This document shows positions 1-64,000 of a stretch of 64,000 bases of DNA, piece by piece. How positions within the stretch are numbered: the stretch's first letter is position 1; every line of letters begins with the position of its first letter. The position numbers were made by a program, and so were the translations under genes. This stretch comes from Desulfobacula sp. (GTDB taxonomy: Bacteria > Desulfobacterota > Desulfobacteria > Desulfobacterales > Desulfobacteraceae). Under the pieces are notes generated by a model, which was not told the DNA's origin, ran no database searches, and worked only from the letters and a program-made list of their open reading frames with translations. The DNA is taken from the NCBI GenBank assembly GCA_023701135.1, contig JAMPXP010000010.1, positions 62,001 through 126,000 of the forward strand, in the 5' to 3' direction.

Positions 1-716
1 TTCAAGCCTGTGCCCACGGCCGTACCGCCCAGGGCCAGTTCGGATAGATGCGGCAGGGTCAGCTCAAGGGCCTTAAGCCCATGGTCCAGCATGGATCCAT
101 ATCCTGAAAATTCCTGGCCCAGGGTCAGGGGGGTTGCATCCATCAGATGGGTCCGCCCGGTTTTGACGATATTTTTCCAAGCCAGGGCCTTGGCCTCAAG
201 GGAGATTTTCAATGCCGCCAGAGCGGGAAGGGTCTGTTCCTTTAAGATGCCTACGGCTGCAATGCTCATGGCGGCGGGAAAGACATCATTGGACGACTGG
301 GACCGGTTGACGTCGTCGTTGGGGTGAATCAGCGGTTTTCCTTTTCCAAGCGCATGGCCGAGAAGGACATGGGACCGGTTGGCAATGACTTCATTGATAT
401 TCATATTGGTCTGGGTCCCGGACCCGGTCTGCCACACCGAAAGGGGAAAATGGTCGTCCAGGTCTCCCCGGAGGATTTCATCGCAGACCTTGAGGATGAT
501 CTCCTTTTTTGTAAAGGGCAACAGGCCGAGATCATGATTTACCATGGCGGATGCTTTTTTGATGATGGCCAGGGCCCGGATGATCTCCAGCGGCATTTTA
601 TGGTTGCCGATCTTAAATAAATCCAGGGACCTTTGGGTCTGAGCTCCCCAATAGCGGTCCAGGGGAACCCGAACCTCTCCCATGGTATCGGTTTCAATCC
701 GGGTCTTCATGATCAT
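1..716 (-). CDS. fumC: Class II fumarate hydratase, C-terminus cut by window edge
   Basis: Reversible hydration of fumarate to L-malate by the oxygen-stable, cofactor-free fumarase family. Reading leftward, the protein begins [16 protein letters not shown], then [35 protein letters not shown] and, at the window edge, GTAVGTGLN. The [16 protein letters not shown] block fits FumC better than aspartase, which has NPNDHVN.CQSTND. About 238 residues are present, roughly half the family length of about 460, so the catalytic GSSxMPxKxN loop lies outside. The ATG at 716-714 overlaps the stop of the class I fumarase in an ATGA, which suggests translational coupling; an in-frame ATG at 710 is an alternative start. 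It is the last visible gene of the sucCD-frdCAB-fum operon. Confidence 0.93.
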
Positions 717-2326
717 AAAAGGCCTGAAAAAAAATCATTGCCCTTGTCATCCACAAGGATAAACGCAGGAAAATTCTCCACCGTGATCATATATACGGCC
801 TCCATTCCCAGTTCTTCAAATTCCACCATCTCAACCTTTTTGATAAAATCTTTTCCAATACGGGCCGCCGGGCCGCCGGGGGACCCCAGATAGAACCCAC
901 CGTTGACCCGGCAGCTTTCGGTCACCTCCCGGCTCCGGTTTCCCTTGGCCAGCATGATGAGGGAGGCCCCTTGCTTCTGAAAAACCGGAACATAGGGGTC
1001 CATTCTGGCTGCCGTGGTGGGGCCGAATGATCCCGAAGCTTCTCCTTCAGGGGTTTTGGCAGGACCTGCATAATAAATGATATGGTTTTTAAGGTATTCC
1101 GGCAACCCTTTTCCGGCTTCAAGCCCTTCCATGAATTTGGCATGGGCCATATCCCTGGCCACAATAATTTTACCGTTCAGTGAAAGCCTTGTGGAAACCG
1201 GATATTTGGACAATTCCGCCCGGATCTCGTCCATGGGCCGGTTCAGGTTGATCCGGACGGCGGGTTTCAGTTCAGGTTCCCGCTTGGGCAGGTAGGCGCC
1301 GGGATTTTCTTCCAGTTGCTCTAGAAAAATCCCGTCCTGCGTAATTTTCCCCTTGATCTGGCGGTCGGCAGAACAGGAAACACCAATGCCGATGGGACAG
1401 GAGGCCCCATGCCGCGGCAGGCGGATGATCCTGATCTCATGGGCAAAATATTTTCCCCCGAACTGGGCGCCGATGCCCAGTTCCTGTGAACGGCGCAATA
1501 CTTTTTCTTCAAGATCCATATCCCTGAAGGCATGGGCGGTTTCACTGCCCTTGGTGGGAAGCGCATCCAGATACCTGGCCGATGCCAGTTTCACGGTTTT
1601 CAGATTCAGCTCAACTGAGGTGCCGCCGATGACAAAGGCAATATAATAGGGCGGACAGGCCGTGGTCCCCAGCCCCTTCATTTTTTCCACCAACACATTG
1701 ATCAGATTCTGTTCTGATTTCAAAACAGCCTTGGTCATCTGGAACAGATTGCTCTTGTTGGCAGACCCGCCCCCCTTTGCCATAAAAAGAAACCTATACT
1801 CATCTCCCTGAACCGAGGCAATCTCAATCTGGGCCGGCAGATTGGTCCGGGTGTTTTTTTCCTCGTACATGGTCAGGGGCGCATTCTGGGAATAGCGCAG
1901 ATAATTTTCCGTGTAGGCCTTGAATACGCCTTTGGACAATTCTTCTTCATCATCACTCCAGGTCCAGACCTGCTGGCCTTTTTTGGCCATGATGAGGGCG
2001 GTCCCCGTGTCCTGGCACATGGGATAAACCATTCCGGCTGAGATAACGGCGTTTTTCAAGAGTTCCAGGGCCACATAGCGGTCATTGTCCGAGCTTTCAG
2101 GATCATCCATGACCTTTCTTAAATTTTTCAGATGTTGCGGCCTGTGGAGGTGGGCCGCATCCTTGAAGGCCTGCCCGGCAATCAAGGCCAGGGCCTGGGG
2201 TTCAATCATGAGAACCGGTTTACCCTCAAATTCCCTTACCCTGACATGGTCCTTGGTCAGAAGGCGGTATTCCGTCGTGTCCGGACCCAGGGGGAACATG
2301 GGTTCATACATAAATCCGTCCATCAT
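713..2326 (-). CDS. fumA: Class I fumarate hydratase, single-chain [4Fe-4S] type
   Basis: Iron-sulfur fumarase interconverting fumarate and malate. The chain is close to E. coli FumA/FumB throughout: [15 protein letters not shown] near the start, CQDTGTA (first cluster-ligand region), [43 protein letters not shown], and the C-terminal [12 protein letters not shown] and [15 protein letters not shown]. At about 537 residues it matches the fused alpha-beta form rather than the split two-subunit form. The frame opens with a GTG at 2341, but AAGGA lies six bases before the ATG at 2326, so that start is preferred. The gene follows frdB by 66 bases and overlaps fumC by four. Confidence 0.95.
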
Positions 2327-2392
2327 CTCCATTCCTTTCACAATGCAACAGGCAGCAGGGCCCCCTGCTGCCTGGATCTCAACCGGCCCGCA

Positions 2393-3127
2393 CTATTTAA
2401 CAAGGACCATTTTCCGTCTCAGATAGGCAATCTGGGTCTGGTGGGGCAGGTCTTTGGGGCAATAGTCTTCACACCCCAGAAGGGTCATGCACCCGAACAC
2501 CCCGTCATCATCCCCCATGATCTCATAAAATTCCTCATCCGTCCGCTTGTCCCTGGGATCCAGGGCAAACCGGGCCAGGCGCATGAATCCCACGGCCGAC
2601 AGGAAATCGGGCCTCATGCGTTTGGTGGCACAGGCCGACACACAGCAGCCGCATTCCACACACCGCTCCAGCTCATAGATCTGGTCTGCCACATCCGGGT
2701 CCATGCGTTCCTCCAGTTTGTTATAATCCACCTGGTCTGCATGGATATCATGGATCCAGGATTCCACCCGCTCGGACATGGCCCGCATGAATTTACCCGT
2801 ATTGACGGACAGATCGCCGATGAGTTCAAATCCGGGCAGGGGCAATAATTTAATCTCGCCGCTTTCGTATTTTGAGGTCAGGGTCCGGCAGGCAAGAGTG
2901 GGCTGACCATTGATGACCATGGCGCAGGAGCCGCAGATGCCGGCCCTGCAGACAAAATCAAACTGCAAAGACGGGTCCTGCTGCTCCCGGATCTCGTTCA
3001 ATGCAATAAAAACCGTCATGCCGGGGGCCTCTGTGACCTCATAGGTGACCATGCGGGGCTTGTCACTCTTTTTCTGCGGGTTATATCTGAATACCTGGAA
3101 TTTTAAGACTCTTTCATTATCGCTCAT
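2393..3127 (-). CDS. frdB: Fumarate reductase / succinate dehydrogenase iron-sulfur subunit
   Basis: Electron-transfer subunit carrying three iron-sulfur clusters between the flavoprotein and the heme-bearing membrane anchor. An N-terminal ferredoxin fold holds CRAGICGSC with a later C (2Fe-2S). The C-terminal half has CVECGCCVSAC (4Fe-4S) and GCMTLLGCEDYCPKDLP (3Fe-4S, contributing its other ligands). The length of 244 residues is typical. Its ATG shares a base with the frdA stop codon (TAATG), so the two are translationally coupled. Gene order frdC-frdA-frdB is that of the Wolinella-type enzyme. Whether it runs mainly as succinate oxidase or fumarate reductase cannot be read from this subunit. 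Confidence 0.95.
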   Translation of the reverse strand: MSDNERVLKFQVFRYNPQKKSDKPRMVTYEVTEAPGMTVFIALNEIREQQDPSLQFDFVCRAGICGSCAMVINGQPTLACRTLTSKYESGEIKLLPLPGFELIGDLSVNTGKFMRAMSERVESWIHDIHADQVDYNKLEERMDPDVADQIYELERCVECGCCVSACATKRMRPDFLSAVGFMRLARFALDPRDKRTDEEFYEIMGDDDGVFGCMTLLGCEDYCPKDLPHQTQIAYLRRKMVLVK

Positions 3128-5094
3128 TATTTAAACCCCCTGCCGATACGCTCGTTTTTGCCTTTGAATTTTTCAGGAATGGTGATGGGATTCAAGAGTT
3201 CCTGCATCTCAAACCGGTCTGCGCCGGGGTTGGCTTCCCTGACGGTTTCAATCTGACTGATCCTCTTTTTCGTGTCCGGATGATGGACAATATTATCCAC
3301 ACCATATCCCCTTGATCCCGGAGGCATTTCCATTTTCATCACATCCAGTTCTTCATAGCTGATATCGGGGAGATCCGAACCCTCTTTCCATGTGGCCAAT
3401 GTCCGTTTCAGCCAATCTTTGTCATTTCTTTCAGGATAGTCTTCCCTGGCGTGGGCGCCGCGGCTTTCCGTCCGGAGGAGGGCCCCATAGGCCACACACT
3501 GGGCCAGCTTGATCATTTTCGGCACCCGGATGGCTTCCACCAGTTCAGGATTGGAAGAAGAGATCCTGTTTCTCAGGGCAATGTTTCTGGCCCTCTGGTT
3601 CAAGGACTTCAATTCTTCCACGGCCTGCTCCAGATCCGGTCCGTTTCTGAAAATACCCACCTTGTCCATCATGATTTTCTGCATTTCAGCCTTCAACTGG
3701 AAGGGGTTTTCGCCATGATTCCTGAGCAGAAGGTCTGTGATTTTCTTTTCTTCCTGCCGCATGAAATGCTCAATGGTGGTGGTGCTGATGTTCAAAGGGT
3801 TTGCCGCGCAATAATCCGCCACATACTCACCCACGATCATGCCGGCCACAACGGTTTCTGCAACGGAATTGCCGCCCAGGCGGTTGAACCCGTGCATATC
3901 CCAGCAGGCTGCTTCGCCGGCAGAGAAAAGACCCTTGAGGGCCGGGCTTTCTCCCGTGGCCCGGGTTCGGACTCCGCCCATGGAATAATGCTGGGTGGGC
4001 CTCACCGGGATGAGTTCCTCCACCGGGTCAATGCCGAGGAAATATTCACAGATTTCTTTGACTTCCCTTAAATTCTTTTCAATATGCTTTCGTCCCAGAA
4101 GCCGGATGTCCAGCCAGAGATGATCCCCGTACCGGGAGGGCACCCCTTTGCCTTCTCTCATATGCTCGGTCATTCGCCGGGACACCACGTCCCTGGAGGC
4201 CAGTTCTTTTTTATCCGGTTCATAATCCGGCATGAACCGGTAGCCGTCCCTGTCCAGCAGAAGCCCGCCGTCGCCGCGGCATCCTTCCGTGGTCAGGATG
4301 CCAACGGGAACAATGGCCGTGGGATGAAACTGGACCGCTTCCATATTTCCCAGGGGGGCGATGCCGGTTTCAAGGGCAATGGCATTGCCGATACCTTCGG
4401 AGATGACGGCATTGGTGGTCACGGAATAGAGTCTTCCGTAACCGCCCGTGGCAATGGTCGTGGCCTTGGCCACATAGGCCATGAGTTCCCCCGTGATCAG
4501 GTCCCTGACAATGGCTCCGTAACAGATTCCGTCATCATGGATCAGGGCCAGGGCCTCTTTGCGCTCATGAACCGGGATCCCCATCTGGATGGCCTTGTTG
4601 TCCATGGCATAGAGCATGGTATGGCCGGCCCCGTCCGAGGTGAAACAGGTCCGCCATTTTTTTGTTCCGCCGAAATCCCTGGCTGAAATCAGGCCGTGGG
4701 CCTCGGCCTTTTCCGTGATGGTGACCTTTTCCCCGTTGATGACCACCTCCCGGTCCCCGGCCCTGACCCTGGACCAGGGCACGCCCCAGGCCGCCAGTTG
4801 GCGGATGGCCTTGGGAGAGGTGTTGACAAACATCCGGGCCACATCCTGGTCGCAGCCCCAGTCGCTTCCCTTAACCGTATCTGCAAAATGGATGTCTTCA
4901 TCATCCCCGTCCCCCTTGATACAGGCCCCGAGACTGGCCTGCATACCGCCCTGGGCCGCCGCAGAATGGGACCGTTTGGCAGGAATCAGGGAAAGGACGA
5001 TGGTGTCATACCCCCTCTGCATGGATGCGATGGCCACTCTCAGCCCTGCCAGGCCCCCGCCGATTACAAGTGAATCCGTATATATGACTTTCAT
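3127..5094 (-). CDS. frdA: Fumarate reductase / succinate dehydrogenase flavoprotein subunit
   Basis: Catalytic subunit that interconverts succinate and fumarate with covalently bound [13 protein letters not shown] near residue 12 is the dinucleotide-binding loop, and [10 protein letters not shown] places the FAD-linking histidine at residue 43. [21 protein letters not shown] and [13 protein letters not shown] are the substrate-site blocks, followed by [23 protein letters not shown]. The length of 655 residues equals that of epsilon- and deltaproteobacterial FrdA. It lies 12 bases after frdC and overlaps frdB by one base. It is one of seven co-directional genes, so it is very probably read from the promoter ahead of sucC. 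Confidence 0.96.
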
Positions 5095-5106
5095 TTAGCT
5101 GTCCCC

Positions 5107-5901
5107 TTATTCATTTGAGTCTACAGTATATCGAGTCTGTACCAACTGCGGCATTACCGATGATGTCACCTGGCCGAGATATCGTTCTCCCACCTTGTCC
5201 CGGTGGCCCATGCCGACGATGGTAAAGGCCAGTATGCCCAGAACGCCGATGATCAGATAAAAAACGATGATCCGGTTTCTCAGCATTTGCAGTTTCAGCC
5301 TTGATTTTCTGGCATCCTTGCCGCTGAACCACCCCCATTTCATACAGAGCCGGTAAAGACCGATATTGGCGTGAAGCACAACGCAAACCAGGAGAACCAG
5401 GTATAAAAACCACATATTGCCGGAGACCACCCGGTCCGCCGACAGATAGGGATCAACGCTGCCCGGATTGGCAAACATGGTATACAGGTGAACCGAGCCT
5501 GCAAAAAACATGATAAAACCGGTGATAGCCTGAACATACCAGAGTTTGGTTTCCATATGATCCGTCATGATCACCTGGTCGGCCATAATCCTGTGCTGCT
5601 TGTAAGAATTGGGAAATTTTCTCATTCCCAGCAGGGCATGGGTGACGAACAGAATGGAGATGAGCGTCACGGCAAAAAAGACGATGATGGGATATCCATG
5701 GCCCGTATCCGAGAGAAAGGACAGCTCCAGCATTCCCGTAACAAAGGAAAAGGCTTTTTTCCCGAAAATAATGCTGCCGTCAAACAGCAGGTGCATCCAG
5801 ATGAACAGCCCCAGGATCAGCCCTGTGGCGCTCTGGGCAAAATCCAACCGCGCCGGGAGCCTGCTCTTTTTCTTGTTTGATTCAATTGTATAACTCTCCA
5901 A
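5107..5901 (-). CDS. frdC: Fumarate reductase diheme cytochrome b subunit
   Basis: Membrane anchor with about five transmembrane helices and two b-type hemes that exchanges electrons with menaquinone. Candidate heme ligands are H37 (FIWMHLLFDG), H88 (FVTHALLG), H138 (GSVHLYTMF) and H177 (VVLHANIGLYRL), matching the four axial histidines of the Wolinella type. The length of 264 residues fits. Two residues before H177, where the Wolinella enzyme has the E-pathway glutamate (C180), this protein has valine 175; see findings. It is the third gene of the operon, 17 bases after sucD. Confidence 0.92.
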   Translation of the reverse strand: MESYTIESNKKKSRLPARLDFAQSATGLILGLFIWMHLLFDGSIIFGKKAFSFVTGMLELSFLSDTGHGYPIIVFFAVTLISILFVTHALLGMRKFPNSYKQHRIMADQVIMTDHMETKLWYVQAITGFIMFFAGSVHLYTMFANPGSVDPYLSADRVVSGNMWFLYLVLLVCVVLHANIGLYRLCMKWGWFSGKDARKSRLKLQMLRNRIIVFYLIIGVLGILAFTIVGMGHRDKVGERYLGQVTSSVMPQLVQTRYTVDSNE

Positions 5902-5918
5902 ATCAACCTCCTTTTTGG

Positions 5919-6791
5919 TTATCCTGAAAATACGTCCTTGCAGATCCGGCCGATGCGGCCCAGATTCTCGCAGACATGAATCCCGTTTTCCCTGAATGCC
6001 GCAATCTTTGCCGCGGCTGTACCGCCGGACCCGGAGATGATGGCGCCGGCATGGCCCATCCGCCTGCCCGGAGGAGCCGTGAGCCCGGCAATGAATCCCA
6101 CCACGGGTTTGGTCAGGTGGGCTTTGATATAGGCGGCCGCATCTTCTTCCGCACTGCCGCCGATCTCCCCGACCATGACAATGCCCTGGGTTTCATCGTC
6201 CTCCTGAAAAGCCTTGAGCACATCGATAAAATGGGTCCCGTTCACGGGGTCTCCGCCGATACCGATGCAGGTGGACTGGCCCATGCCGTTCTTTGTGAGC
6301 TGGTCCACGACCTCATAGGTCAACGTACCGGACCGGGATACCACCCCGATATGGCCCTTTTTATGAATAATTCCAGGCATGATGCCGATTTTGCATTCAT
6401 CCGGCGTGATGATGCCCGGACAGTTGGGCCCGATGAGACGGCAGGATCTTGGGGCCAGAAATTTTTTCACTTTGACCATATCCAGGATGGGAATGCCCTC
6501 TGTAATGGTTACAATCAATTTTACCCCTGCATCGGCGGCCTCCATAATAGCGTCGGCCCCAAAAGCCGGAGGAACGAAAATCAGGGAGGCGGTGGCCCCG
6601 GTTGCTTTCACGGCTTCCTGAACCGTGTTGAAAACCGGGACCTCATCCATTTTCTGTCCGCCCTTGCCCGGTGTTACCCCGGCCACGATCCGGGTTCCGT
6701 AGGCAAGGCACTGTCTGGCATGGAAACTACCTTCATTGCCGGTAATTCCCTGGACCAGAACCCGGGTGTCTTTGCTGACAAATATGCTCAC
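5919..6791 (-). CDS. sucD: Succinyl-CoA synthetase alpha subunit
   Basis: With SucC, interconverts succinyl-CoA and succinate with nucleotide phosphorylation. An N-terminal CoA-binding Rossmann domain ([11 protein letters not shown] from residue 11) is followed by a ligase domain. [18 protein letters not shown] carries the phosphohistidine at H247. The length of 290 residues is standard. It starts 14 bases after the sucC stop and is followed by frdC. Placement next to fumarate reductase and fumarases puts substrate-level phosphorylation in the same transcript as succinate/fumarate redox chemistry. Confidence 0.96.
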
Positions 6792-6805
6792 GTGATGTTT
6801 CTCCT

Positions 6806-7966
6806 TTACCGGACCGCAGCCGCAATTTTCTCTGCGGCATCGGCAATATCCAGGGCGCTGATCAGATTCAGACCGGCATCCTTTAAAATTTTCTTTCCCT
6901 CATCCACATTGGTGCCTTCCATGCGAACCACCACCGGGATATTCACCCCGGTTTTCCGGGCCGCCTCCACCACCCCCCTGGCAAAGACATCGCATCTTAA
7001 AATGCCGCCGAAGATATTGATGAGGATGGCCTTGACCTTGTCATCGGCCAGGATAATCCTGAAGGCGTTCTCCACCTGTTCCGAGCTGGCCCCGCCGCCC
7101 ACGTCCATGAAATTGGCGGGCGAGGCCCCGGCGTTCTTGATGATATCCATGGTGGCCATGGCAAGACCAGCGCCGTTGACGATATTGCCCACATTGCCGT
7201 CCAGGTTGATATAATTAAGGCTGTATTTGGAGGCCTCGATTTCCTGGGGGTCTTCTTCATCCAAATCCCTTAAGGCCAGAAGATCCTTATGGCGGTAGAG
7301 GGCGTTGGAATCAAAATCCACCTTGGCATCCAGGGCGAGAACCCGGTCATCTGCGGTCAGGATCAGGGGATTGATCTCCACCAGGGAGCAGTCGTGGGCC
7401 ATGAAAAAGGCATAGAGATTGGACAGCAGTCCTGAAAATGCCTTCATGGCCGCCGGAGGAAGCGCAAGACCAAACCCCACCTGACGGAGCTGATATCCCT
7501 GAATCCCCATGAGGGGGTCCACATGAACCTTGATGATACGTTCCGGGGTCTTTTCAGCCACCTCTTCGATGTTCATGCCCCCGTCCCGGCTGGCCATGAT
7601 CACTACCGAAGCTGTTGCCCGATCCACGAGAAGGCTCAGGTATAATTCTTTTTTAATCTTCTGGCCTGCTTCAATGAGAAGCTTTTTCACAAGCCTGCCC
7701 TGGGGCCCGGTCTGGTGGGTCACCAAGGTCATGCCCAGGATGCTTTTGCTGAGTGCTTCCACCTCATCCATGGAAAAGGCAAGTTTTACGCCGCCGCCCT
7801 TTCCCCTGCCGCCGGCATGGATCTGGGCCTTGACCACCACGGGAAACCCTCCCAGCCCCGAGGCAATCTCTTTTGCTTCTTCAGCGGAAAAGGCCGCCCT
7901 TCCCTCCGGAACAGGGATATGATATGCCCTGAACAATTCCTTGGCCTGGTATTCATGTATCTTCAT
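6806..7966 (-). CDS. sucC: Succinyl-CoA synthetase beta subunit
   Basis: Nucleotide- and succinate-binding subunit of succinyl-CoA synthetase. [20 protein letters not shown] is the characteristic start of the ATP-grasp domain. [30 protein letters not shown] and [17 protein letters not shown] follow in the expected order, and the C-terminal domain has [11 protein letters not shown]. The length of 386 residues matches E. coli SucC. It is the first gene of the minus-strand operon, with a promoter-like element about 70 bases upstream (8034-8062). Confidence 0.96.
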
Positions 7967-8033
7967 CTTATTCCCTTATCCTCTTTGAGAGCCCTGCCGG
8001 GTTTGGCCGGCCCCCCACATTTTGTAAGTGTTG

Positions 8034-8062
8034 ACTATATTATTTTTCTTTTTGTTTTTCAA
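8034..8062 (-). promoter_or_regulatory. Sigma70-type promoter for the sucC-fumC operon
   Basis: On the minus strand TTGAAA (8062-8057), a 17-base spacer and TATAGT (8039-8034) each match the consensus at five of six positions. Transcription would begin near 8027, leaving a leader of about 60 bases before the sucC ATG. No other equally good pair was seen between 7967 and 8270. Confidence 0.6.
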
Positions 8063-8118
8063 CAGCCATAAAAGTTTATCTTGCTTGATGCCCAACATGC
8101 AGAAACAGAAACCGATTG

Positions 8119-8133
8119 TTTACAGCTTGTAAA
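8119..8133. promoter_or_regulatory. Short dyad in the sucC/csp intergenic region
   Basis: TTTACA-gct-TGTAAA is a perfect inverted repeat in the middle of the 394-base gap between the divergent sucC and cold-shock genes. It lies about 57 bases upstream of the sucC -35 element and about 138 bases upstream of the csp -35. It may be an operator, but no family was assigned. Confidence 0.25.
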
Positions 8134-8270
8134 AAAACTTGACGCCCTTGTTTGATTTTATTTTTTTTTAAATTCTTGCAGCCCGCCCATACAAAAAAAA
8201 TTCACTGTTCAGCTTTGGCTTGCATGACCTTTTCATCTGTATTTTTTGAAAACACTATTTACCTGCTGCA

Positions 8271-8299
8271 TTGGTATGTTAATTGCTCTATGGTAAAAT
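8271..8299 (+). promoter_or_regulatory. Promoter-like element ahead of the cold-shock gene
   Basis: TTGGTA (8271-8276), a 17-base spacer and TAAAAT (8294-8299, five of six to TATAAT). The inferred leader is about 55 bases, shorter than the long leader of E. coli cspA. Confidence 0.45.
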
Positions 8300-8360
8300 G
8301 GAGTTTGGATCAAAATAGGCAGAGGATAGCAGAAAAGGATTAAACAAGGAGACACTTAAA

Positions 8361-8564
8361 ATGGCTCGCGGAACGGTAAAATGGTTTAGTGACAGCAAAG
8401 GATTTGGGTTTATTACCCAGGAAGACGGCGGACCGGATGTTTTTGTCCATCACTCGGCCATCAACGCCACCGGTTTTAAAACCCTTAAAGAAGGTCAAAA
8501 GGTGACCTTTGATATCGAACAGGGACAAAAAGGGCCTGCTGCGGTAAATGTGACTGTCATTTAG
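8361..8564 (+). CDS. Cold-shock domain protein (CspA family)
   Basis: A 67-residue single cold-shock domain that binds single-stranded RNA or DNA. It opens [18 protein letters not shown] with the RNP1 block KGFGFI, followed by the RNP2-type VFVHHS and a beta-barrel ending AAVNVTV. AAGGAG lies 11 bases before the ATG. It is monocistronic as far as can be seen; the next gene starts 55 bases downstream. Whether it is cold-inducible or constitutive cannot be decided from sequence. Confidence 0.95.
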
Positions 8565-8619
8565 TTCAAGATAAATTGATTTTTCAAAGCCATGGAGGTG
8601 AGTCAGGGAGAAAGGCGAT

Positions 8620-8886
8620 ATGCCGGCAAAAAAAAATTATATCAAACGATCTGTCATTGATCGAAGGTCGTCTTTGGATCGGCGGGTATTCAATTTCGGG
8701 GCCGGTCCTTCCGGAAAAGAGAGAAGGAAGAAAACCAACAGGCGGCAAGGCTGGGAAGACAGATGGGGATGGAATCCGGTAAAGCAGTGGAATCCTATTT
8801 CCATGTCCGGCAGCACTGATCGGCCCATGCAAAGAGTTCAGGTGTGCCACCGGTATGCCAGAACAGTATGGTCTGGTGTTTTGTAA
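8620..8886 (+). CDS. Small arginine-rich conserved-looking protein
   Basis: Not assigned to a family. The first 50 residues have repeated arginine pairs spaced by a few residues: VIDRRSSLDRR, GKERRKKTNRR, then QGWEDRWGWNPVKQWNP. The charge and tryptophan pattern suggest nucleic-acid or membrane-surface contact, but this is only inference. AAAGG sits five bases before the ATG. The last 30 codons overlap the 3' end of the convergent desulfhydrase-like gene by 92 bases, so the C-terminus may have been extended by loss of an earlier stop. A competing frame starting at 8576 lacks the patterned composition. Confidence 0.55.
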   Translation: MPAKKNYIKRSVIDRRSSLDRRVFNFGAGPSGKERRKKTNRRQGWEDRWGWNPVKQWNPISMSGSTDRPMQRVQVCHRYARTVWSGVL

Positions 8887-9793
8887 AATATCCCTTTTGG
8901 ATCAGATCCATCATCCCCCCCATGGCCCTTGCCGTGTAAACCGGACCCAGCAGGATACCCTCATTCAGGGCAAGGTTTCTGATGGCATTAAACTCCAGAT
9001 CTCCGGGCATGGCATACCCGGCCCCCAGATAATCACAATTGAGTGAAAAATCGCTTTCATCCATTTGAATTCCCGCTTCTATCCTGAGGGAGGTATCATT
9101 GGCAATCTTTGTGAGAATGGGGGGGAAGGGTTCATTCCCTGTTTTGGTCTGATCAATGCTCATGCCGAGAATCTGTCCCTTGAATCCGGTGATTTTAGCC
9201 CCCAGCGCCAATCCGGCCTGGGTGCCGCCGGAGCTTGTCGCAAAAACAATGGCATCCGGTGTGATCTTCATCTGATCCATCTGGGTTTCAAGTTCCAGCA
9301 TGGCGTTGACATATCCCACGGCGCCAATGCTGTTGGAACCGCCCACGGGGATCACATAGGGCCGCCGGCCTTTTTGGGACAATTCTTCGGCCACTCGGTA
9401 AAGGGTTTCATCCCGGTTCTGTCGTTGGCAAAAATGAATTTCTGCCCCGAAAATCCGGTCCAGCAAGATATTTCCATTGGGAGCTTCAGGCGGTGTGCCA
9501 TTGAGTACCAGGTGGCATTTTAAACCTGCTTTTCTTGCGGCGGCGGCCGTCAGCCGGCAATGGTTGGATTGAATCCCGCCCGCCGTCACCAGGGTGTCAC
9601 AGCCCTGATCCAAGGCTTCACCAAGGAGAAACTCCAGTTTGCGGGTCTTATTCCCGCCCATGCCCAGAGAGGTCAGGTCATCCCTTTTCATCAATACGGT
9701 TGGCCCGTCGCCGGCTGATGAAAATGAGCTTAGCGTGTGAATCGGGGTCGGGAATTCAGCCAAGGAAAACCGGGGCAGATGTTCTATATTCAT
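8795..9793 (-). CDS. dcyD: D-cysteine desulfhydrase / ACC-deaminase family PLP enzyme
   Basis: Fold-type II PLP enzyme. The sequence follows E. coli DcyD closely: FPTPIHTL near the start, MKRDDLTSLGMGGNKTRKLEFL with the PLP-binding lysine in GGNKTRK, TAGGIQSNHCR, YVIPVGGSNSIGAVGYVNA and a C-terminal ILFWHTGGTPELFAW. The likely reaction is breakdown of D-cysteine to pyruvate, sulfide and ammonia, although ACC deaminases and related D-amino-acid lyases share all these motifs. It is the last gene of the leftward amino-acid transport operon, 13 bases after the ATPase gene. E. coli also keeps dcyD among its cystine ABC transporter genes. Confidence 0.82.
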   Translation of the reverse strand: MNIEHLPRFSLAEFPTPIHTLSSFSSAGDGPTVLMKRDDLTSLGMGGNKTRKLEFLLGEALDQGCDTLVTAGGIQSNHCRLTAAAARKAGLKCHLVLNGTPPEAPNGNILLDRIFGAEIHFCQRQNRDETLYRVAEELSQKGRRPYVIPVGGSNSIGAVGYVNAMLELETQMDQMKITPDAIVFATSSGGTQAGLALGAKITGFKGQILGMSIDQTKTGNEPFPPILTKIANDTSLRIEAGIQMDESDFSLNCDYLGAGYAMPGDLEFNAIRNLALNEGILLGPVYTARAMGGMMDLIQKGYFTKHQTILFWHTGGTPELFAWADQCCRTWK

Positions 9794-9806
9794 GAGCGTC
9801 CTTTGA

Positions 9807-10544
9807 TTAATGGGTCAATATCATACTGATAAAGCTTGCGGCCCGGTCTGTTTTGGGATGGTCAAAAAAATCCGACGGCGTTCCGGTTTCTATGATCTTG
9901 CCTTCATCCATGAACAATACGCGGTGGGCCACTTTTTTGGCAAACCCCATTTCATGGGTGACCACACACATGGTCATCCCTTCGGAAACCAGGTTGACCA
10001 TGACATCGAGGACTTCCCCGATCATTTCAGGGTCCAGGGCCGATGTGGGTTCGTCAAACAGCATGATTTCCGGAGACATGGCAAGCCCCCTGGCAATGGC
10101 CACCCGCTGCTGCTGCCCGCCTGACAGTTGAGCCGGATAGGCACCCGACTTTTCGGCCAGCCCCACCCGGTCCAGTTTTTCCATGGCAATTGTCTCTGCC
10201 TTGGCCTTGTCCATTTTTTTAACCTGCACGGGGGCCAGCATGATATTCTGCAGGACCGTCATATGGGGGTAGAGATGGAACTGCTGGAAGACAAACCCGA
10301 TGTCTGCTCTCAACCGGGTCAGACTTGCAGATTTATCGTGTACAGGGATTTTGTTGACAATGATTTCACCTTTCTGGATATCTTCAAGCCGGTTGATGCA
10401 TCTGATCAAGGTGGATTTTCCTGAACCGCTGGGGCCGCAGATGACCAGAATTTCTCCCTTGGGAATCTGAAGGTTGATATCCTTGAGCACATGGAGTTTG
10501 CCAAACCATTTGTTCACATTTTTAAATTCTATTATATTTTCCAT
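9807..10544 (-). CDS. Polar amino-acid ABC transporter ATPase (GlnQ/TcyN type)
   Basis: Energises uptake with the two permeases upstream. [12 protein letters not shown] is Walker [17 protein letters not shown] the ABC signature, and [14 protein letters not shown] Walker B, followed by the switch histidine in VVTHEMGFA. The length of 245 residues is typical of the polar amino-acid family and there is no C-terminal regulatory domain. It begins 16 bases after the second permease. The substrate cannot be read from the ATPase; the neighbouring dcyD-like gene points to cystine, cysteine or a related amino acid. Confidence 0.93.
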
Positions 10545-10560
10545 GGGGAATTTCCTTTAA

Positions 10561-11214
10561 TTAAACCGCCATCTTCTGTTCAAGGTAGTTGGACAGCAGG
10601 ATCAGGGGATATGAAATGACAAAATACAGCGCTCCGACCAGTGAAAACACCATGAGCCCCTCGGGTATCCTGACCACGGTCACCCACCCGACCCGGGTCA
10701 GTTCCATCACACCGATGACGGATACCACCGAGGTGTCTTTGATCAAAAGGACATACTGGCCCACCAGCGGCGGCAGAATCACCTTCATGGCCTGGGGAAG
10801 AATAACCCACCTCAATTGCTGCACCAGGTTCAGACCTGAAGCAGCGGCTGCTTCCCATTGCCCCTTGGAAATAGAGGAAATACCGCCGGCCACGATTTCA
10901 CAGATAAAGGCCGAGCCCATGATGCCCATGGCCAGAAGGGCTGCCGGAAAAGCCTTTAGCTGCATCCCCCATTCCGGTAGAATAAAAAAGATGATAAACA
11001 CCTGGACCACAAAGGGCGTCCCCCGGACAAAGGCGACATAGAAACCGATGACCCGTTTCACAATTTTATTTTTGCCAGACCTGAAAATTCCCAGAATAAA
11101 CCCCAGCAGGGTGCAGGTGACAAGACTGATAAAAGCGACCTTGCTGGTCATCCACAGCCCTTTCAAGAAAAAGGGAAAAATCTCCACAAGCCGGCTGAAG
11201 TAAAATGCCATCAT
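10561..11214 (-). CDS. Polar amino-acid ABC transporter permease (second)
   Basis: HisM/GlnP-family inner-membrane permease with several hydrophobic helices and the cytoplasmic coupling motif EAAAASGLNLVQQLRWVILPQ. FVRGTPFVVQ is the family hallmark. The open frame extends to 11289 inside the preceding permease, but the ATG at 11214 comes two bases after that gene's stop, with AGGGAGG upstream, giving 217 residues. It pairs with the permease at 11217-11885, presumably as a heterodimer. Confidence 0.9.
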   Translation of the reverse strand: MMAFYFSRLVEIFPFFLKGLWMTSKVAFISLVTCTLLGFILGIFRSGKNKIVKRVIGFYVAFVRGTPFVVQVFIIFFILPEWGMQLKAFPAALLAMGIMGSAFICEIVAGGISSISKGQWEAAAASGLNLVQQLRWVILPQAMKVILPPLVGQYVLLIKDTSVVSVIGVMELTRVGWVTVVRIPEGLMVFSLVGALYFVISYPLILLSNYLEQKMAV

Positions 11215-11216
11215 GA

Positions 11217-11885
11217 TCAGTAAGCCTCCCTGAAAATCAGTTTTCGCTGGGACCAGTCGGCCAGGGCCTTGAGGCAGAAATAAATGCACATATAAAAGAA
11301 AGCCACTGTAAAAAAAGCTTCCGACGGCATGAACCGTTCAGAGGTAAGGGTCTGTCCGGCCCGTGTCAATTCTGCAACGGAAATCAGGGACAGCAGGGCT
11401 GAATCCTTCACCAGGACAATGGCCTGCCCCAGAAGCGGGGGCACGGTCACTCCCAGGGCCTGGGGCAGAATAATGAACCGCATTCTCTGGATATAATTCA
11501 GGCCCGATGACACCCCGGCTTCAATCTGACCCGGCTCCACGGAATTGATTCCGGCCCGGATAATCTCTGCAATATAGGCCCCTGAATTGAGCATCAGGGC
11601 CAGGATACCGGTCTGGATTTCAGGGACCCGAATCCCAAGGGTGGGCAGCCCGAAATACAGAAAATAAATCTGCACCAGCAGCGGAGTGGACCGGACAATC
11701 TCGATATAGGCAATGGCAGGGTATTTGATCAGCCGGATACCGGAAATCCGGCAGGCACAGGCGATGATTCCGGTGGCAATGGCAAGCCCGATGGATACGA
11801 TGGAAATCAAAAAAGTGGATCTCAGCCCGGTCAAAAACAGGGGCAGATATTCCAGGATGACTCTAAAATTAAAATCAGCCAGCAT
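11217..11885 (-). CDS. Polar amino-acid ABC transporter permease (first)
   Basis: HisQ/GlnP-type membrane subunit of 222 residues. The N-terminal hydrophobic segment is followed by EIVRSTPLLVQIYFLYFGLP, and the EAA-like loop EAGVSSGLNYIQRMRFIILPQ contacts the ATPase. No strong Shine-Dalgarno precedes the ATG. It is separated from the binding-protein gene by 89 bases that contain a perfect hairpin (11903-11941), and the second permease begins immediately after its stop. Confidence 0.9.
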   Translation of the reverse strand: MLADFNFRVILEYLPLFLTGLRSTFLISIVSIGLAIATGIIACACRISGIRLIKYPAIAYIEIVRSTPLLVQIYFLYFGLPTLGIRVPEIQTGILALMLNSGAYIAEIIRAGINSVEPGQIEAGVSSGLNYIQRMRFIILPQALGVTVPPLLGQAIVLVKDSALLSLISVAELTRAGQTLTSERFMPSEAFFTVAFFYMCIYFCLKALADWSQRKLIFREAY

Positions 11886-11902
11886 AAAACCGTCCGTTTC
11901 GT

Positions 11903-11941
11903 AAAGGGGTTGTGAATTTCAGAAAAATGCACAACCCCTTT
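11903..11941 (-). other. Intra-operon hairpin between binding protein and permease
   Basis: AAAGGGGTTGTG and CACAACCCCTTT form a perfect 12-base stem with a 15-base loop. No U-run follows on the minus strand, so a simple terminator is unlikely. The position, just after the binding-protein gene and before the permeases, is where many ABC operons keep hairpins that stabilise the upstream message and raise binding-protein yield; that role is inferred. Confidence 0.6.
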
Positions 11942-11974
11942 GGTTGATTTAATTTATCAGTTGACAGCGATCCA

Positions 11975-12778
11975 TCAATGATCTTTTTTCCAATCTATGC
12001 CCTTGAGCCAGTAGTTGATATTCTGATCATAGGCGCCGTTGGCCCGGATGGTTTCAAAATAGAGGTTGATCCACTGCAAAAGGTTTACAGATTCATGACG
12101 GACACCGAAGGAAAGGGGGTCCTTTCCCTGGCCCAGGCGTTTGTCAAACAGGCGGATGGAATTGGGTGGAAAATCAGGCAGAACAGTGAGAACGGCCAGG
12201 TCGTCGTTGACCCCTGCATCCACATGGCCTGCAATCAGGGCCTGGACGATCATCCTGCCGCCGCCTTTGTAGGATTTGATGGTTGCCTTGGGCAGGTATT
12301 GTTTGGCAATGGTTTCGCCGGTGGAGCCCAGAAGAACGCCCACGGTGACTTCGGGTTTGTTCACGTCTTCAAGGGTCTGAAAACTGGCCCCGGTTTTGGT
12401 AAAAATACAGGGCTGGACATAGATCCAGGGCTCGGTGAAGGAAATTTTCAGGGCCCGTTTCAATGTGGGCGTCATATCGGCTGCCAGGATATCGGCTTTA
12501 CCGGACAGAAGTGCGGGAATAAGGCCATCCCAGTCAAAATCCAGGATGACCAGCTTTACGCCCATTTCATCGGCCATACCCTTTGCAAAGTCAATCATGG
12601 AGCCTGCCTGTTGTCCGTTTTTGTCAACAAAGGCATAGGGGGCAGACCCGGATTGAACCGCCACTCTCAATTCACCCCGGTTCACAATATCGGTGAGTGT
12701 CTCGGCAAAGCCGATTCCCGTCAAAAACATGACCAGTGACAGGGCAAAAATGGTTGATAAAAGTTTTTTCATTTTCAT
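11975..12778 (-). CDS. Periplasmic amino-acid-binding protein of the ABC transporter
   Basis: A SBP_bac_3-family receptor of 267 residues. The signal peptide MKMKKLLSTIFALSLVMF ends near GFA/ETL. The mature part shows GELRVAV, PYAFVDKNGQQAGSMIDFAKGMADEMG and a second-lobe DVNKPEVTVGVLLGSTGE. AAAAGGAG precedes the ATG. It heads the transporter genes binding protein-permease-permease-ATPase. The ligand is unknown; amino acids of the cystine/glutamine group are the family norm. Confidence 0.9.
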   Translation of the reverse strand: MKMKKLLSTIFALSLVMFLTGIGFAETLTDIVNRGELRVAVQSGSAPYAFVDKNGQQAGSMIDFAKGMADEMGVKLVILDFDWDGLIPALLSGKADILAADMTPTLKRALKISFTEPWIYVQPCIFTKTGASFQTLEDVNKPEVTVGVLLGSTGETIAKQYLPKATIKSYKGGGRMIVQALIAGHVDAGVNDDLAVLTVLPDFPPNSIRLFDKRLGQGKDPLSFGVRHESVNLLQWINLYFETIRANGAYDQNINYWLKGIDWKKDH

Positions 12779-12834
12779 TTTTTCTCCTTTTTTATAAATT
12801 ATTATTGACCAGCCAACTCCTCTTTTTTGTATTC

Positions 12835-14004
12835 TTACAGAACAATTGTTTCCTCTTTTATTTGAATGCCTCTTTTTTTGAGGCTGTCCATGAATTTTTG
12901 AACCGGTATGTGTTTTGTGGGCGAAAGAACCCCTTTCTCCGTGATCTCCCCGTTCACCATCATTCTGGCCACAATGGCGGCGGTATACCCCACACCCTTG
13001 CTCATGGCGAGAATACCTGTGTCAAGATCTCTTTCAATGAGCATGCTGCTGGTGAATCTCGTCTTTTTTTTGTCTTTGATGCCCTCAAAAACATTGATCA
13101 TGACGGTCAAATCTTTTTCATCCTTCCCATATTCCAGTTGCGGACCCAGAAGCTTGTCCAGAAAATCCACGGGGGTCACAGGACAGGGAAGCCCTTTCAC
13201 CTCTGTTTCGCCAAGAAACCCAAGTTGTTTCAGGGGCCGCCAGAATGCGCTCCACCCAGGCCATCTCAAAGAATATCGACCGGTCTCCCTGATGGTATCG
13301 GTCAATCCCATCAGGTCTGTAAAATATACGGCATCCCCGTTTGGAATGGCTTCAAGCTCACCCAGGCCCGGAAAATCAATGGCATGAATATTGGCTTCAT
13401 CATGCTGGTTCATTGCCGGAATTTCAATGATTTTTTTATCCCTGATGATCCTGGCATCTCTCATGGTTGAACTTAAAACCCCTTTCCATATCCAAGACAC
13501 CTTATAATTCAAAGGGTTTGTGCAGGCCTTTTTTTCCGGGAACCCGCCGCAATAGGAATTAATCACGTGTATCTCATCAAACCTGTTTTTGGCATCCCCA
13601 TAGATCACCAGATCGATCCCGGGATCAAGTCCGCATTCCGGCATGATGGCAATCCCGGCCTTTTTGGCCTGCTCGTCAAGGCCTTCAAGATGATGGGCAT
13701 AATTGGTATTGACCACACTGACCTTGGCCTCCAGGGCCGCCTGGTTGACAGACTGCTTGAAATCCTTGGGAAGAAGATCAATGACCACATCCACTTTCCG
13801 GTAAAGGTCAACCAGTGCCGCCTTATTTCGGGCATCCATCTCAACCGTGCTGATTTTGCTCATATCCGTGAACGGCCTGATTTTTTCCAATTCATCAAAC
13901 CGGATATCCGCGCAGATGACCTGGCTGACGTTTTGATCCCCGGCCAGGTCATAGAGTGCTGTTCTTCCCTGTGTCCCGCATCCTCCCAGAACAAGTATTT
14001 TCAT
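12835..14004 (-). CDS. Saccharopine dehydrogenase-like / lysine 6-dehydrogenase-like oxidoreductase
   Basis: A 389-residue NAD(P)-dependent enzyme. MKILVLGGCGTQGRTALYDL is an N-terminal Rossmann loop, followed by D-rich strands (VICADIRFDELEK, VDVVIDLLPKDF) and a central block MPECGLDPGID typical of the saccharopine dehydrogenase / lysine dehydrogenase group. The C-terminal domain ends with KGVLSPTKHIPVQKFMDSL. The reaction is probably oxidation or reductive formation of a secondary amine on an amino acid. Substrate is unassigned. It lies between the GntR gene and the transporter genes on the same strand. Confidence 0.75.
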   Translation of the reverse strand: MKILVLGGCGTQGRTALYDLAGDQNVSQVICADIRFDELEKIRPFTDMSKISTVEMDARNKAALVDLYRKVDVVIDLLPKDFKQSVNQAALEAKVSVVNTNYAHHLEGLDEQAKKAGIAIMPECGLDPGIDLVIYGDAKNRFDEIHVINSYCGGFPEKKACTNPLNYKVSWIWKGVLSSTMRDARIIRDKKIIEIPAMNQHDEANIHAIDFPGLGELEAIPNGDAVYFTDLMGLTDTIRETGRYSLRWPGWSAFWRPLKQLGFLGETEVKGLPCPVTPVDFLDKLLGPQLEYGKDEKDLTVMINVFEGIKDKKKTRFTSSMLIERDLDTGILAMSKGVGYTAAIVARMMVNGEITEKGVLSPTKHIPVQKFMDSLKKRGIQIKEETIVL

Positions 14005-14030
14005 TTTTTTTCCTTTTTTGAATGTTTAAT

Positions 14031-14073
14031 GCATCCATGGCCGGTGTTGCTATAATTCCCAGCGGCCGGATGC
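14031..14073 (-). other. Intercistronic hairpin between gntR and the dehydrogenase gene
   Basis: GCATCCatGGCCG pairs with CGGCCGGATGC: an 11-base stem with a two-base bulge and a 19-base loop. No U-run follows on the minus strand. It may separate expression of the regulator from the structural genes, but that is not shown. Confidence 0.4.
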
Positions 14074-14076
14074 GGT

Positions 14077-14736
14077 CTATAATTTCACAAACAACTGTTC
14101 AAAGGTCGTTCGGACATGCTGTCTCATAACGTCTTTTGCCTTTTCTTCGTCGTGTTCTTCAATTGCCTTTGTGATTTCAATATGCTGTTTCGGGCTTGTT
14201 TTCTGCCCGTTTGGGGTCAGTCCTGAATAATACCGGTCAAAAAAGAAGATATAGGTGTGCGAGCGCCAGAAACTGTGCCGGCAATACTGCTCCAGGTATT
14301 TATTCAGACAGATTCTGGCGATGCCGAGGTGAAAACTTTCGTTAATGGTCACATAGGCTATTTTGGCTTCCTGGGTGCCTGGATTTTCCACATTTTTTTC
14401 TTTTTCAATGAGGCCGTAGAGGTATTCTATATCGGCGGTTGTTGCATGCCGTGCGGCAGATGCAGCAGTAAGGCCCTCAATGTGTTCCCTTGCATAAAAA
14501 ACATGCCTTGCATCCTGTGGGCTTGGGGAAGGGATAAAACAGCCTTTTTTTTTCTTTTTGTCTAAAAATCCTTCGGCCACCAACTGGGCCAAAGCTTGCC
14601 GGACCGGGGTTCTGCTCAGTTCAAGCGAGTCTGAAAGTTCTGTTTCCAGAAGAAAATCACCCGGTTTAAAATGGTTTTCCAGAATTAATTTTATGATTGA
14701 TTTATATGCAAACTCTTCCAGATTTTTCTTTGCCAT
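14077..14736 (-). CDS. GntR-family regulator, FCD (FadR-like) subfamily
   Basis: A 219-residue transcription factor. The N-terminal winged helix spans residues 5-70 (SRTPVRQALAQLVAEGFLDKK is the recognition region), followed by an all-helical FCD effector domain with the expected FHLGIARICLN and the C-terminal H..I..AI..HD segment. GGGAG lies six bases before the ATG at 14736; a longer open frame to 15198 runs into the divergent gene and is rejected. It is transcribed divergently from the FAD enzyme, with a perfect palindrome between them, so local control of both arms is likely. Confidence 0.9.
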   Translation of the reverse strand: MAKKNLEEFAYKSIIKLILENHFKPGDFLLETELSDSLELSRTPVRQALAQLVAEGFLDKKKKKGCFIPSPSPQDARHVFYAREHIEGLTAASAARHATTADIEYLYGLIEKEKNVENPGTQEAKIAYVTINESFHLGIARICLNKYLEQYCRHSFWRSHTYIFFFDRYYSGLTPNGQKTSPKQHIEITKAIEEHDEEKAKDVMRQHVRTTFEQLFVKL

Positions 14737-14772
14737 TTCAATCTCCCGATAAAAACCCAGATAAAAACATTG

Positions 14773-14782
14773 ATGTATACAT
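14773..14782. promoter_or_regulatory. Probable GntR operator palindrome
   Basis: ATGTATACAT is a perfect 10-base palindrome 37 bases upstream of the gntR start. FCD-type GntR regulators commonly bind TTGTATACAA-like sites, so this is a good candidate. A second weaker dyad, CATAA...TTATG, follows at 14780-14799. Assignment rests on the pattern and position only. Confidence 0.5.
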
Positions 14783-14889
14783 AAGTCCATACATTTATGC
14801 TTGTCAATCATTTTCCCTTGAATTCTTTGAAAAACAATTTTACCCTTGCGCCTGGTTTTTTGAATTGTATCGGTGAAAGGAAAAATGCA

Positions 14890-16140
14890 GTGAGATCTCA
14901 CAAGGAAGTCATCATCATCGGCGGGGGGGTTATCGGTCTTGCCTGTGCACATTATCTGCTGGACAGCGGGGCCGGCGTCAGAATCATTGAAAAAAGCACC
15001 ATCGGGAGCGGAGCTTCCCATGGAAATTGCGGGTTGCTCTGCTTCAGCGATGTTATCCCGTTGTGTTCCCCGGGTACGGTCAGCCATGAGATGGCAAGAA
15101 CCCTGAAGCGGACCTCTCCTCTTTATATTAAACCCTCCCTGGATATCAACCAACTGGCATGGCTCTTGAAATTTGCCCTGAAATGCACTGAATCCCATAA
15201 ACTGAAAGCCGCACGGGGAAAATATGAAATCCTCAACTACTCCATGGGCTTGTTTGATTCATTGCTCTCTCTGGACGAAATAAAATGTGATTTTGAAAAA
15301 AAAGGCATGCTGACCGTATTTAAGAACAAAAAAAATTTTGAACATTACAAGGCCACAAATGCGTTTCTGGACACCTATCACATGGGTGCGAAACGGATTG
15401 AAAAAGAAGAGCTTCTGGCCCTGGAACCAGCCCTTTGCGATGATATTGCCGGGGGCTGGCTTAATCCGGCAGACTGGCACCTCAGGCCGGATATGCTCAT
15501 GGCTTCCTGGCGAAAACAGTTGAGCCAAAAAGGGTTGATCATTGAAGAATACTGCAGTTTAATAGACTTTGACATCCAAGGCAATTCCCTGGCCGGTGTG
15601 AATACCGTCAAAGGCCGCTTCAAGGCGGATTATATTGTCATGGCCGCCGGCGCCTGGACCCCTGTTGCCTTACGGCAATTGAAACTGGACCTGCCGGTTC
15701 TGCCGGGAAAGGGCTACAGCATCACCATGCAACGGCCCGGGGCCTGCCCTTCCCATCCTCTCTCCCTCTATGAAAAAAACATGGTGGTCACACCATGGAA
15801 AAGCGGCTACCGGCTGGGAGGGACCATGGAATTTTCTGGGTACAATGATGTTTTGAGCCCAAAGCGGCTTTCAAATCTTGTTTCCGGTGCAACCGCCTTT
15901 TTAAAGGAACCCCTGGGTAATCCGGTCATTGAACACTGGAGCGGCCTGAGGCCCATGACCTATGATGACCTGCCCGTCATCGACAGGTCGCCCTCCCATG
16001 AAAATCTCATGATTGCCACCGGTCATGGCATGCTGGGGCTGACCCTGGCAACGGGAACGGGGAAAATAGTATGTGATATGATTAATGACCGGGAACCGGA
16101 GATCAATATCAAGCCCTTTGGGATGAACCGGTTCAGATAA
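14890..16140 (+). CDS. FAD-dependent D-amino-acid dehydrogenase-like (DadA/DAO family)
   Basis: Oxidative deamination of an amino acid with membrane or soluble electron transfer is the family role. The protein opens VIIIGGGVIGLACAHYLL (FAD loop) with the acidic residue of the ribose contact at IIEKS. HLRPD, VMAAGAWTP and a C-terminal GLRPMTYDDLPVIDRSP with ATGHGMLGLTLATGTGKI are DadA-type landmarks. The open frame reaches 14797, but a GTG at 14890 with AAAGGA eight bases upstream gives 416 residues, near the family length, and leaves room for the divergent promoter. It is followed 66 bases later by the MalY-like gene. Confidence 0.82.
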   Translation: MRSHKEVIIIGGGVIGLACAHYLLDSGAGVRIIEKSTIGSGASHGNCGLLCFSDVIPLCSPGTVSHEMARTLKRTSPLYIKPSLDINQLAWLLKFALKCTESHKLKAARGKYEILNYSMGLFDSLLSLDEIKCDFEKKGMLTVFKNKKNFEHYKATNAFLDTYHMGAKRIEKEELLALEPALCDDIAGGWLNPADWHLRPDMLMASWRKQLSQKGLIIEEYCSLIDFDIQGNSLAGVNTVKGRFKADYIVMAAGAWTPVALRQLKLDLPVLPGKGYSITMQRPGACPSHPLSLYEKNMVVTPWKSGYRLGGTMEFSGYNDVLSPKRLSNLVSGATAFLKEPLGNPVIEHWSGLRPMTYDDLPVIDRSPSHENLMIATGHGMLGLTLATGTGKIVCDMINDREPEINIKPFGMNRFR

Positions 16141-16206
16141 AACCAGGGATATCGGACCGGATTTATGGATTTAAAATGAAGAACACTAAAATCGGAAACG
16201 GATTTA

Positions 16207-17442
16207 ATGAATACAGAAAAAAACACAGGATTTGAAAAAGATTGGGACTTTAATGAGATCATTGACAGAAAGAATACAGGGTCAATGAAATGGGAGCCAA
16301 AGGTGCTGTGCACAAAATTCGGGAAAGGAAGGGAAGACCTTTTACCCTTGTGGGTGGCGGACATGGATTTCAAATGCCCGACCCCGGTCAGACATGCCAT
16401 GGAAAAGCGCCTGGCCCACCAGGTCTACGGGTATACCATCCCTGATCCGGATTATGATGCGGCGCTGATATCCTGGTTTTTGCGGCGGCACCAATGGGAT
16501 ATCAAAAAAGATTGGATACTGACCAGCCCGGGCATTGTCCCGGCAACCAATTATATCATCCAACGGTTTTCAAAACCCGGTGACAAGATCCTGATCCAGA
16601 CTCCGGTCTATTATCCCTTTGCCCAGTCCATCATTGGAAACGGCCGGACAATTGTGGAAAATCCCTTGAAAATAGTGAACGGCCGCTATGAAATGAACGT
16701 TGATGATCTTGAAAAAAAAACAAGGTATCCCAGGGTAAAGATCGCCATCCTTTGCAGCCCCCATAACCCCGTGGGACGGGTCTGGACAAAAGAGGAACTG
16801 GAACGGTTCGGGGAAATCTGTATCAAAAACAATGTCTTGGTGTTTGCCGATGAAATCCACTGCGACCTGATTATGCCGGGATATAAGCATGTCTGCTTCC
16901 AGAGCATCTCCAAAAAATTTGCAGACCATTCCATCTCTGCCAATGCGGCCAGCAAGACGTTTAATCTGGCAGGCCTGCAACAGTCCAGCCTCATTATCCC
17001 CAATGATAGGCTTCGAAATGAATTTTCAATCTATTTTGAAACCCTGGGGGTCGGGCCCCGGGGCAGCGGGACCCTTTTCGGTGCCATTGCAGCCCAGGCC
17101 GCTTACAATGAGGCAGAAGCCTGGCTGGATGATCTTCTCTTGTATCTACAGGATAATTTCATCTATCTGAAAACCATGCTTGAGCAGGAATTGCCGGGCG
17201 TAACCGTTTTTAACCTGGAAGGAACCTATCTGGCCTGGGCGGATTTTAATTCTCTGGGATTATCACCTGAAAAAATCGTTCAGGTCATCGAGGATGGCGC
17301 CAAGGTTGCCCTGGACCATGGGGACTGGTTCGGGAAAAACGGTGCAGGCTTTGAACGGTTTAACATTGCCTGCCCCAGGCTGATTTTGGAAAAAGCGGTC
17401 AAGGCTGTGGTGGCTGCCTTTAAAAAGGTCGGCCGCCATTAA
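16207..17442 (+). CDS. MalY/PatB-family PLP enzyme (C-S lyase / aminotransferase)
   Basis: A fold-type I PLP enzyme of 411 residues. LPLWVADMDFKCP and YGYTIPDPDYDAALISW open the aminotransferase domain. VFADEIHCDL is the PLP pyridine/phenol-contact block, and SASKTFNLAGLQ-like sequence (here NAASKTFNLAGLQ) holds the Schiff-base lysine. The MalY/PatB subgroup mostly cleaves cystathionine or cysteine C-S bonds, which agrees with the dcyD-like enzyme in the opposite arm; plain aminotransferase activity remains possible. It shares its strand and probably its transcript with the FAD dehydrogenase. Confidence 0.85.
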   Translation: MNTEKNTGFEKDWDFNEIIDRKNTGSMKWEPKVLCTKFGKGREDLLPLWVADMDFKCPTPVRHAMEKRLAHQVYGYTIPDPDYDAALISWFLRRHQWDIKKDWILTSPGIVPATNYIIQRFSKPGDKILIQTPVYYPFAQSIIGNGRTIVENPLKIVNGRYEMNVDDLEKKTRYPRVKIAILCSPHNPVGRVWTKEELERFGEICIKNNVLVFADEIHCDLIMPGYKHVCFQSISKKFADHSISANAASKTFNLAGLQQSSLIIPNDRLRNEFSIYFETLGVGPRGSGTLFGAIAAQAAYNEAEAWLDDLLLYLQDNFIYLKTMLEQELPGVTVFNLEGTYLAWADFNSLGLSPEKIVQVIEDGAKVALDHGDWFGKNGAGFERFNIACPRLILEKAVKAVVAAFKKVGRH

Positions 17443-17455
17443 AACCGCCGGTTGT

Positions 17456-18445
17456 TTACAAATAGGATAAAAGCAGGTCTGCGGCTGCAGAAGGGGAAAT
17501 TTTCTCATTTTCCACCTGGTGGGAAATAGCCGGGATTTTTTCATTAATGGTTTTGTTATTGTGGAATCGTTTTCTTAAACCGGCCTCCACCAGGGTCCAC
17601 ATCCAATCCAGGGATTGGTGTCTGCGGCGCTGCATGAATTCTCCCGTGGTCCTGAATTTCCGGTTGTGGTCCAGGACCATGTCCCAGACATTTTTTGTAC
17701 CGCCTTCGTTCACGGATGAACAGGTCAGGACCGGGGGAGACCAGGTGGGGGTTTCCGGACGGATAAAATGGAGGGCCGTTTCAAGATCGGTTTTGGCCTT
17801 TTCCACGGCGGTTAGGTTATCCCCGTCGGCTTTGTTGATGGCGATGCCGTCGGCCATTTCCAGGACCCCTTTTTTGATGCCCTGGAGTTCGTCGCCTGCC
17901 CCGGCGATCATGAGGACCAGGAAAAAATCCACCATGGAGGCCACGCTGATTTCAGACTGGCCCACACCCACGGTCTCCACCAGGATGACATCAAACCCGG
18001 CCGCTTCGCAGACCAGCATAATTTCACGGGTTTTGGCAGCCACGCCGCCCAGGGTGTCGCCGGCCGGGGAAGGCCGGATAAAGGCATTTTCATGGGCAGC
18101 CAGCTTTTCCATCCGGGTCTTGTCCCCCAGGATGGAACCGCCGGAACGGCGGCTAGAGGGGTCCACGGCCAGGACCGCCACCCGGTGGCCCTGGTCGGCC
18201 AGATAGACGCCCAGGCTTTCGATAAAGGTGCTTTTGCCCACGCCGGGAACCCCGGTGACGCCCAGGCGGATGCTGTTACCGGTGTGGGGCAGGATTTTTT
18301 CCATGACCCTGAAGGCCGCCTGCTGGTGTTCTTTGAGGCTGCTTTCAATCAGGGTCATGGTTTTGGCGATCATGCGCCGGTGGCCGGAAAGAATCCCCCG
18401 GACATAGGGGTCTGGATCAATATCAACCATTCTTTTTTCAGGCAC
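17456..18445 (-). CDS. meaB: Methylmalonyl-CoA mutase chaperone GTPase MeaB (ArgK)
   Basis: G3E-family GTPase that guards adenosylcobalamin loading and protects the mutase from inactivation. [19 protein letters not shown] is Walker [20 protein letters not shown] the MeaB-specific block, ETVGVGQSE the switch region, and AINKADGDN the guanine-recognition segment. The GTG at 18445 overlaps the mutase stop by eight bases; an ATG at 18430 is an alternative start. The length of about 329 residues is standard. The gene converges with the MalY-like gene, with only 13 bases between the stops. Confidence 0.95.
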
Positions 18446-20561
18446 CGATGATGTTCAGGGTCCGGTTGGCCGAATCCGTGACCACGGTTCCGGGCCCGAA
18501 AATCTCTGCGGCCCCGGCATTTTTCAAGAACTCATAATCTCCCGGCGGAATGATGCCGCCGACAACGACCTTGATATCGGAAGCCCCCTGTTTCTTCAAT
18601 TCCTCAATGACCTTGGGCACCAGAATCTTATGCCCGGCGGCCAGGCTGGATACGCCGATGACATGGACATCGTTTTCCACGGCCATCCGGGCTGCTTCTT
18701 CCGGGGTCTGGAACATGGGTCCCAGGTCCACGTCAAAACCGAAATCCGCAAAAGCCGTGGCAATGACCTTGACGCCCCGGTCATGGCCGTCCTGTCCCAT
18801 CTTGGACAAAAGAATCCGGGGCCGGCGGCCCGTCTTTTTCTCAAAATCCGAGGTCCGTTTTCTCAAGGATTCAATGACCTCGGAATCCGCGCTTTCCGCT
18901 GCATAGACACCGGAAATACACTGGGTGGTGGCCACAAAACGCTTGAATACCTTTTCCATGGCATCACTGATCTCTCCTACGGTTGCCCTGGCCCGGACGG
19001 CGGGCAGGCAGACTTCCAAAAGGTTGGCCCCGGTCTCGCAGGCTTTGGTGATATCGTCCAGGGCCTTTTGAACCGCGGCATTGTCACGGGTTTGCCGGAT
19101 CTGCTCCAGTCTTGCAATCTGTTCGTTTCTCACCTCATCCGACACTTCCCGCACCGGGATGGGGGTTTCGTCCTGGATCTTGTATTTGTTCACACCTACA
19201 ATGACGTCTTTGCCCTGGTCGATCCTGGCCTGACGGCGGGCCGCCACTTCTTCGATGCGCATTTTGGGCATACCCGATTCAATGGCCTTGGCCATGCCGC
19301 CCAGGCCTTCGATCTCCTTTAAAATGACCCGGACCTTCTCGATGATATTCTGGGTCAGGGTTTCAATATAATAGGACCCGCCCAGGGGGTCCACCACATC
19401 GCAGATATGGGTTTCTTCCTGGACCAGGATCTGGGTGTTCCGGGAGATCCGGGCCGACAGTTCCGTGGGCAGGCCCACGGCTTCGTCAAAGGAATTGGTG
19501 TGAAGGCTCTGGGTGCCGCCCAGCACGGCAGACAGGCATTCCAGGGTGGTCCGGACGATATTGTTGTAAGGATCCTGCTGGGTCAGGCTCCAGCCCGAGG
19601 TCTGGCAATGGGTCCTCAGCATTTTAGAGGTGGGATTTTTCGGGTTGAATTGGCCCATGATCTCGGCCCATAGAAACCGCGCCGCCCTGAGCATGGCGAT
19701 ATCCATGAAAAAATTCATGCCGATGCCGAAAAAAAAGGACAGGCGGGGGGCGAATTTGTCAATATCCAGGCCCGTGGCCAGGGCCGCCCTCACATATTCA
19801 AGACCGTCGGCCAGGGTAAAGGCGGTCTGGAGAACCGAATCGGCTCCGGCTTCCATGATGTGATACCCGCTGATGCTGATGGTGTTGAATTTGGGCATAT
19901 GGTCCGAGCAAAAGGCAATGATGTCGGAGATGATCCTCATGGACGGGCCCGGCGGATAGATATAGGTGTTCCGGGTCAGGTATTCCTTTAAAATATCGTT
20001 CTGGATGGTGCCGTTGAGCTGGTCGTGCCGCACGCCCTGCTCTTCGGCGGCCACGATATAACCGGCCAGGATGGGCAGGACCGCGCCGTTCATGGTCATG
20101 GACACGGACATTTCGTCCAGGGGGATTTGGTCAAAGAGGATTTTCATGTCCTCCACGGAATCAATGGCCACCCCCGCCTTTCCCACATCCCCGGCCACCC
20201 TGGGGTGATCGGAGTCGTATCCCCGGTGGGTGGGCAGGTCAAAGGCCACGGACAGGCCCTTCTGTCCGGCGGCCAGGTTCTGCCGGTAAAAGGCATTGGA
20301 ATCTTTTGCCGTTGAAAACCCGGCATACTGGCGGATGGTCCAGGGGCGGCCCGCATACATGGTGGCCTTGATGCCCCGGACATAGGGGTCAAAGCCCGGC
20401 AGGCTGTTGATGAATTCTACGGTTTCAAGGTCTTTGGCCGTATACAGCGGCTTGATATCAATGCCTTCCGGGGTTTTCCGGGTCAGGGCGTCAAGGGATT
20501 TCCCCCGTATTTCCTTGGCAGCCAGTTCTTTCCATCCATCAAGATCAGACATGTGAGACAT
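18438..20561 (-). CDS. mcm: Methylmalonyl-CoA mutase, single-chain form
   Basis: Adenosylcobalamin enzyme that isomerises methylmalonyl-CoA and succinyl-CoA. The N-terminal TIM barrel contains [14 protein letters not shown] and [15 protein letters not shown]. The C-terminal B12 domain has the DxHxxG motif in [13 protein letters not shown] and [14 protein letters not shown] six bases before the ATG at 20561 defines the start (707 residues), although the frame continues to 20603 across the epimerase end. The order epimerase-mutase-meaB makes a compact operon feeding succinyl-CoA to the sucCD-frd genes. Confidence 0.96.
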
Positions 20562-20592
20562 GGTTATCCTCCGGTCTAATTCAGGTTTAAAT

Positions 20593-20994
20593 TTATCGCT
20601 CACACAATTCCACCAGGACGCCCGAGGTGGCCTTGGGGTGCAGAAAGGCGATTTTCGCCCCGCCGGCCCCGATGCGGGGCGTCTGGTCGATGAGGGCGAT
20701 TCCCTTGGCCTTCAGCTCGGCAAGGGCCTCTTCAATGTTTTCCACCCTGAAGGCCACATGCTGGATGCCTTCACCGCGCTTTTCAATGTATTTGGCCACG
20801 GGGCCATCCTCGGATGTGGATTCCAGGAGTTCAACCTCGCTTTCCCCCACCGGCAGGAAGGCGGTGGTGACCTTCTGCTCGTGAATGGTTTCAGTCCCTT
20901 CAACTGTCAGCCCCAGGACATCGGTCCAGAAATTTTTCTTGGCGTCAATGCTTGAAACGGCAATCCCTAGATGATCAATTTTTAAGAGTTTCAT
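20593..20994 (-). CDS. mce: Methylmalonyl-CoA epimerase
   Basis: Glyoxalase-fold metalloenzyme that racemises (2R)/(2S)-methylmalonyl-CoA. [15 protein letters not shown] begins the first VOC repeat with its metal histidine. [14 protein letters not shown] holds the second-repeat histidine, and [14 protein letters not shown] the final HP.....G.L.E block with the metal glutamate. AAGG immediately precedes the ATG at 20994, giving 133 residues; the open frame to 21030 has no better site. First gene of the three-gene methylmalonyl operon. Confidence 0.94.
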
Positions 20995-21036
20995 ATCCTT
21001 ATCCCCAGTTCTATAGTCATCAAATTCCAATCATTA

Positions 21037-21066
21037 TCTATAGATGGTTCAAATGCTGAAAGTCAA
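21037..21066 (-). promoter_or_regulatory. Promoter-like element ahead of the methylmalonyl-CoA operon
   Basis: Minus strand TTGACT (21066-21061), an 18-base spacer and TATAGA (21042-21037). It lies about 45 bases upstream of the epimerase ATG. Confidence 0.45.
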
Positions 21067-21098
21067 TACAAAACCGGCCTGAATTCAGGATGTCTTTA

Positions 21099-21127
21099 TT
21101 GACGGGGAAAAATTAATTTGTTAGAGT
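21099..21127 (+). promoter_or_regulatory. Promoter-like element ahead of the hybrid kinase gene
   Basis: TTGACG (21099-21104, five of six), a 17-base spacer and TAGAGT (21122-21127, four of six). The inferred leader is about 70 bases. It is divergent from the methylmalonyl promoter within the same gap. Confidence 0.45.
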
Positions 21128-21202
21128 TTTCCCATATTGTGAAGAATATATCGATTTCAACTACCCGATCACTACTGTCTTAAAAAATAAAAAGGTCTGA
21201 TC

Positions 21203-24013
21203 ATGAAAAATTCGGATTCCCCTGCCATTCTTGTTGTAGATGATTCCAGCTCAATCCGGTCAACGGTGCAAAAGGACCTGGAATCGGAAGGGTTCAGGGT
21301 TTTCACGGCCGTTGACGGGGAAGAGGCCCTTTCCTTTCTCACCCGGCCCGGCGCCCCTGAAATTGATATGGTCCTTACGGATTTGAACATGCCCAATATG
21401 GACGGGAAAACACTCTGCGCCCATATCAAATCCGACCCGAACCTTCAGTCCATCCCGGTCATTTTTCTGACCTCCCAGGCCGACCAGAAAACAGAATCCG
21501 ATCTGATCAAAACAGGGGCCAATGATTTCATCTCCAAACCCTTTATCCGGGAACTCCTGATCGCAAGAATATCAGTTCATCTGCAGGGTCAGATTTCTAA
21601 GAAATATCTGGAAAAGCGCATTGAAGAGCAAACGCTTTTTTTAAAACAGGCCAAAGAGGAAGCCGAAACCGCCAATATCGCCAAAAGCGCCTTTCTTGCC
21701 AATATGAGCCATGAAATCCGCACCCCCATGAACGGGGTCCTGGGCATGACGGACCTGCTGCTGGAGACCCGCCTCACCAAAGAGCAGACCGATTATGCGG
21801 AATCCATTCGCCAGAGCGCGGAAGCCCTGCTCAAAATCATTAACGACATCCTGGATTTTTCAAAAATAGAGGCCGGGAAAATGGAGCTGGAAGTCATTGA
21901 TATCGATCTGGGAAAAACCCTACACGATATCAGTCAGATCATGGCCACCAAAGCCCAGGAAAAAAACATAGAATACATCTGCCTCATTGAAGAAAACGTT
22001 CCCAATTTTCTAAAGGGAGACCCGACACGGCTCCGCCAGATCATTATCAATCTTTCCGGCAATGCCGTAAAATTTGTGGAAAAGGGGGAAATTCTTCTTA
22101 GGGTATCCTTTGTCGGAGAAAAAAAGAACAGGGTCACCCTCAGGTTTGAAGTCATCGACACCGGCATCGGCATACCGGACGATCAGATTCGAAGGCTTTT
22201 CAAAACCTTTTCCCAGGTGGACGCCTCCACCACCCGCAAATATGGCGGAACCGGTCTCGGCCTGACCATTTCCAGGCAATTGGCAGAACTCATGGGCGGG
22301 AAAATCGGGGTTGTCAGCAAGGAAGGAGAAGGGTCCACCTTCTGGTTTACGGCCTGTTTTGAAAAACAGCGCGGCATCCAGGAAAACTCTCTTCAGATCC
22401 CCCCAAAACTCAAAACCTTGAGATGCCTGGCCCTTGATGATACGGATGCGTGCCGGAAGGCCATGATTCTTCATCTTTCCTCCCTGGGCTGCCGGGTGGA
22501 AAGTGCCCAGAACGCCACCATGGCCCTGGAAAAACTCATGGATGCAAAACTAACCGGCCAGCCCTTTGATACGATTTTCATTGACATGGAAATGCCGGAT
22601 TTGGACGGAAAGGAATTTGCCCGGCGCCTCCTGAAGGATCCTCACCTGAAGGGGACCCATCTCATCCTCATGACCTATACCGGCAAACGGCTTGACAAGA
22701 CCACCCTTTCATCCCTCGGATTCACGGCCCAGATTGCCAAACCCGTGTCCCGCAACCAGGTGCTGGAATGCCTCATGGAAATCCACAACATCTCACCGGA
22801 CCCCAAACCGGTGGAAACACGGTTCGGCATTGAAGAACCCCAGGCCGGGGCCAGCCATCTTCCCGGGCAATACCATATCCTCCTGGCCGAAGACAATAAA
22901 ATGAACCAGAAGGTGGCCGTCAATATGCTTCAAAAACTCGGGCATACCGTTACCATTGCCGAAAACGGGAAAAAAGCCCTGGAAAAATTCATGGAAAAAG
23001 AATTTGACCTGATTCTCATGGACGGCCAGATGCCGGTTCTGGATGGCCTTGAAGCCACACGGGCCATCCGGGAATATGAAAAAAAATCATCCCGGTCAAA
23101 AAAGCATATTGCCATTATTGCGCTTACAGCCAATGCCATGAAAGGAGACCGGGAACGGTTCCTTGAATCGGGCATGGATGATTATATTACAAAGCCCATC
23201 AAACGAAAAGACCTGGATGACGCCATTCTCCGGTGTATGTCAAGGCCGAAGGATCTTGAATTTCCCACGGCCAAAGGGGATATCATTCACCTGGATGAGC
23301 TGCTCCAGGCCATGAACGGGGATAAAAAACTGGTCAAGGAGTGCTTTGATGATTTCCATGACCATTATAGCCCCATGCTCAGCAATATCAGAAGCGGCAT
23401 TGACAAAAATGATCCTGCCAGGGTCAAGGCCTCTCTGCTCACCTTCCGGGATTCGGTCAAACACCTTTCCTGCAAGAGGATTATGGACGCCGCCTTTGCC
23501 CTTGACAGGGCCGTTGACCTTCAGAACAAGGCCTTGATTGAAAAGGAATTCAACACGCTTTATGATGCCTGCGGAGAATTAAAGGATTTCATCATCCGGT
23601 ATTCCGTACAAAATCTGTTTATGAAATTTCTCATTGTGGATGATGAATTTGTTTCCAGGAAAAAGGCCCATAAAATCCTCTCCCAGTATGGCGAATGCGA
23701 TGTGGCCATTAATGGCCTGGAAGCGTTGAACGCTTACGTTAGGGCGCACAATGAAAATGATCCCTATAACCTTATTTTTCTTGATATTAACATGCCGGAC
23801 CTGAATGGCCCCCAGGTCATGACCAAAATCCGGCAATGGGAAAAAACAAAAGGGGTGGTCCTTTCAGATGCCGTCAAGATTATCATGATGTCTGCCGATA
23901 ACTCAAAGGAAACCATCAAGGCGGCGCTCAAAGAAGGCTGCGAAGCCTTTCTTGTCAAACCCGTCAACCGGGAAAAGCTTGCCCAGGCATTCAAGCAGGT
24001 ACATTATATTTAA
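21203..24013 (+). CDS. Hybrid sensor histidine kinase with four receiver domains
   Basis: A 936-residue cytoplasmic signalling protein with no transmembrane segment. Order: receiver 1 (about 7-128, D60, K112), coiled coil, HisKA with H170 in [12 protein letters not shown], HATPase with N287 (NLSGNAVKF), DTGIGIP and GGTGLGLT, receiver 2 (D461), receiver 3 (D607, K664), a helical segment 693-800 in the place of an Hpt domain, and receiver 4 (D861, K919). The Hpt-like segment reads [15 protein letters not shown] where a canonical domain has the phosphorylatable H..KG core, so it is probably non-phosphorylatable. Input likely comes through receiver 1. The chemoreceptor gene follows after 17 bases. 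Confidence 0.92.
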
Positions 24014-24030
24014 ACAAAGGAGCCCCCATA

Positions 24031-25755
24031 ATGGACAAAATTTTGAATTCCATCGGACGTAAAATTTTTCTGACCATTCTGATTTCTTTGATCAGTATTT
24101 TTATCCTTGTTTTTACAACCCTTAAATTTTTCGGTAAAATCGGCGAGATCGCAAATATCACCAAAGCCGCCTTTCAATATGAACTCATGACAAAGGATGC
24201 ATCCATTGAATTCAGTAAATTGGCAGCCACAGGGGACGATGCCCATTATACAAAACTGACGGCGGTTCTTTCTGCTCTCTCCATCACCGACGGCAAAATA
24301 GGGGCCTATTACCGATTGATGAAAGAAGGCCATTCCATTGAACAGACCATCCAAATTCATAATCAAAAAACAGGGGATTCATCCCCAGGAAACATAAAGA
24401 CAGGCAATCTGATTCATTCTTTAATGGATACGCCGCTGATAACCAAATTGGTTGAAACTACGGACCAGGGTCATGTCATGACATCCAGGCTCATGGAGCT
24501 GACCCGGCAGTTCAAGGCACAGGCGGATCAGGAAACAAGAATCAAACTTGCCGCCGAATTCCAGGCTGTTGAAAAGCAATTTCCCGAGATGCTGAAATCA
24601 TTTCATAGCAATATGGGAGAGGTTGCCGACTATTTTTCAGGCAAGATCAAACTCCTGTTCATTATCATTTGTGCCGCAGCCGCCGCCCTGATCAGCGGTT
24701 CTGCCTTTTTGATCACCCGGTCCATCACAAGGCCCTTAAAACAGACTGTCGAATATGTCAAAACCGTTGCCGGAGGAGATTTCAAACAAACCCTGGATAT
24801 CAAAAGCAGTGATGAACTGGGCATTATGGTAAACAGCATGAACACCATGAGCCGGAGTTTAAGAGACATGGTCATGGAAATCAAAACAGGGATTGACCAG
24901 CTCAATACCTCTGCCGGTGACCTGACCGGGCTTTCGGACCAGGTCTCGGGTACTGCCGCACGCAATGCGGACAAGGCCGACACCGTATCCTTGGCTGCAA
25001 AGGAAATGAGCACCAACATGGGAAGCGTTTCAAAAAATATGGAATCTTCCACGGAAAATACCCATTCCGTTGTGACGGCGGTTGAGGAGATGACGGCCAC
25101 CATCAATGAGATCGCAAAAAATACCGACACTGCAAAAACCATTACTGATAAGGCCGTGAACCAGTCCAAGTCCGCCGGAGAACAGATGGTCCGTCTTGGA
25201 AAGGTGGCCCAGGCCATCGGCAAGGTAACCGAAACCATTACGGATATTTCCGAGCAGACCAACCTCCTGGCCTTGAACGCCACCATTGAAGCGGCCAGGG
25301 CCGGAGAAGCCGGAAAAGGCTTTGCCGTGGTGGCCAATGAAATCAAAGCGCTTGCCGGGCAAACGGCAGCCTCTACCAAGGATATCAAAGAACAGATCGA
25401 TGAAATCCAGTCCTCCACCCGGATCTCCGTTGAAGAAATCAACAAGATTTCAACGGTCATCACGGATATCAGTACCATCGTCACGACCATTGCCGCAGCC
25501 ATAGAGGAACAATCCAGTGCAACAAGGGAAATTGCCCAGAATATGGCCATGGTTTCCCATGGTATTGCCGAGGTCAATGATAATGTCGCCCAGAGTTCAA
25601 AGGTTGCAGAAGAGATCACCCTTTCCATTCTGGATGTTCACAGGTCAACGGATGAGATGAAAGATAACAGTGCCCAGGTCAAAAGCAGCGCCGTCGGGTT
25701 ATCCGGTCTTGCACAAAAATTAAATGCCATGATGGGGAGATTCACTGTGGAATAA
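24031..25755 (+). CDS. Methyl-accepting chemotaxis protein, helical-bundle sensor
   Basis: A 574-residue chemoreceptor. A transmembrane helix near residues 12-32, a mostly helical periplasmic region of about 175 residues without a recognised Cache fold, a second transmembrane helix near 208-230, HAMP ([23 protein letters not shown]), then the cytoplasmic signalling domain. The hairpin tip [20 protein letters not shown] is intact and predicts coupling to CheA/CheW, neither of which is in the window. AAAGGAG lies nine bases upstream of the ATG, and the gene is probably co-transcribed with the four-receiver kinase. Confidence 0.93.
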
Positions 25756-25800
25756 GTCCTTGAATCGTTTTCAGGTTTTTTATCATTTCAAAGGATGGCC

Positions 25801-28341
25801 ATGCAAAACCTTACAAGAGGCTTTCTCGAACAAAGACTGCCCGTATTCAGGGCGAGGGGAACAGGGAAGTGTCATGCTTGCGGCTTCATGATTCTCTTCT
25901 GGCTTTTTGTCGGCATATCCTGGGACTTTGCTTCATTTGCACAGGCGGATGAGAATTCCTTTGAAGCGCTGACTGCCGAAGAGCAAGCCTGGCTGGATCA
26001 AAACCCGGACAAACTGGTCCTTGTTTTTAACACCACCCGGCCCCCCATCGAGCTTTCATCCGCCGCAGGCGAATTTATAGGAATGGGTGCGGACGTCATT
26101 GCCAGGATCGAAAACCGTCTGGGTGTGGTTTTTATCAAACGTCCCTCCGCTACCTGGGAAGGAGCCCTATCCGCCCTGGAAAACGGAGAGGTCTCCCTCA
26201 TGCCGGCCATCGCGCGAACCGGCGAAAGGGAACGCTTTGCCTTTTTCACGACCCCCTATACCCGCCTTCCTGTGGTGATCATCGGCACACGGAACCGGGA
26301 AACCGGCATGACCCTGGATGATCTTGCGGGTAAACGAATCGCCGTGGTTGCCGGCACAGCCGTGGAAGAATATCTTCGCCAACGCCCCAATGGCCGGATT
26401 CAGGTCATACCCATGTCCCACAGCACTCAAGGCTTGCAGGCAACTTCGCTGGGGCAGGTGGATGCCTTTGTGGAAAATTTAGGCGGCGCCGCTTATTATA
26501 TTGAAAAGGAGAGTATTGACAACCTTCAGGTCGCAGGAACCACGGATTATCATTATGAATTAAGCATGGGCGTGAGCCGCAGATACCCGTTGCTGTTCAG
26601 CGCCGTTCAAAAGGCTCTGGCTGATATTCCCCCGGCTGAACTCAATGATATTCGCAAACAATGGATATCCTTACAAATCCACACCGGCATGGCTGCCGAA
26701 ACCAAACGGTTGATGGCCCTTATCGCCATTTTCACAGCACTTTTACTGATGGGACTGGGGCTGATCAGTTATGCCCTCAAACGCAGGCTGAATGAGAAAA
26801 TGGCCTCCCTGGGCAAAAATATGGAACTTTTGAGAGCCACATTCAATGCCACACCCGACGGGATACTGGCCGTTAATAAGAATTTGAAAGTGACCCATGC
26901 CAATTCCCAGTTCTACAAGATGTGGCAGATCCCGCCTCAACTTCAGAAAACAGATGATGATGAGACCTTGCGGGAATTTGTCCTGGACCAATTGGAAGAC
27001 CCGGACGGATTTCAGAACCTGACCGACACCCTTTATCACAGCCGGGTCCGGAATAGAAGAGAGATCCTGTTTAAGGATGGACGGGTCTTTGATTGTTATT
27101 CCGCTCCCATGCTCCTGGAAGGTGAGGAAATCGGCCGGGTATGGGATTTCCGGGATATTTCAGACCAAAAGCGGGCCGAAAAAGAGCGGGAAAAACTGCA
27201 AAGCCAGTTGCTCCAGTCCCAGAAACTGGAAGCGGTGGGTATCCTTGCCGGCGGGGTTGCCCATGATTTTAACAATATGCTGGGGGCCATCATCGGATAT
27301 GCCGAACTGACCCTGGGTCGTATGGATGAGGCAAACCCGTTTCACAATAATCTATCGAAAATCCTTGATGCAGCCCGCCGATCCACCGATATCACCCGCC
27401 AATTGCTGGCATTTGCCCGCAAACAGACCATTTCGCCGGTGGTATTTGATCTGAATGGATCGGTTGAAGCCATACTTAAAATGATCCGTCGCCTCATCGG
27501 TGAAAATATCGATTTGGCCTGGTTGCCCGGAGCAGGCCGATTCATGGTCAAAATGGATCCTTCCCAACTGGACCAGATCATCCTTAATCTTTGCGTCAAT
27601 GCCAGGGATGCCATAGGCGGTGTCGGCAGGGTCACCATCGAAACCGACACCGTGTATTTTGATGAGGCGGATTGCGCCCCCGATTCCGGGGTTACCCCCG
27701 GCGAGTATGTGAGACTATTGGTCAGCGACACCGGGTGCGGCATGGACAAAGAAACCCTGGCGCATATCTTTGAACCCTTTTTTACCACCAAGGGCCTGGG
27801 GCAGGGAACCGGCATGGGCCTGGCCACCATTTACGGCATTGTCCAGCAGAATAAGGGCTTTATCACCGTTTACAGTGAACCGGGAACGGGAACGATTTTC
27901 AAAATCCATATCCCCATGCATACCTCCGGAGCTGAAACGAAAAAACCGGAAAAAGATGAAATCCTCCCCCTCAGTCGAGGGGAAACCGTCCTCATTGTTG
28001 AAGATGACTCGAATTTCTTGGAAATGACGGCCATGATGCTGCAAGGTCTGGGCTATTCCATTTTATCTGCCCAAACCCCAAGCGAGGCCCTTCGCCTGGC
28101 TCGGGAAAACCCATCTGAAATTCATTTGTTTATCACCGACGTAATCATGCCGGAGATGAACGGCCGGCACCTGGCTGAGAAGCTCTTAATGATCCGGCCA
28201 AAGATAAAACACCTTTTCATGTCCGGCTATACCGCCGATGTTATTGCTCACCAGGGCGTATTGGATGAGGGAATTAATTTTATCCAGAAGCCCTTTATGT
28301 TGAAAGATCTGGCCGTTAAAATCCGAGGGATTCTGGGATGA
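25801..28341 (+). CDS. Hybrid histidine kinase with periplasmic solute-binding sensor and PAS
   Basis: Membrane sensor kinase of 846 residues. A hydrophobic segment near residues 26-46 is followed by a SBP_bac_3-type ligand domain (LVFNTTRPPIELSSAAGEF, VAGTAVEEYLR, QVDAFVENLGGAAYYI), a transmembrane helix near 282-304, a PAS region about 318-430, HisKA with H488 in GGVAHDFNNML, HATPase ending GTGMGLATIYGI, and a C-terminal receiver with D780. AAGGA five bases before the ATG at 25801 favours it over the ATG at 25795. The ligand is probably an amino acid or other small organic compound. The following gene is convergent, its stop nine bases downstream. Confidence 0.9.
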   Translation: MQNLTRGFLEQRLPVFRARGTGKCHACGFMILFWLFVGISWDFASFAQADENSFEALTAEEQAWLDQNPDKLVLVFNTTRPPIELSSAAGEFIGMGADVIARIENRLGVVFIKRPSATWEGALSALENGEVSLMPAIARTGERERFAFFTTPYTRLPVVIIGTRNRETGMTLDDLAGKRIAVVAGTAVEEYLRQRPNGRIQVIPMSHSTQGLQATSLGQVDAFVENLGGAAYYIEKESIDNLQVAGTTDYHYELSMGVSRRYPLLFSAVQKALADIPPAELNDIRKQWISLQIHTGMAAETKRLMALIAIFTALLLMGLGLISYALKRRLNEKMASLGKNMELLRATFNATPDGILAVNKNLKVTHANSQFYKMWQIPPQLQKTDDDETLREFVLDQLEDPDGFQNLTDTLYHSRVRNRREILFKDGRVFDCYSAPMLLEGEEIGRVWDFRDISDQKRAEKEREKLQSQLLQSQKLEAVGILAGGVAHDFNNMLGAIIGYAELTLGRMDEANPFHNNLSKILDAARRSTDITRQLLAFARKQTISPVVFDLNGSVEAILKMIRRLIGENIDLAWLPGAGRFMVKMDPSQLDQIILNLCVNARDAIGGVGRVTIETDTVYFDEADCAPDSGVTPGEYVRLLVSDTGCGMDKETLAHIFEPFFTTKGLGQGTGMGLATIYGIVQQNKGFITVYSEPGTGTIFKIHIPMHTSGAETKKPEKDEILPLSRGETVLIVEDDSNFLEMTAMMLQGLGYSILSAQTPSEALRLARENPSEIHLFITDVIMPEMNGRHLAEKLLMIRPKIKHLFMSGYTADVIAHQGVLDEGINFIQKPFMLKDLAVKIRGILG

Positions 28342-28350
28342 CACGGCCTA

Positions 28351-28773
28351 TTATAAGGCAGGGATATTCTCCGGCAGGGTCTTTGCATATCCATGGATCG
28401 CCAACCAGGATTCGGCATCCTGAATATCATCAAAAAATCGTACCTCAAATCGTGTGAACTCTTTTATCATATTGTTGATCTGCCATTTTTTAAGTTCGGA
28501 TTCGCCGATACAAATGGCCATATGGGTTAAAGTTCCCGTCAATGCTGACTTTGCATTTGCCTTAAAATACTTTTCGGCGGCCGGGGTGCCGAGTTGCCAC
28601 TCTTTTCGATCCGAAAGCAATCCCCAGCGCTTGTCTTGATAAAATCGGGAGGTGATGCCGGCAACATCTTCAATATGTTTTGCTGCGATTCTCTCATCCC
28701 AGGACAGAAATGTCTTGATAACCATCAGGTTGGCATAGGGCGTGATCGTATAATAATCGGTCTGGATTTCCAT
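28351..28773 (-). CDS. SpoIIAA-like (STAS-fold) protein
   Basis: A 140-residue soluble protein. The alternating strand-helix pattern, the central WGLLSDRKEW with nearby T, and the C-terminal FEVRFFDDIQDAESWLAIHGY match the SpoIIAA-like family of single STAS-fold proteins. GGGAG seven bases before the ATG at 28773 sets the start; the frame opens at 28791. It lies downstream of a chemoreceptor on the same strand, with a hairpin in between. A regulatory partner is not evident; a partner-switch kinase and phosphatase occur 16 kb away. Confidence 0.6.
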   Translation of the reverse strand: MEIQTDYYTITPYANLMVIKTFLSWDERIAAKHIEDVAGITSRFYQDKRWGLLSDRKEWQLGTPAAEKYFKANAKSALTGTLTHMAICIGESELKKWQINNMIKEFTRFEVRFFDDIQDAESWLAIHGYAKTLPENIPAL

Positions 28774-28800
28774 TTGTGATCTCCCGGACAAAAGGTTGAG

Positions 28801-28833
28801 GTATCCGTCGGCGCATCCATCGCCGGCGGATAC
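28801..28833. other. Strong hairpin between chemoreceptor and SpoIIAA-like gene
   Basis: GTATCCGTCGGCG and CGCCGGCGGATAC form a 13-base stem with one G-U pair around a seven-base loop. On the plus strand a T-run (ATTTTTTAATT) follows eight bases later, so it could end rightward transcription. On the minus strand, the sense of both flanking genes, there is no U-run and it would act as an intercistronic hairpin. Confidence 0.5.
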
Positions 28834-28844
28834 CCGCCCATTTT

Positions 28845-30848
28845 TTAATTCAATTTAAACCGGCCCACCATCTCATTGAGATTTTCAGCCAGTTGGGACA
28901 ATTCCGAAGCGCTTGTATTGACCTGGAGGCTTCCTGAATTCATCTCATCCGCGGCCCGGCTGACCTGGTGAATATCTTTGGCAACCTCACCGGCCACAAC
29001 CGATGTCTGGTTCACGTTATGATTGACTTCCTGAACGCCGGAAGCGGCCTGGCTGACATTGTTTGAAATTTCCTGGGTGGTGGCGGATTGCTCTTCAATG
29101 GCAGCGGCAACAGAAGTGACAATGGAATTGACCTCGTTGATGATGTCGACAATGGACTTAATGGCGGAAACAGATTCCTGGGTTGTCGTCTGCACATCAC
29201 TGATTCTTGAGCCGATTTCATTGGTGGCCTGGGCCGTCTGCTGGGCAAGGGCTTTGATCTCTCCTGCAACCACGGCAAATCCCTTGCCGGCTGCCCCTGC
29301 CCTTGCCGCTTCAATGGTGGCGTTCAAGGCCAGAAGATTGGTTTGAGCGGAAATATCTGTAATGGTCTCCGTCACCTTGCTGATTTCCAGAGCTGCCTTG
29401 CCCAGGGCGTTGACCTTTTCGGACACGGTTTCCGCCTTTTTTACGGCCTCGGCAGTGGTCTGGCTGCCCTTGGCTGTATTTTTCGCGATTTCATTGATGG
29501 TGGCCGTCATTTCTTCAGCAGCCGATACGATCATCTGGATATTGGTGGTGGTCTGTTCCGTTGCGGCGGCCACACTGTTCATACTGGTGGTCATCTCTTC
29601 GGCCGCCGTAGCGACATTGTTTGATTTTTCGGATGTTTGCCGGGCGCCGTCCGCCATTTGCCCGGATATGGTTGAAAGTTCCGTGGAGGAAGCGGTCAAG
29701 GTCTGGACACCTGTTGCAATATCCTTGAACATATGGGTCAGGTTTTCCGTCATTTCTTTCATATCCGCATAAACCCCGGTGACGGCTTTGCCATCGGCAT
29801 TGAACTGAACGGTGAGATCCCCTTTGGCAATGCTGGACGCCACCTTGGCGATTTCAGACGGATCATGGCCCAGTTGGGCCATGATGCCCCGGACAAACCA
29901 GAGAACCCCCACCAGGGTGATGATCAGGAAGACGGCCCCGGCCATGAGAACCATATTCCGGATGGCATGGACCGGGCCCATGAATTCAGCCTCATCCTGG
30001 GTCACGGCGATGCTCCAGCCCGTGGCCTTGACCGGGGCGATACCGGCAATCTTATCAACTCCCTTGAAGGTATAGTTTTCCACACCTGATTTCTGGGCTG
30101 TCATCTGGCCGGCAATGGACTCCATCCCTTCAAGCTTGCTGATATCCAGTTTAAGAATATGCTCCCGGGTGGGATGGGCAATGATAAGACCTGTTTTCTG
30201 GATCATAAACGGATACCCGGTCTGTCCGATCTTTACCTGGGTAATCCGGTCGGACAAGGCATCCAGTTTGATTACGGTTCCAAACATACCGGCAAAACGG
30301 CCAGAAGCGGTTTTCAGGGGAATGGCCGCCACATATACGGGTTTCCCGCTGGCCTTGGACAGGACCGGCGCACTGATATTCATCTGTCCGGATTTTGCAG
30401 CGATAAAATAATCCCGTTCCGCCACAGATATTTTCTTCGCCCTGAGGGTTCCCCCTGTGCTGTCGGCTATGGTCAGGCCCTCTGCATCGGTCACAAAAAA
30501 AAGATCATAATCACTGCCGATCTGCTCGTACACCTTGACGAAAAAACCGTCCAAGGCTTCCAGTTCAGATCCGGCAGAATCCATACCCCCTTCCAGAACC
30601 TTGCCGGCAGCATTCAAGACCAGGGGCTCCAGGGCCATTTCTTTTGCCAGTTTGACTTCCTGGGCCACTGCCATTTCGGTCATGGCGGCAAGGTTGTTGG
30701 CCATCTGGAGAGCCTGGCCTTCGGCAGCCTCAAGCAGCGCTTTGGATGACTGACTGATGGAAAAAATACCCACCACGGTGAGCGGTATGATAGCAGCAAG
30801 AACACTTCCGACAATGAGTTTGAATTTGAGCGATAATTTTTTCATCAT
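28845..30848 (-). CDS. Methyl-accepting chemotaxis protein with Cache sensor
   Basis: A 667-residue chemoreceptor. N-terminal transmembrane helix near residues 10-32, a periplasmic double-Cache sensor (about 35-280; [47 protein letters not shown]), a second transmembrane helix near 290-310, HAMP, and a signalling domain with tip [26 protein letters not shown] precedes the ATG pair. Double-Cache domains commonly bind amino acids or carboxylates; the ligand is not known. The gene is transcribed toward the SpoIIAA-like gene. Confidence 0.93.
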
Positions 30849-31011
30849 TTCTTTCCTTAATAAATGAGTGCGTTTTTAAACCGTTGATTTGTTTTTTTAA
30901 ACCCATGTAATGTTTGAGGGATTGCTGCTGAAAATCTCACAAAACACCGGTTAAGTCAAGTCCCAGGACATCATTTCTGCGCCCAAAGACACCAGGGCCA
31001 ACCGGATGCCA

Positions 31012-32166
31012 TCAACGAGCGGTCTGAATGCGATCCATCTCGCTGCGGGAATTCGCATTGAACCGATTGGACCTGTTATGGTTGTCCGGTCTATTTTCTT
31101 TTAAAATCCGGTTAAAAAACCGATAACTATTCTGATAGCAGATCTTTTCAATAACCCGGGAGGAAATGCCCTGCTTTTCCATTTCCATGACCAGCAAAGG
31201 AAGAGACTGAACCCCGGCCATGCCTTGAGGAAGACTGTCTACGCCGTCAAAATCGCTTCCCAACCCAAGACAGTCTTCGCCGCCGACATGGATGATGTGC
31301 TTTGCATGTTCCACCAGAAGAGAAATAGGCGCGTTTTTTAACCCTCCCAAAGCCTTTTGGCTGGTTTCCCCGGCGTCCTTAAAGGTCATGGTCTTGTCTT
31401 TAAGCCCTTTGATGATCCTGTCCCTGTTGGCTCTCTCATGTTGATAATATTCCGGGCTGATAAACCCTGATCCGAAAACCAGACCGATCAGCCCGCCTCT
31501 CTGGGCAATGATACGGATCATATCATCGGTGAGATTTCTGTTATTGGGGCAGATCTTTCTGGCATTGGAATGGCTTGCCAGAAACGGAATTTTTGTAATG
31601 GCGGCAATATCGTAAAAAGCCTTGTCCGAGGCATGGGATACGTCAACGGCCACCCCAAGCCCATTGCAATACCGGACAAGGTTTTCCCCTGAGGGTGTCA
31701 GCCCGCTGTTATCCCCGAATACGGTCCCGCAGAATTCATTATCATCCCAAGCAATGGTGAGAAGCCTGACCCCTCTTTTATAAAAATGTTCCAACATTTC
31801 CACTTTCCCCATCAACGGGGTCGCACCTTCAATGGCAATGATCACGGCTGTTTTTCCCTCGAATTCCAAAGCCGGGGCGAGGGTCTTGGATGATGTAGCA
31901 AGGATCAGCCGGTCCTTATGGGTATGGATCAATTCTTCAATGGCGTCGATATAGGCATTGCAGGCATCAAACGGATCGGCGAAACGGCCTGAATCGTAGA
32001 TAAAACAGGCAAACACCTGGGCGGATAAATTTGAACTCAGAATGCCGGGCAGATTGAGATGAAGCTCAGAGGTGGCGGTAAAATCACAGCCCTTCTCAAC
32101 GATTTTCTGAATGGTGTCACAGTGAAGATCAAAAAATTTCAATTTCGTCCATGGAAAGCCCTTCAT
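31012..32166 (-). CDS. Membrane dipeptidase family (peptidase M19)
   Basis: Zinc hydrolase of the renal-dipeptidase family, 384 residues. FFDLHCDT gives the H-x-D metal pair, AIEGATPL the bridging glutamate, DVSHASDK and SHSNARKICPNNRNL the further histidines, and LGLGSDFDGVDSLP the late aspartate. The first eight codons overlap the preceding radical SAM gene, and no good ribosome site precedes the ATG; a TTG at 32142 is possible. The tail KENRPDNHNRSNRFNANSRSE is asparagine-rich and outside the catalytic fold. Substrates are probably dipeptides, including D-residue ones. Confidence 0.88.
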   Translation of the reverse strand: MKGFPWTKLKFFDLHCDTIQKIVEKGCDFTATSELHLNLPGILSSNLSAQVFACFIYDSGRFADPFDACNAYIDAIEELIHTHKDRLILATSSKTLAPALEFEGKTAVIIAIEGATPLMGKVEMLEHFYKRGVRLLTIAWDDNEFCGTVFGDNSGLTPSGENLVRYCNGLGVAVDVSHASDKAFYDIAAITKIPFLASHSNARKICPNNRNLTDDMIRIIAQRGGLIGLVFGSGFISPEYYQHERANRDRIIKGLKDKTMTFKDAGETSQKALGGLKNAPISLLVEHAKHIIHVGGEDCLGLGSDFDGVDSLPQGMAGVQSLPLLVMEMEKQGISSRVIEKICYQNSYRFFNRILKENRPDNHNRSNRFNANSRSEMDRIQTAR

Positions 32167-33157
32167 CCGTTAAAACCCGAAACCGATGGTTTGGATAGGC
32201 TATGTTCAGTTTCTTCATATTGTTGTTTCGCTCTCCTCTCAGCCGGGGCAAGGCTCTTGGATGAACCCTCAGCCCAACCTCCTCTGAGGTCAGAAGACCC
32301 GGGCATTGGTCCAGTCTTTCACACACCAGATCATACAGCATCTCGGAAAAAACAAGGTGTCCAAAGGCCGGGTGCCAGGGGCCGGCAAGAACCATGGACG
32401 CGTCCTCCATCATCTCCGAAGCCTGGAGTCCCATGCGGATCACTTCCACACCGGCGTTTCGGAATATTCGATACATGTGCTTGACCAGCCGAACGGCTTC
32501 GGCCAATGCCAAAGGCTGATAGAGTCCTTCCGCATACCATTTTTCCATCCGGCTGCCCTTGAGCACCATCAGGGGATAGATTCTTGCAAAATCCGGACAA
32601 AGACCGGCAATTTTTCTGGTGCTCTCCAATAATGATATTTCATTGTCTGCGGGTAATCCCGCCATGACCTGAACCCCGATTTTCACCGGGATTTGTTTCA
32701 GCAAATCCATGGCCTTGACGGTATCGAGGCTTTCATGGCCTCTTCCCGATGCAGAAAGAACGGCATCATTCATGGATTGAACCCCGACTTCAACGGCCGA
32801 TACGGGATATGGGGCGATAAGCGCAAGCCTTTCTTTTGTGATGGTATCAGGGCGGGTGGAAAACCGGATGCCGTCAATCTTCTTTTCGCGGATATAGGGT
32901 CCAATATGCTCCAGCAGAGTGACTATGATTTGAGGGTCAAGCCCGAGAAAATTACCGCCGAAAAAGGCGATCTCCACCTTTTTTCGCCGGCCTTTAAATT
33001 TCAGATAATGCTGGACGATCTCTTGAATTTCAGAATGATCCGGTAACGGGCCGTCCTTTTGGGCAATAATGGACTGGTTGCAGAAGGCACACTGATGGGG
33101 ACAGCCTGAATGGGGAATAAAGATGGGGATGACAAGGGGTTTTTCCTGAGGATTCAT
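32129..33157 (-). CDS. Elp3-like radical SAM protein
   Basis: A 342-residue radical SAM enzyme. The cluster motif is CPHQCAFC (CxxxCxxC), followed by the SAM-contact block FFGGNFLGL, the RPDTI strand, EVGVQSMND and a C-terminal region of unknown role, without the acetyltransferase domain of true Elp3. Homologues commonly neighbour rnc in bacterial genomes, and here it directly follows the RNase III fusion gene by 10 bases. The product of the reaction is unknown; RNA modification is a reasonable guess from the context. Confidence 0.85.
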   Translation of the reverse strand: MNPQEKPLVIPIFIPHSGCPHQCAFCNQSIIAQKDGPLPDHSEIQEIVQHYLKFKGRRKKVEIAFFGGNFLGLDPQIIVTLLEHIGPYIREKKIDGIRFSTRPDTITKERLALIAPYPVSAVEVGVQSMNDAVLSASGRGHESLDTVKAMDLLKQIPVKIGVQVMAGLPADNEISLLESTRKIAGLCPDFARIYPLMVLKGSRMEKWYAEGLYQPLALAEAVRLVKHMYRIFRNAGVEVIRMGLQASEMMEDASMVLAGPWHPAFGHLVFSEMLYDLVCERLDQCPGLLTSEEVGLRVHPRALPRLRGERNNNMKKLNIAYPNHRFRVLTDEGLSMDEIEIF

Positions 33158-33167
33158 AGGCAGGCCA

Positions 33168-34730
33168 TCAGGGAAAAATCTCTTTCAGCCGTTTTAAGGT
33201 TTGCCTGGCCGTATCCTGTTCAGCCGCTTTCTTGGATTTACCGGATCCCCTGGATTCAATACCGAAAAGGCTTAACCGCATCTCAAAGGTTTTGTCATGA
33301 TCCGGTCCGGTCTCATTCACCACCTGATAGCAAGGGGTTGCACATCCCCTTTCCTGGGCATATTCCTGGAGCGTGCTCTTATAATCAATGGTCTTTTCAT
33401 TGGCCACCATCTCGTCCAGGATTTCATTAAACAGCCGGCGAATCAATCCACACCCTTCATCAAATCCGCCATCCAGATAGACAGCCGCAATAACGGCTTC
33501 AAAGGCATCGGACAGGATGGAATTTTTATCATGCCCCCGGGAAATCGCTTCACCCTTTCCAAGCCGGATGAACCGTCCAAGGTCAATGGATCTGGCCGTC
33601 TTTGCCAAAGCCGGTTCACTGACCAGCGTCGCCCTTAATTTGGAAAGCTCGCCTTCTTTTTTTAAGGGACTTTTTTCCATTAAAAGCTCAGCGATGCAGA
33701 GCCCGAGAACCGCATCCCCCAGGAACTCCAGCCGTTCGTTATCCGAATCGCAGGTATCCTGGTTCTCATTGAGATAGGACCGATGGCAAAGGGCATTCAT
33801 TAAAAAGGACCTGTCGTTAAAGCCATAGCCCATATTATTTTCCAGGATGGCCAAGTCCGCACCGGTTTCTCTGTTCTTCTCCAGCCAAGCAGTCAATGCC
33901 TTGAATACGGAAAGACCGATCTTCAGGTTGTTTTTGCCCGTACCCAGGAAAACCCCTTCATTGAATGACCCGTGAAAATCCGACCCCCCGGTGGCAATCA
34001 GCTTCTTCCGGCTGCAAAGGGTTTCATAAAAAAAAGTGATGGGCTCGCTATGGTCTGTATAATACACCTCCATACCGCCAAGGCCGTATTGGATAAGGGT
34101 ATCGATAAATTCTTCGAGTTGATCGCTCCGGCTGAATGAGAGAAGTCCGGGATGGGCCAGTACCGGTATCCCGCCGGCTTCAAGAATAACCTTTACGGCT
34201 TTTTCGCAGGATATTTTATATTTTTCCACATAGGCCGGCTTGCCCTTGCCGAGATATTTGTCAAAGGCTTCGTCAAAGCTTTCCACATATCCCAGTTCCT
34301 TCATAAGCTCTGCAATATGGGGCCGTCCCGTCTGCTCCGCGCCAAACCGGTGTTGGACCTGATCCATGCTGATCGCAAATCCAAGAAAGTTCAATTTTTC
34401 AATTATTTTCGGATTTCTGTCTATCCTGGCTGCTTTTGCAGCATTCAAGACGGCATTGAGGTTTTTATCATAAACGCTGAACCCATATCCCAGAAGGTGG
34501 ATACTGCCCAGATCCGTGAAGCCGGGCGGGGGTTCACAACTGATTTCGACACCGGTTATGAATTCCGGACAGGTGCTGGGGGGTTGTTTTAATACTTCAA
34601 GGACACCGTCAATGGTGTCGTGGTCGGTGATGGAAATCGCTTGAAGACCGGTTTGCCCGGCCAGAACCAGGATTTCCAAAGGGGAAAGTGAACCGTCCGA
34701 GGCTGTTGAATGGATGTGAAGGTCTATCAA
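33168..34730 (-). CDS. rnc: PHP-phosphoesterase (RNase AM/YciV-like) fused to ribonuclease III
   Basis: One 520-residue frame joining two nucleases. Residues 1-285 are a PHP domain of the YciV/TrpH group with metal residues in MIDLHIHS (H5, H7), D12, TDHDT (H37), GVEIS (E62), H78, LAHPG (H193) and GGSDFHG (D251, H253). Residues 292-440 are an RNase III domain with signature NERLEFLGDAVL (E332, E335, D339) and ILSDAFEAV (D408, E411). Residues 447-516 form a double-stranded RNA-binding domain. All catalytic residues of both halves appear intact, and no internal start with a ribosome site was seen at the junction. The start is TTG with AGGA seven bases upstream. It follows dksA by 18 bases. Confidence 0.9.
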   Translation of the reverse strand: MIDLHIHSTASDGSLSPLEILVLAGQTGLQAISITDHDTIDGVLEVLKQPPSTCPEFITGVEISCEPPPGFTDLGSIHLLGYGFSVYDKNLNAVLNAAKAARIDRNPKIIEKLNFLGFAISMDQVQHRFGAEQTGRPHIAELMKELGYVESFDEAFDKYLGKGKPAYVEKYKISCEKAVKVILEAGGIPVLAHPGLLSFSRSDQLEEFIDTLIQYGLGGMEVYYTDHSEPITFFYETLCSRKKLIATGGSDFHGSFNEGVFLGTGKNNLKIGLSVFKALTAWLEKNRETGADLAILENNMGYGFNDRSFLMNALCHRSYLNENQDTCDSDNERLEFLGDAVLGLCIAELLMEKSPLKKEGELSKLRATLVSEPALAKTARSIDLGRFIRLGKGEAISRGHDKNSILSDAFEAVIAAVYLDGGFDEGCGLIRRLFNEILDEMVANEKTIDYKSTLQEYAQERGCATPCYQVVNETGPDHDKTFEMRLSLFGIESRGSGKSKKAAEQDTARQTLKRLKEIFP

Positions 34731-34748
34731 AAAAACATCCTGATCCGG

Positions 34749-35111
34749 TTAGATTCCCAGGGCCTTTTCCATATCCTCTTCACGGGTCTTACAATCAATG
34801 CACTGGGTGGTAACAGGTCTTGCCTTGAGGCGCTGAATGGAAATCTCTTCATCACAGGTTTCACAGACCCCGAAACTCCCATTTTCAATTCGCTCAAGGG
34901 CATTCCTGATTTTTTTGATCAATTTATGTTCACGGTCCCTGATTCTCAATTCAAAGCTTCGGTCTGCTTCGTGGGAAGCCCTGTCTGTAGGATCGGCAAA
35001 ATTCTCTTTGGGCTTTGTCATTCCGGTAACGGTATTGTCGGCATGGGAAAGGAGCTCATTAAGTCTCTCGGTCAAAAGATTCTTAAAAAATTCCAAATCT
35101 TCTTTTTTCAT
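34749..35111 (-). CDS. dksA: DksA/TraR-family RNA polymerase-binding protein
   Basis: A 120-residue secondary-channel regulator of transcription. A long N-terminal helical hairpin (residues 1-75) contains FADPTDRASHEADRSFE, which matches the acidic tip region (D..D..A) of DksA. The C-terminal zinc finger is CETC...CIDC. GGGGATAGGCC precedes the ATG. In other bacteria DksA works with ppGpp on rRNA and amino-acid promoters. Here it heads a transcript that continues into the RNase III fusion. Confidence 0.93.
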   Translation of the reverse strand: MKKEDLEFFKNLLTERLNELLSHADNTVTGMTKPKENFADPTDRASHEADRSFELRIRDREHKLIKKIRNALERIENGSFGVCETCDEEISIQRLKARPVTTQCIDCKTREEDMEKALGI

Positions 35112-35155
35112 GGCCTATCCCCTTTATCTTTAATAAAAATATCTAAAAGACAGAT

Positions 35156-35183
35156 ATTATACAAGCAATTCAAAAAATGTAAA
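35156..35183 (-). promoter_or_regulatory. Strong promoter-like element ahead of dksA
   Basis: Minus strand TTTACA (35183-35178, five of six), a 16-base spacer and a perfect TATAAT (35161-35156). The leader would be about 38 bases. It lies in the 124-base gap after hemA and suggests that dksA and downstream genes are expressed independently of the heme genes. Confidence 0.6.
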
Positions 35184-35235
35184 CAATTAAAGTATCGTCC
35201 TTTGCCTGACGCTGTATTCATATGGCTTCCCGTCG

Positions 35236-36528
35236 TTATTCATCATCCGGTCCCCCAAGATTAAACAACTGGCGGGTGACATTCAGGTAAAGGGAATCAT
35301 CCCTGTGGTCGCCGGTATTCCTCAGAAAACGGATGGGATCATGAATGGTTCTGCTGGCAATGGCCTGGGTCATTCGCTGGATGGCCTCCATATCTTCCTT
35401 TGTAAGGTGCTTCAGGCTTGAAAGGGTTTTTTTACATTCCATTTCGACAATGGCTGTCATTTTGTCGTTCAAGGCCTTGATGGTCGGCACAATGGCAAGA
35501 CTTTCCAGCCATTTTTGAAATTTGAGAACCGCTTCGTCGATCATGCGTTCCGCCTTCACCGTTTCTTTTTCCCTCTGTTCAATATTGGATTCCACAATAT
35601 TCTTCAGATCATCGATATCATAGACATAGGCATTGGAAATCGAATTGATTTTCGGATCAATGTCTCTTGGGACGGCGATGTCGATAAAAAACAGAGTCTG
35701 ATGATGCCGTTTTTTCATAACCCGCCGGACCTGGTCATGGGTCAGGACATATTCTGCGGCTCCGGTCGAGCTGATGATAATGTCCACATGGACCAGGGCG
35801 TCTTCACGTTCTTCAAATTTGACAGCCTGGCCGTTAAATTTTTCAGCAAGGGCCACGGCATTTTTAAACGTCCGGTTGGCCACCACAATATCTTTCACAT
35901 TGTTGGACAACAAATGCTCCACCGCCAGCTCGGCCATTTCTCCGGCGCCCAGCAGAAGGACGGTCTTTTCAGACAGATCGGAAAATATTTTATTGGCCAG
36001 TTCAATGGCGGCGTAACTGATGGAAACGGCATTGTCGCCGATCCCGGTTTCCCTTCTGATTTTTTTGGCAATACTAAAGGATTTATGCATGAGCCGGTTC
36101 AAAAGAACCCCTGAGCACCCCGTTTCCACAGCGACTCTGTATGCCTGCTTGATCTGTCCGAGAATCTGGGGTTCTCCGATCATCATGGAATCAAGGCTTG
36201 AAGCAACCCGGAACAGATGCCGGACCGCATCCTCCCCCTTGTGTATATACAAGGCGCTTGTAAACTCTGAACGTTTGATGTTCTTATGGCGGGCGATAAA
36301 CTCTATGGTCCTGCCGGTCTGATCGTTTTGGGCCTGATCCATGGTTTCCGGAATAAAAAGAACTTCGGTCCGGTTACAGGTGGAAAACACAAGAACCTCT
36401 TTTATGCCCGGATCTTTTTTTAAACCCTCAAGGGCGGAAAGCGTTTCCTCACTGCTAAAGGATAATTTTTCCCTGAGTTCAATGGGTGCGGTTTTATGGT
36501 TTAATCCGATGAGTATGATATCCGGCAT
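35236..36528 (-). CDS. hemA: Glutamyl-tRNA reductase
   Basis: First committed enzyme of tetrapyrrole synthesis from glutamyl-tRNA. IGLNHKTAPIELREKL opens the catalytic domain, and FSTCNRTEVL carries the active-site cysteine C51. GEPQILGQIKQAY, the NADPH-binding VLLLGAGEMAELA and a C-terminal dimerisation helix follow. The ATG at 36528 begins 10 bases after the preceding membrane-protein gene; the longer frame to 36570 overlaps that gene. The length of 430 residues fits the family. Confidence 0.95.
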   Translation of the reverse strand: MPDIILIGLNHKTAPIELREKLSFSSEETLSALEGLKKDPGIKEVLVFSTCNRTEVLFIPETMDQAQNDQTGRTIEFIARHKNIKRSEFTSALYIHKGEDAVRHLFRVASSLDSMMIGEPQILGQIKQAYRVAVETGCSGVLLNRLMHKSFSIAKKIRRETGIGDNAVSISYAAIELANKIFSDLSEKTVLLLGAGEMAELAVEHLLSNNVKDIVVANRTFKNAVALAEKFNGQAVKFEEREDALVHVDIIISSTGAAEYVLTHDQVRRVMKKRHHQTLFFIDIAVPRDIDPKINSISNAYVYDIDDLKNIVESNIEQREKETVKAERMIDEAVLKFQKWLESLAIVPTIKALNDKMTAIVEMECKKTLSSLKHLTKEDMEAIQRMTQAIASRTIHDPIRFLRNTGDHRDDSLYLNVTRQLFNLGGPDDE

Positions 36529-36538
36529 TGTTCTTTCT

Positions 36539-37372
36539 TTATTTTGTAAAGGTGTCGTGATGACCGCCAATGAGGAGATTTACACCGATGAAGGTAAATA
36601 TGATGATGGAAAAACCGATGATGGTCATGATGGCCGATTTCCGGCCCCGCCACCCGGAATAAAACCGAAGGTGTAACAGAGCCGCATAGATCAGCCAGGT
36701 CCCCACGGAAGCGATTTCCTTGGGATCCCAGCTCCAGAACCTTCCCCAGATGACCTTTGCATAAATAAATCCGGTCACAAGTCCGATGGTCATCAGGGCA
36801 AACCCTGTGGTAAGGCAGGTATATCCGGCATCATCCAGAAAATCCAGTGAAGGCAGCCGTTTGAAAAAGAAACCGGGTGTTTTGGTTTTGATGCCCTTTT
36901 CCTGAAGCAGGTATAAGATTCCCGTACCGCAGGCAAGGGCCAGGGCTGCCTCACCTGCAAAAATAAGAAGAATATGGGAATAAAACCAGAAGCCCTTAAA
37001 AATTTCATTTTTTTCAGCCGGAGCATCGGGGATCAGCCATACAATCCCCATGGTGACGGATAAAAGCACAGAGGCGAATATCCCGAGAATTTTCAGGTCT
37101 GATTTATACTGAAAAAACAAAAACATGCAGCCCAGGGCAAAGGCGGATAAGGACAGGCTCTGGGACAGGTTCTGGATGGGCACATGGCGGTTGGAAAGGG
37201 TATAGGCTGCCATACTGATGAAATGAAGCAAAACAGCAGAGGCAATCAGACTCAGCCCTGCTCTCTGATACAATTTTTTCTGGCTGAATAAAAAGCCGCC
37301 ATATCCTGCCATACTGAAAAAATAGAGTACAGTGGCCATCTGCAACAGCATATCATCGATCCGAACATTCAT
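36539..37372 (-). CDS. CcsA/HemX-family cytochrome c assembly membrane protein
   Basis: Polytopic protein of about 277 residues with roughly eight hydrophobic segments. The tryptophan-rich motif WGRFWSWDPKE near the C-terminus is the heme-handling signature of the CcsA/HemX/CcmC superfamily, and histidines flank it (SHILLIF, LLHLRFY). GGGGG just before the ATG at 37372 supports that start, which overlaps the upstream gene by 20 bases. Its place between a siroheme/heme-branch gene and hemA resembles the hemX-hemA arrangement of other bacteria. Role: either cytochrome c maturation or control of HemA level. Confidence 0.85.
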   Translation of the reverse strand: MNVRIDDMLLQMATVLYFFSMAGYGGFLFSQKKLYQRAGLSLIASAVLLHFISMAAYTLSNRHVPIQNLSQSLSLSAFALGCMFLFFQYKSDLKILGIFASVLLSVTMGIVWLIPDAPAEKNEIFKGFWFYSHILLIFAGEAALALACGTGILYLLQEKGIKTKTPGFFFKRLPSLDFLDDAGYTCLTTGFALMTIGLVTGFIYAKVIWGRFWSWDPKEIASVGTWLIYAALLHLRFYSGWRGRKSAIMTIIGFSIIIFTFIGVNLLIGGHHDTFTK

Positions 37373-38036
37373 CCATCCCCCTTGAGGAAACAAGTTCCTG
37401 ATACCTGTATCCTTTTCCGAAAATTTCATTCAGTATCAAATCAACGGCAGTTTCATCCCCTGTTTTGATAAGGTCAAGGATACCGCTATCCATAAGGTTT
37501 GAGAATGCCTTCTTGTGTTCATCCGGAGAATGGCCTGCGGATAAGAGCTTTTTTCTGATATTCCCCATCAAGCATAATAATGGAACATAGGCCGGATCAA
37601 AAAAATCTTCCAGCTCCTGCCGGATCTTCTTTGCCATGGCAGGGCTTGTCCCTGATGTTGAAACCGCAACAATGAGATCTCCCCTGTCCACGGTGGATGG
37701 GACGAGAAAATCACTTGTATCCGGTGCATCCGCCACATTACAAAGGATATGGGAACCGGATGCATCTTTTTTTATTTTCCGGTTGAGTTCTGCGTTGTTG
37801 GTTGCGGCAAAAACAAGGAACATTCCCTGAATATCCTTTTTCTCATACTTTTTTTCTGTAAAAATGATTTTTTTCCCCGTGAAGGCCGTTGTTCCTTCTG
37901 CAAATTTTTCACTGATCACCGTGACAGCGGCTCCACATTTTTCAAGGGTCATGGCCTTTCTGATCCCCACCGGCCCCCCGCCGACCACCAGGCAGTTTTT
38001 ATTCTTCAATTCCAGAAAAATAGGGTAATATCTCAT
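37353..38036 (-). CDS. Precorrin-2 dehydrogenase / sirohydrochlorin ferrochelatase (Met8/CysG-N type)
   Basis: A 227-residue bifunctional siroheme enzyme or dehydrogenase alone. MRYYPIFLELKNKNCLVVGG leads into the NAD-binding GGGPVGIRKAMTLEKCGA. The catalytic aspartate region VADAPDTSDFLVPSTVDRGDL is present, followed by STSGTSPAMAKKIRQELE. In a sulfate reducer the product feeds sirohydrochlorin into siroheme for sulfite reductases and into the alternative heme pathway. It is the first gene of the three-gene tetrapyrrole operon. Confidence 0.92.
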   Translation of the reverse strand: MRYYPIFLELKNKNCLVVGGGPVGIRKAMTLEKCGAAVTVISEKFAEGTTAFTGKKIIFTEKKYEKKDIQGMFLVFAATNNAELNRKIKKDASGSHILCNVADAPDTSDFLVPSTVDRGDLIVAVSTSGTSPAMAKKIRQELEDFFDPAYVPLLCLMGNIRKKLLSAGHSPDEHKKAFSNLMDSGILDLIKTGDETAVDLILNEIFGKGYRYQELVSSRGMDECSDR

Positions 38037-38076
38037 TGTCTTCCTTTATTAAACCCCTTGTCTGCATAAGTGGGTT

Positions 38077-38105
38077 AATATATATTGCGTTAGGATTTTT
38101 TTCAA
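38077..38105 (-). promoter_or_regulatory. Promoter-like element for the tetrapyrrole operon
   Basis: Minus strand TTGAAA (38105-38100), a 17-base spacer and TATATT (38082-38077); each hexamer matches five of six. The leader would be about 34 bases. Confidence 0.5.
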
Positions 38106-38135
38106 TATCAAACCCGATTATTTAGGACAACCATC

Positions 38136-38975
38136 ATGATCATTGATTCTCATACCCATCTTTTTCCGGAAAAAATCAAACAGGACCGCTCCCTCTATTT
38201 TGAAAAAGAACCCGAATTCAAACTCCTTTACAATTCCCCGAAAGCAAGAATCAGTCTTACCGATGAACTGATCCTAAATATGGATCTTCACAGGGTGGAT
38301 ATGTCCGTTGTCTCCGGGTTCCCCTGGCGAACCCCGGATCTGATCCGGATGAATAATGATGCTGTCATCGAAGCGGTCCATCGTTTTCCCGGCAGATTAA
38401 AGGGCCTTGCCTGCTTTGATGTTGCATGGGAAGGGGCCGCCGATGAAACACAAAGATGCATTGATGCGGGACTCAGCGGAGCAGGAGAACTGGCCTTCTA
38501 CCTTTCCGGCATCGACAAGGAAGCCTTATCTTTTCTTGAGCCGGTCATGGCCGTATTAAGGGAAAACCATCATCTGCCCTGCATGATCCACACCAATGAG
38601 CCTGTGGGACACCCCTATCCGGGGAAAACCCCCATTACCCTGGAACAGATCTATACCCTGGCCAAGACCTTTCCAGACAACAGAATTATTTTGGCCCACT
38701 GGGGCGGCGGCATTTTGTTTTACAATATCATGAAAAAACAAACCAAGGACATTTTAAAAAACATCTGGTATGATACGGCTGCCTCGCCCTTTTTATTTGA
38801 TTCCCGGATTTATGATATGGCCGCCATTGCCGGTGTGATTGAAAAAGTGCTGTTCGGCACTGATTTCCCGCTTTTGACCCCGGACCGGTATTATAAGGAT
38901 CTGGACGATTCCCGGATCACGGATAGGCAAAGAGCGATGGTATTGGGAGAAAATGCCGGTCTGCTATTTGGCTGA
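38136..38975 (+). CDS. Amidohydrolase-2 family metal-dependent hydrolase
   Basis: A 279-residue TIM-barrel protein of the ACMSD/amidohydrolase-2 group. MIIDSHTHLFP gives the H-x-H metal pair, MIHTNEPVGHPYPG and ILAHWGGG the further histidines, and LFGTDFPLL the conserved aspartate. Family members are hydrolases or non-oxidative decarboxylases of aromatic and carboxylic compounds; the substrate is unknown. It is divergent from the tetrapyrrole operon and appears to be monocistronic. Confidence 0.8.
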   Translation: MIIDSHTHLFPEKIKQDRSLYFEKEPEFKLLYNSPKARISLTDELILNMDLHRVDMSVVSGFPWRTPDLIRMNNDAVIEAVHRFPGRLKGLACFDVAWEGAADETQRCIDAGLSGAGELAFYLSGIDKEALSFLEPVMAVLRENHHLPCMIHTNEPVGHPYPGKTPITLEQIYTLAKTFPDNRIILAHWGGGILFYNIMKKQTKDILKNIWYDTAASPFLFDSRIYDMAAIAGVIEKVLFGTDFPLLTPDRYYKDLDDSRITDRQRAMVLGENAGLLFG

Positions 38976-38979
38976 CGGT

Positions 38980-39066
38980 TTTTGACAGACGAATGTGGAA
39001 CTGATTATTGCCATTGGTCTTTTTTATTTCCGCTGTCCTGCAGCAAATCAAGCTTGTCTGTCAAAA
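38980..39066. repeat. Spaced 11-base inverted repeat in the amidohydrolase/ald gap
   Basis: TTTTGACAGAC (38980-38990) and GTCTGTCAAAA (39056-39066) are perfect inverses 65 bases apart. The 292-base gap is otherwise AT-rich with no gene. Role unknown; chance is not excluded. Confidence 0.35.
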
Positions 39067-39208
39067 GTGGTTTAAATTCATTCCATGTATTAAAAAATCG
39101 AGTCTTGCTGCATTTTTATGATTTGTTTATAATATAAATAATTTCAATGAGTTGCATTTTTTTTAGGATTATTATGGCTGTGGCAGGCTATTTGCTAAAT
39201 TAAAGCCA

Positions 39209-39237
39209 TTGACAAAATAAAAGAGCAGTTGTTTTAA
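39209..39237 (+). promoter_or_regulatory. Possible ald promoter
   Basis: A perfect TTGACA (39209-39214) is followed 17 bases later by TTTTAA, a weak -10. It ends 30 bases before the alanine dehydrogenase start. Confidence 0.35.
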
Positions 39238-39267
39238 AACTTTTTCTCTAAATTAAGGAGCAAGGCG

Positions 39268-40377
39268 ATGATTGTAGGAATTCTTAAAGAAATCAAACCC
39301 CAGGAAAATCGTGTATGCATGACGCCGTCCGGAGTCGATATGATGAAACGAAGAGGTCATACGGTTTACGTTGAAAAGAATGCCGGTATGGGCTCCGGAT
39401 TTGAAGATCAGCAGTATATTGAAGCCGGTGCAACCATTCTGGATACTGCAAAAGAAATTTACAGCATCTCCGATATGGTCATGCATGTAAAAGAGCCTCA
39501 ACCATCAGAATTCGCCATGATCAAAAAAGGACAGATCCTTTTTACCTATCTTCACCTGGCCGCAGATAAGGACCTCACCCTTGCGCTATTGAAAACAGGC
39601 TCCATCGGCATTGCCTATGAAACCATAGAAGATAGCAGGGGCGGATTGCCCCTGCTCGCTCCCATGAGCGAAGTGGCCGGACGGCTGGCTGCCCAGCAGG
39701 GAGCAAAATATCTTGAAAGAACCTTTGGCGGCAGAGGGTTGCTGCTGGGCGGCGTAACCGGAACCCCGTCCGCAGATGTTCTGGTGATCGGCGGCGGAGT
39801 GGTCGGTATCCACGCAGCAAAAGTAGCCTGCGGCATGGGCGCCAATGTCATTATCCTGGATATGAACATTGACAGACTGAGATACCTTTCTGAAATTATG
39901 CCGGCCAATTGCCAGTCTCTCATGTCATCTCCCGCCTTGATCAGAGAGCTTGTCAAAAAAGCGGACCTGGTTATCGGAGCAGTGCTGGTGGCCGGTGCAA
40001 AGGCCCCCAAATTAATAACCCGGGACATGCTTCAAACCATGAAAAAAGGATCTGTCATTGTTGATGTGGCCATTGATCAGGGAGGCTGCTTTGAAACCTC
40101 CAAACCGACCACCCATAATGATCCTGTCTATGAAATTGACGGGGTTATCCACTACAGTGTCGCCAACATGCCCGGTGCTGTTCCCCTGACTTCCACCATC
40201 GCCCTGACCAATGCCACCCTGCCCTATGCCTTAAAAATTGCCGATAAGGGTTGGAAATCGGTTTGTGAGGACAAAGGCTTTGCAAAAGGGATCAATTATA
40301 TTGGCAACAAACTGGTCTGCAAACCGGTTGCAGATGCCTTCAATATAGAATATTCAGCGCTTGAGAATTTGATATAA
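39268..40377 (+). CDS. ald: Alanine dehydrogenase
   Basis: NAD-dependent interconversion of L-alanine with pyruvate and ammonia. MIVGILKEIKPQENRVCMTP is the family start, FTYLHLAADK contains the catalytic histidine near residue 96, and VLVIGGGVVGIHAAKVACGMG is the NAD loop. NMPGAVPLTSTIALTNATLPY is the C-terminal signature. The length of 369 residues is typical. AAGGAG lies 8-10 bases before the ATG. It converges with phoR over an 85-base gap holding a hairpin. Confidence 0.96.
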   Translation: MIVGILKEIKPQENRVCMTPSGVDMMKRRGHTVYVEKNAGMGSGFEDQQYIEAGATILDTAKEIYSISDMVMHVKEPQPSEFAMIKKGQILFTYLHLAADKDLTLALLKTGSIGIAYETIEDSRGGLPLLAPMSEVAGRLAAQQGAKYLERTFGGRGLLLGGVTGTPSADVLVIGGGVVGIHAAKVACGMGANVIILDMNIDRLRYLSEIMPANCQSLMSSPALIRELVKKADLVIGAVLVAGAKAPKLITRDMLQTMKKGSVIVDVAIDQGGCFETSKPTTHNDPVYEIDGVIHYSVANMPGAVPLTSTIALTNATLPYALKIADKGWKSVCEDKGFAKGINYIGNKLVCKPVADAFNIEYSALENLI

Positions 40378-40383
40378 CAGACA

Positions 40384-40422
40384 AGACCGGCTCCCCTGGC
40401 TCAAAGGCGGGGGAGTCGGTCT
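40384..40422. terminator. Hairpin between convergent ald and phoR
   Basis: AGACCGGCTCCCC pairs with GGGGAGTCGGTCT: a 13-base GC-rich stem with one G-U pair and a 13-base loop, starting seven bases after the ald stop. No T-run follows on either strand, so factor-independent termination is doubtful, but it may protect the ald 3' end. Confidence 0.45.
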
Positions 40423-40462
40423 GATCCCATGGCGCGGGGCTGCCGGAGCATCATCGGCAGGC

Positions 40463-42244
40463 TCAGACTGCCGGTATGCTGATCTTAAAGGTGGAACCTT
40501 TTCCCCTAGTGCTCCGGACATCAATTTTTCCATGGTGGTACTGGACAATATGTTTGACAATGGCAAGACCAAGACCTGTTCCGCCCTGGTTACGGCTTCT
40601 GGATCTGTCCACCCGGTAAAACCGGTTGAAAATCTGGGGCAGATGCTCTTGATCAATGCCGCACCCGTTATCCTGGACAATGATATCGGTAAAGGCCTTG
40701 TTTTTTGTCACTCCTATGGCAATGACCTTGTCTTCCGAGCTGTATTTGACGGCATTGTCCACCAGATTGAGGATGGCCTGTTCCATGAGGATGGGATCCA
40801 CCATAACCGTCAATTCCTCAGGGCAGTCAATACTCAGGGTGATGTTTTTGGCCCTGATAGCGCTTTCCAGGGAATTGACGGCATCTTGGATCAGGTTCGC
40901 CAAATTGTGGCGTTCAAAACGGACAGGGGTTCCCTGAAGGCGCTCAAGCCTTGAAAGAGAAAGCAGATCATTGATCAGGGCAACCATGCGGTTGACATTT
41001 TTTTCAATGATATTCAAAAATTTTCCGGCTTCTTCCGTATTCTTTTCCAGGAGCATTTCCTGCAGGGTTTCAATAAACCCCTGTATGGACGTTAAAGGGG
41101 TTTTCAGCTCATGGGACACATTGGCGGCAAATTCCTTGTGCATTTTTTCAAGACGCCTGATCCGGGTGATATCATGGACAATCATCAATGTTCCCATACG
41201 ACGATTTCTGTTGTCATAAAGGGCCGAGGAATGGATATTCAGAATCAGGTCCTCATCCCCTGAAATCAGGATATCTTCCTCCATTGGGTCATGGGTTTCC
41301 AGGGCGTTCTGAATGAATCTCTGGAATTCGACATTTCTTGCCGCCTCAAGGATGTAACGGCCTTTCAATTCATGGGCGGCAAAGCCGAAAATCTTTGCCG
41401 CGGCCCGGTTGATGGTGATGATCCGTTGATCCTTATCGATGGCAATGACACCTTCCTGCATGCTGACATGAACCGCTTCCAGCTCCCTGGTGCGATTTTC
41501 ACATGCCTTGATCTTTTCATCCAGGCTTTCCGCCATGTGATTCATGGTGACGGCCAGTTCAGCCAGTTCTTCAGAATCCGGAACCGCCATTCGAGAGTTC
41601 AGGTTTCCCTTGGCAAATTCCGCCGCACCTTTTTTCATTTCCTCCATGGGCCGGGTTAAATGCCTTGATACAAGAAGACTTACAACGGCAGCAAGAAGAA
41701 TCGTCGCCAGCATGGCCAAAAATATGCTGTTCCGCACGGAACGTATTTTATCATCAATGACCGACACGGAAAGGGAAGTCCTGACAACGGCGATGATGGT
41801 TCCGTCCCTGATCACGGGCAGGGCGATATACAGCATGGTTTTATCCAGGGTTGAACTGTATCTTCGGGATATCCCCTCTTTCCCTTTGAAGGCGGTCATG
41901 ATTTCCGGCCGCGTCAAATGGTTTTCCATGAGGTCTGTTTCACCAAAAGAATCACCAATCACGGTTCCGGATGGAAGAATGACCGTGACCCTTGTTCCGG
42001 TCCTGTCTCCAATGTTTTTGCACTGGTCATTAATATCCTTGATGTTTTGAGGATCGACCGCAAGGATATCCGCGAATTGATTCTGCAGAAGTTTTGCCCT
42101 GATCATCAATTCCTTTTCTGAATTCTCAAGAAAAAAGGTTTTAAAATAACTGGTCGAATAAGAGGCCACTGCAGACAGGGAAAGAACAACTATCACCAGA
42201 AAAGCGGGGAAAATCTGCCGGATGAGCTTTGTTTTTTTATTCAT
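40463..42244 (-). CDS. phoR: Phosphate-regulon-type sensor histidine kinase PhoR
   Basis: A 593-residue membrane kinase. N-terminal transmembrane helix, an extracytoplasmic region of about 135 residues (larger than in E. coli PhoR), a second transmembrane helix near 175-195, HAMP, PAS (VSMQEGVIAIDKDQRIITIN), HisKA with H378 in FAANVSHELKTPLTS, and an HATPase with NLVDNAVKYS, DNGCGID and GGTGLGLAI. The gene follows phoB by five bases. Phosphate sensing is inferred from the PhoU and PhoB neighbours. Confidence 0.92.
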   Translation of the reverse strand: MNKKTKLIRQIFPAFLVIVVLSLSAVASYSTSYFKTFFLENSEKELMIRAKLLQNQFADILAVDPQNIKDINDQCKNIGDRTGTRVTVILPSGTVIGDSFGETDLMENHLTRPEIMTAFKGKEGISRRYSSTLDKTMLYIALPVIRDGTIIAVVRTSLSVSVIDDKIRSVRNSIFLAMLATILLAAVVSLLVSRHLTRPMEEMKKGAAEFAKGNLNSRMAVPDSEELAELAVTMNHMAESLDEKIKACENRTRELEAVHVSMQEGVIAIDKDQRIITINRAAAKIFGFAAHELKGRYILEAARNVEFQRFIQNALETHDPMEEDILISGDEDLILNIHSSALYDNRNRRMGTLMIVHDITRIRRLEKMHKEFAANVSHELKTPLTSIQGFIETLQEMLLEKNTEEAGKFLNIIEKNVNRMVALINDLLSLSRLERLQGTPVRFERHNLANLIQDAVNSLESAIRAKNITLSIDCPEELTVMVDPILMEQAILNLVDNAVKYSSEDKVIAIGVTKNKAFTDIIVQDNGCGIDQEHLPQIFNRFYRVDRSRSRNQGGTGLGLAIVKHIVQYHHGKIDVRSTRGKGSTFKISIPAV

Positions 42245-42249
42245 GGCGG

Positions 42250-42939
42250 CTATTCTCTGAACCGGTAACCGACGCCCCTGACGGTCTCAATGACTTCGGC
42301 ATAATGTTTGAGTTTTTTGCGCAACCCGACAATCACCACATCAATACTCCTTTCCGTCACGGCATAGTTCTCCCCCCGGATGGCATCCACAATCTGTCCC
42401 CGGGTAAATACCCACCCTTTTTTATTGGCCAGAAAGGACAAGAGTTCAAATTCGGAAAGGGTCAGATCCAGAGCGTTTCCTTCGAGGGTCACAAGATGCC
42501 GGGTCCGGTCAATGATCAGATCCCCTTCCTGTTTTATCTTTTCAGATTCAGTCTCGGATTCTTTCCGGCGCCGCCGCAGAATAGCCCGGATTCTTGCCGT
42601 CAGGACTTTGGGGCTGAACGGTTTTGAAATATAATCATTGGCCCCCAGTTCAAGCCCCGTGATGATATCGGATTCCTCTCCCTTGGCGGTCAGAATAACA
42701 ATGGGCAGATCACGGGTCTGGTCATTGCTTCTCAGATACCGGGTCACCTCAAGGCCGTCCATTCCGGGGAGCATGAGATCCAGAACAATGAGATCAGGTC
42801 TGGCCTGTTTTGCGATTTTAATGGCCTGCTCACCGGCCTCGGCCGTCAGAATGGAATATCCCTCATTTTTCAGATTATATTGGATCAGTTCAATGATGTC
42901 TTCTTCATCATCAACAATCAGGATGGTTTCTTTTGTCAT
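42250..42939 (-). CDS. phoB: Phosphate regulon response regulator PhoB
   Basis: A 229-residue OmpR-type regulator. The receiver has the acidic pair at D10/D11, D54 (IVLDLMLPGMDG), T in VILTAKG and K in ISKPFSP. The C-terminal winged helix contains LTLSEFELLSFLANKKGWVFTR and the recognition helix ERSIDVVIVGLRKKL with VRGVGYRF. It lies between phoU and phoR. A Pho-box-like element precedes phoU, so autoregulation of the three genes is likely. Confidence 0.93.
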   Translation of the reverse strand: MTKETILIVDDEEDIIELIQYNLKNEGYSILTAEAGEQAIKIAKQARPDLIVLDLMLPGMDGLEVTRYLRSNDQTRDLPIVILTAKGEESDIITGLELGANDYISKPFSPKVLTARIRAILRRRRKESETESEKIKQEGDLIIDRTRHLVTLEGNALDLTLSEFELLSFLANKKGWVFTRGQIVDAIRGENYAVTERSIDVVIVGLRKKLKHYAEVIETVRGVGYRFRE

Positions 42940-43023
42940 ATTTTCCCCGATATTTTTCCATGTTTTTCACCAGATCTAATTTTGTCTTGTCTGCTTGTCA
43001 ATGTAAATTATGTTCCTGCGGCC

Positions 43024-43671
43024 CTATTGATGCCTTACGATCTCGCCTTCTATGAGGTAAATGACCTCTTCAGCAATATTGGTGGTATGGTCTCCGATTC
43101 TTTCCAAATGCCTTGAAATCAGATACATATTGATGATTTCCCCCACCATTTCCGGCCGACGTTGAATATCTTTTTTCATGGTCTCATAGGCCTCGTTTCT
43201 CATGGCATTCACTATCTGATCCATATCCCGGACATCATAGGCCATGTCCACATCCATTCGGACAAGGGCATCAAGGCTTTTTCTCAGCATTTTCGCAGCC
43301 TGATCCGCCATGGGGGCATAATCATATTTAAATATGCCCGGATCATGGGAAGAAATGATGAACCGCTTGGCTATATTGCATGCATAATCTGCAATCCGTT
43401 CAAGATCATTGTTGATTTTGATGACCGCCACAATAAAACGCAAATCCGTTGCAACGGGCTGGTGTAAGGCAAGGATTTTAAGACATTCCTCTTCCACCTC
43501 AATCTCCCGCCGGTCAATCTCGACATCCGTATCCATAATATGCTGGGCCATGACCTGATCTCCTGTTCTGACGGCATGAATGGCCTTTTGAAATCGATCT
43601 TCCACCATGGCCCCGAGGCAGAGAATTTCCTTTTTGATTTTTTCCATTTCTCTTAACAGGTGAACGCTCAT
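43024..43671 (-). CDS. phoU: Phosphate signalling protein PhoU
   Basis: A 215-residue protein of two repeated three-helix bundles. The repeats carry the metal-binding E/DxxxD pattern: NDLERIADYACNIAKR in the first and HLERIGDHTTNIAEE in the second. PhoU normally links the Pst transporter to PhoR; here no pst gene lies within the window. It is the first gene of phoU-phoB-phoR, about 70 bases downstream of the predicted start site. Confidence 0.95.
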   Translation of the reverse strand: MSVHLLREMEKIKKEILCLGAMVEDRFQKAIHAVRTGDQVMAQHIMDTDVEIDRREIEVEEECLKILALHQPVATDLRFIVAVIKINNDLERIADYACNIAKRFIISSHDPGIFKYDYAPMADQAAKMLRKSLDALVRMDVDMAYDVRDMDQIVNAMRNEAYETMKKDIQRRPEMVGEIINMYLISRHLERIGDHTTNIAEEVIYLIEGEIVRHQ

Positions 43672-43748
43672 CCCTTATCTCCTTAACCCCTATGATTGCA
43701 TCATGTTTTTTAAAAAAGCACTGGTCCTCAGGTTAGAAAACTACGACA

Positions 43749-43781
43749 ATTATATTAGAATTTTGTTAAACTTATGTTAAA
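43749..43781 (-). promoter_or_regulatory. Pho-box promoter of phoU-phoB-phoR
   Basis: On the minus strand TTTAACA (43781-43775) is repeated after four bases (43770-43764), an 11-base period like the seven-plus-four layout of PhoB sites. Nine bases on comes a perfect TATAAT (43754-43749), and no separate -35 is needed. The repeat sequence differs from E. coli CTGTCAT and recalls the TTAACA of Bacillus PhoP boxes. Confidence 0.65.
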
Positions 43782-43793
43782 GGCGGATTAAAA

Positions 43794-44237
43794 TCAGGGG
43801 GTGATAATTTTTTCGAGAAAGAGGATGTTTCCCTTTTCGTTATAGGAACAACTGCTGAAATAGGTCCCCATGATAATGATACCGCGGCCGTGTTCCCGAT
43901 CATCGTCAAGGATTTCATTGCGCTGTTCCCGCCAATCAAATCCTTTTCCTTCATCTTCAATCATCATTTTAATCATTTCTTTGTTGATGATGCTCAATTC
44001 AAACCTGACAATTTTACCGGGATCACCCTCGTTTCCATGACGTACGGCATTGGTCAATCCCTCCCGGATCACCAACTGGATGGGGAACAAATGCTTTTCA
44101 ATTCCGGCAACGGTTGAACGAAGGTACTGATCGGTCTCTTCGCAGACCGCATCAATATTCTCCATGGTGGATGAGAAATCAAACCGGATGAAATCTTTTG
44201 CTTTAAAAACATCAACGTTTGATTTTTTCACTGCCAT
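43794..44237 (-). CDS. RsbW-type ATP-binding protein (anti-sigma-factor kinase family)
   Basis: A 147-residue single HATPase_c domain. NAVRHGNEGDPGKIV supplies the N-box, DEGKGFDW the G1 box, and HGRGIIIM the G2 box. This is the serine-kinase fold of partner-switch modules. GGAGG nine bases before the ATG at 44237 sets the start; the longer frame to 44309 overlaps the phosphatase gene. It follows the receiver-PP2C gene by four bases, so the two proteins probably act on one STAS substrate, which is not adjacent. Confidence 0.88.
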   Translation of the reverse strand: MAVKKSNVDVFKAKDFIRFDFSSTMENIDAVCEETDQYLRSTVAGIEKHLFPIQLVIREGLTNAVRHGNEGDPGKIVRFELSIINKEMIKMMIEDEGKGFDWREQRNEILDDDREHGRGIIIMGTYFSSCSYNEKGNILFLEKIITP

Positions 44238-44241
44238 GGGG

Positions 44242-45363
44242 TCATACCTCCACACATAACACAACAATATCATCTTCAGGCGACCCCTCTTTCCCGAAAA
44301 GATGGTCAATCAGCGCTTCCGGCGCCTCTTCATAGGGAAGGCCCGCAATCTCCCGGTAGACGGGAAGAAGACTGTCAGCCCCATTTACCCAGGTAATTTT
44401 GTTTTCTGCAGATTCAACAAGCCCGTCCGAATAGATAAAAAACCTGTCCCCTGGCGATACGGTAAGGATTTGGGAGCCGAAATGAGCATCTTTGAACATA
44501 CCCAGGATATCCCCTTCCGTTTTGATCAGAAAAGGTTCTCCGTTTACCGGCAGACAGACCACCGGCGGATGGCCCGCATTAATGATGGTCAATTTGCGGG
44601 TCGTCCTGTTGATATGCATATAGCAAGCCGTCAAATATTTTCCCGGAGGCATGATTTCCACCAGAACGTCATTGATCATTTTCATGCTTTCCATGGGTGA
44701 ATACACCGGGGTGCAGTTCTGGGCCAACAATGCTTTTACCGATGCGGTCAAATAGCTTGTTTTAATATCATGCCCGGAAAAATCAGCTACAAAATATCCT
44801 TTTATATTCTCTGAAATATTCAGAATATCATAAAAATCACCGCCGGCTTCTTCAAGGGCCTTATAATAGACACTGAACCTTGCGCTGGGATTATCTGCCG
44901 GTGTCGGCAGCATGGAGACCTGGGCCTCGGTCAATTGCCTGAGTTTCGCAGCCTGGACCGCAATAAGCGAATTGGTGGCAATGGAGAGTTTCAAATGGAT
45001 CCTGACCCTTGCCAGGACCTCAAGGGGATGAAAGGGCTTGGTAATATAATCCACTGCTCCCAGATCAAACCCCTTTAGCTTTGAATCGACTTCGCTGACG
45101 CCTGTCAGAAATAATACTGGAATGGCATTGGTTTCCGAGCCGTCTTTGAGTTTCCGGATCACATCGAACCCGCTTTCACCAGGCATTTCAATATCCAAAA
45201 GAATCAAATCCGGTTTCTCCCTCTGAGCCAGAGCCCTGGCATCGGGACCGTTGTCCGCACAAAAAATCCTGTATCCTTCTTTAGACAGAGCTTTTTCTAT
45301 GAGCCTCAGATTCAACAGGTTGTCATCAACAACGAGTACGGTATACGACTGCTTTTGCTCCAT
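44242..45363 (-). CDS. Response regulator with PP2C-type (SpoIIE/RsbU) phosphatase domain
   Basis: A 373-residue protein. The N-terminal receiver has D14/D15-type acids, D57 (LILLDIEMPGESG), and K in YITKPFHP. A helical linker leads to a SpoIIE-type phosphatase from about residue 165 (EEAGGDFYDI, FVADFSGHD, INAGHPPVV, FFIYSDGLVE). Phosphorylation of the receiver probably switches the phosphatase, releasing a STAS protein from inhibition. The Hpt gene lies five bases upstream and the anti-sigma-type kinase gene four bases downstream. Confidence 0.92.
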   Translation of the reverse strand: MEQKQSYTVLVVDDNLLNLRLIEKALSKEGYRIFCADNGPDARALAQREKPDLILLDIEMPGESGFDVIRKLKDGSETNAIPVLFLTGVSEVDSKLKGFDLGAVDYITKPFHPLEVLARVRIHLKLSIATNSLIAVQAAKLRQLTEAQVSMLPTPADNPSARFSVYYKALEEAGGDFYDILNISENIKGYFVADFSGHDIKTSYLTASVKALLAQNCTPVYSPMESMKMINDVLVEIMPPGKYLTACYMHINRTTRKLTIINAGHPPVVCLPVNGEPFLIKTEGDILGMFKDAHFGSQILTVSPGDRFFIYSDGLVESAENKITWVNGADSLLPVYREIAGLPYEEAPEALIDHLFGKEGSPEDDIVVLCVEV

Positions 45364-45368
45364 GGTAT

Positions 45369-45674
45369 TTACCCTATAAGCGCATTGACCTTTTTTTCAA
45401 GATCACGGATATAAACATCAAAATTATCAAGGCTGCCACCCTTGGCCTGCCTCTCCATCTCTCCGGCAAGAGAAAAAATCTCATCAAACCCCAGATTCCC
45501 GGCTGCCCCTTTAATGGAGTGGGATGCTGCGGCTGCATCGGCAGGGCTATGGCCTAAAACCCCGTTTTTGATTTTTTTGATATCGGAACGGGTAGTGGTT
45601 ATAAAAAGCTCAGCAAGCTCCTTAAATTCCTCTTTATCGATCCCCAGCCGCAGGGCAAGATCACTAAAATCCAT
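45369..45674 (-). CDS. Hpt-domain phosphotransfer protein
   Basis: A 101-residue stand-alone Hpt. The phosphorylated histidine is H52 in ASHSIKGAAGNLGF, followed by a second helix LAGEMERQAKGG. AAGGAG five bases before the ATG at 45674 sets the start. It heads the Hpt / receiver-phosphatase / kinase trio, so it is the natural phosphoryl donor for the receiver next door; the upstream hybrid kinase is not adjacent. Confidence 0.9.
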   Translation of the reverse strand: MDFSDLALRLGIDKEEFKELAELFITTTRSDIKKIKNGVLGHSPADAAAASHSIKGAAGNLGFDEIFSLAGEMERQAKGGSLDNFDVYIRDLEKKVNALIG

Positions 45675-45819
45675 AAGGGCTCCTTGGTTGAAACATGAAT
45701 TGGAAATGGAAAGAAACAATACTGCAAAACTATAAAATTATTTTTTATTCTTGTAAACAGCCGTTTAAAAATCCGCTTCCTTTTTAAAGCCCCAAGTTTC
45801 CAAAGCCGGTAGTTTAAAA

Positions 45820-45850
45820 TTGACAAAATGAATAAAAGAATAATTTTAAT
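45820..45850 (+). promoter_or_regulatory. Promoter-like element ahead of the small zinc-binding gene
   Basis: A perfect TTGACA (45820-45825) and TTTAAT (45845-45850, five of six) are separated by a rather long 19-base spacer. The leader would be about 17 bases. Confidence 0.35.
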
Positions 45851-45872
45851 ACACCAGACAAAGGAGACACTA

Positions 45873-46046
45873 ATGGGAAAATGCAAAAAACATCCGGACC
45901 GGGAAACCCCTTATAAGTGTGAGAAATATGAAACCTATCTCTGCGGGGAATGCCTTGCCTGCAAAGACCAGAAGATTTACTGCAAACACAGAAGCTCATG
46001 TTCAGTCTATTTCACCACACAAAAAGGATTTGACAAAGAGGAATAA
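45873..46046 (+). CDS. Small cysteine-rich, B-box-like zinc-binding protein
   Basis: A 57-residue protein with nine cysteines and several histidines: CKKHPDRETPYKCEKYETYLC, then CGECLACKDQKIYCKHRSSC-type spacing. The C..H.......C..C.....C..C order resembles a B-box zinc finger, which is mostly a protein-binding module. AAGGAG lies before the ATG at 45873; the frame extends to 45828 without support. The next gene starts six bases after its stop, so the two probably work together. Function unknown. Confidence 0.75.
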   Translation: MGKCKKHPDRETPYKCEKYETYLCGECLACKDQKIYCKHRSSCSVYFTTQKGFDKEE

Positions 46047-46052
46047 TCTGTA

Positions 46053-46301
46053 ATGAAAAAAGACACCCATCATTTTATTCAGGAGTACAAGGGCCTCGGG
46101 GCCTTTGGCCTTGACCGGGAAACCGATGAGGAAACCCTCATGTTTTATCTTCAAAAATTTTCTGAGGATCTGTTTTTAAAAACCCTTCTCCCAAGATTAT
46201 CAAACCAGGAGCTTGAAGAACTCTATTTGTTCATTAATGCAAAACTGAAACAGCACATTTCCGAAGATGAATATCACAGCCTGTTTTTAAAGGATAGGTG
46301 A
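46053..46301 (+). CDS. Hypothetical helical protein, 82 residues
   Basis: No family recognised. It is soluble, acidic and largely helical by composition (TDEETLMFYLQKFSEDLFLKTLLPRLSNQELEELYLFINAKLKQH), with no cysteine. It starts six bases after the zinc-binding protein gene and is probably co-translated with it. The gene is followed by 439 bases without a supported gene. Confidence 0.65.
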   Translation: MKKDTHHFIQEYKGLGAFGLDRETDEETLMFYLQKFSEDLFLKTLLPRLSNQELEELYLFINAKLKQHISEDEYHSLFLKDR

Positions 46302-46355
46302 CACTGAACCCATTTTTTTTGCATCAACCCTGCCGCCAAAATATAGAACAAAATA

Positions 46356-46437
46356 GTTATTTTGGGTTATTTTTAGTTATTATTAATTAATAAATATTTT
46401 TTAAAAATTAATTATTGACAAATAATAACTAAAAATA
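46356..46437. repeat. Phased GTTATT repeats and 17-base inverted repeat over a promoter
   Basis: GTTATT recurs at 46356, 46366 and 46376, exactly one helical turn apart. The last copy lies within TATTTTTAGTTATTATT (46368-46384), whose exact inverse AATAATAACTAAAAATA occupies 46421-46437. The right arm fills the 17-base spacer of a promoter (46415-46443). The layout suggests an operator for the HTH-PBP regulator encoded downstream, but this was not matched to a known site. Confidence 0.55.
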
Positions 46438-46443
46438 TATTAA
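46415..46443 (+). promoter_or_regulatory. Promoter with operator arm in the spacer
   Basis: Perfect TTGACA (46415-46420), a 17-base spacer that is one arm of the inverted repeat, and TATTAA (46438-46443); TATATT at 46436 with a 15-base spacer is the alternative. A bound regulator would occlude polymerase directly. Confidence 0.5.
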
Positions 46444-46449
46444 ATGCCT

Positions 46450-46592
46450 CTAAGAAGCTATGCGTTAAATGATAGCCCTATTGTGGATAATGAAAGGAAA
46501 ATTGTTGACTTAAAACAAACCCCATCTCCTTGGCAAGCATTATCCAGCAGCCTGTTCTGTCCCGACCCTGACAGAACAGGCTGCACTTTTTT
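46450..46592 (+). ncRNA. Candidate small RNA or terminated leader
   Basis: The segment runs from the predicted start just after the 46415-46443 promoter to the strong terminator at 46547-46592, about 145 bases. No convincing reading frame fits inside. It could be a free small RNA or an attenuated leader of the molybdenum regulator gene 150 bases further on. No known RNA family was recognised. Confidence 0.3.
46547..46592 (+). terminator. Rho-independent terminator
   Basis: GCAGCCTGTTCTGTC and GACAGAACAGGCTGC form a perfect 15-base stem with an eight-base loop, followed by ACTTTTTTCTC. It is the clearest intrinsic terminator in the window. Confidence 0.75.
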
Positions 46593-46740
46593 CTCTAAAT
46601 TTTTGAAAGAGTGCTTGAGACTCTTTACAAAGATATATCTCCCTTATATGATAAATCCAATGACATTGAGATCACAGGTCAAGGACAATAGAGCGCTTCA
46701 GTAAAAAATAATTGGGCGAGAAAAAAGGGAGAGACCGGTC

Positions 46741-47658
46741 ATGGAGGAAATGTATTCAACCAGGGAAATCGCAAAATTCTTAAATATCAACGAAAAAATG
46801 GTGTATTCCCTCATCTCGGAAAAAGGGTTGCCAGCCTCCAAAGTAACCGGAAAATGGCTTTTTCCCATCAACCTTGTCCGCCAGTGGGTGGAAGCCGGAA
46901 CGGAAAATTTTCCCCAGACGGCAAAGCTGCCCCCTTATCACGGCCTTGTTCTCATTGCCGGTAGCAATGATCTTCTTCTCGATAAAATCATCTCAACCTT
47001 TAATATCAAACATGAAAAACACATGGCCCTGTTCGGCATGGCCGGTTCCCTGGGCGGGTTAAGGGCGTTGAAGCAGAACCTCTGCCATATTGCATCGAGC
47101 CATCTGATCGGTGATAATGACGAGTATAATTTTCCGTTTTTAAAAGATGAACTGAACCAGATCCCTGCTGTTGTCAATTTCTGCCTAAGGGAACAGGGGC
47201 TCATCGTTCAAAAGGGAAACCCCAAAACCATCCTGTCCGTCAAAGACCTTGGCCGACCTGATATCCGAATCGTCAACCGGCAGCTCGGCACCGGAACCCG
47301 GAAGCTGTTTGACCATCTGCTGAAAGCCGCCGAGATGAAAGGAGAAGAGATTCAAGGATATGAATCCACCCTTTCCAGACACATGGATGTGGGTCTGGAA
47401 ATCCTGAACCGGAGAGCGGATGCCGGCCCCGGCATAAGGCCCGTGGCCAATATCCTCGGGCTTGATTTCATTCCTGCCTGCTGGGAGCGGTTTGATCTTC
47501 TGATCAATAAGGACAGGTTTTTTGACCAGGGTATCCAACTTTTCCTGTCTCTCTTAAAGGGAAAGGTGATTCAGGAGACGGCAGAGGCCTATGGCGGCTA
47601 TGACCTTTCTATGACCGGAAAAATGGTTTACCCGGCCTCCGCACCTGAAACGGATTGA
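46741..47658 (+). CDS. HTH (excisionase-type) plus PBP-like domain regulator of Mo/W uptake
   Basis: A 305-residue transcription factor. Residues 4-52 are an excisionase/MerR-like helix-turn-helix (YSTREIAKFLNINEKMVYSLISEKGLP-type). Residues 65-295 are a PBP-like domain without signal peptide (GLVLIAGSNDLLLD, IVNRQLGTGTRKLFDHLL, ADAGPGIRPVANILGLDF), the fold used in oxyanion sensing. GGGAG lies nine bases before the ATG. Its position ahead of modA-tupABC suggests that it senses molybdate or tungstate and controls them. Confidence 0.85.
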   Translation: MEEMYSTREIAKFLNINEKMVYSLISEKGLPASKVTGKWLFPINLVRQWVEAGTENFPQTAKLPPYHGLVLIAGSNDLLLDKIISTFNIKHEKHMALFGMAGSLGGLRALKQNLCHIASSHLIGDNDEYNFPFLKDELNQIPAVVNFCLREQGLIVQKGNPKTILSVKDLGRPDIRIVNRQLGTGTRKLFDHLLKAAEMKGEEIQGYESTLSRHMDVGLEILNRRADAGPGIRPVANILGLDFIPACWERFDLLINKDRFFDQGIQLFLSLLKGKVIQETAEAYGGYDLSMTGKMVYPASAPETD

Positions 47659-47737
47659 ATTCCCTTTGTCTTTATTGTCATAATTGGTTCATATCGGTCA
47701 GTATTTTTATAAGTTTTTCCATACCTATCTTTTTGTA

Positions 47738-47766
47738 TTGACTATCTCCCGACATTAACATATTCA
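47738..47766 (+). promoter_or_regulatory. Promoter-like element ahead of modA-tupABC
   Basis: TTGACT (47738-47743, five of six), a 17-base spacer and TATTCA (47761-47766, four of six), in the 157-base gap after the regulator gene. The leader would be about 43 bases. Confidence 0.45.
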
Positions 47767-47815
47767 AATTTTGTTCCGTCCGGTAATTTCATTATGCAAA
47801 AGAAAGGAGACCCCT

Positions 47816-48628
47816 ATGAAAATATTCATCAACTGCCTGACCGTCCTTGCCCTTGTTTTCTTTTTAGCCCCTTTGTGCATGTCTGCAGAGCCCTTGAAAC
47901 TCTATGCCGCAGGAAGTTTAAAGGCAGCCCTGGGTGATGTGACGGCCTCATATGAAAAAATTTACAATGTGAAAGTGGCCACCAAATTCGGTCCCAGCGG
48001 ACTTTTAAGAAAAGCCATTGAAGACGGTGAAACGGCCGATGTTTTTGCTTCGGCAGATATGACCCACCCGGAGAAACTGGCCTCCGGAGGATGGGGAGAC
48101 CGTGTTGTGCAGTTTACCCGAAACCAGCTTTGCGTATTGGCCCAGCCCGAAATAGAAATAAATACTGAAAATCTTTTAAGCATCCTCTTGAATGAAAAAA
48201 TAAGGGTGGGCACATCCACACCCAAGGCAGATCCCAGCGGGGACTATGCCTGGGAATTGTTTAAAAGAGCGGAAAAAATAAAAGAAGGCAGCTTTGCCAT
48301 CCTTTCCGCCAAGGCGCTCCAGCTCACGGGCGGTCCGGACAGCGAAAAGGCGCCGGAAGGGAAAAACCCTTACGGATGGGTGATGAGTGAAAAAAAAGCC
48401 GATGTCTTTCTGACCTATTGCACCAATGCGGTTTTGGCCCAAAAAGAAGTCCCCACGCTTAAAATAATCAAAATAAATGAAGCCTTGTCCATAGGCGCCG
48501 ATTATGGCCTCATCGTCAGAAAAGGTGCTTCTACAGAGGCGTCGCAACTGGCCGAGTATATTTTATCACCCGAGGGCCAGAAGATCCTTGGCGGGTATGG
48601 ATTTGAACCCATTGCAATCCAAAAATAA
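47816..48628 (+). CDS. modA: Molybdate-binding periplasmic protein (ModA family)
   Basis: A 270-residue receptor. Signal peptide MKIFINCLTVLALVFF with cleavage near MSA/EP; mature part LKLYAAGSLKAALGDVTASYE, KFGPSGLLRKAIEDGETADVFASADM, and C-terminal SPEGQKILGGYGFEPI. The AGSLK and GPSG blocks form the oxyanion pocket in the family. AAAGGAG precedes the ATG at 47816. No ModB/ModC of its own is nearby; the only permease and ATPase are those of the Tup system downstream. Confidence 0.85.
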   Translation: MKIFINCLTVLALVFFLAPLCMSAEPLKLYAAGSLKAALGDVTASYEKIYNVKVATKFGPSGLLRKAIEDGETADVFASADMTHPEKLASGGWGDRVVQFTRNQLCVLAQPEIEINTENLLSILLNEKIRVGTSTPKADPSGDYAWELFKRAEKIKEGSFAILSAKALQLTGGPDSEKAPEGKNPYGWVMSEKKADVFLTYCTNAVLAQKEVPTLKIIKINEALSIGADYGLIVRKGASTEASQLAEYILSPEGQKILGGYGFEPIAIQK

Positions 48629-48699
48629 AGAAGAAGAGTAACACAAATCATACCGGCGGATGCTGCCGCCGAATTCAAACGTTAAACAGGAGATTGAAC

Positions 48700-49530
48700 A
48701 TGAATAGAAAACCGATGATGACTTTTATTGTAGCCTTGCTTTTGACTCTGGGCCTTGCCTTCACTGCCCAGGCGGAAACCAAAAGCCTGATGATGGCCAC
48801 CACCACCAGCACGGAAGACACCGGTCTTCTGGATTATCTCATGCCGCTGTTTGAAAAGGATACCGGCATCACCCTGAAATGGACGGCCACAGGAACAGGC
48901 AAGGCATTAAAGCTTGGCGAGACCTGTGATGTGGATGTCCTTTTGGTCCACGCTCCCTCGGCGGAACAAAAATTCATTGACAGCGGATTCGGCAAGGACA
49001 GGAAAGAAATCATGTACAATGATTTCGTCATTATCGGACCGGAGGCCGACCCGGCCGGCATCAAAGGCAAAAGCCTGGCTGAGGCCCTCACTGCCGTTAA
49101 AGGCAAACAGGCCCTTTTCATGAGCCGGGGCGATGATTCCGGCACCCACAAAACCGAGCAGGAACTGTGGAAAAAAGCAGGACTTCAACTGCCGGACAAG
49201 GAAACCTGGTATGTGTCGACCGGACAGGGAATGCTGGCAACGACTATGGTTGCCCAGGAAAAAAACGGTTATACCATGACGGACAGGGGAACCTATATCA
49301 AATATAATTCCCAGAACAAAGGTAATGCCCCCTTGAAAATCCTGGTCCAGGGAGATAAAAATCTTCTCAACCAGTACAGTGTGTTGACTCTTGACCCCAA
49401 ACATTGCCCCAAAGCCAGATATGACCTGGCCCTTGAATACCTGAACTGGATGGCCTCGCCAAAGGCCCAGAAGCTTATCGCAGACTTCTTGTTAATGGGA
49501 GAGCAATTGTTTTTCCCCAATGCAAAATAG
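48700..49530 (+). CDS. tupA: Tungstate-binding periplasmic protein TupA
   Basis: A 276-residue receptor. Signal peptide from MNRKPMMTFIVALLL to near AQA/ET; the mature start SLMMATTTSTEDTGLLDYL is the TupA signature, where TTTS contacts the oxyanion. VLLVHAPSAEQKFIDSGFG and FMSRGDDSGTHKTEQELW follow as in the family. AGGAG seven bases before the ATG at 48700 sets the start in preference to the TTG at 48694. First of three tup genes. TupA proteins are highly selective for tungstate; residual molybdate binding is possible. Confidence 0.92.
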   Translation: MNRKPMMTFIVALLLTLGLAFTAQAETKSLMMATTTSTEDTGLLDYLMPLFEKDTGITLKWTATGTGKALKLGETCDVDVLLVHAPSAEQKFIDSGFGKDRKEIMYNDFVIIGPEADPAGIKGKSLAEALTAVKGKQALFMSRGDDSGTHKTEQELWKKAGLQLPDKETWYVSTGQGMLATTMVAQEKNGYTMTDRGTYIKYNSQNKGNAPLKILVQGDKNLLNQYSVLTLDPKHCPKARYDLALEYLNWMASPKAQKLIADFLLMGEQLFFPNAK

Positions 49531-49536
49531 GACGGC

Positions 49537-50223
49537 ATGGATTTTATTGTTGAAGGCTTTATCAAAGCTGTCGGACTTCTGATAAACGGTGACAGTTCCA
49601 CCTGGTCGGCTGTTATCGCCACCCTGAAAGTATCGGTCTGCTCCTTGATCATCAGCACCGCAGCAGGCCTGCCCTGCGGATTTGCGGTCGGGTATTTTGA
49701 TTTTAAGGGGAAGAAGCAGTTAAGAACCGTCCTGGATACCCTCCTGGCCCTTCCAACGGTTTTTATAGGCCTTGTGGTATATGCATTCATTTCCCGCCAG
49801 GGCCCTCTGGGTGAATTCGGGTTACTGTTTACCCTGCCGGGAATCGTCATCGGCCTGACCATTCTCGCCTTTCCCGTGGTTACCGTCATCACCGCCTCCA
49901 CCATTGAAGGCATTGACCCGGAACTGAAACTGACCCTTGTTTCCCTGGGTGCAGGGAAACGCCATATCCTTTTCACCTGTCTCTGGGAGGTGCGCTACGG
50001 CATCCTGACGGCCATTGTCAACGCCTACGGCCGGGTATCCACGGAAGTGGGCATTGCCATGATGATCGGCGGCAATATCAAATACCATACCCGAACCATT
50101 ACAACGGCCATTGCCCTTGAAACCAACAAGGGCATGTTTGCCGACGGCATTGCCCTGGGCCTGGTCCTCATCACCATTGCCTTTATCGTGAATCTCTCCC
50201 TTTCCTTTTTGAGAAAACAATGA
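49537..50223 (+). CDS. tupB: Tungstate ABC transporter permease TupB
   Basis: A 228-residue inner-membrane permease with about five hydrophobic helices. The EAA loop near the C-terminal third reads LKLTLVSLGAGKRHILFTCLWE, followed by AYGRVSTEVGIAMMIGGNI, typical of TupB/WtpB. It starts six bases after tupA and its stop overlaps the tupC start by four bases, so the transporter genes are tightly coupled. Confidence 0.93.
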   Translation: MDFIVEGFIKAVGLLINGDSSTWSAVIATLKVSVCSLIISTAAGLPCGFAVGYFDFKGKKQLRTVLDTLLALPTVFIGLVVYAFISRQGPLGEFGLLFTLPGIVIGLTILAFPVVTVITASTIEGIDPELKLTLVSLGAGKRHILFTCLWEVRYGILTAIVNAYGRVSTEVGIAMMIGGNIKYHTRTITTAIALETNKGMFADGIALGLVLITIAFIVNLSLSFLRKQ

Positions 50224-51242
50224 CCCGGGACCCCTCCATCTATCATTTAAAAAATATCCGGCATTATTACGGACAGAAAAAAGTCCTGGGCATTGACCAT
50301 CTTGACATCAGAACCGGCTCCATCACAGGACTTATGGGCCCCAACGGCAGCGGCAAAAGCACCCTCTTAAAAATACTGGCCTTTGCCCTGAAACCCACGG
50401 AAGGACGGATATTTTACAAGGGCCGGGAAGAGTCGGGATTTTCCCCGGAGGTAAGGCTAAGGGTAACGCTCATGACCCAGAAACCCTATCTGCTGAAACG
50501 GACTGTCTTTGACAATATCATCTATGGCCTTAAGATCAGAAACGATCACCAGAACCTGGAAGAACGGGTAAAAGAGGCTTTATCAAAGGTGGGACTTGAT
50601 TTTCAGACTTTTTCCCAACGGAAATGGCACCAGTTATCCGGAGGAGAGGCCCAGAGGGTGGCCCTGGCGGCCAGATTAATCCTGAAACCGGAAGTTCTGC
50701 TTCTGGATGAACCCATTGCCGGTGTGGATGCAAAAAGCGCCGAACTCATCCGCAAAGCCGCACTCAAGGCCAGGGACGACTGGGGAACCACCCTGGTCAT
50801 TGCCGGCCATGACCTGCAATGGCTATATTCCATTACTGAGAACCAGGTTTCTATTTTCAATGGGAACCTATTTCCCACCGGGATTGAAACCATTATTACC
50901 GGACCCTTTGACAAAACCGGGGATCCCCGGTTTGTAAAAAAACCGGCCAACGGACAGTCCCTCCTTCTCAAAGCCCCCGGCCAAAATGAGGAAAACGCCC
51001 TTATCCGGAAAATCCGTATCGAGTCTCTGGACCAACCGTTCACAGACGGCATCAACCGGTTGTCCGGCCATATCGCCGCCATGCTTCTGGAAAAGGAAAG
51101 CACCCATGTCCTGGTCACTGCCCTGGTCCAGGATCTTTCCTTTGTCTTAAGACTGGCGCCGGACCAGGTCGGCAGCCTTGGACTCTACCCGGGAAAATCC
51201 ATCACCCTCGGCTTTGACCCCGAAGATGTGGAATGGTTTTAG
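50220..51242 (+). CDS. tupC: Tungstate ABC transporter ATPase TupC
   Basis: A 340-residue ATPase. GPNGSGKSTLLK is Walker A, LSGGEAQRVALAARLI the signature, VLLLDEPIAGVDA Walker B, and VIAGHDLQW the switch histidine. Residues beyond about 240 form an extra C-terminal domain ending KSITLGFDPEDVEWF that looks like a TOBE/MOP-type oxyanion domain, which can give trans-inhibition by intracellular tungstate or molybdate. The ATG overlaps the tupB stop. It converges with mltA, the two stops three bases apart. Confidence 0.92.
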   Translation: MTRDPSIYHLKNIRHYYGQKKVLGIDHLDIRTGSITGLMGPNGSGKSTLLKILAFALKPTEGRIFYKGREESGFSPEVRLRVTLMTQKPYLLKRTVFDNIIYGLKIRNDHQNLEERVKEALSKVGLDFQTFSQRKWHQLSGGEAQRVALAARLILKPEVLLLDEPIAGVDAKSAELIRKAALKARDDWGTTLVIAGHDLQWLYSITENQVSIFNGNLFPTGIETIITGPFDKTGDPRFVKKPANGQSLLLKAPGQNEENALIRKIRIESLDQPFTDGINRLSGHIAAMLLEKESTHVLVTALVQDLSFVLRLAPDQVGSLGLYPGKSITLGFDPEDVEWF

Positions 51243-51245
51243 CTC

Positions 51246-52475
51246 CTATTCCTTATCCGGTTTCAAAACAAGAAAAAACAATCTGCCGTAGTGTTTCATA
51301 TGGCCCGAGGCAAACTCGGCATAATCACCGTTGCCGCAGAAAAGGTCGGCCCGGGCAGGCCCTTTGATGGCCCCGCCCGTATCCTGGTTCAACACAAAGA
51401 GTGAGGCCTTTTCCCATTCCTTTTGCGGGTCCAGGGCATCTTTGTCCGGAAGCCTGGCCTGGATGAAACACAGGGCCCCCTTGGGAAAAAGCCCCGAGTC
51501 CGTTGCCAAGGAGCGGAAGGCCGTCACCTTGACCCCAAGGCTGCCATAGGGGCCGTCGGTTTCCTTTTTGAAAAACACATAACTCTGGTTATAGTTCAGG
51601 ACCTCATCCACCCTTTCCGGGTGGGCCTCCAGCCATTGCCGGATGGCCTGCATGGACATATCCTCCTTTGAAATCTCCTTTTGGTCGATGAGATATTTGC
51701 CCACGGAACTGTAGGCCCTGCCGTTGGCAGCCGCATATTGCACCCTTAACAGGTCACCGTTTCCAAGATCAACCCGGCCCGATCCCTGGATTTCCAGGAA
51801 GAATCCGTCCACCCGGCTTTTCAGCCAGGCCACCGGTTCGGCCCGGGTGTAAAAATCCGTTAACGCCGTGATTTCTTTCCGGGTATAATAGGGCACCACC
51901 TTTTTTGCGGCCTCATTCACCCTTGCCGTCAGGCGCTTATGGCCCTTGTACTGATCGGAGAACAGGGACAGATCAATTTCCAGGAGGTCCCCGGGTTTTG
52001 AAAAAATTGGGTGGGGAAATTCATCGCTCTTTTGCAGCCTGCCTTCATAGGTGGGTTCGAAATACCCCGTGAAAAGGACCTCGCCATTCTCATTGCCTGT
52101 GGCCTCATACACCAGGAACCGGTCTTTGATGAACTCATTCATTTCTTTTGTGGAAGGAATGGTTCCCAGAAAGGCTTTAACGGCTTCAAGGGACTGAATC
52201 ATATGCCCGGCCGTGTAGTCCTCATTTTCATAGGTGTATTGTCTTTCCGCCGGCACTTTTCTGAAATAGATCAGACTGTTGTCAATGGATTCCAAAAGGC
52301 CCTGATAGGCCATGTGATCAATGAACATGGGATATTCTCCCGGTTTCAATTTTTTTAAGGGACCTGCCTCTTTTTCCTCTTTGATGGCCGGCCGGCATCC
52401 GCAAAACATACAGAGAAGGATCAAAACACAGATCAGTTTTTGATGCGTCAACACCCTCTTATTCGCTTTCCTCAT
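51246..52475 (-). CDS. mltA: Membrane-bound lytic murein transglycosylase A (MltA)
   Basis: Peptidoglycan-cleaving enzyme of 409 residues. The N-terminus has a basic stretch, a hydrophobic core LICVLILLCMF and a cysteine pair CGC that could be a lipidation site, although the lipobox is not canonical. FTGYFEPTYEGRLQ, SGRVDLGNG, and the C-terminal 3D domain QDTGGAIKGPARADLFCGNG are diagnostic; the aspartate in the last block is the likely catalytic residue. The ATG at 52475 overlaps rmuC and lacks a clear ribosome site; GTG at 52454 is an alternative. Confidence 0.9.
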   Translation of the reverse strand: MRKANKRVLTHQKLICVLILLCMFCGCRPAIKEEKEAGPLKKLKPGEYPMFIDHMAYQGLLESIDNSLIYFRKVPAERQYTYENEDYTAGHMIQSLEAVKAFLGTIPSTKEMNEFIKDRFLVYEATGNENGEVLFTGYFEPTYEGRLQKSDEFPHPIFSKPGDLLEIDLSLFSDQYKGHKRLTARVNEAAKKVVPYYTRKEITALTDFYTRAEPVAWLKSRVDGFFLEIQGSGRVDLGNGDLLRVQYAAANGRAYSSVGKYLIDQKEISKEDMSMQAIRQWLEAHPERVDEVLNYNQSYVFFKKETDGPYGSLGVKVTAFRSLATDSGLFPKGALCFIQARLPDKDALDPQKEWEKASLFVLNQDTGGAIKGPARADLFCGNGDYAEFASGHMKHYGRLFFLVLKPDKE

Positions 52476-53583
52476 ATGGCTTATTAAACTCCCGGGTCTT
52501 GGTTTTTGAAAATTCCAGGGGATGAAGGTTTTCCATGATTTTTTCGGAAACCTTCAGGGTCTCCAGTTTTCTGGCCGTGGACATGACCCTGGTCTCCATG
52601 GCGCCCACGGTCCGGTTGTAACCGGCCACACATTTTTCAATGTCCTTGCCGAGCTGGTTGATATTGTCCGTCATGCTGCAGAGCCGTGAAAAAAGCTCCA
52701 TGCCGAGATTCCTGATTTCTTCTGCATGCTCATGGCTTTTTTCCTGTTTCCACGAATAGGAAACCGCCTTTAAGAGCGCAATCAGGGTGGTGGGCGTGGC
52801 CAGGACCACCCCTTTTTCCATGCCTTTTTCAATCAGGTCCGGATAAACCGTTAAGGCGGCGGAGAAAAAATTTTCTCCCGGAATAAACAGGACCACAAAT
52901 TCCGGGGAAGGTCCGATTTCCAGGAAATACTGTTTTGAGGCCAGGTTGGAAATATGGGCCATGACCTGGCGGCCGTGGTCCTTCATTCGCTCCTGCCGCT
53001 CTTTTTCGTCCCGGGCTTCAAGGGCGTCCAGATAAGCCATGAGGGGAACTTTGGCATCCACAATGATTTTTCGGTTGCCCGGCAGGGTAATGACCATATC
53101 GGGCCGGACAGACCCTTTTCCCCCGCCCGAAGCAAGCTGCTCTTCAAAATCACAGTATTCGCTCATGCCGGCAAGCTCGGCCACCCGTTTCAGAGTCATT
53201 TCCCCCCACCGCCCCCGGACATGGGGAACCCGCAGGGCCTTTACCAGATTCCCGGTTTCAATGGAAAGATGGTTCTGGGTCCGACCCATTTCCAGGAGCT
53301 TTTCCGTGATGGAGCCGTAGGCCTTTTCCCTTTCCTTTTCCATGAGGGTCAGCCGGGTTTCATATTTGTCCAGGACTTGGCGGACCGGGTCAACGGTTTT
53401 GATAATCTCGTTTCCCTTGATGTCAAAATCCTTCCGGGCCTCCTTGACATAGGAGGAAAAATACCGGTCCGCAAGTTCCATGAACCGGGTTGAATTTTCA
53501 AACAAGGCTTCGCTGGAAAGGGTCTTCATCTTTTTGGAAAAAAAGAGAACCCCTGACTTGGCCAGGACAGCGCAGAGGATCAC
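52459..53583 (-). CDS. rmuC: RmuC-family DNA recombination protein
   Basis: A predicted nuclease-like protein that limits inversions at repeats in E. coli. A hydrophobic N-terminus is followed by a coiled-coil region and the RmuC domain: ALRVPHVRGRWGEMTLKRV, RPDMVITLPGNRKIIVDAKVPL and FVVLFIPGENFFSAAL. The listed start is a GTG at 53583, but the frame continues upstream without ATG, GTG or TTG through a membrane-helix-like stretch LENLAWLLSGFGLGVIL; a CTG at 53646 would include it. Start therefore uncertain. It follows moaC. Confidence 0.85.
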   Translation of the reverse strand: MILCAVLAKSGVLFFSKKMKTLSSEALFENSTRFMELADRYFSSYVKEARKDFDIKGNEIIKTVDPVRQVLDKYETRLTLMEKEREKAYGSITEKLLEMGRTQNHLSIETGNLVKALRVPHVRGRWGEMTLKRVAELAGMSEYCDFEEQLASGGGKGSVRPDMVITLPGNRKIIVDAKVPLMAYLDALEARDEKERQERMKDHGRQVMAHISNLASKQYFLEIGPSPEFVVLFIPGENFFSAALTVYPDLIEKGMEKGVVLATPTTLIALLKAVSYSWKQEKSHEHAEEIRNLGMELFSRLCSMTDNINQLGKDIEKCVAGYNRTVGAMETRVMSTARKLETLKVSEKIMENLHPLEFSKTKTREFNKPYEESE

Positions 53584-53635
53584 CCCGAGACCGAATCCGG
53601 ACAGGAGCCAGGCCAGGTTCTCAAGGGAGACCGGG

Positions 53636-54112
53636 CTATGTTGCAGTATAGGTTCCGCTTTTGCCCCCGGATTTGAATTTGAGCCGGATATCCGATATCC
53701 TCATGGCCTTGTCATAGGATTTACACATGTCGTATATGGTGAGGGCCGCCACGGAAACCGCGGTCAGGGCCTCCATTTCCACCCCGGTTCTGCCGGTCAG
53801 GGACACCTCGGCCTCAACATCAACGGCATGGGCTTTGGTGTCAAAGGAAAAATCGACCCTGGCATGGGTGATATTCAGGGGATGGCACATGGGAATCAGA
53901 TCCGAGGTTTTCTTGGCCGCCATGACCCCGGCGATTCTAGCGGCTTCAAGGACATTTCCCTTTTTGACCTTTTCATCCATGATCCTTGCAAGGGTGTCCG
54001 CTTCCATGGAAATTCTGCCGCCGGCAATGGCCTTTCGATGGGTTTCCGTTTTTTCCCCCACATCCACCATTCTGACCCGGCCGTCCTTGTCCAGATGGGT
54101 GAATTCCGTCAT
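53636..54112 (-). CDS. moaC: Cyclic pyranopterin monophosphate synthase MoaC
   Basis: Second step of molybdenum-cofactor synthesis, converting the MoaA product to cyclic pyranopterin. The 158-residue chain has VDVGEKTETHRKAIAGG at the start, LIPMCHPLNITHA and TGVEMEALTAVSVAALTIYDMCK with the catalytic lysine and aspartate region. Its ATG overlaps the preceding MoaE-like gene stop by four bases. MoaA and MoaD are not in the window. Confidence 0.95.
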   Translation of the reverse strand: MTEFTHLDKDGRVRMVDVGEKTETHRKAIAGGRISMEADTLARIMDEKVKKGNVLEAARIAGVMAAKKTSDLIPMCHPLNITHARVDFSFDTKAHAVDVEAEVSLTGRTGVEMEALTAVSVAALTIYDMCKSYDKAMRISDIRLKFKSGGKSGTYTAT

Positions 54113-54480
54113 TTTTCAGCCTGTGTAAAAAATTGTTTTTTGCTCGTCACCTGGGATTTGACCTGGTTCAATGTGTCTGTCAGAACGGCGATGACATTTT
54201 CCCGAATATTTCCCGCCACCACCAGGAACATGACATCATCTCCCACCTTCAGGGATTTTCCTTCATTGATATGGATAAGGATCTCAACGATCCCCGGCCG
54301 TTTTTTCTGCTCGCTGATAATCCGGGACAACCGGTCATGGTCAACGGTAATTTCAAGGCCCGTCACCTCATCGCCTTCTCGGGAGGTTGCCCGGACCACC
54401 CCGTTATGGCATAAAATCATCCCGGCCTTATGATAGTCCGGATGCTTTTTGATCTGCTCCAGCATTGTCTGGATATTCAT
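54109..54480 (-). CDS. Divergent MoaE-like protein
   Basis: A 123-residue protein aligned by eye with MoaE, the large subunit of molybdopterin synthase. It shares GMILCHNGVVRATSREGDE (compare GAVVTFTGKVRN...GD) and KVGDDVMFLVVAG. The C-terminal VTSKKQFF keeps a lysine pair where MoaE has its catalytic lysine, but the H-R of the family is I-R here and the FWKRE block is not recognisable. It may be a reduced or diverged MoaE. It lies between mobA and moaC in one transcript. Confidence 0.65.
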   Translation of the reverse strand: MNIQTMLEQIKKHPDYHKAGMILCHNGVVRATSREGDEVTGLEITVDHDRLSRIISEQKKRPGIVEILIHINEGKSLKVGDDVMFLVVAGNIRENVIAVLTDTLNQVKSQVTSKKQFFTQAEK

Positions 54481-54496
54481 GGTTCTCTCCTTTTAT

Positions 54497-55105
54497 TCAT
54501 TCCGGATTCTTACCGGCCATGATCCTTGCCCGTTCAAGGTCTTCCGGGGTGTTCACATTAAAGATAAACTGAAGTTCCGGGTCCAGGGGCCTTAATTCCG
54601 TGATGGGGATTTCCTTTACCCTGCCCGGCCTGAAAAATTTTTTAATCATATACCTGTCTTTTTTAAGATTCTCCTCGATGAGGGGAATGCATTCCTTTGA
54701 ATAGGCTGCGGACAAGGTTTCAAGCCCGTCATCGGTTCTCGGCACAATGACATCATAGCCTTTTTCAATTTTCCCCACAATATGCTCCACCACGGACGGC
54801 CTGAGAAAGGGCGTGTCACAGGCCGTGGCATAAACATAGGGATAAGAGGCGTAAAAAAGCCCGGCATGAAGGCCTGCCAAAGCGCATTTGGAAGGAATGA
54901 TATCGGTGACAATGGTCATGTCCCAGCCCGCAAAAGCCTCAGGGTCATTGACCACAATCATCACTTCCTTGAAAAGGCTTGAAAACACCGTATAGATATG
55001 GTCAAGGATGGTCTTGTCCCCGATCTTCCGGAATGTCTTTTTTTCTCCTGGCAGACGGCTGTTTTTACCGCCTGCCAGGATCACGCCCGTAACATCAAAT
55101 TTCAT
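54497..55105 (-). CDS. mobA: Molybdenum cofactor guanylyltransferase MobA
   Basis: Attaches GMP to molybdopterin to give the guanine dinucleotide cofactor used by formate dehydrogenases and DMSO-reductase-family enzymes. VTGVILAGGKNSRLPGEKK is the nucleotide loop with the conserved lysines, and ATACDTPFL carries the metal-binding aspartate. The C-terminal FNVNTPEDLERA is typical. The ATG at 55105, with AGG upstream, gives 202 residues. It is the first gene of mobA-moaE-like-moaC and is divergent from pyrR. Confidence 0.9.
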   Translation of the reverse strand: MKFDVTGVILAGGKNSRLPGEKKTFRKIGDKTILDHIYTVFSSLFKEVMIVVNDPEAFAGWDMTIVTDIIPSKCALAGLHAGLFYASYPYVYATACDTPFLRPSVVEHIVGKIEKGYDVIVPRTDDGLETLSAAYSKECIPLIEENLKKDRYMIKKFFRPGRVKEIPITELRPLDPELQFIFNVNTPEDLERARIMAGKNPE

Positions 55106-55243
55106 CGGCACCTGCCCTGACTCCATTCATTTTTTATTTTATTATTGATTATAGCAAGTCAAACTTAAAATCAAGGTGTTGCCCCCCATAAAAAAAGATG
55201 ATAATGATTCTAAAAGGCATATAAATAAAGGAAAGCGTGGGCT

Positions 55244-55780
55244 ATGAAAAAACAAAAAACCCTTTTGAATGAATCGGATTTCAAACGGATCATCACCCGG
55301 ATCTCCCATGAAATTATTGAAAAGCACAGAGGGACAAAGAACCTTGCCCTTGTAGGGATTCAGACCCGGGGGGATTTTCTGGCCAAACGGATAGCCGACC
55401 AGATCAAACAGATCGAAAATGTCACCCTTCCCGTGGGCAGCATGGATATCAACATGTACCGGGACGACTGGACAAAGATCAGCCGCCAGCCCACGGTAAG
55501 GCCCTCCAATATCCCTTTTTCCGTGGATGATATGGACATTATCCTGGTGGACGACGTCCTCTTCACCGGCCGGACCATCCGGGCCGCCATGGGCGCTCTG
55601 ATGGATTTCGGCAGACCCTCCCGCATCGAACTGGCCATCCTCATTGACCGGGGCCACCGGGAACTCCCCATCCAGGCGGACTATAAGGGGCTTTCCATCA
55701 ACACCGAACATGAAGACATGATCAATGTTCTTGTGGCCGAACATGACCAACAGGACCTTGTCTATATGGAACAGGATTAA
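55244..55780 (+). CDS. pyrR: Bifunctional pyrimidine regulator / uracil phosphoribosyltransferase PyrR
   Basis: A 178-residue type I phosphoribosyltransferase fold. DIILVDDVLFTGRTIRAA is the PRPP-binding motif. GIQTRGDFLAKRIA and LIDRGHRELPIQADY match PyrR rather than other transferases. In Gram-positive bacteria PyrR binds pyr mRNA and attenuates it; in proteobacteria its regulatory role is less clear. AAAGG lies before the ATG. The moaB gene begins three bases after its stop. Confidence 0.93.
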   Translation: MKKQKTLLNESDFKRIITRISHEIIEKHRGTKNLALVGIQTRGDFLAKRIADQIKQIENVTLPVGSMDINMYRDDWTKISRQPTVRPSNIPFSVDDMDIILVDDVLFTGRTIRAAMGALMDFGRPSRIELAILIDRGHRELPIQADYKGLSINTEHEDMINVLVAEHDQQDLVYMEQD

Positions 55781-55783
55781 ATC

Positions 55784-56287
55784 ATGAGCACCTCAGACCA
55801 TAAAAAAAATGCGCCGGGTCATATCCGGGTGGCTGTTCTTTCCGTCTCCACCACCCGAGGCCTGGACCAGGACGAATCCGGCGCCTGGATCAAAAAACAG
55901 GCCAAAAAAGAAGGCCATGAAGTGGTCATTCACCAGGTGGTGACCGATGACATTGCCGCCATCCGGGAATTGACCCTGCATGTGACCGAAAAAATAGCCC
56001 CGGACGCCGTGATCATGTCCGGCGGCACCGGCATCAGCCCCAAGGATGTGACCATTGAAGCCGTCAAACCATTGTTTGAAAAAGAACTGACCGCCTTTGG
56101 CCCCCTTTTTGCGCAACTCAGTTTTGAAGAAATCGATTCCGCCGCCATCCTTTCCCGGGCCACGGCCGGAATCATCGGAAAAACCCTTGTCTTCTGCATG
56201 CCGGGCAGCATCAAAGCCTGCAAACTGGCCTGCAACGCCCTGATCTTTCCTGAACTTGGACATCTCTTAAAACACATGAAGGAATAA
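55784..56287 (+). CDS. moaB: Molybdenum cofactor protein MoaB/MogA family
   Basis: A 167-residue molybdopterin-binding protein of the MoaB/MogA fold. RVAVLSVSTTRGLDQDESG begins the domain, VIMSGGTGISPKDVT is the phosphate-binding SGGTG loop, and FCMPGSIKACKLA the second pocket motif. Family members activate molybdopterin by adenylylation before metal insertion. It lies three bases after pyrR and four before a gene of unknown function, on one transcript. Confidence 0.93.
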   Translation: MSTSDHKKNAPGHIRVAVLSVSTTRGLDQDESGAWIKKQAKKEGHEVVIHQVVTDDIAAIRELTLHVTEKIAPDAVIMSGGTGISPKDVTIEAVKPLFEKELTAFGPLFAQLSFEEIDSAAILSRATAGIIGKTLVFCMPGSIKACKLACNALIFPELGHLLKHMKE

Positions 56288-56290
56288 ATC

Positions 56291-56707
56291 GTGACTCCCG
56301 TTGAACATTTTATCCACACCTGGATCGAAACCGAATCCGGAACAAAACAAGCCTTCTCCGAACTGTATGAACACCTGAAAACCCTTGACGACACTGCCCT
56401 AGAATTCAATGAACGGCCGGGCGTCAGTTTTTCGCTCCGTCCGAAACACAAAAGCCAGAAAACCCGTTCCCTTTTTGCCATGGTGGATGTCATTGACGAC
56501 AACCCCGATGAAAGATGGCTCTCCGTATGCTTTTACGGAGAAATGGTCACGGACCCGGATGAGGTGGGAGACCTTATCCCTGAAGGGCTGCTGGGCGAAG
56601 ACGGATACTGCTTTGATCTTTCCGAGTATGACGAAGACGAGATCCAATATTTAAAAGACCGTCTTTCACAAGCCCATGAAAATTCCAAGGAATTGTGCAG
56701 TAAATAA
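56291..56707 (+). CDS. Conserved-looking acidic protein of unknown function
   Basis: Family not recognised. The 138 residues hold a hydrophilic start, then a compact core: LEFNERPGVSFSLRPKH, LFAMVDVIDDNPDERWLSVCFYG, VTDPDEVGDLIPEGLLGEDGYCFDL, and an acidic C-terminal helix. The even alternation of strands suggests a small beta-rich fold. No signal peptide or membrane segment is visible. Four bases separate it from moaB, so it is very likely co-expressed with pyrR and moaB. Confidence 0.75.
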   Translation: MTPVEHFIHTWIETESGTKQAFSELYEHLKTLDDTALEFNERPGVSFSLRPKHKSQKTRSLFAMVDVIDDNPDERWLSVCFYGEMVTDPDEVGDLIPEGLLGEDGYCFDLSEYDEDEIQYLKDRLSQAHENSKELCSK

Positions 56708-56859
56708 TATTGACCGGCCGTGGTTCTTTCCGGCAGGAATCCTGCTGAAAAGAACCGACTTCTAACGGTTTGATAAAATTCCCGCTCCCCCATTTTGTCC
56801 GGTGCATTATTGTAACCGAAAGGGCGGAGCTATTTTCAAAGATACAAAAGAGGCCCGGC

Positions 56860-57948
56860 ATGATAAAAAAAGCGCTCATTACAGGCATCACAGGGCAGGA
56901 CGGGGCATACCTGGCCGAATTCCTGCTCAAAAAAGGATATGAGGTCCACGGCATCAAGCGGAGGGCCTCTCTTTTCAATACCGACCGCATCGACCACCTT
57001 TACCAGGACCCCCACGTGGAGAACAGGAATTTTATCCTCCACTACGGAGATCTCACCGATGCCACCAATCTGATCCGGATCATTAAGCAGGTCCAGCCCG
57101 ACGAGGTATACAACCTGGCGGCCCAAAGCCATGTGGCCGTATCCTTTGAATCCCCTGAATACACGGCCGATACCGATGCCCTCGGCACCCTGCGGCTCCT
57201 GGAAGGCATAAGGCTTCTCGGCCTTGAAAAAAAGACCCGGTTTTACCAGGCCTCCACCTCCGAACTTTACGGCAAGGTCCGGGAAACTCCCCAGACCGAA
57301 ACGACTCCTTTCTATCCCAGGAGCCCCTATGGCGTTGCCAAACTCTATGCCTACTGGATCACGGTCAATTACCGGGAGGCCTATAATCTCTATGCCTGCA
57401 ACGGCATCCTCTTCAACCATGAATCCCCCCTGCGGGGGGAAACCTTTGTCACCCGGAAAATCACCCGGGCCCTGGCCCGCATCAGCCTCGGCCTCCAGGA
57501 CTGCCTCTATCTTGGCAACCTGGACGCAAAACGGGATTGGGGCCATGCCAAAGACTATGTCCGGATGCAATGGCTCATGCTTCAGCAGGACAAACCCGAG
57601 GATTATGTCATTGCCACGGGGAAACAGTATTCCGTCCGGGATTTTGTCAACACGGCCGCCAAGGACCTGAACATGAAAATCGACTGGCAGGGCAGCGGCA
57701 TCCATGAAAAAGGCGTGGACAAAAAAACAGGGGCTGCTATTGTTGCCGTTGATCCAACCTATTTCAGGCCCACGGAAGTGGACACCCTTCTCGGAGACCC
57801 GTCCAAGGCCAAGCTGAAACTCGGGTGGGAGCCTGAAATTTCATTCGATGACCTGGTGAAAGAAATGATCCGGGCAGACCTTGCCGATGCAAAAAAAGAC
57901 CATCTGTGCCAGACCCACGGCTATAATACCTTTGACTACAATGAATAA
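56860..57948 (+). CDS. gmd: GDP-mannose 4,6-dehydratase
   Basis: Converts GDP-mannose to GDP-4-keto-6-deoxymannose, the precursor of GDP-fucose and GDP-rhamnose. [19 protein letters not shown] is the NADP loop, STSELYG carries the catalytic serine-glutamate, and [12 protein letters not shown] the catalytic tyrosine-lysine. [19 protein letters not shown] is the Gmd-specific stretch. GAGG six bases before the ATG at 56860 sets the start; the frame runs back to 56770. The length of 362 residues fits. fcl follows directly. Confidence 0.96.
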
Positions 57949-57950
57949 AA

Positions 57951-58907
57951 TTGAAACAAACCGATAAGATATTCATCGCAGGTTCCAGGGGCCTTGTGGG
58001 CTCTGCCTTGGTCCGCAGGCTTGAAAAAGAAGGATTCACTCACCTTTTAACCCCTTCCCACGCAGAGCTGGATCTCATGGACACCCGGGCCATATCCGCA
58101 TATTTTGAAAAAAACAAACCGGATCACGTATTCCTTGCAGCGGCAAAAGTCGGCGGAATACTGGCCAACAGCACTTATCCGGCAGACTTTATTTTTCAGA
58201 ATCTGGTGATCCAAAATAATATCATCCATCAGTCCTTTGTCCATAAGGTTAAAAAGCTGCTGTTTCTGGGTTCCTCCTGCATCTATCCCAAACTCTGCCC
58301 CCAGCCCATAAAAGAAGAGCATCTCATGACCGGTGTTCTGGAGCCCACCAATTCCGCCTATGCCGTGGCCAAGATTGCAGGCATTGAAATGTGCTGGGCC
58401 TATAACCGCCAGCACGGCACAAAATTCATCCCGGTCATGCCCACAAACCTCTACGGCCCCAATGATAATTTCGACCTGGAAACCTCCCATGTTCTGCCTG
58501 CCTTGATCGCAAAATTTCATGAAGCAAAACAGAACCGGCAACCTTCGGTCACGGTCTGGGGAACGGGAACCCCCAAAAGAGAATTTCTCCATGTGGATGA
58601 CCTAGCCGATGCCTGCCTTTTCATCATGACAAAGATTTTTTCCGATGAAGATTATAGAAACAATCCTCTTTTCAATATCGGCACAGGCAAAGATATCAGT
58701 ATCAAGGAGCTGGCCGAACTGATCAAAAAAATCACCGGATTTGACGGAAACATTGTCTATGACCCTTCAAAACCAGATGGTACCCCCAAAAAACTTCTGG
58801 ATGTTTCAAAAATGAATAACCTGGGATGGCAAGCTCAGATCTCGCTGGGAAAAGGCATCGAAACAGCATATGCTGCCTTTCTGAAAATACGATCCAATCG
58901 TTCATAG
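57951..58907 (+). CDS. fcl: GDP-L-fucose synthase
   Basis: NADPH-dependent epimerase/reductase that finishes GDP-L-fucose. FIAGSRGLVGSALVRRL is the cofactor loop, LGSSCIYPKLCPQPIKEE the catalytic serine/cysteine region, and NSAYAVAKIAGIEMC the catalytic tyrosine-lysine. The C-terminal SKMNNLGWQAQISLGKGIE is usual. The start is a TTG three bases after the gmd stop without a strong ribosome site, suggesting reinitiation from gmd translation. The length of 318 residues is typical. Confidence 0.95.
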   Translation: MKQTDKIFIAGSRGLVGSALVRRLEKEGFTHLLTPSHAELDLMDTRAISAYFEKNKPDHVFLAAAKVGGILANSTYPADFIFQNLVIQNNIIHQSFVHKVKKLLFLGSSCIYPKLCPQPIKEEHLMTGVLEPTNSAYAVAKIAGIEMCWAYNRQHGTKFIPVMPTNLYGPNDNFDLETSHVLPALIAKFHEAKQNRQPSVTVWGTGTPKREFLHVDDLADACLFIMTKIFSDEDYRNNPLFNIGTGKDISIKELAELIKKITGFDGNIVYDPSKPDGTPKKLLDVSKMNNLGWQAQISLGKGIETAYAAFLKIRSNRS

Positions 58908-58917
58908 AATTTTTTGT

Positions 58918-60180
58918 GTGCATCCTCTCGAAGTGTTTTCTTTCATTAATAGATATCGACATATGAACTGGGCTCTGGCTGATCAGGCCATGGTGAGCGG
59001 TGTCAATTTTCTTACGGGAATTCTTCTTGCCCGTTATTTAGGGCTTGAAGAATATGGCAGGTTTACCCTTGCCTGGATGACTGTCCTTTTATGCAACAGT
59101 TTCCAGCAGGCTGGAATCATTGCGCCCATGATGAGTATCGGCCCCAAACAGAAAAAAGAAGATGGACCATCTTATTACGGGACACTTTTCATTCATCAAC
59201 TGCTTTGGTCTTCAACCTGCTTTTTTGCCCTTTGGTTTGCAGGATGGGTCAGCAGCTTAGTTTTCCCAGACTGGAATACAGGCAGCATCGCCCTGCCTTT
59301 GGCTGCTGCTTTGTTCTCATGGCAGTTTCAGGATTTTATCCGGCGTTATTTTTTTGTCACCGATGAATTAGGCCATGCCTTTTTTAACGATGCCATAAGT
59401 TATTTGGGGCAAGTATTCCTTTTATTTTTCCTTTTTAGAATTATGCCTCTGAATACCCCCAAGGTGCTTTGGCTGATATCGGGCACATCAGCGATTGCAA
59501 TAATAGCAGGACTGTTAAAAATCGGTTCTATTTCCACAACCCGCAGCATGTTTAATGAAATCTCAAAAAAGCACTGGGATTTCTCAAAATGGATGATTGC
59601 GTCTGCCATGATGCAATGGATCTCCGGAAATTTTTATCTGGTGATCGCCGGGAGCATTTTAGGTCCGGTTGCGGTTGGAGGCGTAAAAGCGGCTCAAAAC
59701 ATAATCGGGGTGACCCATGTTTTGTTTCAGGCCATGGAGAATTTTGCCCCTTCCCGTGCCGCAAAAGAGCTGGCCAAAGGTGGAATGGCCGCCATGTCGG
59801 CATATCTTCGAAAACTAACCCTCGTCGGCGCATCGGCAACAACCGCTGTTGCTTTGATCGCGTTCAGCATCCCCACTATTCTGCTCTCATTGCTGTATGG
59901 ACCTGAATCCGGAGAGTATGCCTATGTTTTAAGATGGTTTTGTCTGGTTTATATTTTCAGTTTTCTTAGCATGCCGGTCAGTTCAGGTTTGCGGGCTTTG
60001 GAAAAGACCAAACCCTTGTTTTACTCTGTTTTTTTTGTAGGAGTCTTCAGTCTGGTATCTGCCTATCCACTGATTCATTATTTCAAGCTCCATGGTCTGA
60101 TGGCCGGATTATTGAGTGTAAGGGTCGGTATAGCCCTTTACCTCTACCAATCCTTGAACCGATCATTGCTAAAGGAATAG
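58918..60180 (+). CDS. Polysaccharide flippase (Wzx-like, MATE/MOP superfamily)
   Basis: A 420-residue integral membrane protein with about twelve hydrophobic segments and basic loops (KWMIASAMMQWISGNFYLVI, AKELAKGGMAAMSAYLRKLT). It resembles O-antigen/teichuronic lipid-linked-oligosaccharide exporters. The start is uncertain: GTG at 58918 or ATG at 58963, and neither has a good ribosome site. It follows fcl by 10 bases. No wzy-type polymerase was seen in the window. Confidence 0.85.
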   Translation: MHPLEVFSFINRYRHMNWALADQAMVSGVNFLTGILLARYLGLEEYGRFTLAWMTVLLCNSFQQAGIIAPMMSIGPKQKKEDGPSYYGTLFIHQLLWSSTCFFALWFAGWVSSLVFPDWNTGSIALPLAAALFSWQFQDFIRRYFFVTDELGHAFFNDAISYLGQVFLLFFLFRIMPLNTPKVLWLISGTSAIAIIAGLLKIGSISTTRSMFNEISKKHWDFSKWMIASAMMQWISGNFYLVIAGSILGPVAVGGVKAAQNIIGVTHVLFQAMENFAPSRAAKELAKGGMAAMSAYLRKLTLVGASATTAVALIAFSIPTILLSLLYGPESGEYAYVLRWFCLVYIFSFLSMPVSSGLRALEKTKPLFYSVFFVGVFSLVSAYPLIHYFKLHGLMAGLLSVRVGIALYLYQSLNRSLLKE

Positions 60181-60184
60181 CAGC

Positions 60185-61516
60185 ATGTCACCCGGCGAAC
60201 TTTTTCTGGCCTTTGTCAGATATCTGGAAAAGAGAAACATCCCCTATGCCGTTCTTGGAGACACAGCAGACTATCCCCATGAAATACATTCAGATGTTGA
60301 CATGGTATTGCTGCCTCAAGACTACAAAAATTGTATTAATATTATCCGGGAATTCACGGAACACAATGACTCTGTGTTGGTACAGCTTCTTCAGCATGAA
60401 TTTTGTGCTTCCTATTTTGTTCTGGCCTGGAAAAATAAAGATGAAAAATTGTCTTATATTGCCCTTGATATTTGCAGCGATTACTATCGAAATAGCAAAC
60501 CACTCTTAAGGGCAGTTGATCTACTGAGAAATACAAATGCCGGAGCAGATGAAGGACATCAACGCCTTTTTAAAACCCTTTCACCGGAAATGGAATTCAT
60601 ATACTATTTTATAAAAAAAATAGATAAGGGAGCAATAAATGAAACCCAGTTTGAACATCTTCAGAAACAATTTGTAACATGTCCGGAACTCTGCATTAAA
60701 AATCTGGAGATCTTCTGGCCCGCTGACACTGCAAGCAACATCAGTCTATGGATAAAAGATAATAAATTTTCTATATTAAAAGATGTAATGCCGGAATTAA
60801 AAAAACACCTTATAAAAAATGCCAGACCTTCAGTCAGGGATTTTTTCAGAGAAGCTGGCCGAAAAATCAAACGTGTTTTTCAACCCACCGGTATTATAAT
60901 TGCTCTCCTTGGCCCGGATGGATGCGGCAAAAGCACATTGGGCGCTATACTCCAAAAAGAACTTGCTCCTGCATTCAGAGGGATTCGTTGTTTTCATCTG
61001 CGTCCAAATTTTTTCAGCTTTAAAAAAGGCGGGACAAACGCCCCTGTCTATGATCCCCATGCTCAAAAACCGCGCAGCGCCATTGCCTCCGCCTTAAAAT
61101 TAATCTATTTCCTATTGGACTATGTCTTGGGGTTCATATTTGTTCTTTATCCCTTGAAGGCCCTTTCCCACCTTATTTTATTTGATCGCTATTATCATGA
61201 TTTGATGATTGATCCCAAACGCTATAGATATAAAGCTCCCATGTGGCTTGCCGTGTTGATCGGGTATCTGATTCCGAAACCGGATCTGTTTCTGGTGCTG
61301 GATGCACCGGCCCGGATCATACAGTCAAGAAAACAGGAAGTCCCTTTTTCTGAAACCGAACGTCAACGGAGCGCGTATCGCAGTTTTTCCCACTGGAGCA
61401 GCCATTTTTTAATCATTAATACCGACCAACCCATAGAAGACGTAGCTATCGAAATTAATCAAGCAGTTCTAAATTTGATGAAGGATAGAATAGCCCGAAG
61501 GCTATTTTCAGATTGA
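60185..61516 (+). CDS. Nucleotidyltransferase-like domain fused to thymidylate-kinase-like P-loop kinase
   Basis: A 443-residue two-part protein. Residues 1-110 look like a nucleotidyltransferase fold: VLGDTADYPHEIHSDVDMVLLP, with a D-x-D pair at D37/D39. A helical middle follows. From residue 236 a kinase domain begins, IIALLGPDGCGKSTLGA (P-loop 243-251), LILFDRYYHDLMIDPKRY (DR motif as in thymidylate kinases) and LFLVLDAPARI. No classical thymidylate kinase context is present. In glycan clusters such proteins may phosphorylate or nucleotidylate a sugar or lipid carrier, but the substrate is unknown. Confidence 0.7.
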   Translation: MSPGELFLAFVRYLEKRNIPYAVLGDTADYPHEIHSDVDMVLLPQDYKNCINIIREFTEHNDSVLVQLLQHEFCASYFVLAWKNKDEKLSYIALDICSDYYRNSKPLLRAVDLLRNTNAGADEGHQRLFKTLSPEMEFIYYFIKKIDKGAINETQFEHLQKQFVTCPELCIKNLEIFWPADTASNISLWIKDNKFSILKDVMPELKKHLIKNARPSVRDFFREAGRKIKRVFQPTGIIIALLGPDGCGKSTLGAILQKELAPAFRGIRCFHLRPNFFSFKKGGTNAPVYDPHAQKPRSAIASALKLIYFLLDYVLGFIFVLYPLKALSHLILFDRYYHDLMIDPKRYRYKAPMWLAVLIGYLIPKPDLFLVLDAPARIIQSRKQEVPFSETERQRSAYRSFSHWSSHFLIINTDQPIEDVAIEINQAVLNLMKDRIARRLFSD

Positions 61517-61646
61517 ACCAAAAACGTTATACGGAGATCTTTTTAAACCGCCTCGCATCATTTCAGAAAAACCAGACGATTTTCACTGACCGATGGCGAA
61601 TCATACCAAAATCATGAACTAAACATATTCAAGACAGAGAGAGAGC

Positions 61647-62327
61647 ATGAAGGGTTTTAGAATAAATAAAGAAGACTATATCCTCCAACAAATTGTCCCT
61701 AAATCTAAAATATTACATGTTGGATGCACCAACTCTCCACGGACAATTGAACGTTGGAACCGCAGAACACTTCTTCATAAAAAATTATGCGATCATGCTG
61801 AAATTATTGGTTCCAGTGTAATCGGGATAGACATTGATGACACAGCTATCAGTTTTCTTCAGTTAAAAATGCCTGATGAAATTATTTTAAATGTGGATGC
61901 CCACAATCTATCAAAATATTTTGAAAATGATCAGCGGTTTGATTTAATTATCGCAGGCGATGTAATCGAGCACTTGCCGAATCCAGGACTATTTCTTCAA
62001 TCATGCAACAGTGTTTTATCTCATAATGGGCGGATTCTCATCACAACTACAAATGCATTCAATATTGTAAGATTCCTTAAGTCGTTTCTTTTCCACGAAG
62101 CAGTCCATAATGAGCATACAGCATATTATTCCCATAAAACCATTAGCAGATTGATAAGCATGTCTGGATTAAAATGTGATGATTTTGGATATTATAAATG
62201 TGAGCCCATAACCGAATTCTCTTTAAATAGGGTCATTAGCAATCTAATTGAAAATTCTCTGTGCATATTTTTCCCACAATTTTCCGAAGGAATTGTTATC
62301 GTTGCATATAAAAAAAATAACCTATAA
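61647..62327 (+). CDS. SAM-dependent methyltransferase (class I)
   Basis: A 226-residue methyltransferase. ILHVGCTNSPRTIERW holds the SAM loop, VIGIDIDDTAI the ribose acid strand, and FDLIIAGDVIEHLPNPG the post-II motif. The protein is soluble. The codons are AT-rich compared with the metabolic genes on the left. It probably methylates a glycan or aglycone, as expected in a surface-polysaccharide locus. GAGAG lies upstream of the ATG. It is preceded by 130 bases without a gene. Confidence 0.85.
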   Translation: MKGFRINKEDYILQQIVPKSKILHVGCTNSPRTIERWNRRTLLHKKLCDHAEIIGSSVIGIDIDDTAISFLQLKMPDEIILNVDAHNLSKYFENDQRFDLIIAGDVIEHLPNPGLFLQSCNSVLSHNGRILITTTNAFNIVRFLKSFLFHEAVHNEHTAYYSHKTISRLISMSGLKCDDFGYYKCEPITEFSLNRVISNLIENSLCIFFPQFSEGIVIVAYKKNNL

Positions 62328-62463
62328 CTTAAAATCATAAAGCACATGTTCAAATATCTCTCTAAGAAAAGAATAGATGAGCTTTTTGGAAAACGCAACG
62401 TCCCAGAATTGTAGGCTGATATAAAATTCAAAAAAACAGAATTTGATTGAATCGATTCTAAAC

Positions 62464-62469
62464 TATAAT
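62464..62469 (+). promoter_or_regulatory. TATAAT box in the 183-base gap before the kinase-like gene
   Basis: The gap 62328-62510 is AT-rich with no convincing gene. A perfect TATAAT ends 41 bases before the TTG start; TTGATT or TTTGAT 15-16 bases upstream are possible -35 elements. Confidence 0.35.
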
Positions 62470-62510
62470 ACCTCTCTGATTTAGAAGGATGTAATAAGGA
62501 TACTTCCAAA

Positions 62511-63635
62511 TTGAACCTGGATGATGAAGCAAAAAGAATTCTTGATTTAATATTTAATAGTGCTTTTGTAAAAAACAACATTTCTTGCAATTTAAATTTT
62601 CGAACCCGATATTTTGTCATTTCAGGTAAAGAAAACCTGCGCTGGATTATACCAACAGAACCCAGATTCGGATTTCCTATACTCTCTCAATGGCGCCCAT
62701 ATGATTTATGGTCATACATCAAATGGAAATTTCTAATTTTTCTTTATTCAAATGGTTTACTGAAAACATTGCCTGGAATAAGGATTCTGGAATTTAACAG
62801 TGACAAAATAAACGCCCCCTGGAAAGAATCTCGGCAAAAACTGATCCCAATAATTTATGTCGGCACACCGGGATCTCATCAGAAAGCAGTAGCAACAATA
62901 GTTGACTCCACATCTGGAAAACCGGTTGGGATTATGAAAGTAGCAATGCAAAAAAGTGCCTGTGAGAAGTTACAAAAGGAATCGAGTATGCTGAAAGAAT
63001 TAGCTCATCTACAAATCTCCAACATTCCAAAACTTATTGAATGTGAGAGTAATGGTTTCAGAACAATTCAAACGGTGATCAACGGCTCACCTACATCCCG
63101 AAAGCTCACTCAGGCACACATCGACTGGCTCCTGAGGCTTCCAAGATCTGGGGAATACACAACATTTGATGAACAGAGAGGATATGTTCAAGAGGTGTTT
63201 GAAAAAAAACTACTAAATTGCTCCCCAAAAAAAAATCCTATTCTTCAAGCTATCTCTGATCTGCATGGCAAGCATTCCATACCCTATCTTCTATGTCATG
63301 GCGATTTTGCTCCCTGGAATCTAAAATGGATATCCAAAACAAAAATTACAGCTATCGATTGGGAAGATTCAACTTTAAATGGCTTACCGTTATGGGACCT
63401 CAGCCATTTTTTCTGTATTCAAGCTCACCTTTTTGGAGGAAAAGATCCTTTTCACAGAATGTCTGCCTGTGCTTTAACAGCCAGGTATCTTAAAGCCATT
63501 GGTTTAAGCAATAAAGATCTTCGCCCTTTGTATATATTATATTTACTAAAAAAATATATCGATATGGGTTCTTCAACCACAGAATCTTACAGTCCTTTTC
63601 TTTTGAAACAGATTTACGAGATTTATCATTCATGA
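62511..63635 (+). CDS. APH/choline-kinase-fold phosphotransferase
   Basis: A 374-residue protein. The second half carries LCHGDFAPWNL, the Brenner-type catalytic motif (H-G-D....N), and AIDWEDSTLNGLPLWDL, the metal-binding aspartate segment. The first 120 residues have no recognised motif. The fold is shared by aminoglycoside, choline and sugar kinases; in a glycan cluster a sugar or choline-type acceptor is more likely than an antibiotic. The start is TTG with AAGGA ten bases upstream. Its stop overlaps the next gene's ATG (ATGA). Confidence 0.75.
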   Translation: MNLDDEAKRILDLIFNSAFVKNNISCNLNFRTRYFVISGKENLRWIIPTEPRFGFPILSQWRPYDLWSYIKWKFLIFLYSNGLLKTLPGIRILEFNSDKINAPWKESRQKLIPIIYVGTPGSHQKAVATIVDSTSGKPVGIMKVAMQKSACEKLQKESSMLKELAHLQISNIPKLIECESNGFRTIQTVINGSPTSRKLTQAHIDWLLRLPRSGEYTTFDEQRGYVQEVFEKKLLNCSPKKNPILQAISDLHGKHSIPYLLCHGDFAPWNLKWISKTKITAIDWEDSTLNGLPLWDLSHFFCIQAHLFGGKDPFHRMSACALTARYLKAIGLSNKDLRPLYILYLLKKYIDMGSSTTESYSPFLLKQIYEIYHS

Positions 63636-64000
63636 GAATTCTACTTTCTGCATATGCCTGCGAACCCAACAAGGGGTCAGAACCAGGGGTGGGATGGAAT
63701 TGGGCCATTGAGTTGGCAAAACTGAGTCACGATGTATGGGTGCTCACCCGCGCCAACAATCAACATTCCATAGAAAAAGAATTGTCAAAATATCCATCAA
63801 AACCAAATCTTCACTTCATATATTATGATTTGCCAACTTGGGCGATGAGGCTTAAAAAATTACCTGGTGGGATATATTTCTATTATTTAGCTTGGCAGTG
63901 GGGGGTTTTTAGAATAGCTAAACAAGCTCATAAAATAGAAAAGTTTTCAATCGCCCATCATATTACGTTTGGAGTTCTACGGCAGCCGAGTTTCTTAGGA
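63632..64000 (+). CDS. GT4-like glycosyltransferase, N-terminal part only
   Basis: The visible 123 codons begin MRILLSAYACEPNKGSEPGVGWNW, a hallmark of a GT4-family subgroup (SAYACEP...GSEPGVGW), then continue in an N-terminal Rossmann domain with VWVLTRANNQHSIE and IAHHITFGVLRQPSFL. The donor-binding C-terminal domain is beyond the window. The ATG overlaps the kinase-like gene stop by four bases, which argues for joint translation. Confidence 0.85.
   Translation, partial: MRILLSAYACEPNKGSEPGVGWNWAIELAKLSHDVWVLTRANNQHSIEKELSKYPSKPNLHFIYYDLPTWAMRLKKLPGGIYFYYLAWQWGVFRIAKQAHKIEKFSIAHHITFGVLRQPSFLG

Follow-up and report, generated by a model that had tools for sequence, protein, structure and literature searches.

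The window, a stretch of 64,000 nucleotides from Desulfobacula sp., carried a single open reading frame in which a PHP phosphoesterase is joined to RNase III (Table 1). The sequence-only reading had described this 520-residue frame as a PHP enzyme followed by an RNase III with its dsRNA-binding domain; its coordinates and length were confirmed, and the strand, on which it was silent, is minus. The TTG start codon at 34730 was preceded by an AGGA motif 7 nt upstream. Pfam matched PHP at residues 3–89, Ribonuclease_3 at 332–422 and dsrm (PF00035), the dsRNA-binding domain, at 450–515. The AlphaFold2 model of the protein, based on 31 related sequences, had a pLDDT of 92.9 and a pTM of 0.84, and the two predicted helices listed for the junction bridged both halves.

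Table 1. Coordinates of php-rnc, its parts and its neighbours in the window.
Feature	Position	Strand	Remarks
Fused gene php-rnc	33168..34730	minus	TTG start; 520 codons and stop
PHP phosphoesterase half	33894..34730	minus	~residues 1–279
Junction	33831..33893	minus	~residues 280–300; within predicted helices 273–290 and 293–300
RNase III half with dsRNA-binding domain	33171..33842	minus	Residues 297–520
DksA-family gene	34749..35111	minus	Directly upstream of php-rnc; conserved neighbour
Radical SAM gene	32129..33157	minus	Directly downstream of php-rnc; certain loci from other groups also have it adjacent to rnc

A tblastn search with the whole fusion protein as query found no further RNase III in the window's genome. 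It did return a second, distant PHP on another contig, with 34% identity (G000:C15:38404-39231, locus L002). As the comparisons below document, php-rnc unites two known enzymes in a fusion that is real, conserved and recurrent. The sequence-only reading knew of no description of this architecture, and among the titles listed for the open-licence literature there was none on a PHP–RNase III fusion.

Active sites of the two halves

The metal site of the PHP half was formed by H5, H7, D12, H37, E62, H78, H193, D251 and H253, among which we take H7 to be a ligand. All nine positions were invariant in 145/145 loci, as were R102, R105, R136 and F156 of the 5′-phosphate pocket. These four residues are equivalent, by the sequence alignment through which RNase AM numbers were transferred, to Arg107, Arg110, Arg141 and Phe161, which the available part of the report on the E. 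coli RNase AM structure names together with eight metal ligands (PMC9410882). The same part of that report describes a salt bridge between Arg201 and the active-site sulfate (PMC9410882). At this position Arg was found in 0/145 loci (the window protein has L196). It was also replaced in all 13 readable PHPs from other orders of the phylum (4 of 17 were unreadable), so the Arg201-less state is a trait of the wider PHP group and not of the fusion. The earlier assignment to PHP phosphoesterases of the YciV/TrpH type was upheld, with an intact metal site in a protein fused to an intact RNase III.

Foldseek matched the PHP half to RNase AM from Vibrio cholerae (9etk) and E. coli (7ug9), and to the entries 3e0f/3o0f and 2yb1. 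With RNase AM (Rnm, YciV) it shares the PHP fold, the three-metal ligands, the pocket arginines and the stacking Phe; the two differ in that RNase AM has Arg201 where the PHP half has Leu, the PHP half falls below the RNase RNM cut-off, and the PHP half is fused to RNase III. The RNase RNM model NF047791 gave 144.5 bits (cut-off 375) and had a match over its cut-off in 0/31 genomes of the order Desulfobacterales, while the NAPase model NF041577 for 3′,5′-nucleoside bisphosphate phosphatase gave 161.8 bits, also under its cut-off of 400. All ten PHP proteins scanned, among them the second PHP, scored higher with NAPase than with RNase RNM. The 3′,5′-nucleoside bisphosphate phosphatase CV1693 (2yb1), whose family model thus provides the best NCBIfam score, was also the best PDB sequence match of the PHP half and a close fold match; CV1693, however, stands alone and has Arg at the 201 position, whereas the PHP half lacks that Arg and stays below the NAPase cut-off. 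Of the listed fold matches, the one with the highest TM-score normalised to the query was the BAD_1165 PHP phosphoesterase (3e0f, 3o0f), which has the GRPHIA motif in common with the PHP half and, unlike it, is a stand-alone protein. In five loci of genus g3 (L227–L231) the PHP halves were 324–341 residues long and contained an insertion near residue 205.

The number of PHP proteins varied with the group. In each of 20 order genomes tested from outside the family, the RNase RNM model matched only the PHP linked to rnc (E up to 1e-10). A second, weaker PHP was present in 11/11 genomes tested from the family Desulfobacteraceae and in 0/20 of the non-family order genomes (E 1e-10); one family genome, G085, had the second PHP without an rnc-linked one.

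The RNase III half matched TIGR02191 over residues 297–515 with 237.1 bits, above the equivalog cut-off of 166.25, and its Foldseek matches were E. coli RNase III (7r97) and Aquifex structures. Its catalytic residues are E335, D339, D408 and E411, which we take as the counterparts of the catalytic E41, D45, D114 and E117 of E. coli RNase III. E335, D339 and E411 were invariant in 144/144 aligned loci (57 from the family, 16 fused outside it and 71 split). The D408 position held D in 73/73 fused loci; among the split loci D, N and G occurred 47, 19 and 5 times, respectively. The full nuclease domain, the signature motif and the dsRBD are common to the fusion and to bacterial RNase III from E. 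coli (7r97), Aquifex aeolicus (2nug) and Thermotoga (1o0w), from which the fusion differs by the N-terminal PHP enzyme of ~280 residues in the same chain.

Reading frame at the junction

The joint had been claimed to lack an internal start with a ribosome site, which slightly overstates the case. Codon 300 of the window's frame is an ATG preceded by GGA, and codon 293 is a TTG, but neither is conserved. The codon-300 column was ATG in 6/57 family loci. An ATG at some position of the junction was found in 18 of the 57 family fusions, in scattered columns, in 7/16 other fusions and in 69/72 split loci; together with a Shine-Dalgarno match of at least 4, it was found in 4/57, 2/16 and 28/72, respectively. 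No ATG, GTG or TTG at all was present in the junction window of 15/57 family loci. We therefore rejected an internal start as the source of RNase III, since such a start is not conserved. A minor short product may nevertheless arise in the window's organism, because its ATG codon 300 has GGA upstream.

Across the 22 codons of the junction, dN/dS was 0.04–0.28 in six of ten family pairs, zero in one and undefined in three, and both halves gave values of at most 0.27 in the family pairs where defined. For three fused pairs from outside the family, the junction values were ~0.5 in two and undefined in one. Both halves are intact and conserved, and the open frame runs across the junction with no conserved start inside it.

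Distribution and origin of the fusion

The full-length fused frame was present in 76/86 genomes of the Desulfobacteraceae, which include the genus Desulfobacula, some of them single-contig genomes. This count combines 71 genomes with one match over both halves and five (G002, G005, G007, G009, G011) in which an insertion near residue 205 broke the match and the frame was still fused. The single stop within the matched stretch in G043 and G063 was the gene's own end, with frames of 522 and 518 residues. Five of the remaining ten genomes had partial matches or matches at contig ends (G010, G018, G044, G045, G079), four gave only the distant PHP (G066, G072, G077, G084), and G085 had RNase III alone. 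All 57 family loci fetched with both halves were fused; two of them came from one genome (G004), in which two distinct fused genes (G004:C222 and G004:C339; L233, L234) point to either a duplication or a mixed bin. We rejected an assembly error or a missed stop because the fused frame is present in 76/86 genomes, single-contig genomes included.

In G085 (L232, 3318-4019), RNase III started with GTG and had the same neighbours as the fused genes: hemA-like and dksA-like genes, identified by eye, preceded rnc, which began 26 nt after dksA, and the radical SAM gene came next. On the tree this RNase III was nested among the fused genes (support 90/79, moderate), and with the same moderate support G085 appears to represent a natural loss of the PHP half. 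At another locus labelled Desulfobacteraceae (L102), rnc (3467-4138) and the radical SAM gene were present, and neither PHP nor DksA was found in the 3.4 kb upstream.

The search of the order covered the best matches listed for 291 genomes, 273 of them outside the family; 12/291 gave no match at all and others a single listed match. Both genes were present in 150 of the loci fetched within and outside the family, 76 of them fused and 74 split, and in 145 (73 and 72) after the duplicates L088–L092 were dropped; L087 may also duplicate a genome already in the set. Only loci in which rnc followed PHP in the same orientation were counted, and 88 came from outside the family, 16 fused and 72 split; as these were picked mostly by score, the fused share and the presence of the pair describe the fetched set. 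Among the order loci fetched by the position of PHP alone (L060–L067, L072, L080, L206–L226), rnc lay next to PHP in 31/31, the distance between the PHP stop and the RNase III domain being −35 to 337 nt, and the pair is thus conserved in the fetched order loci. Fused frames outside the family belonged to eight families (f24, f38, f51, f58, f59, f60, f67, f71), in four of which (f24, f59, f67, f71) split genes occurred as well. The sequence-only reading had named two separate genes in related genomes as a refutation, which is half borne out: they were absent from the 57 family loci and present in 72 of the 88 non-family loci. Adjacent split genes in relatives mark the fusion as a derived state and do not refute it.

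On a tree of both halves with 122 rows, the family's fused genes formed one clade, and the fused state required 11 changes, at least six of them forced by starred branches; these counts do not distinguish fusion from fission. The tree was calculated by a quick method without a mixture model, from 27 of the 57 family loci and without L072. The fusion is both conserved and recurrent.

Elsewhere in the phylum, no rnc was found near PHP in 17/17 loci within flanks of ~1.5 kb (L083 ends 47 nt downstream and is uninformative). Because PHP is not beside rnc there, we infer that the ancestor of the php-rnc pair was split. Both genes were found together in 0/74 loci fetched to look for the fusion in other phyla (L093–L166, from a listing of best matches that ran to at least 589 stretches). 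A separate RNase III match in another order of the phylum (G581:C42:34702-35376) lies in an open frame of 674 aa and is possibly another fusion.

The surroundings of the pair were also conserved. DksA lay upstream in 55/57 family loci, 72/72 split loci and 15/16 other fused loci, and radical SAM downstream in 55/57, 68/72 and 13/16, respectively, with a short downstream flank in four split loci and one other fused locus. Within L093–L166, rnc was directly beside radical SAM in 7/64 RNase III loci, and once more at a distance of 2.3 kb. Given this pairing of rnc and radical SAM outside the group, it looks as if PHP entered between dksA and rnc in a forebear of the genomes studied here.

Function of the fused protein and alternative readings

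RNase III products carry 5′-phosphate ends. RNase AM acts on 5′-phosphate RNA and matures rRNA 5′ ends, according to the available parts of three reports (PMC9410882, PMC10250234, PMC8406224). Stalks flanking the rRNAs were evaluated in relatives of the window's genome, whose own assembly gave no 16S match. The 23S stalk of G014 formed a duplex of −50.7 kcal/mol, against −36.8 for the best of 100 base shuffles, and the 16S stalk of G055 reached −49.2 against a best of −44.7 in 100 simple base shuffles; the 16S stalk of G014 (−65.3) was not beyond the minimum of −69.7 from 100 simple base shuffles. In view of the ends left by RNase III, the activity of RNase AM and these stalks, the most economical reading is that cutting and trimming are coupled.

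According to this reading, to which we give about an even chance, php-rnc would encode a natural bifunctional ribonuclease, in which a 5′-end nuclease resembling RNase AM is tethered to RNase III. The RNase III half would dimerise and cut dsRNA such as the leader–trailer stalks of rRNA precursors, leaving 5′-monophosphate ends. From such ends the PHP half would then remove nucleotides, a step that we propose because its 5′-phosphate pocket and three-metal site match those of RNase AM. The side-by-side genes and the separate fusions suggest that the two enzymes work together, and a coupling function of the fusion is likely. We infer that the PHP half is active, that it acts on what RNase III produces and that rRNA is the principal substrate; the sequence-only reading, which had proposed 5′-to-3′ trimming of rRNA by this half, is thus supported in part.

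The other RNA nucleases of these genomes form the background to that proposal. RNase J scored above its cut-off in 31/31 genomes tested, which rules out the PHP half as the only 5′-to-3′ exoribonuclease. Oligoribonuclease exceeded its cut-off in 0/4 family genomes tested. Four genomes contained no stand-alone DHHA1 protein of NrnA size, the only DHHA1 frames being ~880, 580 and 900 aa long; each had a single inositol-phosphatase-type protein and two proteins of the RNase E/G type. In the window's genome, a DHHA1 domain (G000:C3:146113-146355) lies in the frame of ~900 aa, for which we assume perhaps a DHH-CBS-nucleotidyltransferase architecture.

The PHP half could instead be a nanoRNase or a pAp/nucleotide bisphosphate phosphatase, which would clear 5′-phosphorylated oligonucleotides of 2–5 nt or pAp and trim no rRNA, the link to rnc then serving general RNA decay products. 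The consistently higher NAPase scores, the lack of an oligoribonuclease over its cut-off, the lack of a small DHHA1 protein and the single inositol-phosphatase-type protein in the four genomes all favour such a role. NrnA is described as a 5′–3′ exonuclease of short RNAs (PMC9757072). RNase AM is reported to hydrolyse 5′-phosphate RNAs of up to five nucleotides, which speaks for such a role, and to degrade a 40-nt RNA processively, which speaks against it (PMC9410882). A metabolic phosphatase, however, would have no obvious reason to be linked to rnc across the order, the DHHA1 protein of ~900 aa could provide nanoRNase activity, and family genomes encode another PHP protein as well. We consider the nanoRNase or phosphatase role unlikely, while giving it real weight.

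Still less probable, in our judgement, is a neutral origin, in which close and probably co-transcribed genes repeatedly lost the stop codon between them and the halves stayed independent, with a tether of no effect. Many listed split loci do share a frame with only 1–3 stops between the genes (the listing favours in-frame pairs), the tree needs its 11 changes of state, and G085 indicates that the PHP half can be lost. Against this stand the single origin in the family on the tree and its retention in 76/86 genomes, the constraint on the family junction codons where measurable, and the loss of conserved separate starts. An artefact, either of assembly or because translation begins inside the frame and yields a short RNase III but no PHP part, seems to us highly improbable: the GGA-preceded ATG at codon 300 of the window is countered by the fused frame in single-contig genomes and dozens of assemblies, by the 15 family loci devoid of any start codon in the junction window, and by the conserved PHP active site.

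Coupled cutting and trimming by a bifunctional ribonuclease is thus our preferred reading. Trimming of rRNA is not its certain role, since RNase J is present in all 31 genomes, NAPase scores better, Arg201 is missing and G085 has lost the PHP half. We also counted against this reading the PHP scores below both curated cut-offs, the absence of PHP from L102, the split state of most non-family order loci, the 16S stalk of G014 that did not exceed its shuffles and the junction dN/dS of ~0.5 outside the family. In its boldest form, which we put forward tentatively and hold to be rather doubtful, php-rnc would be a single-chain rRNA processing machine in which the entry cut is the work of RNase III and the new 5′-phosphate end is handed to the tethered PHP exonuclease. 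It would have been assembled by repeated fusion of the ancestral php-rnc pair, and 5′-end trimming in these Desulfobacterales would be coupled to RNase III instead of depending on RNase J or an untethered RNase AM.

To our knowledge, it is largely unsettled which enzymes trim rRNA 5′ ends outside the main model bacteria. Here an RNase AM-like gene is the neighbour of rnc and has repeatedly become one gene with it; this is evidence from genomes for a link between the two activities, and the fusion offers a compact protein for studying coupled endo- and exonuclease action.
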